DNA of 39,635 bases from Myxococcales bacterium (GTDB lineage: Bacteria; Myxococcota_A; UBA9042): the NCBI GenBank assembly GCA_009692425.1, contig SHZF01000040.1, positions 1 to 39,635 on the forward strand, in the 5' to 3' direction. Each line of letters opens with the position of its first letter. Position 1 is the stretch's first letter. The notes under the pieces are model-generated. The model was not told the origin of the DNA. It saw nothing but the letters and a program-made list of their open reading frames with translations, and made no database searches. Below, piece by piece: positions 1 through 39,635 of this stretch. The translations under genes were made by a program, and so were the position numbers.

Positions 1-3000
1 CGGATTCCACCACGGGTCGTAGTGGATGACGACGTCGGCGGCCGTCAGGTTCAAGCCGACGCCACCCGCCTTCAAGCTGACGAGGAACACGGGCGGACCG
101 TCGTCGGCCTGCGCCTTCGCGATCACGGCGGCGCGATCGCGCGTCGCCCCGTCCAGGTACGCCGTAGCCACGCCCGCCTCCTCAAGCAGGCGCCGCAGCA
201 GCTTCAGCATCGTGGTCCACTGCGAGAACACGAGCACGCGGCGCCCTTCGGCGAGCAGTTCTTCGACGGTTTCGAGGAAAAGTTCGGTCTTGGCCGAGTT
301 CGCCACGGCGCGCGCGTCTTCGAACGGCAGCAGGTCTGGGTGGCAGCAGGCCTGGCGCAGGCGCAGCAAGGCCTCGAGTACGGTCAACGCGTTGCGTTCA
401 AGGCCGCTCTCGTCGACAGCCTTCATCACCTGCGCCCGGTACGTATTGCGAACCTTTTCGTAAAGCAGGCGCTGGGCGGGCCCGAGCGTGCAGCGCAGCG
501 TGACCTCGGTGACGGGCGGCAATTCGGTCAGCACGTCTGCCTTCAGGCGGCGCAACAAGAAGGGTCGCAGGCGCTGGCGCAACTGGTCCAGCAGTTCAGG
601 TTGCACCTCGCCAGCCTTCTCCACACCGTAGCGCCGCAGGAAGCGGGCACGGCTGCCGAAAAAGCCCGGCATCAGGAACTGGAATTGACTCCACAGTTCC
701 ATCAGGTTGTTTTCGAGCGGCGTGCCCGTCAGCGTCAGCCGGTGCATGGCCTGCAGGCTGCGTGCCGCGCCCGCGGTTTGCGACGCCGCGTTCTTGATCG
801 CCTGCGCCTCATCGAGCACGACGTAGTGGAACGGCTGCGGCAACAGCAGTTCCAAGTCGAGCCGCAGCAACGCATACGACGTGACCACGATGTCGTACTC
901 GGCCAACCGCTGCAGCAGGGCCAACCGATCCTCGCGACTGCCGCCCCGCAGCACGAGCACCCGCAGCGTGGGCACGAAGCGCGCGGCCTCGTCGGCCCAG
1001 TTCTGCACGACCGACGTCGGCGCCACCACGAGCGTCGGCCCACGGGCGCGCCCGCCATCGACCTCGTCAAGCAAAAGCGCCAGCGTCTGCACGGTCTTGC
1101 CGAGGCCCATGTCGTCGGCGAGGCAGGCGTGCAGGCCGAGCCCCTGCAACGCAGCCAGCCACTCGTAGCCGCGCTGCTGGTAGCCCCGCAGCGTGCCGAC
1201 GAAGCGGGCCGGCAGTTCGCGCGGCACGATGCCCACAAAAGCGTCCAGCTTTTCTGTGAACGCGCGCCAGCCCTCGTCGCCCGCGCCGTGTTCAGCGGCG
1301 AGACCAAGCAACGCGGGTGCCAGGAAGCGGCCCACCTTGTGCTCGCCGTCCGCATCGGGCGGGGCCAGTTCGTCGAGGTCTTGCAGCGCCGCCGCGTGCT
1401 TGCGGAGCCACGCAGCGGGCAGCCGCGCCATCTCTCCATCCTGCAACCGGATGAAGCGGGCCCCCTTGCGCCACGCGGCCAGCACGAGCCCCAAGGGCAC
1501 GGCGGATTCGCCGGCGTGGAGTTCGATGCGCACGCCGAACCAGTCGATGCCGCTGCGAATCTTGACCTGCGCCACGACACCGTGGCGGCTCGGCCGCAGT
1601 CTGGCCAGCGTTTCGTGGCCGAGCACCTCGGCGCCGTCGCGTTCGAACGTGGGCATGTGGTCGATTAGGAAATCGAGCGCTTCGTCGGGCGGCAGGCTGG
1701 CCGGCAAGTTGGCTCCAACCGCACGCGCCACGCGGGTGTGCCAGCGCTGCTCGAAGGCATGATCGCGCTGCCACAAGGTCGGCGTGTGCCCGGGATGCCC
1801 GCGGGCGAACACCTTGGGACCGCCACCGAAGGCAAACTCGACGACTTCGCGGCTCGGCCGGTGGAGGTGCCCGTCGCCGTCGTCGGCGCGATAGTGGAAT
1901 GCGAGGTGCACGGACAACGACTCGTCCACCTCGGCGAGGCGCAGCACCGGTACCGCGGCCGCGATACGCGCCTGGGGCAGTTGGACCGTACGCTCGACCA
2001 AAGTGGCATCGGAGCGCAGGCGCGGCAATACGTCGCGGCAGAAGGCGGGCAAGTCCGATGCGACGATCTGCACCGGTCCCGAACGCAGCAGTGCGAGAAC
2101 GGCCGGGGCGTCGCAATCGGGGCGCACGACGCATTTCTCGGCGCGCAGGTACAACCACGGTACGGGACCGGGCAGCAGCAGGTAGTCGTCGCCGCCGCGC
2201 CCCGGCACGACGCTCTGCACCTCGGCGCGCAGTTCGATGCCGCCGCCCGTCGTGTCCTGGATGAGCACGGTGACGGGACGCTTCTCGCCATCGACCCGCG
2301 CGTCGTCGCCGTCGACCCGCAGCGAGAACGGCGCGGCGTCGACAAAAAGGCGCACGAACACGTCGATGAAGCCGGGCTGGATGGTTCGCACCCGCAGATC
2401 GTGGCGGTTGACGAGACACAGCACGGGGATGAGGTCGTCGCGGTTCTGCGCCTGGTCGTCCCCCGTCCGGTAGCCGAAATGCCCCACGGCCGTCGGAGTC
2501 CAGCCGGCGACGGCACCGGTCGAACGCTTGCCGCGATCGGAGACGGACCTGCGGCGCCGCACGACGCCCACGGTGATATCACCGGTTGCGCTCGATCGGT
2601 GAAGGGCGAGGTCGTAGCACGTCCAGCTCGCCCGGTCCGGCGCCATGGCTGGCGGGGGCGCCGCATCGGCCTGCAGCACCTTGCGCCACCCGGACGGATG
2701 GCCGTTGCGCCCGCGCTCCAAGCCACCCGATTCAAAGTTGTGCTGGATCGCCAGCGTCGCGGCCATTGCGTGGGTGCAGGCGGCGTCGCCCTGCTCGCAG
2801 GTGCAATCCCAACTGTCGAGGACGGCACCGTCCGTGCCGAGATCGAGGGCCAACGTCACCGTCTCCGCCGTGTCGCGATCGGCACCGACGAGCACCTGAT
2901 AGCGCTGTGCATCCTCTTCGAGCCGCACGATGCGCTGCACCTGGCCGCGCCGGAACGCCTCCGCTCCGGCCAGCCGCGCACGGTTGCCGATGGCGCTCTC

Positions 3001-3024
3001 GAGCAGGCTCAAGTTCAACCGCAC
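1..3024 (-). CDS. SNF2-family DEAD/DEAH helicase with N-terminal SWIM zinc finger (3' end outside window)
   Basis: A Swi2/Snf2-type ATPase expected to translocate on double-stranded DNA and remodel nucleoprotein complexes. 1,008 codons are visible and the reading frame runs off the left edge. A SWIM zinc finger lies near residues 74-87 (CTC, then C and H). The ATPase core has Walker A DDMGLGKT (Lys643), motif II DEAQ (Asp738) followed by AIKN, LTGTP, and in the second RecA lobe GVGLNLTAADVVIHYDPWWNP, which is motif V/VI of SNF2 proteins and reaches base 1. I chose a GTG start that overlaps the truD stop by about 10 bp; no in-frame ATG lies close by. This suggests translational coupling to truD. 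Substrate unknown; SWIM-SNF2 proteins are widespread in bacteria and mostly uncharacterised. Confidence 0.93.
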   Translation of the reverse strand, partial: MRLNLSLLESAIGNRARLAGAEAFRRGQVQRIVRLEEDAQRYQVLVGADRDTAETVTLALDLGTDGAVLDSWDCTCEQGDAACTHAMAATLAIQHNFESGGLERGRNGHPSGWRKVLQADAAPPPAMAPDRASWTCYDLALHRSSATGDITVGVVRRRRSVSDRGKRSTGAVAGWTPTAVGHFGYRTGDDQAQNRDDLIPVLCLVNRHDLRVRTIQPGFIDVFVRLFVDAAPFSLRVDGDDARVDGEKRPVTVLIQDTTGGGIELRAEVQSVVPGRGGDDYLLLPGPVPWLYLRAEKCVVRPDCDAPAVLALLRSGPVQIVASDLPAFCRDVLPRLRSDATLVERTVQLPQARIAAAVPVLRLAEVDESLSVHLAFHYRADDGDGHLHRPSREVVEFAFGGGPKVFARGHPGHTPTLWQRDHAFEQRWHTRVARAVGANLPASLPPDEALDFLIDHMPTFERDGAEVLGHETLARLRPSRHGVVAQVKIRSGIDWFGVRIELHAGESAVPLGLVLAAWRKGARFIRLQDGEMARLPAAWLRKHAAALQDLDELAPPDADGEHKVGRFLAPALLGLAAEHGAGDEGWRAFTEKLDAFVGIVPRELPARFVGTLRGYQQRGYEWLAALQGLGLHACLADDMGLGKTVQTLALLLDEVDGGRARGPTLVVAPTSVVQNWADEAARFVPTLRVLVLRGGSREDRLALLQRLAEYDIVVTSYALLRLDLELLLPQPFHYVVLDEAQAIKNAASQTAGAARSLQAMHRLTLTGTPLENNLMELWSQFQFLMPGFFGSRARFLRRYGVEKAGEVQPELLDQLRQRLRPFLLRRLKADVLTELPPVTEVTLRCTLGPAQRLLYEKVRNTYRAQVMKAVDESGLERNALTVLEALLRLRQACCHPDLLPFEDARAVANSAKTELFLETVEELLAEGRRVLVFSQWTTMLKLLRRLLEEAGVATAYLDGATRDRAAVIAKAQADDGPPVFLVSLKAGGVGLNLTAADVVIHYDPWWNP

Positions 3025-4151
3025 GCGTCTGCCTCTGGGCGCCCGTCCGTGGCGCCGCCATCCATCAACTCGCCCAACACGACCGTTGCAAACGCCCCGG
3101 CCGGCAGGACGAACCGCACAGTGTAGCCATCGACTTCGGCATCGAGCCCGGCTTCGGTGACGGGAATGACCAAGGGGCGCCGCGTGCCCTCGGCCAGCGG
3201 ACCCAGCGCAGCGAAGTCGTCGAGGTCCAGGCCACACGCCGCGAGCACCTCGTCTTCAAGGGCTCCCGCTGTCGCCGTCGCGCGCACCATCTTGGGCCCC
3301 CACATCGGCCCCGTCGGCTCGATCTCGCCCAAGGCGGCGCGGGCCCGGTCAAGCTCTGCGTCGGAGCTTACGAACACGCCACCGGAAGCCACCTTGCGAC
3401 AGACGTCGCCGGCCAGAACGAGCCCCAACGTACCCTCGCCCAGCCGCCGTGCGACAGTGCAGTTGAACACGTGGCTCTGGAGCGCCGAAGCCGCCAACCG
3501 GCGCAGGGAACGGTCGGCAAGGTTCACCTGGTGCACCACGCCGTCCGGCGTGCCGATGCGCGCCATGCGCGGCACTCCCTTCGCCAACGCCCAACCGGCC
3601 GCCAGCGTCGAACCGCCGTGCCCCATCCGTTGGCTGCCGTAGAACGCCGGGCAGCCGCGCGCCACCAGCACGTCGAGTCGCGCGCGCGCCAAGCGGGCTG
3701 CATCGGGCCCCGCCTCGCGCACCCGGATGCGAAAGCGGTTGCCGCGCAAGTGGGCGGTGCGCAGCTTGTTGCGATGAAGCTTGGCCTCAAGCACGCGAAT
3801 CCCCGGCGCTTCGACGGCGCCGACCCGTGCCTGGGCGTTGGCGGGTACGCTGACCCACTGCCGGGTCACAGCGCGCTTGTCCTTGAGCCCCGCCATGCCG
3901 ATCGCGTCGGGGGGTACGCCGAGCGAACGCGACAGGTGGCGCCGCAACGTATCCGCGGCCACGTCGATCTTCTCGATCCACAAGTACAGGTGTTCCCCCT
4001 CGCCGGACGGCAGATAGAGGGGCAGTTCTTCGACTTCGAAGTCTTCCGGCACCGTGCGCAACCGCCCGTCCGTACCCGGCAAGTCGGCCGTAGCCCGCGG
4101 CAGCGGGTGGAGTGGAACGAGGGGACAGATGTGCAGATCGGCTGGCAGCAT
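3015..4151 (-). CDS. truD: tRNA pseudouridine(13) synthase TruD
   Basis: Isomerises uridine 13 of tRNA (Glu in E. coli) to pseudouridine in the cytoplasm. The 378-residue protein is near the family length. It shows the TruD hallmark GLKDKRAVTRQ, which carries the catalytic Asp, the NRFRIRVRE segment, and GCPAFYGSQRMG matching the family's YFGxQRFG motif. The frame is open to 4268, but the conserved N-terminus (LRTVPEDFEVEE) begins shortly after the Met at 4151, so I start there; the extra upstream residues look like low-complexity read-through. It is the first gene of a two-gene unit with the SNF2 helicase and is divergent from the small gene at 4331. Confidence 0.93.
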   Translation of the reverse strand: MLPADLHICPLVPLHPLPRATADLPGTDGRLRTVPEDFEVEELPLYLPSGEGEHLYLWIEKIDVAADTLRRHLSRSLGVPPDAIGMAGLKDKRAVTRQWVSVPANAQARVGAVEAPGIRVLEAKLHRNKLRTAHLRGNRFRIRVREAGPDAARLARARLDVLVARGCPAFYGSQRMGHGGSTLAAGWALAKGVPRMARIGTPDGVVHQVNLADRSLRRLAASALQSHVFNCTVARRLGEGTLGLVLAGDVCRKVASGGVFVSSDAELDRARAALGEIEPTGPMWGPKMVRATATAGALEDEVLAACGLDLDDFAALGPLAEGTRRPLVIPVTEAGLDAEVDGYTVRFVLPAGAFATVVLGELMDGGATDGRPEADACG

Positions 4152-4160
4152 GGGCCGGTT

Positions 4161-4189
4161 AGCATGGCGGTAGCGCGCGGTGCGGGCAA
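4161..4189 (-). promoter_or_regulatory. weak sigma70-like promoter candidate for truD
   Basis: Reading the minus strand, TTGCCC, 17 bp, CATGCT, then 9 bp to the truD ATG. Spacing fits a housekeeping promoter but both boxes are imperfect, so this is only a candidate. Confidence 0.2.
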
Positions 4190-4270
4190 GCACCGGGTCC
4201 TGGTGCGACGAAAATGGGTTGCACCGGGGCCCGCTGGAGCGACAGGGGGCTGCGCGGCAATTGGGCACGG

Positions 4271-4299
4271 TTGCCAGTCCGCGTCGGCGCCGGTAGCCT
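4271..4299 (+). promoter_or_regulatory. sigma70-like promoter candidate for the small gene at 4331
   Basis: TTGCCA at 4271-4276, a 17-bp spacer, then TAGCCT at 4294-4299. A transcript would begin near 4306 and give a leader of about 25 nt containing the AAGGAGG ribosome binding site at 4320-4326. The -10 box resembles those found at other genes in this window (TAGGCT, TAGCGT). Confidence 0.35.
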
Positions 4300-4330
4300 C
4301 CACGCCCACTTTCCCGAGCAAGGAGGACTC

Positions 4331-4540
4331 ATGACCGCAAAGAATTACGTTCAGAAGGTGATGCGCGACTTTCCAGACAACGAGATGAGCGCTAGCGATC
4401 TGTGGGATTGGCAAGGCGAAACGAAGGATTTCGCCCGCAACACGATCTACTATGCGCTGCTCGAACTCGAGAAGGGCAAGAAGGTCGTGCGCGGCCAGTT
4501 GCCGGGTGAGAAGTCGGTGTATTGGGCGGCTGCCCGCTAG
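4331..4540 (+). CDS. small conserved-looking protein, possible winged helix
   Basis: A 69-residue protein that I do not recognise by family. The start is set by a very strong Shine-Dalgarno, AAGGAGG, 4 bp before the ATG; the frame is open further upstream but that part reads as noise. The predicted order is a short helix (YVQKVMRDF), an acidic segment with two Trp (SASDLWDWQGE), a long helix (ARNTIYYALLELEKG) and a beta hairpin (VVRGQLPGEKSVYWAA). A helix followed by a hairpin ending in an aromatic strand is the layout of a small winged-helix DNA-binding domain, but no specific match is claimed. It stands alone between divergent truD and a convergent lipoprotein gene. Confidence 0.75.
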   Translation: MTAKNYVQKVMRDFPDNEMSASDLWDWQGETKDFARNTIYYALLELEKGKKVVRGQLPGEKSVYWAAAR

Positions 4541-4607
4541 AGACGCGACCGACTCGGCTGCCGGCGCGACCGGTGCAGTGCCCTGCCGTAGCGGGGTGTC
4601 AGCTTGC

Positions 4608-5504
4608 TCACGGCGCGCAATCGCTCGGGCAACTGCTGGCCACCTCGCCGGCCTCGCAGACGCCATTGCCGCAGAGGCCGCCCTTCGCGGACCCGTTGCA
4701 TTCGCTGAAGCCGCACGCGGCGACCGCCTTCGACTTCGGGTGCGTGGCGGCCGAGTCGGCGCAGAATTCGCCGCAGGTCTCGTCGCCGCCGCATCCCGCG
4801 AGGCAGCCCAGCGCACCGTCGAGCGCGCTGACGCAACTCGGGTCGGCGAGGCAGATCGCGGTGGTGCCGCCGCACTTGCCCTTCAGGCACGCGAGGATGC
4901 CGACGACTTCGGCATCGCAGTCCACGGCACACGCTCCGGGACCCTCCGGCTTCTGGCACACGCCGTCGCCGCACGCGGGACTTGTGCCGCTCGCGCAGTC
5001 CATCGGGCACTTCGCCGCTTTTTCCCCTGCCTCGCACACGCCGTCGCCACAGACGGGCGGCGGGCCGCAGTCCTCGGGGCACGTGAACCCCGACTCGCCA
5101 TCTTCGCACGCGCCATCGCCGCACGGCGGGGGCGGCGTCGCGTCGCCAGCAGGACCGCTGTCTGCATTGACCCCGTCGATGCCGGCGTCCTGCCCCGTCG
5201 CCTCCGGCACCGCTCCGTCGGTCGTCCCGCGGCCGCCCGGCCCGGCGTCCACGGGGAGAAGCGCGTCCGTCTTGGCGGCGCCGTCGGCCTTCGGGGCGGC
5301 CGTGTCCTTGGCCGCAAACAGCAAGCTGTCAAAGGCGAATCCGGCGTCGGCGGCGGCCGCATCGGACCCCGCGTCGGCGGCAGGAACGGTCGCTTCGCCA
5401 CAAGCCAATAGGGCCGCGCTCCACAGGATCGAGGCCGAATGAAGATGGTGCCGTTCAAAACCCGCTCGCGCCGCCAGGTGTCGGATTGTCGTGCGGGACT
5501 CCAT
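4608..5504 (-). CDS. secreted lipoprotein with four CGDGxC(E) cysteine repeats
   Basis: A 298-residue probable outer-surface lipoprotein. An Arg-rich n-region and hydrophobic stretch end in the lipobox LLAC (Cys35). An Asp/Ala/Gly-rich linker to about residue 125 follows. Then come four repeats of the form CGDGxCExGE...CPxDC: CGDGACEDGE, CGDGVCEAGE, CGDGVCQKPE, and CGNGVCEAGE at the extreme C-terminus. Between the third and fourth is a distinct Cys-rich module (ACLKGKCGGTTAICL to AACGFSECNG). Such repeats are common in exported proteins of Myxococcota; their function is unknown. The ATG lies 6 bp after a TAGGCT box, so the message may be leaderless; no Shine-Dalgarno is visible. Divergent from the kinase gene. 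Confidence 0.85.
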   Translation of the reverse strand: MESRTTIRHLAARAGFERHHLHSASILWSAALLACGEATVPAADAGSDAAAADAGFAFDSLLFAAKDTAAPKADGAAKTDALLPVDAGPGGRGTTDGAVPEATGQDAGIDGVNADSGPAGDATPPPPCGDGACEDGESGFTCPEDCGPPPVCGDGVCEAGEKAAKCPMDCASGTSPACGDGVCQKPEGPGACAVDCDAEVVGILACLKGKCGGTTAICLADPSCVSALDGALGCLAGCGGDETCGEFCADSAATHPKSKAVAACGFSECNGSAKGGLCGNGVCEAGEVASSCPSDCAP

Positions 5505-5510
5505 CCGGGC

Positions 5511-5539
5511 AGCCTACCGGCTGGGCGCCGGCGTGTCAC
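5511..5539 (-). promoter_or_regulatory. candidate leaderless promoter of the CGDGxC lipoprotein
   Basis: On the minus strand GTGACA (5539-5534), 17 bp, TAGGCT (5516-5511), then 6 bp and the ATG at 5504. With a normal -10 to start distance, transcription would begin at or next to the A of the ATG. The -35 box directly abuts the conserved part of the dispersed repeat. Confidence 0.45.
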
Positions 5540-5707
5540 GACCCCGATCCGCCGCCTTCGGCCCAGCTCTGCGTTGTCGCTGCGGAATCGGCGTTCGAAG
5601 TACCGGGTGTATGTCTTCACGCCGATTCCTTGCTCCGCCTTGTCGAGCGCAAGCGAGCCAACCGGCAACGCGCATCCGAATTTGGCGACCGGGGATGGCA
5701 GTCGGTG
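5512..5707. repeat. dispersed palindromic repeat, copy 1
   Basis: First of two related copies in the window (the other is 25057-25286). Block A, 5540-5561, is identical over 22 bp to 25089-25110. Block B, 5574-5642, matches 25177-25245 at 64 of 69 positions with no gap. Block C, 5672-5707, matches 25250-25286 with about five changes. Block B contains a perfect 11-bp inverted repeat (GGAATCGGCGT / ACGCCGATTCC). On the minus strand blocks B and A read as one open frame, AEQGIGVKTYTRYFERRFRSD followed by NAELGRRRRIGV. Most of the intergenic stretch 5505-5862 is this element; in the remaining 5708-5834 I see no gene. Confidence 0.8.
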
Positions 5708-5834
5708 GTGGATCTTGGACCAGCGCACGGTTGACCTCGCGCGTTCCGCCCGCCAAGATGCCGACGCCTTGACGAAGCTTCGGGGGCGCACTGAGCCGAT
5801 CGCTAGGCCGTCCGCCTCCTCCCTTCGCATCGGG

Positions 5835-5878
5835 CCAGCATGAAGGTCGGAGACACCCCAGCATGAAGGTCGGAGACA
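5835..5878 (+). repeat. tandem 21-bp direct repeat duplicating the kinase start region
   Basis: The 21 bp at 5835-5855 (CCAGCATGAAGGTCGGAGACA) recur at 5858-5878 with a 23-bp period. Each copy contains an ATG; the second is the kinase start. The first copy also supplies GGAG (5849-5852), ten bases before the kinase ATG, as a ribosome binding site. Confidence 0.9.
5840..5866 (+). CDS. eight-residue upstream ORF overlapping the kinase start
   Basis: The first ATG of the duplicated segment opens the frame MKVGDTPA and stops at TGA 5864-5866, overlapping the kinase ATG (5863) as ATGA. The 23-bp offset puts it out of frame with the kinase. It has no good Shine-Dalgarno of its own. If translated it would couple or attenuate kinase initiation. 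This is inferred from sequence layout only. Confidence 0.3.
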   Translation: MKVGDTPA

Positions 5879-8800
5879 TCGTTGCGGGCCGCTTCGTCGT
5901 CCAGCGCGTGGCCGGCAGCGGTGCGATGGGCACTGTCTTTTGCGGCCACGACGCCGAGAGCGACAAGTTCGTCGCGATCAAGGTGCTGCATACGACCGAC
6001 GAGAAGCTGGGCGAGCGGTTCGAGCGCGAAGCCGAAATCCTCCACCAGCTCGACGACCCGGGCATCGTGCGCCACATCGCATCGGGCGAGACCGACGACC
6101 ACGAACGCTACCTGATCATGGAGTGGCTCGAAGGCCTCGACCTCGGGCAGCGGTTGATGGCCGGCACGGGCCTCACCGTCGCCGAATCGGTCACGCTGGC
6201 GCGGCGTGCGGCGGCGGCGCTCGGCAAGGCCCACGACCTTGGCATCATCCATCGCGACATCAAGCCGTCCAACCTGTATCTGCTTGGCGGCGACCCGGCC
6301 GAGGTCAAGGTGCTCGATTTCGGCGTTGCGCGGCTCACCGGCCAGCAGCGCAGGACCGCCACCGGGGCGACCCTCGGCACGCCGGCGTACATGGCGCCAG
6401 AGCAGGCAGCGGGCATGGCCAACCTCGATTCACGCGTCGATGTCTTTGCCCTGGGCTCGGTGCTTTTCGAGTGCCTCACCGGCCAGCCGGCGTTCCCCGG
6501 CGAGTCGTTGATGGAGATCCTGTCGAAAGTGCTGTTCCAGGAGCCCCCGCAGGTGCTCCAGGTGCGGCCCGACCTGCCGGAAGCGCTCAATGCCGTGGTC
6601 GCGCGGATGATGGCGCGCGACCAGAACCTGCGCTACCGCGATGGGCACGCCGTGGCGGCGGCGCTGTCGGGATTCGAGGCCATGCGCGGGGATCGGCCGA
6701 AATCGGCGGCCTACGCGTCGCTGACGCTGACGGGGGCGGAGCGGCGCTTCATCAGCATCGTCGTGCTCGGCGTGAACCGGCTCGGCGAGACGCCCGACGC
6801 CACGATGTCCGAGAGCGACCTGAGGACCGAGACGCGGCTCATCAAGAGCACCGCCAAGATGTTTGGGTTTCGCATCGAGAACATGCCCGACGGGTCCGTG
6901 ATCGCCATCCAGGACGCCATCGGGGTGCCAACCGAGCAGATCGAGCGCGCCGCCCGCTATGCCCTGCGTTTGCGCGAACACGTGCCCGGGGCACCGCTGG
7001 CGCTGGTGACGGGTTGGGGCGTGATGGACAACAACGCCACGCTATCCAGCTTGCTGAACAATGCTAGTGAGTTGCTGAAGAAGGCGAACGTGGACGGCGT
7101 GCGCATCGACTCCGACACGGCCGCGCTGCTCGATGCCCGCTTCGAGGTCGCCCAGCGCGAGGGCGAAGGGTGGGTGCTCGAGCGCGAGCAACCGGCGACC
7201 GACGCGATTCGAGTCGTCAACGGCAAGGTCACGCAGTACGTCGGACGGCAGCAGGAACTCGCCATGCTCGACGCCGCGTTCGCGCAGTGCATCGACGACG
7301 GCGAGGCCCGCGTCGTGTTGGTGACGGCGCCGGCAGGCATGGGCAAGTCGCGGCTGGCTTTCGAGTTCGTGCGACGGATCGAGCAATCTCACGGCGACAT
7401 GATGCTCCTGCAGGGGCGTGGCGACCCGCTCGGCGCGGCGGCATACGGCTTGCTGGCGCTGGCGCTGCGGCGGGCTGCGACGGCGCGCGAGGGCGAGGCC
7501 TTCGCCACCCAACGGACGGCCCTGCGCAACCTGGCCAAGCGCTGGGTCGACGTCGCCTTGCTCGACCACGTCACGGACTTCCTCGGCGAGATGGTCGGCA
7601 TCCGCAGCGACGACACTGACAATCCGCAGTTGCGAGCCGCCCGTGCCGACCCGACGTTGATGGGTAGCCAGGTGCTGGCGGCGTGGCAGACGTTCATGGC
7701 GGCGGTCACCGCGCGGACCCCGGCACTCGTCGTGCTCGAAGACGTCCAGTACGCCGATCTGCCGTCGCTGCGCGCGATCGAGGCGGTGCTCAAGGACCTG
7801 CAGGGTGCGCCCCTCATGGTGCTGGCTCTCGGCCGCCCCGAACTGCACGAGCGCCATCCGAACCTGTGGCGCGACCGCAACCTGACGAAGCTCGAACTCG
7901 GCCGCCTGCCACCGAAGGCCAGCGAACGCCTCGTCCAGCAGGTGCTCGGGCGCGACATCCAGCCGGCGCTCGTGGCGAAGTTGATCGAACGCAGCGAGGG
8001 CAATCCGTTTTGCCTCGAAGAACTGATGCGACACGTGGCGGCGGGACAGCGCGACAGCTTCCCCGACAGCGTGCTCGGCATGGTGCAGGCGCGCCTCGAG
8101 ACGCTGGACCCGCGGGAGCGCCAGGTGCTGCGCGCCGCCAGCGTATACGGCCAGGTGTTCTGGCTCGGTGGCGTCGCGGCAATGCTCGGCTTTGCTCGCG
8201 CTGCCGAGGCCGGCGAGCACCTGGAAGGGCTCGTACGGCGCGAACTCGTGCGGCGGCGGCCCGATTGCGTGTTTCCGGGCGAGACCGAATACGGTTTTGC
8301 CAGCGCGATGGTGCACGATGCGGCCTATGCGAGCCTGACCGGCGAAGACCGGATGCTGGGCCACCGGCTGTGCGCCAAGTGGCTGGAGGCCCACGCAGAG
8401 CGCAACGCCCTCGTGTTGGCGGGGCACCTGGAACGCGGTGGCCAGTCGCTGCTCGCGTCTGCCCAATACCTGCGGGCTGCCGAGTCGACCCTCGAATCGG
8501 GGGACAACGAAGGCACCGTCACCCTGGCCGAGCGGGGCCTCGATTGCGGCGCGGCCGGCGAGGTGCGCGGCCGGTTGCGCCTGGTGCAGGCCGAGGTCTG
8601 GGAGTGGCAGGGCAAGTGGGCCGACAACGAGACGGCCGCCCGCGAGGCGTTCAGCCTGCTGCCCGTCGGGTCGGCGCCGTGGTTCCGTGCGGCCGGTCAG
8701 GCGCTGATCGCGTCTGCGCGCTTCGGCCAGTCGCCCGATTTCGCCGGCCTCGCCGCCCGCATCGGGGCCGTCGAACCGGCGGACGCCGCGGCATGTGGTC

Positions 8801-9747
8801 GCAAGGTGGTCGCGCTGTGCCGCGGCGCGCTGAACGCGTTGTGGGTCGGCCGCTACGACCTGGCCAACGCGCTGGTCCGCGACGCCGAAAGTGCGGTGCT
8901 GCCGCTGGCTGACGGAGACCTGCTCGCGCTCGCCCGGCTCAACCACGCACGTGCGTACACCCTCCTGTTCGCGGGCGACACGTGGGCGTCCGTCTCGCAT
9001 TTCGAGCGCGCCGCAGACATGTGGCACAAGGCGGGCGACCGGCGAATTCCGGCAGGCGTGCGCACAAATCTCGGCTTCACGCTGGCCCAATGCGGCGAGT
9101 TCGACCGCGCCGAGGCCCTGCTGCGCGTGCAGGCCGCGAGCGCGGAGAAGGCGGGGCTCAGCTTCCTGAAACTCGTCGTCGATCACAATCTGGGAACGGT
9201 CCTCGCGTTGTGCGGGGACATCGAGGCCGGCGTGGCCCTCAAGGAATCTGCCGTGCGGCGGCTGGCCCAATCTGGGCACCCGCGCCTCGACGGCAACGTG
9301 CGCGCGGCGTTGGCCGAAGTGCTGTGGATGGCCGGACGGCTGGCAGAAGCGGAAGATGAGGCCTTGGCGGCGGTGGCGCTGCTGCCGCCGTTTCCGCCGA
9401 CACACGCGTATTCACTGGGCGTCCTGGCGCGCGTCCAACTCGACCTCAACCGCCCTGCCGAGGCCCTGGCGAGCGCATCGCTCGGCATGGCCATCGTCGA
9501 TCGCCTTGGCGGCCTCGAAGAAGGCGAGGACCTGCTGCGCCTCGTGTGGGCCGAAGCGCTCGCGGCGTGTGGGCGCAGCGCCGACGCCCGTGTCGCCCTG
9601 CAGACCGCGGTCCGCCGCCTGCACACGCGCGCCGCCGATATCCCGGACGCGGCGGGAAGGGCTCGCTTCCTGCGCTGCACCCCGGCGCGGGCGCAGACAT
9701 TCGCCCGAGCCGCCGAACTGGACATCGACCCTGCGCCTGCCACCTGA
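5863..9747 (+). CDS. Ser/Thr protein kinase fused to cyclase-like, AAA ATPase and TPR domains
   Basis: A 1,294-residue cytoplasmic signalling protein. The kinase domain, about residues 10-275, has all key residues: glycine loop GSGAMG (18-23), VAIK Lys40, HRDIKPSN (Asp132), DFG (152-154) and APE (178-180), so it should be active. Residues about 295-440 resemble a degenerate class III cyclase domain without obvious metal-binding Asp pairs. An AAA/STAND-type ATPase follows, with Walker A APAGMGKS near residue 490 and Walker B VVLED near 625. The C-terminal ~450 residues are helical TPR-like repeats. This kinase-cyclase-AAA-TPR order is common in Myxococcota, where it is thought to link a partner bound by the TPRs to phosphorylation. 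The start follows a duplicated segment. Confidence 0.92.
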   Translation: MKVGDIVAGRFVVQRVAGSGAMGTVFCGHDAESDKFVAIKVLHTTDEKLGERFEREAEILHQLDDPGIVRHIASGETDDHERYLIMEWLEGLDLGQRLMAGTGLTVAESVTLARRAAAALGKAHDLGIIHRDIKPSNLYLLGGDPAEVKVLDFGVARLTGQQRRTATGATLGTPAYMAPEQAAGMANLDSRVDVFALGSVLFECLTGQPAFPGESLMEILSKVLFQEPPQVLQVRPDLPEALNAVVARMMARDQNLRYRDGHAVAAALSGFEAMRGDRPKSAAYASLTLTGAERRFISIVVLGVNRLGETPDATMSESDLRTETRLIKSTAKMFGFRIENMPDGSVIAIQDAIGVPTEQIERAARYALRLREHVPGAPLALVTGWGVMDNNATLSSLLNNASELLKKANVDGVRIDSDTAALLDARFEVAQREGEGWVLEREQPATDAIRVVNGKVTQYVGRQQELAMLDAAFAQCIDDGEARVVLVTAPAGMGKSRLAFEFVRRIEQSHGDMMLLQGRGDPLGAAAYGLLALALRRAATAREGEAFATQRTALRNLAKRWVDVALLDHVTDFLGEMVGIRSDDTDNPQLRAARADPTLMGSQVLAAWQTFMAAVTARTPALVVLEDVQYADLPSLRAIEAVLKDLQGAPLMVLALGRPELHERHPNLWRDRNLTKLELGRLPPKASERLVQQVLGRDIQPALVAKLIERSEGNPFCLEELMRHVAAGQRDSFPDSVLGMVQARLETLDPRERQVLRAASVYGQVFWLGGVAAMLGFARAAEAGEHLEGLVRRELVRRRPDCVFPGETEYGFASAMVHDAAYASLTGEDRMLGHRLCAKWLEAHAERNALVLAGHLERGGQSLLASAQYLRAAESTLESGDNEGTVTLAERGLDCGAAGEVRGRLRLVQAEVWEWQGKWADNETAAREAFSLLPVGSAPWFRAAGQALIASARFGQSPDFAGLAARIGAVEPADAAACGRKVVALCRGALNALWVGRYDLANALVRDAESAVLPLADGDLLALARLNHARAYTLLFAGDTWASVSHFERAADMWHKAGDRRIPAGVRTNLGFTLAQCGEFDRAEALLRVQAASAEKAGLSFLKLVVDHNLGTVLALCGDIEAGVALKESAVRRLAQSGHPRLDGNVRAALAEVLWMAGRLAEAEDEALAAVALLPPFPPTHAYSLGVLARVQLDLNRPAEALASASLGMAIVDRLGGLEEGEDLLRLVWAEALAACGRSADARVALQTAVRRLHTRAADIPDAAGRARFLRCTPARAQTFARAAELDIDPAPAT

Positions 9748-9784
9748 ACCTGCCCCGCGCCAAGAACTTGCAAGGAGAAACCCG

Positions 9785-11155
9785 ATGCCGAACCTCTACC
9801 TGCACCCCCGCTCCGCGTTCTGCCAGAAAGTCATGGTCGTGCTGTATGAAAAAGGGATCGAGTTCGAGCCGATCGTGACGGACCTGTTCGACCCCGACAC
9901 GCGCCGTCTTGACACTTGCCAGCCGACTCCGGCGTCCTGGCGGTGCGCGATTGCCGCTGCGATGGCTGCGGCGGCCGTCGCTGCGTGTGATCCACCTCCC
10001 GACGTGACCGACGGTGTGCCCGACATCGAGGTGATCTCCTGCAACCCCGCGCTCGAGAACCAGAATTGCGGACCTGGCACGCAGTTCGTGGTGCGCATCC
10101 AATGCGACGCCGCCGCGCTGAAGTGGCGCCGCATGTCGACTTGTGGCTCCAATCAGGCGTGCGACGAAGTGCCTGACCCCGCCGCGCCCAGCGTCTCGAC
10201 GCGCAAGCTCGCGGTGTGTCGTTCTGTCACACGCGTGACCGATGTGGTCGCGCGCCCACCCAAGGAAGACGTGGCGGTGGCGACTTGCCCATTTGGGTGC
10301 AAGGCGGACCAGTTTTGTTTCGGCGGCAAGTGCCAGGACGCGTGCCTCGACACCTGCTTCGGCGACACGGTTTGCATCGTCACCGTGGCGGGCAAGTCGG
10401 GAAAGTGCGAGAAGGCGACCTGCAAGCTGCCGACGACGTGGGCGCCGACCAGCGGCATCGCCCTCGGCATCGAGGTGCCCAAGCCTGCAGACGTGACGGC
10501 GTGCGACTTGACGGGCGACGGCGCGCCCGATGCCGCGTGGAACGCCGCGGTCGCATCGACGAACCTGCCGCCGACCGGGCCGAACCCGCAGCGCGCAGTG
10601 CTGGAGGCGACAGGTTGGCAGGTCGACACGGCGCCCGGCAACGTACGTTGGCTGCCGGGTTGGCCGAGCGTCGCGGTGCCGTGCAGTCCATCGCCGACCG
10701 CGGGCAGCGTGTGCGGGGTCGAGGTCGCGAAGTCGGGCTACGACCAGTCCGGCAATGTCGAGACGTGCCCGGCGAAGGCGAGCTTTGTCACCCAGCAGGC
10801 CAGCGGCTCGGACGGCTACATCGGCGCGGCAGCGGCCGGGGTCAAGTCCGTCGCAGTGCCGGCCTTGTTCGGCAACCAGTCCCTGCCATTGGCCAAGCCC
10901 GTACTTCGCATCGTCAACGCGGCGAACGGAGCATGGGCCGCGCCGTTCGAGGCCCGGTTGTGTGGCGCCATCACCCTGGCCGCGTTGCGCACGGCCGCGC
11001 TCGCCGACGGTGCCGACGCCAACAAGTGGGAAGCCGTGCTGACCAAGTCCGCTGCCCTCGATATGGATACCGACGGCGATGCGAAGCCCGACGCGTGGTC
11101 CGTCGTGGTGCGGCTCCACGTGGTCCCGGCCAAGGTCACTGGACTGGTCAAGTAG
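9785..11155 (+). CDS. chimeric ORF: glutathione S-transferase N-terminus joined to a Cys-rich lipoprotein
   Basis: One 456-residue frame made of two unrelated parts. Residues 1-40 (MPNLYLHPRSAFCQK, then VLYEKGIEFEPIVTDLFDP) are the first beta-alpha-beta of a GST thioredoxin-fold domain, with the usual SxFxxK active-site turn, and carry a strong RBS (AAGGAG, 5779 style spacing of 7 bp at 9774-9779). At about nt 9900 this gives way to a lipoprotein: a hydrophobic [14 protein letters not shown] with lipobox VAAC, then an exported Cys-rich region (CPFGCKADQFCFGGKCQ) and a domain with DLTGDGAPDAAW and DMDTDGDAKPDAW, like calcium-binding FG-GAP/dockerin-type loops. The rest of the GST is absent and the lipoprotein part has no start codon that would give a full signal peptide. 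Most likely a deletion fusion or an assembly join. Confidence 0.75.
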   Translation: MPNLYLHPRSAFCQKVMVVLYEKGIEFEPIVTDLFDPDTRRLDTCQPTPASWRCAIAAAMAAAAVAACDPPPDVTDGVPDIEVISCNPALENQNCGPGTQFVVRIQCDAAALKWRRMSTCGSNQACDEVPDPAAPSVSTRKLAVCRSVTRVTDVVARPPKEDVAVATCPFGCKADQFCFGGKCQDACLDTCFGDTVCIVTVAGKSGKCEKATCKLPTTWAPTSGIALGIEVPKPADVTACDLTGDGAPDAAWNAAVASTNLPPTGPNPQRAVLEATGWQVDTAPGNVRWLPGWPSVAVPCSPSPTAGSVCGVEVAKSGYDQSGNVETCPAKASFVTQQASGSDGYIGAAAAGVKSVAVPALFGNQSLPLAKPVLRIVNAANGAWAAPFEARLCGAITLAALRTAALADGADANKWEAVLTKSAALDMDTDGDAKPDAWSVVVRLHVVPAKVTGLVK

Positions 11156-12005
11156 GCCACCGGCCCTGGCCGGCCAATGCATCTGCGAGCAGGTCCTTCA
11201 TCCCGAACCGCCCACGCTGGCCGGCCTTGCGTTGGCACTGTAGCCATGCCGCGGCGCGCAGGGCGCCGGCCGCAAACACGCGGCGGTCCTTCGCTTCGTG
11301 CCGCAACTGCAGGCGCTCGTCGGGCCAGCCGAAATGCACGTCGTGTTCGCCGACCACATCGGAGAGGCGCACGGCGTGCAGACCGATCTCGCCGACCGGG
11401 CGGACACCGACGAGCCCGGAGCGCCCGCCGCGCCGCACGGCGCTGAGGTCCTGACCGCGGGCCGTTGCGACCGCATGGGCAAGGGTCAGACCCGTCCCCG
11501 ACGGTGCATCGCGCTTGTGGGCATGGTGGGTCTCGACAATCTCCACGTCGGCGTCGATGCCGAGGACGCCAGCCGCACGCGCGACGAGGTCGCCGAGCAG
11601 CGCGACGCCCAACGCGAAATTGCTGGCCTGGAACACGGCGGTCTGCCCCGCCGCCGCGTCGATCGCGGCCTGATCGCTGTCGGTCAGGCCTGTCGTGCCC
11701 ACCACGAAGCCGATGCCCTGGCGGGCGCACCACGGCGCGTGCAGCGAGACCGCCTCGCGGTGGGAGAAGTCCACGAGCACATCGACCTGGCTCCCGTCGA
11801 CCTCGTCGAGGCGCACACCGCGGTGGCCCCCCTCCAAGCCCACGGGCTCCCAGGGAGCCACCACGCGGGCGGCGATGCTCCAGCGCGAGGCGATGCCGGC
11901 GAGGCCACAAAGGGCCGCTCCCATGCGGCCGTGGGGGCCAACGATGGCGAGCCGCAGCGGCGCGAGCGGAGCCGACGCTGGGTCAGGGGTGGGTGCAGCG
12001 TTCAC
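11148..12005 (-). CDS. dapB: 4-hydroxy-tetrahydrodipicolinate reductase
   Basis: Reduces 4-hydroxy-tetrahydrodipicolinate to tetrahydrodipicolinate in the lysine/diaminopimelate pathway. The 285-residue protein has the Rossmann nucleotide loop VGPHGRMG (22-29), VGTTGL (102-107), SNFALGV, and the active-site block ETHHAHKRDAPSGTG with the catalytic His and Lys164. Start is GTG within GTGA, overlapping the stop of the upstream methyltransferase, so translation is coupled. Slight length excess comes from a Pro/Ala-rich N-terminal extension of about 17 residues. Its stop overlaps by 8 bp the convergent chimera gene, leaving no room for a terminator between them. Confidence 0.94.
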   Translation of the reverse strand: MNAAPTPDPASAPLAPLRLAIVGPHGRMGAALCGLAGIASRWSIAARVVAPWEPVGLEGGHRGVRLDEVDGSQVDVLVDFSHREAVSLHAPWCARQGIGFVVGTTGLTDSDQAAIDAAAGQTAVFQASNFALGVALLGDLVARAAGVLGIDADVEIVETHHAHKRDAPSGTGLTLAHAVATARGQDLSAVRRGGRSGLVGVRPVGEIGLHAVRLSDVVGEHDVHFGWPDERLQLRHEAKDRRVFAAGALRAAAWLQCQRKAGQRGRFGMKDLLADALAGQGRWPT

Positions 12006-13168
12006 GGCTCGTCTCCTGGGCCGGCAGCGGGCGCCGACACGGGTGCCGCGGGGTCAGCCAGCAGCAGGGTGACTTCATTCTTGTCATTGAACAGGTGCTT
12101 GGCGCGCGCCGTCCAGCCGTGCCCGCGCGCTGCGGCGAGCGCGCCGTCGAGCGCAGCCCAGTCCGGCGCGCCACGAAACTTCATCTGGAGCACGGCGCGG
12201 CGGGCCAGGCGCTGGCCGCACCAGACCTCGACGAGTTCGGCGACCCGCTCCGGGAACGCGATCACATCCGACACGACCCAGTCCACTGGTGTGGCGGGCC
12301 GAAAACGAAATGCGTCGCCGATTACCTGCCGGACCTGCGGGTCGCGGGCCACAGCTCCCGTGAGCGGCGCGCGATCGACGGCGACGACGTTGGCCCCGCA
12401 CACGCGCAGCACGCGGGTCCAGCCGCCGGGCGCCGCGCCCAGGTCGACGCAGGTCGCACCCGCAGTCGGGGCTTCACCGAGGGCGGCGAGCGCCTCCCAC
12501 AGTTTGCGAAACGACGAGGCGGGGGCCACCGGATCGTCCGCCACGGGAAACAAGCCCGCTGGCCACCGCGCAGGCCACGCGGCTTGTGGCACTCCGTGCC
12601 AGACCGGTGCAACGCTCACGAGCATGCGCTCCGGCTCCAGCAGCAGCACCTGGGCCAGCACATCGAGCCGCGCGCGGTCGCCAAGGTCGGTGGGCGGCGC
12701 CAGCCAGGCGCGGGCCCGCAGCCGTGCCACCGTCCGACAGCGCTCGAGGATCGCATCGGCGAGCAGGTCAGCGCGCCGCCGCAGGCGGGGCTTTGGAGTG
12801 CCCTTCAACTGGCCAGGCACGAGCGCGTGCAAGCGCCACGGTCCGTCGGTTTCCTTCAGCATCGGCGCCAGGTGCCGCCACGCGGCGTCGGCCAGCCCCG
12901 CGATCGAGGGCGCCCGCAGTTCGATCGCAGCGGGCAGGACCTGTAGGGCGTACACCGGGTCGAATCGTCGCAGCGTCACGGCCCCCGGCTGCAGGTCGAG
13001 GTCGGCCCACACGAGGCCCTCGATTGGCACGCCATCGGTCAGGACGCGGTGGGTGCGTGGCACGCCGAGGCGCAGCAACTCGCCGGCCAGCAGCGCTTCG
13101 CAGCCATGACGACACGTAAACGCCCAGCCCGCGGTACGGTTGGCGCCCGAGGCCAGCGGTTCGTCCAT
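12002..13168 (-). CDS. rlmM: RlmM-like 23S rRNA 2'-O-ribose methyltransferase
   Basis: Predicted SAM-dependent methyltransferase of the FtsJ superfamily acting on 23S rRNA (C2498 in E. coli). The 388 residues compare with 366 in E. coli RlmM. The N-terminal half (about 1-210) is the RNA-binding part, with Cys/His near residue 19-23 and FPVADDP before the catalytic domain. The SAM motif VDLGAAPGGWT is at 241-251, followed by VVAVDRAPL, DWVVSDV, a catalytic-type Lys in LQMKFRG and NDKNEVTLLL at the end, consistent with the K-D-K-E tetrad. It sits 18 bp after the aminotransferase stop and overlaps dapB, so it is part of the operon. Confidence 0.85.
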   Translation of the reverse strand: MDEPLASGANRTAGWAFTCRHGCEALLAGELLRLGVPRTHRVLTDGVPIEGLVWADLDLQPGAVTLRRFDPVYALQVLPAAIELRAPSIAGLADAAWRHLAPMLKETDGPWRLHALVPGQLKGTPKPRLRRRADLLADAILERCRTVARLRARAWLAPPTDLGDRARLDVLAQVLLLEPERMLVSVAPVWHGVPQAAWPARWPAGLFPVADDPVAPASSFRKLWEALAALGEAPTAGATCVDLGAAPGGWTRVLRVCGANVVAVDRAPLTGAVARDPQVRQVIGDAFRFRPATPVDWVVSDVIAFPERVAELVEVWCGQRLARRAVLQMKFRGAPDWAALDGALAAARGHGWTARAKHLFNDKNEVTLLLADPAAPVSAPAAGPGDEP

Positions 13169-13186
13169 GGGCAGCGCCGCCGTTGT

Positions 13187-14479
13187 CTACGCGGCTTTCG
13201 CCTGTTGCAACCCGCCCAGCGCGGCTTCGAGCCGCACCAGCAGCGCGTCGATGTCGGCCACGCTGACCGCGCCGATGCTGCAGCGGTACCAATCCGGCGT
13301 GTGTCGGGCGCCAAACGCTTCGAACGGCACCATCGCAAGCCCGGCCTGCTCCAGCAGGAACATCCGCACGTCGCGCGGCGTCTCCAACACGCGGCCGCCT
13401 GCGTGCCAACCGCGCAGCGCAAACTCGGCCGACAGGTAGATGCTGCCCTGGGGCGCCAGCGCGCGCACCGGCCACCCCCGCGCCCCGAGCGCGCTCAAGC
13501 CAGCGTGCAGCCGTTGCAGCCGATCGCCAGCCGCGCCGCGGATGAACGTGGCGTAGGCATTGACTGCTCCGTCATCGACAAGCAGTTGGGCCGTGGCGAA
13601 CTGCTCCGCCTTGGGTGCCCACGCGCCGACGTGGCCGAGAATCTTCGACATCGCGTCGATGACCAGCGCCGGGCCGATCGACCAGCCGACCCTGAGGCCC
13701 GTGGCGGCGAACGCCTTCGAGATGCCATCGATGTAGACCGTGTAGTCCGCCATCTGCGGATTCAGCGCGATGGGGTCGACGTGGACGACGTCGCCGAGCG
13801 TCAGCATCCAGTAGATCTGGTCGTAGCACAGGAAAACCGGCCGCCGCCCTTCGGCCTTGCGCACCTCGTTTTCTGTGACGATGGCGTCGCACAGGCCGGC
13901 CAGCGCCGCGCGCTCGATGCAGGTGCCCGACGGGTTGAGTGGACTGTTGATGACGAGCAGCGCCGCGCCGCGCAGGTGCCGCTGCAGGCAGGCGACCGAC
14001 GGGAAGAAGTTGTCTTCGGGCCCGACTTCGACCTCGATGGGCCGGGCGCCGACAAGGTGGGCATAGTGGTTGTTGTTCCACGACGGCACGCCGTACACCA
14101 CCGTGTCGCCGGGGTTGACGAGCGCGCGAAACGTCGCATACAGCAAGGGGCGCGCGCCGCCGCCGATGAGCACGCGGTCGTCTGTCACCTCGATCCCGGC
14201 GCGCTGGCGGAAAAAATGCCGCACGGCCGCGCGCAGTTCCGGGATGCCGGACGCGGGCGGATAGTTCGTCTGCCCCGCCCGCAGCGCGGCGGCCGTGCCT
14301 TCGATGAGTTCCACCGGCAGCGGATACTGCTTGGGGTCGAAGTCGCCGATCGTGAGGTTCGTGACCTGATGGCCCTGCCCGACGAGCGTGCGCACCTGCG
14401 CCGCAATGGCCAGAATGGAAGAGCCCTCCAACTGCCGCGCCATGTCGGACAGCCCGGCCTTCAAGAATGGATCGCTCAT
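13187..14479 (-). CDS. PLP-dependent class I/II aminotransferase
   Basis: A fold-type I aminotransferase of 430 residues. It contains NLTIGDFDP near the N-terminus, SPLNPSG (Asn182), CYDQIY (Asp220, which binds the pyridine nitrogen), and the PLP lysine in SKAFAATGLRVGW (Lys255). The frame is open to 14548, but the ATG at 14479 has a GAGG ribosome site 6 bp upstream and starts the conserved sequence. Family members include aspartate aminotransferases. Because dapB lies two genes downstream, an L,L-diaminopimelate aminotransferase role could be considered, but the sequence alone does not decide the substrate. Confidence 0.9.
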   Translation of the reverse strand: MSDPFLKAGLSDMARQLEGSSILAIAAQVRTLVGQGHQVTNLTIGDFDPKQYPLPVELIEGTAAALRAGQTNYPPASGIPELRAAVRHFFRQRAGIEVTDDRVLIGGGARPLLYATFRALVNPGDTVVYGVPSWNNNHYAHLVGARPIEVEVGPEDNFFPSVACLQRHLRGAALLVINSPLNPSGTCIERAALAGLCDAIVTENEVRKAEGRRPVFLCYDQIYWMLTLGDVVHVDPIALNPQMADYTVYIDGISKAFAATGLRVGWSIGPALVIDAMSKILGHVGAWAPKAEQFATAQLLVDDGAVNAYATFIRGAAGDRLQRLHAGLSALGARGWPVRALAPQGSIYLSAEFALRGWHAGGRVLETPRDVRMFLLEQAGLAMVPFEAFGARHTPDWYRCSIGAVSVADIDALLVRLEAALGGLQQAKAA

Positions 14480-14560
14480 CTTGCCCTCAACGCTTGTGCG
14501 GGCCCGTTTTTTGTCGTGCACAGCGGCCCACAGGGTCGCGGTGCACAAGTCGCAGGTGCA

Positions 14561-15913
14561 CTAATACCGGTAGTGGTCCGGCTTGTAGGGCCCCGTCGCC
14601 GCCACGCCGAGGTACTCCGACTGCTTCGGGGTCAGCGTCGTCAGTTGCACGCCGAGCTTCGCGAGGTGCAGGCGCGCGACCTCCTCGTCGAGGTGCTTCG
14701 GCAGCACGTGAACGCCCGGCGCAAAATCCTGGGTCCACAGCGCGATCTGGGCCAGCACCTGATTCGTAAAGCTCGTCGACATGACGAAGCTCGGGTGGCC
14801 CGCGGCACAGCCGAGGTTTACGAGACGGCCGCGCGCCAGCACGAGCAGCGTCTTTTTCGCCGCGCCCGGGACGCCTTCGAAGTGGAACATGTCGACCTGC
14901 GGCTTCACGTTCTCCTCGACGATGCCCGCCGTCGATTCGAGCCAGCGCATGTCGACCTCGGAGTCGAAGTGGCCGATGTTGCACACCGTCGCGTGGTCCT
15001 TCATCGCCACCATGTGCTCGCCGCGCACGACATCGCAGCAGCCCGTGGCCGTCACGAAGATGTCGCCGACGGGTGCCGCAGCCTCCATCGTCGTCACTTC
15101 GAAGCCTTCCATCGCCGCCTGCAGCGCGCAAATCGGGTCGATCTCAGTGATCAGAACGCGCGCGCCGAAGCCACGCATCGACTGCGCACAGCCCTTGCCG
15201 ACGTCCCCGTAGCCCGCCACGACGACGGTCTTGCCAGCCACCATGGTGCCAGTTGCGCGCTTGATGCCGTCGACCAGCGACTCCCGGCAGCCGTACAGGT
15301 TGTCGAACTTCGACTTCGTCACGGAGTCGTTCACGTTGATCGCGGGAACCTTCAGATCGCCGCGGGCAAACGCCTGGTACAGTCGGTGCACGCCCGTCGT
15401 AGTCTCCTCGCTGAGCCCCTTGATGTTCGCGAGCAGGTGCGGGTACTTCTGGTGAATCCACCACGTCAGGTCGCCGCCGTCGTCGAGGATCAGGTTGGGC
15501 GCGCGATCGCCGGCAAAGGCGAAAATCTGCTGATCGAGGCACCAGTCGTACTCTTCGAGGGACTCGCCCTTCCACGCGTAGACCGGATAGCCGGCGGCGG
15601 CGATGGCGGCCGCGGCATGGTCCTGCGTCGAATAGATGTTGCACGACGTCCAAGTCACCTCGGCGCCGAGTTCCTTGAGGGTCTCGATCAGCACCGCGGT
15701 CTGGATCGTCATGTGCAGGCAGCCGGCGATCCGCGCGCCCTTGAGAGGCTGGGTGGCGGCGTACTTCTGGCGCAGTGCCATCAGGCCCGGCATCTCCTTC
15801 TCTGCCATGCGGATTTCGCGACGGCCCCACCCAGCCAACGAGATGTCCTGGACCTTGTAGGGCAAGCGACCGGAGACTGCGGGGGCAGAAGAAGCGGCGA
15901 CGGCGAGCGACAT
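14561..15913 (-). CDS. ahcY: S-adenosylhomocysteine hydrolase
   Basis: Reversibly cleaves S-adenosylhomocysteine to adenosine and homocysteine, removing the product inhibitor of SAM methyltransferases. The 450-residue protein shows [35 protein letters not shown], the NAD-binding loop GYGDVGKG (234-241), GHFDSEVDM, and the C-terminal KPDHYRY. The start at 15913 is chosen for the GAGG site and the conserved N-terminus; the open frame upstream lies beyond a likely promoter. It heads a minus-strand operon that includes an rRNA methyltransferase, itself a producer of S-adenosylhomocysteine. The leader would be only about 28 nt, too short for an SAH riboswitch. Confidence 0.97.
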
Positions 15914-15947
15914 GGCAACCTCAGGCCCATTAGGCGGGCGGGGCAAT

Positions 15948-15953
15948 AGTATA
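15948..15953 (-). promoter_or_regulatory. ahcY: -10 box of a likely ahcY promoter
   Basis: On the minus strand TATACT lies in the short AT-rich patch 15945-15955, 34 bp before the ahcY ATG. The -35 region is not clear. It lies back to back with the promoter of the plus-strand EcsC gene. Confidence 0.4.
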
Positions 15954-16053
15954 GTGGCGTGCTGCCGTCGCGTCGACAGGATTTTCGCGGACCGGAAGTC
16001 GCAGTTTCGTGCTTGCTCTGGGGCGAGCCGCCGAACGCCCGCATTGCAACCCG

Positions 16054-16082
16054 TTGACTTGCACAGGTCCCCGCCCTTGAAT
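16054..16082 (+). promoter_or_regulatory. candidate leaderless promoter of the EcsC-family gene
   Basis: TTGACT (16054-16059), a 17-bp spacer, TTGAAT (16077-16082), then 6 bp and the ATG at 16089. The geometry is the same as at 5511-5539: the expected transcription start falls at the start codon. No Shine-Dalgarno is visible before the ATG. Confidence 0.45.
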
Positions 16083-16088
16083 GGGTCC

Positions 16089-17021
16089 ATGCTCAGCGCC
16101 GCCGACCGTGCCCTCGTCGCCGAAGCGGCGCGCATCCTCGAAAACCCGTCGTTCCTGCTGCGTGCCAGCGACTTGCTAGGCAAGCCTGCGGAGTCGCTGA
16201 TGAAGCGACTGCCCGCGCCCGCCCAGCGCTCGCTGTCGAAGGCCGTGCAGGGCTCGCTCGACCGCGCGCTGCACATGGCAATCGCGAGCCTCGACGTGCC
16301 GACGCCGGGCCTCGCGCCGGTCACGGTCGCGGGCAGCGCAGTGGATGCGAGCGATGCGGTTGCGCGCACGTATCGCCACGGTCAATGGCACACGGCTGCG
16401 TCGGCGGCGGTCGGCTTCGCGGGCGGCTTCTTCGGCCTGGCCGGCCTGTCAGTCGAACTGCCGCTGACGACGGCGGTGATGTTGCGGTCGATTGCAGCGA
16501 TCGCGCGCGAACTGGGCGAAGACCTCACCGACCCCGCCGTGCGGCTTGAGTGCCTGTCGGTACTCGCCCTGGGCAGCAAGCTTGCCGCACCCATCGACGC
16601 GGCGTTCGTCGATGACGCCGGCCAGCCAATCGATGCTGGCGCCCACGGTGACTCGGCGTACTGGACGGCGCGCGTCGGCATGGCGCTGGCGGTCCGATCG
16701 GCAGCCCGCTATGTCGCGGGGCGTTCGACGGCGGACATGGCGCGCGCCATGGCCGAGGGGTCCGCGCCGTTGCTGGTCAAGCTTGTCACGCTGATCGCAG
16801 CGCGCTTCCAGGTGGTGGTCAGCGAAAAAACGGTCGCCCAGGCGCTCCCCGTGATCGGCGCTGCCAGTGGAGCGGCGCTGAACGCCGCATTTTCCGACCA
16901 CTTCAACCGCGTGGCCCGGCTGCATTTCGGGCTGCGGCGGCTGGAGCGCAGCCACGGCACGGCGGCGGTACGGACGGAGTACCTGGCCGCGGTCGAGAGG
17001 CAGAAAGCCGACGGTCGCTGA
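16089..17021 (+). CDS. EcsC family protein
   Basis: A 310-residue protein matching the EcsC family by its central block: [25 protein letters not shown] followed by [20 protein letters not shown] (quoted in two parts). The family is named for Bacillus EcsC, but its biochemical role is not known. A hydrophobic, Ala/Gly-rich stretch around residues 100-130 and another near 250-265 suggest membrane association. I take the ATG at 16089 because a -35/-10 pair ends 6 bp before it; the longer frame from 15912 would overlap the ahcY start. It stands alone and converges on the DUF4442 gene with a 4-bp gap. Confidence 0.85.
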
Positions 17022-17025
17022 CAAG

Positions 17026-17511
17026 TCACGCTGCGGGCTTCTTCACCTTCATCGAAATCGTCAACGTCATGTTCGCGACGAGTTCGTCGCCCTTGTCGGG
17101 CACGACGGCCTGGATCGTCATCGGCAGGCTCTTGCGCTCGCCAGTGGCAACCGCCTCGGCGACAAGGGCCTGCAGCGCCGCGCCGTCGCGACAGTGGAAG
17201 TGGACGTGGCCATCGGGGCGCTTCAAGAAGTCCGCCTGGAAGTCCTTGAACACGAGCGCAATCTTGACTGGCTGCGTGCGGATGAACTGCATGGCCAACA
17301 TGCCGCCCGCAACATCGGCGCCGACACACAATACGCCGAAATACATTGACTTCAGGTGATTGCGCGTGCGCCGTGACAGCTTGATGCGGATCTCGCAGCG
17401 CTCGTCGTCGAGGTGCACGACGGTCGGCCGCGTCCAGGCGATCATGGGAATCTTCGCCGTCGCGTACGCACGCAGGTACACGGTCTCTTTGAGGTGCTTC
17501 AGCATTTCCAT
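17026..17511 (-). CDS. DUF4442 / PaaI-like hotdog-fold protein
   Basis: A 161-residue protein of the hotdog-fold thioesterase type (DUF4442). Typical features are RNHLKSMYFGVLCVGADVAGG, where the region GxxxxGADxAGG forms the central helix of the fold, followed by alternating strands (VKIALVFKDFQADFLKRPDG; VHFHCRDG) and a Lys-rich end. Members may hydrolyse acyl-CoA or only bind acyl groups; no substrate can be given. It is the last gene of the four-gene unit with tgt, 9 bp downstream of it, with AGGA before the ATG. Confidence 0.8.
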   Translation of the reverse strand: MEMLKHLKETVYLRAYATAKIPMIAWTRPTVVHLDDERCEIRIKLSRRTRNHLKSMYFGVLCVGADVAGGMLAMQFIRTQPVKIALVFKDFQADFLKRPDGHVHFHCRDGAALQALVAEAVATGERKSLPMTIQAVVPDKGDELVANMTLTISMKVKKPAA

Positions 17512-17520
17512 GTCGTCCTG

Positions 17521-18663
17521 TCAGGGTGTGCTGGTCGCCGCCCACCGGTGGGTCGCGAGCCGCTCGAGCGTGGCGCGCGCCCAGTCAGCATAGCGGTCTG
17601 CGAGCACCGCGTCCCGGGCAGCGCGGCCCAGGCGCACGTAGAACGCCAGGTTGTGCATCGTCAGCAGCGTGGCCGACAGGATTTCGCCCGCGATGAACAG
17701 GTGCCGCACGTAGCTGCGGCTAAACTGTGCACACACGGCGCACGGGCAGTCGGGATCGAGCGGGCGGTCGTCGTCGAAAAAGCGCCGATTCTTCACGCTG
17801 AGCTTGCCGTCGGCGGTGAAGGCGATGCCGTGGCGGCCGTTGCGGCTCGGCATCACACAGTCGAACTGGTCGACGCCGGCGCCGATGCAGCGCACGAGGT
17901 CTTCGGGCGTACCGACGCCCATCAGGTAGCGTGCCTTGTCCGACGGCATGCGCGCGGCGGTATGGGCGCACGCCTCCCACATTTCGGGCGGCGACTCGCC
18001 GACGGACAGGCCGCCGATCGCGAAACCCTCGCAGTCGTGGGCGCAGACCTCGTCGACGTGTTCGCTGCGCAGCGCAAGATCGACGCCTCCCTGCACGATG
18101 CCGTACAGCGCGCAGACGTCGGTGCGGGTGCGCGCGCCCATGCAGCGGCCGAGCCACGCCGTAGTGCGGCGCATCGCGGTGCGGATGGTGGCGGTGTCGG
18201 CCTTGGCGGGCGGACACTCGTCGAACGCCATCATGATGTCGGAGCCAAACGCCTCCTGCAACGCGATCGCGCGCTCCGGACCGAGCACGTGGCGGCTGCC
18301 GTCGAGGTGGCTCTGGAAGGCGCAACCGTCATCGGTGAGCTTGCGCAGACTTGACAGGGAGAACACCTGGAACCCACCAGAATCGGTTAGGATTGCTCGA
18401 TTCCACCCCATGAATCGGTGCAGTCCGCCGGCCGCCTGAATGCGCTCGCTGCCCGGGCGCAGCATCAGGTGGTAGGTGTTGGCGAGCACGATCTCAGCAT
18501 CCAGTTCGGCGAGATCACGTGGCAACACACCCTTGACGCTGGCCTGGGTGCCGACTGGCATGAAGATGGGGGTCCGGATCGACCCGTGCGCGGTATCGAT
18601 CGTTGCCGCCCGCGCACCGGACTGGGCACAGACATGGTCGAGCGCAAAGCGGTACGCGCCCAA
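17521..18663 (-). CDS. tgt: queuine / preQ1 tRNA-guanine transglycosylase
   Basis: Exchanges guanine 34 of GUN-anticodon tRNAs for preQ1, the first committed tRNA step in queuosine synthesis. The 380-residue protein has LTDSGGFQVFSL (Asp94, base binding), GIVQGG, GGLSVGE, and FDCVMPSRNGRHG with the nucleophilic Asp. The zinc site is present as CPCAVC plus a further His in VRHLF. The start is a TTG 6 bp after the nitroreductase stop; upstream in-frame ATG is absent. A non-AUG start and tight spacing fit translation coupled to the preceding gene. No other queuosine genes are in the window. Confidence 0.96.
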   Translation of the reverse strand: MGAYRFALDHVCAQSGARAATIDTAHGSIRTPIFMPVGTQASVKGVLPRDLAELDAEIVLANTYHLMLRPGSERIQAAGGLHRFMGWNRAILTDSGGFQVFSLSSLRKLTDDGCAFQSHLDGSRHVLGPERAIALQEAFGSDIMMAFDECPPAKADTATIRTAMRRTTAWLGRCMGARTRTDVCALYGIVQGGVDLALRSEHVDEVCAHDCEGFAIGGLSVGESPPEMWEACAHTAARMPSDKARYLMGVGTPEDLVRCIGAGVDQFDCVMPSRNGRHGIAFTADGKLSVKNRRFFDDDRPLDPDCPCAVCAQFSRSYVRHLFIAGEILSATLLTMHNLAFYVRLGRAARDAVLADRYADWARATLERLATHRWAATSTP

Positions 18664-18669
18664 GGCGTC

Positions 18670-19218
18670 CTAGATCCAGCGCGCGACGTCGGCCACGCCG
18701 CGCGTGCGGACGGCCGGCATCTCAATGGCGGCGCCCCCGAGCAGGACGGCGCCGACGAACTCCTCGTTGGGCGCGAGCTGCCAGAAATCGCGCAGGTGTG
18801 CGCCGACGAAGGCTCCACTCGTCGTCCAATACGATGCGATGCCGCGCGCGTGGGCGGCGAGCATCAGGTTCTGCACGGCGCAACAGGCGGCTGCGTAGTC
18901 TTCGCGGTCCCGCTCCGGGTCAGCGGGCGTCCGCACCCAGGAGACGGCAATGGCCGCCCCCAATCCAGCGACGACTTGCCGCAACTTGGTGGCCTTGTGC
19001 GCGGGCAGCGTGCCGTCCGCGAGCGCGGCGTCGATCCGTTCGGGCAGCAGCCCCACGCGGTCGGCGGTCAGCACCGAGAATCGCCACGGCTCCGTGCGCT
19101 TGTGGTTTGGCGCCCAGGTGGCGAGTTCGACGAGGTCGGCCAGCATGGCGGTCGGCACGGCAGTACCGTCGAACAGCTTGTGGCTGCGCCGGGTGCGGAT
19201 CGCGGTATCGACGTCCAC
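18670..19218 (-). CDS. nitroreductase-family FMN oxidoreductase
   Basis: A 182-residue member of the nitroreductase superfamily, likely an FMN-binding NAD(P)H oxidoreductase. It shows the N-terminal RTRRSHKLFDG typical of FMN phosphate binding, ATWAPNHKRTEPWRF, the helix AACCAVQNLMLAAHARGIASYW, and a C-terminal IEMPAVRTRG. The gene starts with GTG. It lies 27 bp after the PPC-domain gene and 6 bp before tgt, so it belongs to one operon. The substrate is not predictable; the link to queuosine may only be co-transcription. Confidence 0.88.
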   Translation of the reverse strand: MDVDTAIRTRRSHKLFDGTAVPTAMLADLVELATWAPNHKRTEPWRFSVLTADRVGLLPERIDAALADGTLPAHKATKLRQVVAGLGAAIAVSWVRTPADPERDREDYAAACCAVQNLMLAAHARGIASYWTTSGAFVGAHLRDFWQLAPNEEFVGAVLLGGAAIEMPAVRTRGVADVARWI

Positions 19219-19245
19219 GAGGCCTCACGATGCTGGCTGACGCCG

Positions 19246-19974
19246 CTAGGTTGACCTGCGGCGGACCTGCACTTCGTACACCGTGCGGCCATCGCGCGAC
19301 GCCGCCGGCGCCAAGGTCAGCAGGCCGAGGTGCAATTGCGCGACCTTGCCCGAATGCATCTCGATGTTCACGCGGTCCGAATCCGTGACCTGCGTGATGA
19401 CGCAGAACCCCAGCCGGGGGTGCTCCAGCGCATCGCCCACCCGAAGTTGTGGCATTTCATGCTCTTCAAGCAGGCGCGAGGGCATCGCCTCCATCGCCAC
19501 GCGGCCCGAGCGCACCCCGCCGGGGTCGGCCGAGATCACGTTGACCGCGACGTCCATCCAGCGCGCCAGGCCCGTTTCGGGGTCTTCGTAGCGGCGCAGC
19601 GTGATGTCGTCGAAGGTCTGGGCGAAGATCTCGACGCTGCCGCTGGTCGCTTCTTCGAGCACGCCGGCGCGCACGACGCCGTCGGCGGTGACGAGTTGGG
19701 TGCGCACAATGAGGTCGCGCGCCCCCGCACGCTCCGACACAACGGCGCGCAACGCCGCGATCATTGCCATGCCATCGAGGCGGGCTGGGTCGCCCATCGT
19801 TCCGTCGGCCCTCATGGGTCGTACAAAGGCGTCGCTCACGTAGCCCGTGCCGTCGAACCACCCGGACGTGATGCGGTAGTTGTCGGCCAGACTGCGCAGC
19901 GCCTCGACGAGCGCCAAGCCCGGCGGCACTTCGCCGACGAAGCGGCGGCCCTCGCGAGTCTCAGTGAAGATCAT
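19246..19974 (-). CDS. PPC/DUF296-domain protein
   Basis: A 242-residue protein. The first ~135 residues fit the PPC (DUF296) fold found in plant AHL proteins and prokaryotes: a TREGRRF start, a LVEALRSLADNYRITSGWF segment, the glycine-containing GTGYVSDAFV strand and later QTFDDITLRRYE. The second part (from about residue 150) is an added domain with LRVGDALEHPRLGFCVITQV and HSGKVAQLHLGLLTL, which I cannot name. Archaeal and bacterial PPC proteins form trimers; their ligand is unknown. The ATG follows GGAG by 5 bp. First gene of the unit leading to tgt, with a long repeat-bearing leader. Confidence 0.75.
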   Translation of the reverse strand: MIFTETREGRRFVGEVPPGLALVEALRSLADNYRITSGWFDGTGYVSDAFVRPMRADGTMGDPARLDGMAMIAALRAVVSERAGARDLIVRTQLVTADGVVRAGVLEEATSGSVEIFAQTFDDITLRRYEDPETGLARWMDVAVNVISADPGGVRSGRVAMEAMPSRLLEEHEMPQLRVGDALEHPRLGFCVITQVTDSDRVNIEMHSGKVAQLHLGLLTLAPAASRDGRTVYEVQVRRRST

Positions 19975-19982
19975 GCGTCTCC

Positions 19983-20090
19983 GAAGATTCCGCCGCCGCC
20001 GAAGATTCCGCCGCCGCCGAAGATTCCGCCGCCGCCGAAGATTCCGCCGCCGCCAAAGATTCCGCCGCCGCCGAAGATTCCGCCGCCCCC
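19983..20090 (-). repeat. six tandem 18-bp repeats in the leader of the PPC-tgt operon
   Basis: On the minus strand the unit is GGCGGCGGCGGAATCTTC, repeated six times without gaps (plus-strand units begin at 19983, 20001, 20019, 20037, 20055 and 20073). Four units are identical; the fifth and sixth each carry one change. The array ends 8 bp before the PPC-domain start codon. Each unit contains four GG pairs spaced by single C residues. Together with flanking DNA this fills part of the 355-bp intergenic stretch 19975-20329, in which I see no gene. Confidence 0.95.
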
Positions 20091-20222
20091 GACGACTCCG
20101 GCCCTTCGAGGATGGCGCGCGTTCCGGCGAGCGTTCAAGGCTCTCCGGGTGGCCGGTGGATCCGGCGCGGGAACGGGCGGCCCCCCCGCGTCGCATGATG
20201 GGCGGCACGGGCAGGCGCCGGG

Positions 20223-20252
20223 ACGCTACAGAGGCGAGGCGCGACCTGTCAA
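20223..20252 (-). promoter_or_regulatory. promoter for the PPC-nitroreductase-tgt-DUF4442 operon
   Basis: On the minus strand a consensus TTGACA (20252-20247), 18 bp, and TAGCGT (20228-20223). Transcription would start near 20216 and produce a leader of about 240 nt that carries the six 18-bp repeats before the ATG at 19974. Confidence 0.5.
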
Positions 20253-20291
20253 GGCGATTCGCGGGTTTGGCGCGCCTCGTGCTGCGCCGCG

Positions 20292-20321
20292 TTGCACCGG
20301 CACACCCGCCTGCGCTAGAAG
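20292..20321 (+). promoter_or_regulatory. promoter candidate for the cation transporter gene
   Basis: TTGCAC (20292-20297), 17-18 bp, then CTAGAA or TAGAAG (20315-20321). The ATG follows at 20330, so the leader would be very short or absent. AAGG at 20319-20322 could instead act as a ribosome binding site. Confidence 0.3.
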
Positions 20322-20329
20322 GCGCACCC

Positions 20330-21259
20330 ATGGCAGGCGCAGACGCGGCGACAAAGCACATTCTCCAATCCTTGTTCGCCAACCTCGTCATCGCGGTCAG
20401 CAAGGGCGTCGGCGCCGCCCTGACGGGTTCCGGGTCGATGGTGGCCGAGACCATCCACTCGCTGGCAGACTGCGGCAACCAACTCCTGCTCCTGCTCGGC
20501 GTGAGCCAGGCGCAGCGACGGCCGACCCCCACGCACCCGCTGGGCCACGGTCCGGCCTTGTATTTCTGGTCGTTCATCGTCTCCCTGCTGCTGTTTTCAG
20601 GCGGCGGGCTGTTCTCCATCTATGAGGGCATCCACAAGCTCGACAGCACCGCAACGATCGACAACCCAATGGTAGCCATCGCCATTCTTGTTCTGTCGTT
20701 GGCGCTCGAAGGGTGGGTAACGGCTGGCAACGTCGTCGAACTGAACCGCCGACGGGGCGCCATGCCCTTCTTCCAGTTCCTGCGGGCCACGAAAGACTCG
20801 GACCTCGTGGTGGTGTTCGCCGAGAACGCCGCGGCAGTGCTGGGCCTCGCTTTTGCGCTCGCTGCGCTCGGCCTTGCCTGGCTGACGGGCGACCCGGTGT
20901 GGGACGCGGTCGGCAGCCTTTGCATCGGCGCCGTGCTGGTGGCCGTCGCGGTGCTCCTCGCGATCGAGATCGCCAGCCTGCTGATCGGCGAGGCGGCCGA
21001 CGCGGCGATCGTTCAGGCCGTGTTTGCCGCGGCGGCGCACGACGTCCGCATTCTCTCGGTCTTCGACGTGATCGCGGTCCAGCGCGGACCCGGCGAGGTG
21101 CTCGTTGCGGCCAAGCTGCATGTGGCGTCTGACGTGACGGCCGAGGCGATGTACGATCTCGTCAACGCGTTCGAAGATCGCGTGCGCGCGGCCAGCGCCG
21201 AGGTCAAATGGCTTTTCGTCGAGCCGGACCGTCCCGGGCGCGACGCCGGCGAAATGTGA
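20330..21259 (+). CDS. cation diffusion facilitator family transporter, ZnT9-like
   Basis: A 309-residue inner-membrane CDF protein expected to export divalent cations such as Zn2+ by proton antiport. Transmembrane segments are seen at about 14-34, 75-95, 112-130, 160-180 and 190-215, and the C-terminal ~90 residues form the cytoplasmic ferredoxin-like domain. TM2 has the metal motif HSLAD (His43, Asp47). The usual TM5 HxxxD is replaced by VFAENAAAVLG (Glu165, Asn166), and DPVWDAVGSLCIGAVLV follows; both are typical of the SLC30A9/ZnT9 branch rather than FieF. Metal specificity is therefore uncertain. The ATG at 20330 is chosen because the upstream frame crosses the low-complexity repeat region. 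Confidence 0.9.
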   Translation: MAGADAATKHILQSLFANLVIAVSKGVGAALTGSGSMVAETIHSLADCGNQLLLLLGVSQAQRRPTPTHPLGHGPALYFWSFIVSLLLFSGGGLFSIYEGIHKLDSTATIDNPMVAIAILVLSLALEGWVTAGNVVELNRRRGAMPFFQFLRATKDSDLVVVFAENAAAVLGLAFALAALGLAWLTGDPVWDAVGSLCIGAVLVAVAVLLAIEIASLLIGEAADAAIVQAVFAAAAHDVRILSVFDVIAVQRGPGEVLVAAKLHVASDVTAEAMYDLVNAFEDRVRAASAEVKWLFVEPDRPGRDAGEM

Positions 21260-21311
21260 ATCCCGCTCCGACGCGCCCTGCACCTGGGCTCTCGACCGAA
21301 CAAGGCTGCTG

Positions 21312-22412
21312 ATGACCCCGACCGCTGCCGACCTGCGCGACCGCCTGCGCGCCCACGACGATCGCTACGGCGCGCTGTTCGGTGGGCAGCCGCGGGTGAC
21401 GCGCGACATTGCAGCACTCGACGCGCTGATCGAGTCGGCCGCCGCCGTGCGCAGCGAGGCCGAGCGCCTCAAGGGTACGCCTGACGCCGAACGCAGGGCC
21501 GTGGTCGTCGAGGCCGAGCGCCAGATGAAGCTCTATCGGGGCGAGCGCGCCGCCGTAGTCGAAGCGCGATCGGCAGGACCGCACGCGGTGGCGGCCGGCA
21601 TCGTCGCGACGCGCGCCAACCATGTATTCCACCGCTATGCCCGGCACTTTGCGGGCCAGTCGCGCGCCACCCGCGACGCGTCGATGCTGCTCGACATGAT
21701 CGGCGAACTCGATGGCCTGGCCGGTCGCCTCGAAGCGATGCTGGCCGACGGGGAACTGGCGTCTGCACGCGAGGACCTCGGCACGATCCAGGGGTGGCGC
21801 CGCCACTTCGACGCCGAGCGCAAGGAGATCGCCGCTGCGCGCGAGGCCGGCACGTTGGCCCAGCAGGCGGCGTGGCTCGGGGGCGCGGCCAACACCTTGT
21901 TCCTGCAACACAAGACTGTTTTCGCGGGCCAGCCCGGCGGCACGCGACGCCCCGAGTCGTTGCAGCGGCTGACCGAGGCACTGCGGTTGCTCGAAGACCG
22001 CATGCGTGCGCTCGTCTCGCAAGGCCTCGTGGGCGACGTGGACCACGACCGCAACCTCGGCATCGTTGCGGGCCGGCTCGCGGCGTGGGAGGCGGAAGGA
22101 GTGGCAATTCGCGCGGAGCGTCAGAAGACGACGCTCGCGACGTTGGCGCGCGATCTGGCGATGGCCGCCGACGCCGAGCGGGAACTGTGGTCGCTGCATT
22201 TCGCCGGCCAGAACCGCAAGACGCGCGACCCGGCACGGCTGACGGCGATGGTCGAGCGGATGGACGAGATCGAGCGGCAGTTCCTCCGCATGCAGCAGGT
22301 GCGGGCCGACGTTGCGTTCGAGGAGCCTGCCGCCGCCACCCGCGACACCCTGACGCTGTGGTGTGCGGAGTGGGACGCGATCGCGCAGGCCCGCCGCGAA
22401 GGGGGCGCGTAG
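21312..22412 (+). CDS. uncharacterised helical protein of four ~91-residue repeats (FAGQxRxTRD)
   Basis: A 366-residue protein I cannot assign to a family. It is built from four repeats of about 91 residues, each marked by a phased signature: LFGGQPRVTRD (22-32), HFAGQSRATRD (112-122), VFAGQPGGTRR (203-213) and HFAGQNRKTRD (296-306). Spacings between the Phe residues are 90, 91 and 93. Each signature is preceded by a helix and followed by a Leu-rich helix, and each repeat ends in a Trp/Tyr-Glu-Ile/Val-Ala-Arg-Gly type segment (WRRHFDAERKEI, WEAEGVAIRAER, WDAIAQARREGG). The fold should be all-alpha; no signal peptide or membrane segment is present, so it is cytoplasmic. AAGG lies 8 bp before the ATG. 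It follows the CDF gene by 52 bp. Confidence 0.85.
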   Translation: MTPTAADLRDRLRAHDDRYGALFGGQPRVTRDIAALDALIESAAAVRSEAERLKGTPDAERRAVVVEAERQMKLYRGERAAVVEARSAGPHAVAAGIVATRANHVFHRYARHFAGQSRATRDASMLLDMIGELDGLAGRLEAMLADGELASAREDLGTIQGWRRHFDAERKEIAAAREAGTLAQQAAWLGGAANTLFLQHKTVFAGQPGGTRRPESLQRLTEALRLLEDRMRALVSQGLVGDVDHDRNLGIVAGRLAAWEAEGVAIRAERQKTTLATLARDLAMAADAERELWSLHFAGQNRKTRDPARLTAMVERMDEIERQFLRMQQVRADVAFEEPAAATRDTLTLWCAEWDAIAQARREGGA

Positions 22413-22457
22413 CCGGTGAGCGTGCGGGGTAGGTTGGCCGGTGGATCCTGGCTGGCA

Positions 22458-24014
22458 TCACTGCTTGATGACGACCCGGCCCCGCTCGATTCGCAGGGGG
22501 AAGCGCCCCTGGCCGGCGCGCTCGACATCGATCGTCACCGCGACGCCCGCTTCTCCTCGGATCAGTTCGACGACCTGACTCACGCTCAACTGGGCGGTTG
22601 GTTGGCCATCGACGCCAGCGATGATGTCGCCGGCGCGCAATCCGCTGGCCTGTGCCGGGCTGCCTTCGACCAGACCCTGCACCTCGATGCCGCGCGGTCC
22701 GCCCTTCAGGGTTGCACCGATGCCGTGAAATGCCATGCGTTCTCCTGGCCTTGCCCGCTCGAGCACCACGTCGCGCACCACATCTCCGCTGGCGGGCACT
22801 GCAATGCCCGCCGCGATCTCGGCCAGGTAGTCGGCGTGCGTGACCCGCATGCTGCGGCGACCGCTGCCCACGCCGACCACCTCGTAGCGACCCTCGGCAT
22901 CGGAGCGGACGAGTTTCGGCGCGAGCGCGGAGCCCGGCTCGAAGACCGTCACGTTGGCACCGACGACCGGCACGCCCCCATCGCGCGCACTGATGCGCCC
23001 CCTTAACGTCGCCCCGCCTGACAGGGTGATGACGATGCCGCCCGTGGTGCCGCCGCGCCCGACCGAATTGCCGCGCGCAAACCCCGGAGCAAGTCCCGCG
23101 GACTCCGCGCGCAGGTCGTAGCGACCGGGGCGCAGTGGCCCCAGGCGGAAGCGACCGTCGGGCGGCCCCGCTTGGATCGCGGGCAGGTGGCGCGAGCCGA
23201 GCGCCTCAGGCCCATCGACAGAGATGGACTCAAGCGCGACCGTGGCTTCGGCGAGCGGCGCGCCTGCGGTGTCGCGCACGAAGCCTTCGAGGTACCCGCC
23301 GGGACCCAACCGCAGCACGACCTCCTCGCCGGGTCGGGCGCGCTCGGGTGGCACAGGGTCGTGAGCCGGCGTCGCAGCCTCGACGGTGACCTGCGACCAG
23401 TCGATGTCGGGCGCGTCGAACTCGAAACGGCCATCGGAATTCGTCGGCACGCGCTGCTCGGCGTTGGGCCACACGATGCGCACCGTAGCGAGCGGCACCG
23501 GCTCGCCGTCGGGCCCCACGACCTTGCCGAGCACGCCAGACAGCCTGTCGAGCAGCACCTCGATGCGGGCCACCTCGCCTGCCCTGACCTCGATGTCGAT
23601 GGGCGTGGCCGGTCGAAACCCCGACGCGGTGGCGCGCAACATGTACACCCCGGGAGCGAGGTCCAAAACGCGAAACGCACCATCTGCGGCGGCGACCAGT
23701 GTGCGGCCGCGCGGCATCTGCGGCCCGGCAAGGGCAAGATGGGCCGGAACAGGTTTGCCGTTGCGGTCGTGGACGCTGCCAGCAAGCTCCGTGGCCTGTA
23801 CGGCTGCTGCGGCCGGCGGCGGAGCACGCCGCACAGGGACAGGTGCCGGCACGCTCGGTCGCGGGGTGGCGGGCGCTGCATCGTTCTCCGTCGCGATTTC
23901 GGCAGGTTGGGGCGGCGGCGGTGCCGGCCCGAGCACCAGCCAGCCGACGAGCCCGACCGTCAGCAGGACCAAGGCGACGAGAGCCGCGACGATGAGGCGT
24001 TCGCGGCCCGTCAT
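22458..24014 (-). CDS. membrane-anchored protein with carboxypeptidase-regulatory-like domains and a C-terminal PDZ domain
   Basis: A 518-residue envelope protein. One N-terminal transmembrane segment (LIVAALVALVLLTVGLVGWLVL split over residues 7-28) is followed by a Pro/Ala-rich linker to about residue 70. Four beta-sandwich units of the carboxypeptidase regulatory type follow, beginning ELAGSVHDRNGKPV, GVLGKVVGPDGEPV, YLEGFVRDTAGAPL and TLRGRISARDGGVPV; each has the usual G-x-V..D..G.P pattern. The last ~85 residues are a PDZ domain (GIEVQGLVEGSPAQASGLRA, GDIIAGVDGQP). No catalytic site is seen, so it likely binds peptides or protein termini in the periplasm. The start at 24014 avoids overlap with the UbiA gene, 43 bp upstream. 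Confidence 0.85.
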   Translation of the reverse strand: MTGRERLIVAALVALVLLTVGLVGWLVLGPAPPPPQPAEIATENDAAPATPRPSVPAPVPVRRAPPPAAAAVQATELAGSVHDRNGKPVPAHLALAGPQMPRGRTLVAAADGAFRVLDLAPGVYMLRATASGFRPATPIDIEVRAGEVARIEVLLDRLSGVLGKVVGPDGEPVPLATVRIVWPNAEQRVPTNSDGRFEFDAPDIDWSQVTVEAATPAHDPVPPERARPGEEVVLRLGPGGYLEGFVRDTAGAPLAEATVALESISVDGPEALGSRHLPAIQAGPPDGRFRLGPLRPGRYDLRAESAGLAPGFARGNSVGRGGTTGGIVITLSGGATLRGRISARDGGVPVVGANVTVFEPGSALAPKLVRSDAEGRYEVVGVGSGRRSMRVTHADYLAEIAAGIAVPASGDVVRDVVLERARPGERMAFHGIGATLKGGPRGIEVQGLVEGSPAQASGLRAGDIIAGVDGQPTAQLSVSQVVELIRGEAGVAVTIDVERAGQGRFPLRIERGRVVIKQ

Positions 24015-24057
24015 GCGAGGCCCCAGCGGCAGCGAGAAACCGGGGCGACACGCGCAA

Positions 24058-25026
24058 TCATGAGGGTCCGTCGAGCGGCAGTCCGAGGCCGATCCAGGCG
24101 TGGTAGGAAGCGATCTGGGCAGCACCGAGCCACGTGAGTGCCATCGCGCGGCCCGGCGTGGCACCCCGCCGCAGGATGAGCCAGCGGAAAAGCACCGCCT
24201 GCTGGAGCGGCCCACCGATCAGCACGACATCGCGGAACCGCAACACACCGAGCGCCCCTCCGATGGCCAGCGCACCGGCCGAAGCCGCCAGCAGCACCCA
24301 GACGAGCATCGCGGCGGCCGCTTCCCCGTGAACTGCAGGGAATGTCGGCACCGCGAGGGCGCGGTCCCCCGCAACGTCGCGCAAGTCGTAGATGATTTCG
24401 TATGTGATTTCCAACGGAAAGAAGAAGGCTACCAGGGCGACCAACCACCGCACATCGACGGCGACGGGGCCAACGACCGCAGGGTATGCGATCGTCGAGA
24501 GCACGAAGAGAACGCCGGACATTCCGTTTTTCGCGGCGTAGATCTCCTTGAAGCGACGCCGCCCGGGCAGCACGCGGTAGTTGTAGGCCCATCCGATCAG
24601 GGTAAAGGCAACGCGAACCGGTGTGAGAGCCGGGCACAGCGCGTGCCCTGCCGCAAGCGACGCTGTTGCCAGCAGCGCGCACGCCACTTCGACGCGGCGT
24701 CCGTTGCGGGCGAGCCATTCCGTGCCAAGGATGCCGTTGGCGCGATCCTCGGCCAGGTCGGCGACGCGGTTCATGAGGTTGACGACGAACCAGTCGAGCG
24801 CGCAAAACACGACGGCAAGCCAGAGGTACAACCCGCTCATGAGCCAGCCGAACGTCAACGCAGCACCGCAGGCAATCGCCAGGATGTGCGGTCGGACCAC
24901 ATGCGCGCAGACGGCGAGCCACCGCGACTGCTGCGTTGTACCCGCGGCGCCAGACGGGCCGGGCTGCAACGGCGCCGCGGTGGACGGTTTACTGGGAGGC
25001 AACGGAGTAGCGGCGGTGCGAGCCAT
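24058..25026 (-). CDS. UbiA-family prenyltransferase (possible lycopene elongase type)
   Basis: A 322-residue integral membrane protein of the UbiA superfamily, which transfers polyprenyl groups using Mg2+-bound diphosphates. The two Asp-rich motifs are present: NRVADLAED (residues 86-94) and YDLRDVAGD (213-221). Eight or nine hydrophobic segments are seen. Between motifs the loop YNYRVLPGRRRFKEIYAAKNG is typical. A Pro/Ala-rich N-terminal extension of about 35 residues is cytoplasmic. GAGG lies 6 bp before the ATG. Acceptor unknown: the divergent CruF-like carotenoid gene next door makes a carotenoid acceptor (as for LyeJ/CrtEb lycopene elongases) attractive, but quinone or heme acceptors are possible. 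Confidence 0.88.
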   Translation of the reverse strand: MARTAATPLPPSKPSTAAPLQPGPSGAAGTTQQSRWLAVCAHVVRPHILAIACGAALTFGWLMSGLYLWLAVVFCALDWFVVNLMNRVADLAEDRANGILGTEWLARNGRRVEVACALLATASLAAGHALCPALTPVRVAFTLIGWAYNYRVLPGRRRFKEIYAAKNGMSGVLFVLSTIAYPAVVGPVAVDVRWLVALVAFFFPLEITYEIIYDLRDVAGDRALAVPTFPAVHGEAAAAMLVWVLLAASAGALAIGGALGVLRFRDVVLIGGPLQQAVLFRWLILRRGATPGRAMALTWLGAAQIASYHAWIGLGLPLDGPS

Positions 25027-25056
25027 GCGGGCCTCGAGCAAGGGTCGACAGCGTGG

Positions 25057-25286
25057 CCTACCGGGCTGTCGCCCCGCAAGGGGTCCATGACCCCGATCCG
25101 CCGCCTTCGGTGCAACTCTGTCCCGCTTGAGTCGACTCACCGAGGCGATTCGGCCCGTTCCGGGCACGCGGGTCCCTTGTCGCTGCGGAATCGACGTTCG
25201 AAGTACCGGGAGTACGTCTTTACGCCAATTCCTTGCTCCGCCTTGATCTGCATCCGAATTCGGCGGCCGGGGAGGGTCAGTCAGTG
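25057..25286. repeat. dispersed palindromic repeat, copy 2, with a ~60-bp insertion
   Basis: Second copy of the element at 5512-5707. The shared blocks are in the same order and orientation, again between divergent genes. Relative to copy 1 it has about 60 extra bp between blocks A and B (about 25121-25176), containing a perfect 12-bp palindrome TGAGTCGACTCA (25128-25139), and lacks about 26 bp between blocks B and C. The right end supplies GGGGAGGG and the GTG start of the CruF-like gene. The left end shares the C(C)GGTAGGC sequence that in copy 1 holds a -10 box. It fills nearly the whole gap 25027-25283. Confidence 0.8.
25137..25253 (-). CDS. 38-residue ORF inside dispersed repeat copy 2
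   Basis: Starts ATG at 25253 and encodes MQIKAEQGIGVKTYSRYFER, then RFRSDKGPACPERAESPR, and stops at 25137. The first ~25 residues are the conserved repeat-encoded peptide; the tail comes from the inserted DNA. The frame is supported by synonymous differences relative to copy 1 but no Shine-Dalgarno is seen. It may be the remnant of a longer repeat-encoded peptide rather than a gene. Confidence 0.25.
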   Translation of the reverse strand: MQIKAEQGIGVKTYSRYFERRFRSDKGPACPERAESPR

Positions 25287-26174
25287 AGTCCTGAGACGAC
25301 GACGGTCGAATGGTTGTGCATCGCTGTGCTGGCTCTGGCGGTGGCGCTGCGCACCCGGGGACCGGCCATTGACTGCGCTGCCGAGCGCGCCATCGGGATC
25401 GGCCTCGGTGCCTTGTTGACGGAACACTCGTGCATCTCAGCCTATGGCTTCTACCACTACTCCCCGGGCTGGCATGGGTGGGCGGGCCATGTGCCGGTCT
25501 TGATCGGCGCCATCTGGGTCGTGGTCGTGCTGTCGGCCGAAGACATCGCTGGCGCAGTCTGGCCGAACGTCACGCCCGGTGCACGCCACGCAGCCCTCGT
25601 CGGGTCCTTGGTCGTGGCCGACGCAGCGCTGGTCGAACCGATTGCCACCCACGCGGGCTTGTGGCTCTGGCACGAGCCCGGCGCGTTCGGCGTACCGTGG
25701 ATCGGCATGCTCGGCTGGGGCTGTTTTGCGGCCGCCGCGTCGTACTGGGGGCGTGCCGTACCCCGCATTCCACTGGGCAGGCTGGCGACTCCCACGGGGG
25801 CCCACCACGACGTGCTCGGCGCTACCATCCGGGTGGTCGGCGTCGGCGTCGCGAGTGCTGCAACGACACACGTGCTGCTTTTGGCCGCGTGGTGGGGTGC
25901 CTTGCGCTGGACCGGGCGCAGCGAGGCTCCCGTCGTCTGCGTCTCGGCGGCGGCATGGGCGTGTGCGTGCGTGGCCGTGCTGGCCTGCGCATCGTTGCGT
26001 CGGCGGGTCCCCTTTGTCGTCCTGGCGCCGCGCCTCGCACCCGCGGCCTTCTTTTTTGGCCTGCTCGCGGCATCGCCGGCGCCCGCGGCGCTCATCGCGT
26101 ATGCTGCTGCGTTCGTGCCGCCCTGGGCCGCACTTGCCGTCGGCGGCGCGCGCAAGAATCGCACGTGTGTTTGA
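25284..26174 (+). CDS. CruF-like carotenoid biosynthesis protein (DUF422 family)
   Basis: A 296-residue integral membrane protein with about seven to eight hydrophobic segments. It fits the carotenoid biosynthesis/CruF family (PF04240), whose members hydrate the terminal psi end of acyclic carotenoids (gamma-carotene or bisanhydrobacterioruberin C-1',2' hydratases). Seen features are YGFYHYSPGWHGWAGHVPVL followed by IGAIWVVVV, and later VEPIATHAGLWLWHEPGAFG with VPWIGMLGWG, which match the family's FxxYxYxxxLG...VP...W and D..EP.A...G.W.W...G.Y...P..N..GW patterns. The GTG at 25284 has GGAGG about 8-9 bp upstream. Divergent from the UbiA prenyltransferase gene. The C-terminal ~100 residues are less conserved and Ala-rich. 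Confidence 0.72.
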   Translation: MSPETTTVEWLCIAVLALAVALRTRGPAIDCAAERAIGIGLGALLTEHSCISAYGFYHYSPGWHGWAGHVPVLIGAIWVVVVLSAEDIAGAVWPNVTPGARHAALVGSLVVADAALVEPIATHAGLWLWHEPGAFGVPWIGMLGWGCFAAAASYWGRAVPRIPLGRLATPTGAHHDVLGATIRVVGVGVASAATTHVLLLAAWWGALRWTGRSEAPVVCVSAAAWACACVAVLACASLRRRVPFVVLAPRLAPAAFFFGLLAASPAPAALIAYAAAFVPPWAALAVGGARKNRTCV

Positions 26175-26203
26175 CGCACGCAGAAGCCATGTCACACTTC
26201 GTC

Positions 26204-26227
26204 GGGGTCAAACTAGTCGCCGACCCC
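26204..26227. repeat. short inverted repeat before the prepilin gene
   Basis: GGGGTC (26204-26209) and GACCCC (26222-26227) flank 12 bases that contain ACTAGT. It lies 24 bp before the prepilin ATG and 30 bp after the CruF-like stop. There is no T-run, so an intrinsic terminator is not supported; it could be an operator or a leader hairpin. Confidence 0.35.
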
Positions 26228-26250
26228 AGACGCCACGGACCGAAAAAGCA

Positions 26251-26856
26251 ATGGACGATTCCTTGGCCTTGGAGCCGCAGCGCTGGTTTCGGCGCGCTCG
26301 CCGCGACGGATTCACCCTGATCGAACTCATGGTCGTGGTGGCAATCATCGCCATCCTCGCTGTGGTGGCCGTGCCGCAGTTCACAAAGTACATGCGTGCG
26401 GCGAAGGCTGCCGAGGCGACCGAGATGCTCGACCTCACGAAAAAGGGAGCCGCCATATACTACGGGGTCCCGCATACGGAAGCGTCGGCCGGCACGAAAC
26501 TCGCCTGCCAATTCCCGGCAACGGTCGCAATCACACCGGCGGGCATGAACTGCTGCATCGACCAGAACGACTCGGACCACGACGACCGCTGCGATTCCGC
26601 GCCGGGCAAGTGGAAGAACTCGACGTGGGCGGCGCTCCATTTCCAGTTGACGGACCAGCACTACTTCCAATACCAGTTCCAGAGTTCCGGCATACTCACC
26701 GCAGCCCGTGCGACGGCTGGCGCCTACGGAGACCTCGACTGCGATGGCCTGCGCTCGACCTACGAACTCCTTTTCCGCGGTGACCCCGCAGCCACCGAGG
26801 CGGAGTGCGATCAGGTCGTCACGTCAGGATACTATCGCGATTTCGAGACCGAGTAG
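26251..26856 (+). CDS. type IV prepilin-like protein
   Basis: A 201-residue prepilin. The 20-residue, basic leader ends RRARRDG and is cut by prepilin peptidase before FTLIELMVVVAIIAILAVVA; Glu25 is position +5 of the mature protein, needed for assembly. After the N-terminal helix (FTKYMRAAKAAEATEML) comes a globular domain with a CC pair and further Cys, an Asp-rich loop (DQNDSDHDDRCD) that may bind Ca2+, and the FQYQFQSSG / GDLDCDGLRSTYE segment common in pilins of Myxococcota and related groups. It could be a minor pilin or pseudopilin of a type II secretion system. No pilus assembly gene is nearby, so it is an orphan. No strong ribosome site is seen. Confidence 0.9.
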   Translation: MDDSLALEPQRWFRRARRDGFTLIELMVVVAIIAILAVVAVPQFTKYMRAAKAAEATEMLDLTKKGAAIYYGVPHTEASAGTKLACQFPATVAITPAGMNCCIDQNDSDHDDRCDSAPGKWKNSTWAALHFQLTDQHYFQYQFQSSGILTAARATAGAYGDLDCDGLRSTYELLFRGDPAATEAECDQVVTSGYYRDFETE

Positions 26857-26911
26857 CGCAAGGCGATTTCTCTCGAATCCGAGCGGCGCGGCCCGAGGGT
26901 CGTGCCCCCCG

Positions 26912-27907
26912 CTACTGGCAGCGCACCCTGGCGAGAGCGACCATTGCGGCATGGCCGTCGCCCTTGACCAGAGTCGCCGCGTCGCGTGCCGCCCTGAGGT
27001 CCCGGGAGGACGGCCTCGCAGCGGGATCGAACGCACACGGGCGGTGGATCTGCAGCATCTGGGGGATAGAGATCTCCAAGGCCGCCGCATCGCTCTCCAG
27101 CCGCTGCACCATGTCGTCCGTCGCTGCGTCGCCCAACGCGCGGATGATCAACACGCGGCGTTCGCTCTCCGAGGGTCCCGAGTAGACGGTCGCATGCAAG
27201 ACACTGGCCGCGGCAAGGATCGCCAAGACTGCCGTACCCCCGCGAACGACGACAACGCCAATGCCGAAGACGCGCGGTGGCCGGATCGGGGCGCGCTCTG
27301 CCGGCCTCTCAGGTGCGGGCTTTCCCTCTGCGAGGGAGCAGGCGGAGCAAGGTGAATCATTGTGGAGCAGTGGCAGCCCACAGCGCTTGCAGACCGTCTC
27401 CACGTCGCGCTGTGCCGCCTCGGCGAGCAGGACCGGGTCGGACGCTCCGCACGCCGGGCACGGCCGCGCTCCGAGGCTGACCACCGCGGCACAGGTGGCA
27501 CACTTGCCGATCGGTGTCCGCTCGCGCCAGTCCGGCGCCCCGCAGAGTCGGCAGGGTCCAGGCAAGGTCGGCACGCTGCGGCCGCACGATCGGCATGAGT
27601 CGGTTGCCGGCGCGGCATCGGCCTCGCTCAGGCTGCCTCTGCAATGCGGGCACGCGAGCGCGTTGGAGGCCACCATCTTGGCGCACAGCTTGCAACTGAC
27701 GAGGCGCGGCGGGATGGCGGGCGGCAACATCGGCGCCGGTGCCCCGCAGTGTGGGCACGCCGCGAGGTCTGCGGTTACGAGTTTCGCGCACGTCGTGCAC
27801 TTGCCGCGGGCGAGCGGCGGCGGCAGCGGGTCCACCAAGCCGCAGTGGGGGCACGGCTTGGATCCGGTCCCGATGGGCGTGTTGCAGCCGCGACAAATGC
27901 CTGGCAT
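26912..27907 (-). CDS. single-pass membrane protein with six N-terminal zinc ribbons
   Basis: A 331-residue protein of unknown function. The first ~195 residues hold six treble-clef-like zinc ribbons, each with two CxxC knuckles: CRGC/CPHC, CTTC/CPHC, CKLC/CPHC, CRSC/CRLC, CATC/CPAC and CKRC/CSAC. A basic/Pro linker leads to one transmembrane segment near residues 218-240 (VVVRGGTAVLAILAAASVLHA). The C-terminal ~90 residues (SESERRVLIIRALGDAATDD onwards, then many Ala) are helical and would lie outside the cytoplasm. Tandem zinc ribbons attached to a membrane segment usually act as protein- or nucleic-acid-binding platforms. It converges on the prepilin gene and is divergent from the giant lipoprotein gene. 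Confidence 0.85.
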   Translation of the reverse strand: MPGICRGCNTPIGTGSKPCPHCGLVDPLPPPLARGKCTTCAKLVTADLAACPHCGAPAPMLPPAIPPRLVSCKLCAKMVASNALACPHCRGSLSEADAAPATDSCRSCGRSVPTLPGPCRLCGAPDWRERTPIGKCATCAAVVSLGARPCPACGASDPVLLAEAAQRDVETVCKRCGLPLLHNDSPCSACSLAEGKPAPERPAERAPIRPPRVFGIGVVVVRGGTAVLAILAAASVLHATVYSGPSESERRVLIIRALGDAATDDMVQRLESDAAALEISIPQMLQIHRPCAFDPAARPSSRDLRAARDAATLVKGDGHAAMVALARVRCQ

Positions 27908-28069
27908 CGCTTTCCCGATTCGTCAGCGGCCAAGTTTGGGGGGCCGACCGTGGTACGGCGATTGTGCCGAACCCAGCGTCCAAGGGCAACGCTCCAGTGG
28001 CGCGGCCCGCGTGGTTCAAGGATACTTTCGAGCAGACGCAAACCCGGACGACCGGGAGAGGGAGCGACG

Positions 28070-31000
28070 ATGGCCTGCTGGACACACCGGGAATCGTGCG
28101 CCGGGCGCCGACGCGGCGTTTGCAATTCTGCACGATTGACTCGCAATTCTCCACAATTTCTTTGCAGTCAGCCGCAATTGGACGGCACGGTACGGTCCTG
28201 TGCCGGGTACGTCTGGTCCGGGCTGGTCTGGTCGGGGCGCGTCGCGTTCCTGGTCGCGTGCGCCGCCTGCAGCACGCCGCACCCGGTCGCGGGCGGTGCG
28301 GAGGTAGACGGGCAAGGAGCCGTGCCCGACGCGAGCAGCCTCGACGGCGGAATCACCGAAGTCGGTGCGACGGGCACCCCCGGGATCGACACAGCCGACG
28401 AATCCGACACCCTGGCGACGCCGGACGACGTGGTCGTTGCGGCCGATGGCGACCCCGACACGACCCTCGATGCAACCGCGACCGAATCCGACGGCGACGC
28501 ACCCGACGAGCCGCCGGCGGGCGAGTGCGCTGTCGATGGCGACTGTGCCGCGAAGGCCACCGACAAGTGCAGCGGCAAGTGGTTCTGCGACGTCGCCGCG
28601 TCGCCCCCCGTGTGCGTGCTGAACGCATCTTCGGTGGTCAAGTGCGCGCCGGGCGAGTCGCCGTGCAGCCCCAACCTGTGCGACCCGGCCACGGGCGTGT
28701 GCGGCGTCAAGCCCAAGGCCGACGGCACCCTGTGCGACGACGGCGTCGCGTGCACGAAGAATGATTCCTGCCTGGCCGGTCAGTGCGCGCCGGGCCTGTC
28801 GCTGTGCTGCAAGAACGATGCAGCTTGCGTTCCGTTGGCGAAGGGCAACCTGTGCGTCGGCCAGTACCTGTGCGATCTGCTCGCGGGCGAATGCATCGTG
28901 AATCCCACAACGAAGGTGATCTGCCCCTCGGTCGATGACACGGCGTGCGCGCAAAACGTCTGCGAGCCGAAGTCCGGCAAATGCGGCTTTCAATCGGCCG
29001 CCGATGGGGCCAATTGCGACGACGGCAGTCCGTGTACGCAGGGAGACGCGTGCACTGCGGGAAAGTGCAAGAGCGGAACGAACATTTGTGAGTGCAAAGA
29101 CGACGCTGCGTGCGCTGCGAAGCCGGGCGCTGACAAGTGCAAGGGACCCCTTTTCTGCAACCAGGTGACGGGCAAATGCGAGCTCAACGCGAGCCAGGCG
29201 GTGGTCTGCTCGCAGAAGGGGGCGCCGCCGTGCCAGGTCTCCGTTTGCGAGCCCACGACCGGCCTGTGCAAGGCGAAGCCCACCGACGACAACGTCGCCT
29301 GCGATGCGGACGGAACCGCGTGTACGGCGGGCGACCATTGCCAGGGCGGGGCGTGCAAGGCCGGCACAAACAAGTGCGCGTGCACGGACGATGCGGGCTG
29401 CGTCGCCAAAGACGACAACCTGTGCAACGGCATGTTCTTCTGCAACAAGTCCACGGGGCTGTGCGAAGACAACCCCGCGACGGCGATCAAGTGCCCGGCT
29501 GCGGACGACGCCCAATGTGGCGCCAACGTTTGCGAACCAAAAACCGGCGAGTGCGCGGCCGTCGCGCAAGCCGTTGGCAGCGCGTGCGATGACGGCGTCG
29601 TTTGTACCCACGGCGATGCGTGCGCCAAGGGCAAGTGTGTCGCAGGGCCGGACCAGTGCAGTTGCAAGTCCGATGCCGAGTGCGCGGTCGCAGGCGGTGG
29701 CGACCTCTGCCTGGGCACGTTCTTCTGCGACAAGACTTCGACGGCGTGGTCGTGCAAGGGCAACCCGGCGACGGTCGTCAAGTGCGCGGGCGGCGCCGAT
29801 ACGTATTGCCAGAAAAACCTGTGCCAGCCGGCGACCGGCAAGTGCGAGGTCGTTTTCATGCATGTCGATGAGCCCTGCGATGACGGATCGCCGTGCACGC
29901 TGGGCGAGAGTTGCAAGGCAGGCGTCTGCGTCAACCCGGCGCTCGACCTCACCAAGCCTTGCTTCGACGACAACCCGTGTACGCTCGACATCTGCGACAA
30001 GGCGAAGGGCTGCGAGAACCTGCCGAGCACGGCGGCTTGCAACGACAACAACGCGTGTACGCAGGGCGACACCTGTCAGGCCGGCAAGTGCGCGGGCAGC
30101 GCAGCCGTGCCGTGCGACGACGGCAACCCGTGTACGACGGAATTGTGCAATGCCACGGCGGGTTGCGTGAAATTCCAGAACGGCGACGGCTGCAGCGACG
30201 GCAATGACTGCACCGTTGCGGATGCGTGCAAGGCCGGCAAGTGCGTGCCCGGCGCCCCCAAGGACTGCAACGACAAGGCACCGTGCACCCTCGACACGTG
30301 CAACCCTGGCAACGGCAAGTGCGTGAACGATGCACAGGCGGCGCCAGCACTCGTGTGCGACGACGGCATCGCGTGCACCGATGCAACGTGCGACCCCGCG
30401 ACGGGTTGCTCGTTTTTGCTCAGTGCAAGTGCGTGCGACGACGGAGTCGCGTGCACCAAGGACGCGTGTCTGGCTGGCCTGGGCTGTGTCCATCCGCCCG
30501 ATGCGGCGGCGTGCGAGGACGGCGCGGTGTGCACGATCGACGCCTGCGATCTGGCCACGAAGGCCTGCTCGCACGGTGCAGTCAGCGACGGTTCTGAGTG
30601 CGCCGACGGCGATGCGTGCACGCTGGGCGACGCGTGCCAGGCGGGCAAGTGTGCCGGGGGTAGCAAGGTGCCGGGGTGCGGCGCCGACAGCGTGGAGTGC
30701 AAAGGCAAGCCCAACGGCACGTCGTGCTCGGACGGCGACGCCTGCACGCAGGGTGAGACGTGCATTGGCCAGAAGTGCCGCGCGCTGGTGGCGGGGGCCA
30801 AGGTGTGGACGCTGGCATTGACCGGTACCGCGGCGCTGCTCGATGGCCCCGCGCGCCTGGCGGGGGGCGCACACCCGGCTGGGCTCGCGGTCGATAGCGG
30901 CGGCGGCTTGCTTTTCGTCGAGGAGTCTTCGCACACCCTGCGCCGTTTGGGACCTGACGGCGTCGTGCGCACGCTGGCCGGGCAGCGCAACGTTGCGGGG

Positions 31001-34000
31001 TCGTCTGACGGGCCCGGTACTGCGGGCCACCTGTCGGGACCGCGCGGTGTGGCGGTGGATGCGGCGGGCACGATCTACGTGGCGGATACGGGCAACCACC
31101 GCATCCGCAAAGTGACGGCCGCGGGCTTGTCGACGTTGGCAGGGTCAGACAAGGGCTCCGTGAACGCGGTCGGTGCCGCCGCGAAGTTCAACGAGCCCAG
31201 CGACGTCGCGGTAGACCCGCAGGGCAACGTCTTCGTGGCGGACACGGCCAACAACTTGATCCGCCGCATCGCGCCAGACGGTACGGTGTCGACCTTTGCG
31301 GGCTCGCCGGGCAAGTTCAACTGGCCGACGGGCCTCGCGTTCGGGCCGGGCGGTGTGTTGTGGGTCGCCGACTCCTACAACTCCGCAATCCGCACCGTGC
31401 AGCCCGACGGCACGATCGCGACCTTGGCAGGCGGTGCAAGCGGCCACGCGGACGGCATTGGCAAGGACGCGAAGTTCCTCGCACCGTGGGACATCACCGT
31501 CGATGCGGCCGGCATCGCGTACGTCGTCGAGAGGGATGGCCACCGGGTGCGCCGCGTGCTGCCAGACGGCACGGTCACGACGCTGGCGGGCGGAGCGCCG
31601 ACGAGCACACTTGGCTTCGTCGATGCCACCGGGGCCACCGCACGGTTCTACCAGCCGTACGGTGTCGTGATCGATCCACACGGCCGCCTGATCGTGGCCG
31701 ACAGGTACAACAACCGCCTGCGGGTCGTGGAATTGCGCGGCCATGCCTGCGACGACGGCAACGCGTGCACCCAGGACACCTGCGACGGAGCGGGTGCGAG
31801 TCCGAAGTGCGGGGTCGACGCCAAGCCCTGGTGCGACGATGGCAACGCCTGCACGACCGAGACGTGCGACACCAAGACCGGCGCCTGCACGGGGAAGGCC
31901 GTGGCGGACGGTACCGCGTGCAGCCTCGGCGACCCGTGCGCGCTCGGCGCCCAGTGTGGCGGCGGCGCGTGCGGTCCGGCGACTGCCGTCACGACGTTCT
32001 CTGGAAGCGTCATGGGCAAGCTGGACGCACCGGTGGCGGACGCCCTTTACAAAGTCCCGACCGCCGCAGTGGCCGCGCTCGACGGCACGCTCTATGTGGC
32101 CGACCTTGCGAATCACCTGATCCGCAAGGTGGCCCCCGACGGCACCGTGACGACGTTGGCCGGCTCGCCGTGGGGTGGCGCGGGCTCGACGGACGGTGTC
32201 GGTACCGCTGCCCGATTCAACGGCCCGTCGGGCCTTGCGCTCGATGCGGCCGGCAATCTCATCGTGGCAGACCGCTTGAACCACCGCATCCGGCGCGTGG
32301 CGCCCGACGGTACCGTGACGACAGTGGTGGGGTCGAGTGCGGGCATGAGCGACGGTCCCGCTGCGCTCGCCAAGCTCAACCAGCCGTCGTCAGTCGCAGT
32401 CGAAAGCAGCGGTGCCATCGTGGTCGCCGATCGCCTCAACTACCGCATCCGCCGCATCGCGCTGGACGGCAGCGTCTCGACGGTGGCCGGTGCTGCGGCT
32501 CCCGGCCACCAGGACGGGCCGGCCGCGGTGGCAAAGTTCTACGATCCGGCGGGCGTAGCCGTCCAGCGCGATGGCGGCCTGGTGGTCGCCGACGCCTACA
32601 CGAACAACAGCCTGCGCCGCATCGCGCCGGACGGCACGGTGACGACGTTGGCGGGCGGAACCGGGAAGGGTTGGCTCGACGGGATCGCGCCCTACGGTGC
32701 CAAGCTCAACGACCCGATGAGCGTGGCCGTAGACGCCGCAGGCAACGTGTTTTTCGCCGAGTACGCAGGGCAGCGGATTCGCGTGCTCTACCCCGACGGG
32801 CGCACGGCAACGCTGGCCGGCAACGGTGTGGCCGGGCTGGGCGAAGGGACGGGCGCGGCGGCGCAATTCAACTCCCCGGCCGGCATCACGCTCTTGCCCG
32901 GCGGCGACCTGCTCGTCTTGGACTCCGTCAACCACCGGCTGCGCAGGCTCAAGGCGATCGTCAAGGCCTGCAACGACGCCAATGCGTGCACGGACGACTT
33001 TTGCGCCGCCAAGCTGGGCTGCAAGCATCCAGTGCGCCCCGACGGCGCCCCGTGTTCGGACGATTTCGCGTGCACAGTGCTGGATGCGTGCGCGACCGGC
33101 GCGTGCAAGCCCGGCAAGCTCGCTGCCGGTTGTGTGTGCAAACCGGGCGCGAGCGGTGGCTGCAATGACGGCAACGCGTGCACGATCGACTCCTGTGCCG
33201 CGACGGCGGGCTGCGGGGCGACTGCGGTCGCGGACTTCGCGCCATGCGACGACGGCAACGCGTGCACCGCGGGCGACCACTGCCTGGGCGGCACCTGCGG
33301 ACCCGCCGCGATCGAATGGGCGGTCGAGCCCTACGCGGGCAGCGACGCCGTGGCCAACGGCAGCGGCGCCGGCCTCATCGACGGCAATCGCATCGCGATC
33401 AGCGGCACGCACGGCGCAGCGCAGTTCAACAGCCCGCAAGGGGGCGCGTTCGACTCGTTCGGTGCCTTCTGGGTCGCCGATACCGGCAACAACGTCGTCC
33501 GGCGCGTCGGCACGGACGGCCAGGTCGATACGGTCGCCGGGCCCGTACAGTACGTGAACTCTTTGGGGGGATCTGCCGACGGCGCGGCGTCTTGGGCCCA
33601 GTTCAGTGCGCCGGCCGACGTGGCCGCAGACGCATCCGGCAACGTCTGGGTGGCCGACTTTGCGAACCACCGCGTCCGCCGCATCGGTCCAGACGGCATC
33701 GTCACGACCGTCGCGGGTTCGACGAAGGGCTTCGCCGATGGCAAGGGCGCTGCCGCCAAATTCAGCGCGCCGGCCGGCATCACCGTCGACCTGGCCGGCA
33801 ATGCGTTCGTTTCCGACCGCGACAACTTCCGGATTCGGAAAGTGGCGCCCGACGGGCAGGTGACCACGCTCGCCGGCTCAATCTTGGGCCACCTCGACGG
33901 TCTCGGCAGCGCCGCGCTGTTCAAGGGGCCCGAGGGCATCGCCTTTGGCGTCGACGGCAGCCTCATCGTGGCGGACACCTCCGCCCACGCCATCCGCCGC

Positions 34001-36175
34001 GTCACGTTGGCGGGCTCCGTCACGACTTTGGCCGGCGGCAACGGCAGCGGGTACCGCGACGGACTCGGTGCGGCGCGCGCGCAGTTCTATAGCCCCCGCA
34101 GCGTCGCTGTCGACAAGGCCGGCAACATCTACGTTGCCGACTCGGAAAACGCTCGCGTCCGCCTGGTGCGGCCCGACGGCAACGTGCGCACGATCGCCGG
34201 CTCCGGCATCCCGGGCACTGCGGTCGGCGTCGGCGTCATCCCGTCGCTGTACTGGCCGCGCTCGGTCAACCTCGACCCACAGGGCCGTGTCCTCGTCGTC
34301 GACACCAAGAACCACCGTGTGCGCCGCCTCGTGTACGTAGGGGCGACCTGCAACGACGGCAACGCGTGCACGCTCGATGTCTGCGACCCCAAGGTCGGCT
34401 GTTCGCACCCGCCCGCGGCAGACGCCGAAGCCTGCGCCGGCGGCGGCCCCTGCCAGGTAGGGACGTGCGACGCCAAGCTCGGCCGGTGCACGTATGCACC
34501 GGCGCCGAACGGCAAGGTGTGCGACGGGCCGGGCTTGTGCCAACAGCAGTGCGGGGGCGGCGGTTGCATGACCGGCGCCCTCGTCACCACCGCGGCGGGC
34601 ACGGGCGCGGCGGGCGCTGGCGACGGCGCGGCGCTGAAGACGGACGCCGGCGAACCGCGTGGGTTGGCGTTCGACGCGGCGGGGGCGCTCTGGTTCACCG
34701 ACGGCGTGGGGTGCCGGGTCCGCAAACTGACTCCCGATGGCGTTGTGGTGACGGTGGCGGGCTCGACATGCGGGTATGCCGAGGGCAACGGGGCGGCGGC
34801 GAAGTTCAACGCGCCGTCAGACATCGCGTTCGACGGCGTTGGCCAAGCCTATGTGGCTGACACGGGCAACCACCGGATCCGCAAGGTGCTGCCCGACGGC
34901 ACGGTGTCGACGTACGCGGGCTCCACGGCGGGCTTCAAGGATGACGTCGGCACGCTGGCGCAGTTCAACGGTCCTGCGGGCCTGGCGGTGTCGGCGGCGG
35001 GCGAGGTGTTCGTGGCGGACGAAAACAACCACCGCATCCGCCGCATCGGCACTGACGGCAAGGTCACCATCTACGCCGGTGCGCCGCCCGCGGTGGCAGC
35101 GAGCAGCGCGGCGGGGTTCACCGACGGGCCGGCGGCGACGGCACGTCTGACCAATCCCAAGGCCATTGCACGCGACGCTGCGGGGCGCATCTGGGTCGCC
35201 GACGCGGGCAACAACCGCATCCGCCGCATCGATCTGGATGGCTCCATCACGACGATCGCCGGCGCAGCAGCGGGCCTGCTCAACGGCCGCGGCCGTTTGG
35301 GTTCCCGCTTCTCGTTTCCTGTCGGGATCACGCTGCTGGCCGACGGCAGTGCGGTCGTCGCCGACCAGGGCAATCACCTCGTGCGTCGCGTCTGGGACGA
35401 TGGCCGCAGCCAGACCCTTGCCGGTTCGACGGCCGGTTTTCTCGACGGCTTCGGCAGCGAGGTGCAGTTCAACAAGCCGTGGGGCGTCGCGGTCGACAAG
35501 CTGGGCACCCTGTTCGTGGCCGATACCAACAACCGGCGCGTGCGCAAGGTCTCGCTGCAGCTCAAGACGTGCACGGAATTGGCAGGGGTCTCGCGCTTCA
35601 CGGCGGCGGCGTCGTGCAAGGCGATCCAGACGCAGGCGAAGTGGAGCGGCATCAAGGCCGGCTGGGTCGACCCGGACGGGGGCCCGAAAGACGACGCCAT
35701 CAAGACGAAGTGCGACCAGACCAGCGACGGTGGCGGCTGGACGCGCATCGATCAAGCCGTGCCGGATGCGAAGGTGAGCCTGCTGCGCGGCAAGTCCGGT
35801 CGCATGATGCTGAAGTGTGCCGACGACGGCCTGGAGTTCATCCAATCGCCGGCGACCGGGGCCGCGTGGTCGTGGACGAAGAAGTCGAAAGCCCCGGGCG
35901 AGTGGAAGGTGTACAAGCCGGCCGACGGAGCCGCCGCCCAGTCGGTCCTGTGTGGCAGCGACGCGGCAGTCTTGGACAAGATCGCGTGCGGCTTTGGCTA
36001 TGCGTGTGCTTCCGGGGCTGCGGCGCCCGACAACGTCGTGGTTCCCGGCGTCGGTGCGGACGGCGGCCAGTGCCTCGGCACCACGGCGGTATGGACAGGC
36101 AAGCCGTTCGCCATCTGCGGCGGAGCGGCCGAATACGTCCAGTGGAAGACGTACATCCGCAGCGACGACCTCTGA
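28070..36175 (+). CDS. giant surface lipoprotein: Cys-rich repeats, four six-bladed NHL propellers, fibrinogen-like tail
   Basis: A 2,701-residue exported protein. A long n-region and hydrophobic stretch end in a lipobox (VAFLVAC, Cys64, or ACAAC, Cys67). An Asp/Thr-rich linker precedes residues 152-907, a Cys-rich array: five ~95-residue super-repeats, then about ten shorter CDDGxxCT..D.C...C units. Four blocks of six NHL repeats (GVAVDAAGxxYVADTxNHRIRKV, here described by consensus) lie near residues 910-1222, 1305-1627, 1749-2088 and 2170-2496, each closing into a six-bladed propeller and separated by 80-115-residue Cys-rich linkers. Residues 2500-2701 resemble a fibrinogen C-like domain (CDQTSDGGGWTRI). 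The ATG at 28070 has GGAG 5 bp upstream; TTG codons at 28136 and 28178 are alternatives giving shorter signals. Likely a surface adhesin or matrix protein; role inferred. Confidence 0.88.
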   Translation: MACWTHRESCAGRRRGVCNSARLTRNSPQFLCSQPQLDGTVRSCAGYVWSGLVWSGRVAFLVACAACSTPHPVAGGAEVDGQGAVPDASSLDGGITEVGATGTPGIDTADESDTLATPDDVVVAADGDPDTTLDATATESDGDAPDEPPAGECAVDGDCAAKATDKCSGKWFCDVAASPPVCVLNASSVVKCAPGESPCSPNLCDPATGVCGVKPKADGTLCDDGVACTKNDSCLAGQCAPGLSLCCKNDAACVPLAKGNLCVGQYLCDLLAGECIVNPTTKVICPSVDDTACAQNVCEPKSGKCGFQSAADGANCDDGSPCTQGDACTAGKCKSGTNICECKDDAACAAKPGADKCKGPLFCNQVTGKCELNASQAVVCSQKGAPPCQVSVCEPTTGLCKAKPTDDNVACDADGTACTAGDHCQGGACKAGTNKCACTDDAGCVAKDDNLCNGMFFCNKSTGLCEDNPATAIKCPAADDAQCGANVCEPKTGECAAVAQAVGSACDDGVVCTHGDACAKGKCVAGPDQCSCKSDAECAVAGGGDLCLGTFFCDKTSTAWSCKGNPATVVKCAGGADTYCQKNLCQPATGKCEVVFMHVDEPCDDGSPCTLGESCKAGVCVNPALDLTKPCFDDNPCTLDICDKAKGCENLPSTAACNDNNACTQGDTCQAGKCAGSAAVPCDDGNPCTTELCNATAGCVKFQNGDGCSDGNDCTVADACKAGKCVPGAPKDCNDKAPCTLDTCNPGNGKCVNDAQAAPALVCDDGIACTDATCDPATGCSFLLSASACDDGVACTKDACLAGLGCVHPPDAAACEDGAVCTIDACDLATKACSHGAVSDGSECADGDACTLGDACQAGKCAGGSKVPGCGADSVECKGKPNGTSCSDGDACTQGETCIGQKCRALVAGAKVWTLALTGTAALLDGPARLAGGAHPAGLAVDSGGGLLFVEESSHTLRRLGPDGVVRTLAGQRNVAGSSDGPGTAGHLSGPRGVAVDAAGTIYVADTGNHRIRKVTAAGLSTLAGSDKGSVNAVGAAAKFNEPSDVAVDPQGNVFVADTANNLIRRIAPDGTVSTFAGSPGKFNWPTGLAFGPGGVLWVADSYNSAIRTVQPDGTIATLAGGASGHADGIGKDAKFLAPWDITVDAAGIAYVVERDGHRVRRVLPDGTVTTLAGGAPTSTLGFVDATGATARFYQPYGVVIDPHGRLIVADRYNNRLRVVELRGHACDDGNACTQDTCDGAGASPKCGVDAKPWCDDGNACTTETCDTKTGACTGKAVADGTACSLGDPCALGAQCGGGACGPATAVTTFSGSVMGKLDAPVADALYKVPTAAVAALDGTLYVADLANHLIRKVAPDGTVTTLAGSPWGGAGSTDGVGTAARFNGPSGLALDAAGNLIVADRLNHRIRRVAPDGTVTTVVGSSAGMSDGPAALAKLNQPSSVAVESSGAIVVADRLNYRIRRIALDGSVSTVAGAAAPGHQDGPAAVAKFYDPAGVAVQRDGGLVVADAYTNNSLRRIAPDGTVTTLAGGTGKGWLDGIAPYGAKLNDPMSVAVDAAGNVFFAEYAGQRIRVLYPDGRTATLAGNGVAGLGEGTGAAAQFNSPAGITLLPGGDLLVLDSVNHRLRRLKAIVKACNDANACTDDFCAAKLGCKHPVRPDGAPCSDDFACTVLDACATGACKPGKLAAGCVCKPGASGGCNDGNACTIDSCAATAGCGATAVADFAPCDDGNACTAGDHCLGGTCGPAAIEWAVEPYAGSDAVANGSGAGLIDGNRIAISGTHGAAQFNSPQGGAFDSFGAFWVADTGNNVVRRVGTDGQVDTVAGPVQYVNSLGGSADGAASWAQFSAPADVAADASGNVWVADFANHRVRRIGPDGIVTTVAGSTKGFADGKGAAAKFSAPAGITVDLAGNAFVSDRDNFRIRKVAPDGQVTTLAGSILGHLDGLGSAALFKGPEGIAFGVDGSLIVADTSAHAIRRVTLAGSVTTLAGGNGSGYRDGLGAARAQFYSPRSVAVDKAGNIYVADSENARVRLVRPDGNVRTIAGSGIPGTAVGVGVIPSLYWPRSVNLDPQGRVLVVDTKNHRVRRLVYVGATCNDGNACTLDVCDPKVGCSHPPAADAEACAGGGPCQVGTCDAKLGRCTYAPAPNGKVCDGPGLCQQQCGGGGCMTGALVTTAAGTGAAGAGDGAALKTDAGEPRGLAFDAAGALWFTDGVGCRVRKLTPDGVVVTVAGSTCGYAEGNGAAAKFNAPSDIAFDGVGQAYVADTGNHRIRKVLPDGTVSTYAGSTAGFKDDVGTLAQFNGPAGLAVSAAGEVFVADENNHRIRRIGTDGKVTIYAGAPPAVAASSAAGFTDGPAATARLTNPKAIARDAAGRIWVADAGNNRIRRIDLDGSITTIAGAAAGLLNGRGRLGSRFSFPVGITLLADGSAVVADQGNHLVRRVWDDGRSQTLAGSTAGFLDGFGSEVQFNKPWGVAVDKLGTLFVADTNNRRVRKVSLQLKTCTELAGVSRFTAAASCKAIQTQAKWSGIKAGWVDPDGGPKDDAIKTKCDQTSDGGGWTRIDQAVPDAKVSLLRGKSGRMMLKCADDGLEFIQSPATGAAWSWTKKSKAPGEWKVYKPADGAAAQSVLCGSDAAVLDKIACGFGYACASGAAAPDNVVVPGVGADGGQCLGTTAVWTGKPFAICGGAAEYVQWKTYIRSDDL
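28122..28179 (+). promoter_or_regulatory. three helically phased GCAATT sites in an AT-rich patch
   Basis: GCAATT occurs at 28122, 28143 and 28174, spaced 21 and 31 bp, that is two and three DNA turns. The first two extend to GCAATTCT. The patch also holds TTGACT (28136-28141) and is the most AT-rich stretch of the area. It lies inside the 5' end of the giant lipoprotein frame, so either it is coding or the true start is a downstream TTG (28178) and this is an operator/promoter region. Confidence 0.3.
28523..29944 (+). repeat. five tandem ~95-residue Cys-rich super-repeats within the giant lipoprotein
   Basis: Repeat units begin near 28526, 28808, 29093, 29381 and 29663 (unit lengths 94, 95, 96 and 94 codons). 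Each runs C..DxxC....CxGxxFCD...G.C..N....KC.......C..N.CEP.TGxC......G..CDDGxxCT.GD.C..GxC. DNA identity is diverged, so the array is stable rather than a recent expansion. Confidence 0.85.
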
Positions 36176-37476
36176 TCGCGGCGGCGTGGCGTTGGTGGTT
36201 TGCGCTCGGGTTGGAGGCAACCGGGGCGGCGTTGTTTGCCGGCTGCGGCGGTGTGCCGCAGGGACTCGGACCGTCGCTGCAAGGCGCCGAAGTGTGGAGT
36301 GCGCAGCCGGGCTTCGATCGCTCGGTGGTCGTGGCTCGCTGCGAGCAGCTCCAGTGCGTGCTCGCGGTGGCGCGCGAGCAGGTGTGCATCGCAACATCTG
36401 GGCCTGTGGGTGCGAGCCAGGACCTGGCGGAGCGGCGGAGAGTCGCCTGCAATCTCCAGCCATTGCGCAACGCACGGGTGACGCTCCGCGGAGAAAATGG
36501 CGAGCTTGCCATGCGCACCGATGCCGATGGCAACGCGCCGCTGGACCTGATGACTTTGCCCGTGGCGGCGTTCCCGTATCGCGGCGGCATTGCGGCGGTG
36601 GCGTGCACGGATTGTGCGCCCACCGCGCTGCGCCTGCCGGAGCCAACCGCTGCCCTGTTGGTGCTCGCGCGCCGGCGCCTCGACGACTTCGACGCGTGGC
36701 TGGTCGTCCACGAAGGTGCGCCCCAGGCCGATGCGATCCGGCGCGCGCGCACGGCAGAAGTGGCCCGGCAGCGCGCGCTCCAGGACGCCTCTGCACTCGA
36801 TGCCGTCAACGCCATGGACCGCACCGACTGGGTCGCTGCCGGTCGCGCGCTGGAACGCTGCCGTGCGGTGGAGGTCGACGAGAGCGAGGGGTGTCGGCAG
36901 GCCGCGCTCGCGCTCGACGAGCGATTCACATCGGGTCAGGTTGCCGATGGGGTCACGGCGCTGGAGTCGTTCCGGTTCGAAGACGCAGACCTGGCCCTGT
37001 ACCGCTGCGCCCTGGTCGACCGGCGCGACGCCAGCGCGTGTGCCGTGGTGCGGGGGCGCGTCCCGTTGTACCGCGCGTTGGCGGAGTTGGACGCGGCCGG
37101 GCGGGCGTGGCGGGCGAAGGACGCTCCGGCCGCGCTCGCCGCCTTGGCGCGGTGCCAGGCCTTCGACACGTTCCAGCCGGAGTGTGCAGGCATGCAGCGC
37201 ACCATCCAGACGGACCTCACTGCGGCCGCGTTGGCCCGTGCCGACCGCCTCTACGCGCGCAGCCGACGCCTGATTCAGCGCCGCAGGCTCGAAGCCGCCC
37301 GCGCGCTGCTGCTCGAATGCCTCGCCGAGGTGCCGGGCCACGTGCGCTGCGTCCGCGCCGAAGCAAGCTTGCAGAAGCGTCCGCTCGGGTCGGCTGGAGG
37401 CGCCTTGGACGCTTTGCGGCTGGCGCCCAGCGCGCGCGTACGCAACACTGCGCCGGCTGGTGCTCCAGCCCCCTGA
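36142..37476 (+). CDS. lipoprotein with helical repeats, second gene of the surface operon
   Basis: A probable 444-residue lipoprotein of unknown family. The GTG at 36142 overlaps the giant gene by 34 bp and gives a good signal: MEDVHPQRRP, a Trp-rich hydrophobic stretch (WRWWFALGLEATGAALFAGC) and lipobox LFAGC (Cys35). No in-frame ATG lies close; CTG at 36172 is the other option. Residues about 35-170 are beta-rich with Cys pairs (CEQLQC, CTDC) and a carboxypeptidase-regulatory-like strand set (LRNARVTLRGENGELAMRTD). From residue 190 on, the chain is all-alpha with repeating W..A..AL..C units like TPR/Sel1 repeats, in which each unit ends in Cys. Its stop overlaps the next start (TGATG), so it is coupled to the protease. 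Confidence 0.7.
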   Translation: MEDVHPQRRPLIAAAWRWWFALGLEATGAALFAGCGGVPQGLGPSLQGAEVWSAQPGFDRSVVVARCEQLQCVLAVAREQVCIATSGPVGASQDLAERRRVACNLQPLRNARVTLRGENGELAMRTDADGNAPLDLMTLPVAAFPYRGGIAAVACTDCAPTALRLPEPTAALLVLARRRLDDFDAWLVVHEGAPQADAIRRARTAEVARQRALQDASALDAVNAMDRTDWVAAGRALERCRAVEVDESEGCRQAALALDERFTSGQVADGVTALESFRFEDADLALYRCALVDRRDASACAVVRGRVPLYRALAELDAAGRAWRAKDAPAALAALARCQAFDTFQPECAGMQRTIQTDLTAAALARADRLYARSRRLIQRRRLEAARALLLECLAEVPGHVRCVRAEASLQKRPLGSAGGALDALRLAPSARVRNTAPAGAPAP

Positions 37477-39617
37477 TGCACACCTGCCCGCCCAGCTCCG
37501 CTTCCCTCTATGCCAGTCGGCTGCGCGCAGGCATGGCGCGGTGGCGTCCGCTTGTCTGCCTCGGCCTGCTCGGATTGGCAGCGGCCGCCGCACCGGCGGA
37601 CGCCCGACCCTTTGCACCCGGACACGCTCTGGCGCACCCCCGCCTGGTGGGCGTGCTTGCCCAGTGGCTCGATGCCGAGCACCGGGGCGATGCCCGCGCA
37701 GCACGGCGACACGTGGCCGTCGGTCAATTGGCTTTCGATGCCGCGGGCCGGGTACTGGTGCAACTCCAACTCGCGGCACCCTGGTCCGCCGATGCGGTGC
37801 CCGCCGCGTGGCTGGCGGAACAGGGCGGTCGCATCGAGGTGCGCGGCACCGACCTGCTCGATGCCTGGGTGCCGCCCGCCGCGTTGCCGCGCCTGCTCGA
37901 AGCACACCCCGCGTTCGCCAACGCGCAGGCACCCTGGCGGCCCGTCGCCACCGTCGGCAAGGTACAGAGTGAAGGCGCGTCACGGCTGCGCACCGCCGAA
38001 GTCGCCTGCCTGGGCGAAGCTGCGACGGGGACGACCGTGGCCGTCCTCGACAGTGGCTACGCGGGCCTGACCGAAGCGGAGAAGTCGGGCGATGCACCGA
38101 ACCTGCTGGCGCACCCGGCGCCCGGCGCGGGGCCGCACGGAACGATGTGCATCGAAGTGATCGCCGACGTTGCACCGGGCGCGTCGATCCTGCCCGTGGT
38201 CACCGGCACGTTCGCCAACTTGCAGAAGTTCGCGAAGGAAGTGACGCAAGGTGGCAACCCGCACGGGGTAGACATCGTCAGCCACTCGGCGATCTGGATG
38301 GGCATGAGCTTCGGCCGCCCCGAGGGCCCGGCGTGTGCCATCGTCGAGCAACTGCGGGCAGCCGGGGTGGCGTGGGTCAACGCTTCGGGCAATTCCGGCG
38401 GCGGCAAGTTCCATGCCAGCGTGTTCAAGGACGCGGACGGCGACGGGCGCCACGAGTTCCAGACCGGCGACGAGCGGTTGACGTTCGTGCACCACGGCGG
38501 CCCCATCCAGATCGTGCTGGACTGGGACGACTACAAGGCGCGCACCCTCGACCTCGACCTGCTGCTCGAAAAGCTCGACGGCAAGACGTGGACGCTCGTC
38601 GACGAGTCGGTCCTGCCGGCATCGAAGGCTTTGCCGCCGACCGAATCGGTCCAGGGCGGGCCGGCTGGCGGCGTCTACGGCCTGGTCGTCCTGGCAAACA
38701 CCAAGATTCCTAAGGGGTTGCGTTTGCGGATTGTTCACCTCGGCGGCGGCAATGCGGGGCCGTTCTCAGTGTGGGCGGCGAGCGGCAGCGTATACGACCC
38801 CGGCTCGTGCCCGGGCTCGCTCACCGTGGGGGCGCTGTACCACGGCAACTACGACAAGGGACCGCTCGAGGGCTACAGTTCGTACGGCCCGACCGTCGAC
38901 GGCCGCCTCAAGCCCGAAGTCGTCGCGCCCACAGGCATCAAGACCACGATGGGCGACTTCTACGGCACGTCGGCGGCCTGCCCCCATGCGGCGGGCTTGC
39001 TGGCGCTGCATGTGGCGGCGACGGGACTCCCGGCGACTCAACTGGCGGCGCGGTTGGCCGAAGACGCGACGCCGTTGGCGGGGATCGAGGCGCCGGACGA
39101 CGCCTGGGGCTACGGCCGCATTCGCACGATCGGTGCCCGGCTCGGTTGGGGGTGCACGTCGGCCGTGCAGCCGCCGCAGGAATCGACGTGTGCAACCGCG
39201 TGCGGGTCCGTGGGGAACCGCCTGTGCGGCGCGACCTGCCGGTGGAACGCGTGCCAGCCGCCGGGCGAGGTGTGCAACGGCCTGGACGACGACTGCGACG
39301 GCAAGACGGACGGCGCGGGCCTCTTCAATTGCCCGTCCCCTGGCGCCACTGCGGGCGCCGATGCGGGCGCCGATGCGGCCTCGCTGGCCGACGGTGACGC
39401 TATCGACCGGGGCGGGCGCGGCGTGGGGGCAGCGACGGCGGGCATCGACGCAGGGCCGCGCGCGGACGCCAAGGCGGTGCCGGTCGCGAAGCCCGCACCC
39501 CCTGCCGACTCCGGTTGTGCGGCTGGCAGTCAGCAAGGAGGGTTCCTCGTCGGGTTGTGCACAGCGGCCGCTGCTTTGTGGGTCGCGCGACGCCGCCGGT
39601 CGGTCGGGCGGGGTTGA
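37476..39617 (+). CDS. subtilisin-family (S8) protease with MYXO-CTERM-like surface anchor
   Basis: A 713-residue exported serine protease. The signal sequence is MARWRPLVCLGLLGLAAAAA ending ADA; the start at 37476 (TGATG coupling) adds 19 residues, and the ATG at 37533 is the alternative. A prodomain-like region reaches about residue 180. Catalytic residues are Asp192 (AVLDSGYAG), His221 (GPHGTMC) and Ser499 (GTSAACPHAAG), with oxyanion Asn306 (NASGNSG). A long insert between Asn306 and Ser499 carries a beta-sandwich (TFVHHGGPIQIVLDWDDY). After the protease come ATACGSVGNRLCG, the metal-binding-type CNGLDDDCDGKTD, an Asp/Ala linker with a short GADAGADA repeat, and a tail with GCAAG, a hydrophobic segment and VARRRR, like MYXO-CTERM. 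Probably anchored in the outer envelope and acting on or with the preceding lipoproteins. Confidence 0.9.
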   Translation: MHTCPPSSASLYASRLRAGMARWRPLVCLGLLGLAAAAAPADARPFAPGHALAHPRLVGVLAQWLDAEHRGDARAARRHVAVGQLAFDAAGRVLVQLQLAAPWSADAVPAAWLAEQGGRIEVRGTDLLDAWVPPAALPRLLEAHPAFANAQAPWRPVATVGKVQSEGASRLRTAEVACLGEAATGTTVAVLDSGYAGLTEAEKSGDAPNLLAHPAPGAGPHGTMCIEVIADVAPGASILPVVTGTFANLQKFAKEVTQGGNPHGVDIVSHSAIWMGMSFGRPEGPACAIVEQLRAAGVAWVNASGNSGGGKFHASVFKDADGDGRHEFQTGDERLTFVHHGGPIQIVLDWDDYKARTLDLDLLLEKLDGKTWTLVDESVLPASKALPPTESVQGGPAGGVYGLVVLANTKIPKGLRLRIVHLGGGNAGPFSVWAASGSVYDPGSCPGSLTVGALYHGNYDKGPLEGYSSYGPTVDGRLKPEVVAPTGIKTTMGDFYGTSAACPHAAGLLALHVAATGLPATQLAARLAEDATPLAGIEAPDDAWGYGRIRTIGARLGWGCTSAVQPPQESTCATACGSVGNRLCGATCRWNACQPPGEVCNGLDDDCDGKTDGAGLFNCPSPGATAGADAGADAASLADGDAIDRGGRGVGAATAGIDAGPRADAKAVPVAKPAPPADSGCAAGSQQGGFLVGLCTAAAALWVARRRRSVGRG

Positions 39618-39635
39618 CCGGACCCGACGAGCCCG

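Follow-up and report, generated by a model that had tools for sequence, protein, structure and literature searches.

The window analysed here is the whole 39,635-nt stretch, contig 74 of host genome G000 (a bin of 137 contigs totalling 4.94 Mb and ~96% complete), and it carries two copies of a dispersed repeat in intergenic DNA. A 69-bp segment of this repeat, block B, lies at 5574-5642 on the minus strand and returns, ungapped and with five differences, at 25177-25245 on the same strand, as the original prediction had stated. Its other direct observations were confirmed as well: an 11-bp inverted repeat within the block (GGAATCGGCGT at 5584-5594, pairing with ACGCCGATTCC at 5619-5629), an open frame on the minus strand, and two C-to-U stem changes in the second copy. 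Searching the host genome with the 69-bp block returned 27 matches with E-values down to 8e-30; hence, the block recurs far beyond chance.

Although block B is real, it was delimited too narrowly. Flank alignment places the repeat unit at 5542-5718 and 25091-25294. According to the alignment of copies, the common form of the unit is ~152 bp long and reaches 177 bp when a 29-nt module takes the place of ATCT; it begins with CCCCGATCCGCCGCC and finishes with GGTGGTGGATCCTGG, and a further segment noted earlier, block A (RRRRIGV), is its left end. Copy 1 (5542-5718, 177 bp, with the minus strand as hairpin strand) is of the longer form, with the module at 5643-5671 (+25 bp), and its ends are common to other genomic copies. 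A similar module is also present in elements of a related genome, G017. The left terminal repeat, CCCCGATCCGCCGCC at 5542-5556 on the plus strand, has matches in the genome as a 20-mer and matches the left end CCCCGTTCCGCCGTC of an IS1380 element in the related genome G037, and the right terminal repeat at 5704-5718, CCAAGATCCACCACC on the minus strand, matches the sequences CCAGAATCCACCGCC and CCAGGATTCACCGCC with which IS1380 elements of relatives end on the right. Between them, a long imperfect hairpin on the minus strand covers 5542-5694 (~125 nt without the module), supported by its fold z-score and by the same fold in 46 relatives; the hairpin covariance model R2, described below, matches at 5542-5667 with an E-value of 8e-12. 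Block B is the inner part of this hairpin. Where copy 1 has the 11-bp inverted-repeat stem, sister subfamilies have other self-complementary stems.

Copy 2 (25091-25294, minus strand) was delimited by sequence, alignment and a left-end match at 25091-25110. Its left arm is interrupted by ~56 nt of foreign sequence (25121-25176), which has a single match in the genome and is thus single-copy. A candidate GTG start (25284) of a carotenoid-biosynthesis gene (PF04240) lies inside its right end, and the insertion may supply the 5′ end of that gene. Neither window copy is flanked by a clear target duplication. Both are decaying insertions which encode no peptide.

Copies in the host genome and the apparent reading frame

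The window subfamily has about 27 copies in the host genome. The left-end 20-mer has 83 genomic matches, compared with 2 for a reversed control, and the right end has 130 compared with 23. Both ends are thus far commoner than their controls, and several subfamilies have them in common. These sister subfamilies are C (centre GGTTGGCGGT..ACCGCCAACC; 27 copies aligned), D and others. The elements measure 150-177 bp and have imperfect terminal repeats, GATCCGCCGCC and GATCCACCACC.

For target duplications, the 4 bases to the left of each element were compared with the 4 bases to its right, using randomly re-paired flanks as control. Exact 4-bp duplications were present at 15 of 24 window-subfamily copies (shuffled flanks: mean 0.66, maximum 5), at 12 of 32 sister-subfamily copies (mean 0.73, maximum 4) and at 11 of 14 elements in the relative G017 (mean 0.86, maximum 6). 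Among the 24 window-subfamily copies, no duplication longer than 4 bp was seen. The multiple copies, the defined ends and the 4-bp duplications bear out the suggestion that this is a mobile palindromic element. It is short (under about 500 bp), has terminal inverted repeats and a fixed 4-bp target duplication, and carries no transposase of its own, as there is neither coding constraint nor a Pfam match over the element frame. By sequence definition, the repeat is a MITE with IS1380-type ends.

Some related forms differ in length. Forms of 44-62 bp (L075, L094, L110, L102) consist of hardly more than the two ends, and some have their own 4-bp duplication. Another copy (L027, about 1568-1846; contig 13 of the host genome, near 101431-101776) is divided by another sequence of ~268 bp nested within it, which is flanked by the 7-bp repeat CCACATG, has the ends TCTCAAGATCC and GAATCATGAGA, and shares a 95% identical 116-bp piece with contig 45; this insertion is probably another small transposon. 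Around position 1469 of L018, a copy appears by eye to break a gene resembling a small nucleotidyltransferase. Beyond the host, no match to the element was found among PLSDB plasmids, a strict pattern scan of 84,980 species genomes returned 2 contigs with partial taxonomy, and a phylum-wide pattern based on the GTAC loop was too strict, as only three of its matches were real elements, all from one family.

The original prediction had taken the block to encode a conserved peptide, since four of the five differences between the window copies fall at third codon positions of the minus-strand frame. For one pre-chosen frame this pattern has P = 0.045; however, it is not notable because six frames are open. 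In 18 copies of the window subfamily, 72 substitutions are distributed 30/20/22 over codon positions 1, 2 and 3 of this frame, 22 changes are synonymous compared with 17.5 expected from random placement, and in-frame stops occur in two of the copies (2.8 expected). A tblastn search with the peptide against 84,980 species genomes detected no relatives. The peptide is not kept; it is a product of chance, and the element is not coding.

The minus-strand hairpin within and between subfamilies

The hairpin had likewise been thought to be preserved in the inserted copies. Within subfamilies (2,464 pair cells), stems are substituted like loops (6.6% and 7.2%, respectively), G-C pairs have turned into G.U as often as into A.C (53 and 54), and double changes number 13, with 10.7 expected under independence. 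Inserted copies decay neutrally and, consequently, what the two stem changes of copy 2 had suggested about its hairpin does not generalise. Within the subfamily, the outcome that the original prediction had named as its own refutation is thus observed, as codon positions are hit evenly and compensation is absent. Between subfamilies and genomes, however, compensation is very strong, which could not be seen from the window alone.

The minus-strand fold of the subfamily consensus has a z-score of −6.4 against shuffles, compared with −2.5 for the plus strand. Ten subfamily sequences can be folded into one common minus-strand hairpin with the same asymmetric internal loops, in which 87.7% of cells pair (slid controls, 30-43%) and both sides have changed in 22 of 48 pairs, corresponding to 59 cells compared with 19.9 after shuffling. 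The covariance model R2 was built from these ten sequences and searched in 110 related genomes, 23 of which contain the hairpin. At least about 30 were counted in each of G000, G017, G009 and G081, and 22 in G045. Forty-six sequences share one 125-nt hairpin with compensatory changes in 43 of 48 pairs; the 426 compensatory cells compare with 119 after shuffling, a number reached by none of the 500 shuffled sets, and pairing in slid controls is 31-40%. G.U outnumbers A.C on the minus strand by 166 to 37 in this alignment, which was fitted to the model, so that the derivation of structure and alignment on the minus strand partly favours the bias; counted by columns among the ten sequences, the numbers are 15 and 6 (P = 0.08). 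The central stem changes fast (mean identity 0.64), compared with 0.84 for the internal loops, of which AG in CAAGGCGG and CAA in CAACGCAG are fixed across families. The original prediction was right in choosing the minus strand as the strand with the relevant fold, and the G.U bias favours this strand.

No Rfam 15 family matches the window when gathering scores are applied, and none matches 5530-5730 at E-values up to 1. At another locus (L163), only the tRNA is real among the Rfam matches. The genome G081, from another family of the phylum, has some 29 hairpins that belong to this class (L190-L199), at which no IS1380-like ends were seen; a different transposase may carry them.

The simplest reading of these data is that the active element needs its fold, as RNA or as single-stranded DNA, and that the fold may serve transposition, read-through protection or transcript processing. 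Paired stem changes could also originate by arm-to-arm repair, i.e., template switching in a quasi-palindrome, with no selection on the folded strand. We consider this origin unlikely, although in its favour the central stem is wholly different between subfamilies and yet complementary. Such repair would, however, erase the asymmetric internal loops, which instead persist with conserved bases; it predicts Watson-Crick pairs rather than a surplus of G.U over A.C, and no excess of paired changes is found within subfamilies.

Terminal repeats and IS1380-type transposases

Members of the IS1380 family usually generate a short duplication of 4-5 bp. We took the 4-bp duplication, together with ends starting with CC, to point to this family and for this reason searched the relatives with PF13701. 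An intact transposase of 525 aa in G014 passes the NCBIfam model NF033539 (transpos_IS1380) with 197.6 bits at a cut-off of 180; the G014 sequence is identical to contig VGRO01000101, a ‘Deltaproteobacteria bacterium’ from a metagenome. The insertion sequence ends with GGCGGTGAATCCTGG, followed by AATCA, and has a degenerate left end (CCGCAATTGACCGTC). Directly to its left, in tandem, is a complete element of the window kind; the 15-bp right end GGCGGTGAATCCTGG is common to both, and AATCA occurs three times, on both sides and between MITE and insertion sequence. The idea that the G014 hairpin is the insertion sequence’s own left end was rejected, as the insertion sequence starts after AATCA and the two units are arranged in tandem.

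In G017, which is rich in such elements, both IS1380 copies start with CCGCGATCCCCC, like most MITEs of that genome, and the IS1380 ends in G037, CCCCGTTCCGCCGTC and GGCGGTGGATTCTGG, are the asymmetric pair of the window; no target duplication was found at the G037 copies. The ends of the element thus match IS1380-family ends in three related genomes (G014, G017 and G037). The transposase is intact in G014 and fragmentary in G017, and both genomes carry such MITEs. No IS1380 transposase is detectable in the host bin (~96% complete, 137 contigs), where the gene may have been lost or may not have been assembled. Based on the matching ends, the duplication length and this co-occurrence, we infer that an IS1380-type transposase moves the element in trans.

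Our preferred explanation, to which we assign a probability of roughly 85%, is a non-autonomous MITE of ~150 bp that would be mobilized in trans by an IS1380-type transposase, with a fold constrained in active source elements and with inserted copies that decay. The terminal repeats are asymmetric (left, CCCCGATCCGCCGCC; right, read inward, CCAGGATCCACCACC) and match IS1380-family ends in relatives. By these ends the transposase would cut out or copy the element, and its insertion at a new site would produce the 4-bp target duplication. The interior is a ~125-nt hairpin not derived from the insertion sequence. Because its stems change in pairs between lineages and certain internal-loop bases stay fixed, active source elements are probably constrained as a single-stranded minus-strand fold, either RNA or single-stranded DNA, whereas copies decay neutrally once inserted.

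Hairpins beside tRNA genes and comparison with known systems

In five species of one genus, all of the same family (G005, G009, G013, G016 and G020), the hairpin is located directly before tRNA-Trp (L171, L172, L178, L179 and L180, about 1501-1628). Where checked, it is co-oriented with the transcribed strand, with rpmG upstream and a gene resembling secE afterwards. Among the five orthologues, both sides have changed in 9 of 48 pairs, corresponding to 10 cells compared with 2.0 after shuffling (not reached in any of 500 shuffles; slid versions give at most 2). Judging by this comparison, the fold appears to be maintained at the rpmG/tRNA-Trp site, which is the best candidate for host use of the element. 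A hairpin of the same class also occurs between tRNA-Ser(CGA) and tRNA-Ser(GGA) in another relative (L174 and L059).

The compensatory changes at rpmG/tRNA-Trp in five species would also be expected if the hairpin were a host-encoded RNA regulatory element, such as an attenuator or a processing signal, that had spread by host need. We judge this improbable, since target duplications and neutral decay characterise most copies, unlike a needed host signal, and retention at rpmG is a single case. A wider form of the MITE explanation is more plausible, although we would put it at a little under even odds: a ~125-nt hairpin module on IS1380-type MITEs in many genera of the phylum, its internal-loop bases fixed and its stems free to change but always paired, would be required by the element in folded form, as RNA or single-stranded DNA, and at least once it would have been recruited by the host, as a transcribed rpmG/tRNA-Trp spacer still under selection for its fold.

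Bacterial MITEs (reviewed in PMC10969869), e.g., QMITE1 and QMITE2 of Coxiella, are similarly short elements without transposase that occur in numerous intergenic copies, are bounded by terminal inverted repeats and target duplications, and give a strongly folding transcript. The element described here differs by its IS1380-type ends and by an interior formed by one long hairpin, which is kept across distant genomes while its stems covary and its internal loops stay fixed. The term IS1380 is absent from the text of that review (PMC10969869), and a search of a partial literature collection found no IS1380 MITE. With IS1380 insertion sequences themselves, the element has the terminal repeats and the short duplication in common, but it lacks a transposase gene and its interior is unrelated. 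ERIC elements are intergenic imperfect palindromes of about 127 bp; compared by description only, they are alike in size and palindromic form, but differ in ends and host group.

REPINs are multicopy hairpins whose fold is kept by compensatory changes and which depend on a transposase elsewhere (PMC3116915). This similarity, together with the many intergenic copies, would fit a REP-associated tyrosine transposase that copies the hairpin in the form of single-stranded DNA. Such an origin is very improbable, however, as REPINs have no target duplication, whereas the clear 4-bp duplications and defined terminal repeats found here indicate a transposase of the DDE type, the element has ends that match IS1380, and the hairpin is longer with fixed internal loops. 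Least probable of all is a protein-coding palindromic element with a selected minus-strand peptide and in-frame insertion, as proposed by analogy to Rickettsia palindromic elements, which are likewise palindromic, dispersed and about 150 bp long: neither window copy has a stop in the frame, four of their five differences are indeed synonymous, and the outer parts are open too, in G+C-rich DNA, but the analogy fails in the absence of a conserved peptide or coding constraint over 18 copies, and the stems, hence any peptide, are replaced in sister subfamilies and relatives while pairing stays.

MITEs as a kind are already known, and the surprising part is the hairpin conserved across the phylum. 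They are usually seen as decayed transposons without function beyond their ends. Here, one elaborate fold persists in a MITE family of distant genera despite changes at nearly all stem bases, even though the inserted copies decay. Selection on the active element thus becomes separable from host-level selection, and what the fold does becomes testable. The family represents an unnamed class of repeats linked to IS1380 and offers a possible example of such a hairpin having been recruited into an operon of ribosomal-protein and tRNA genes.
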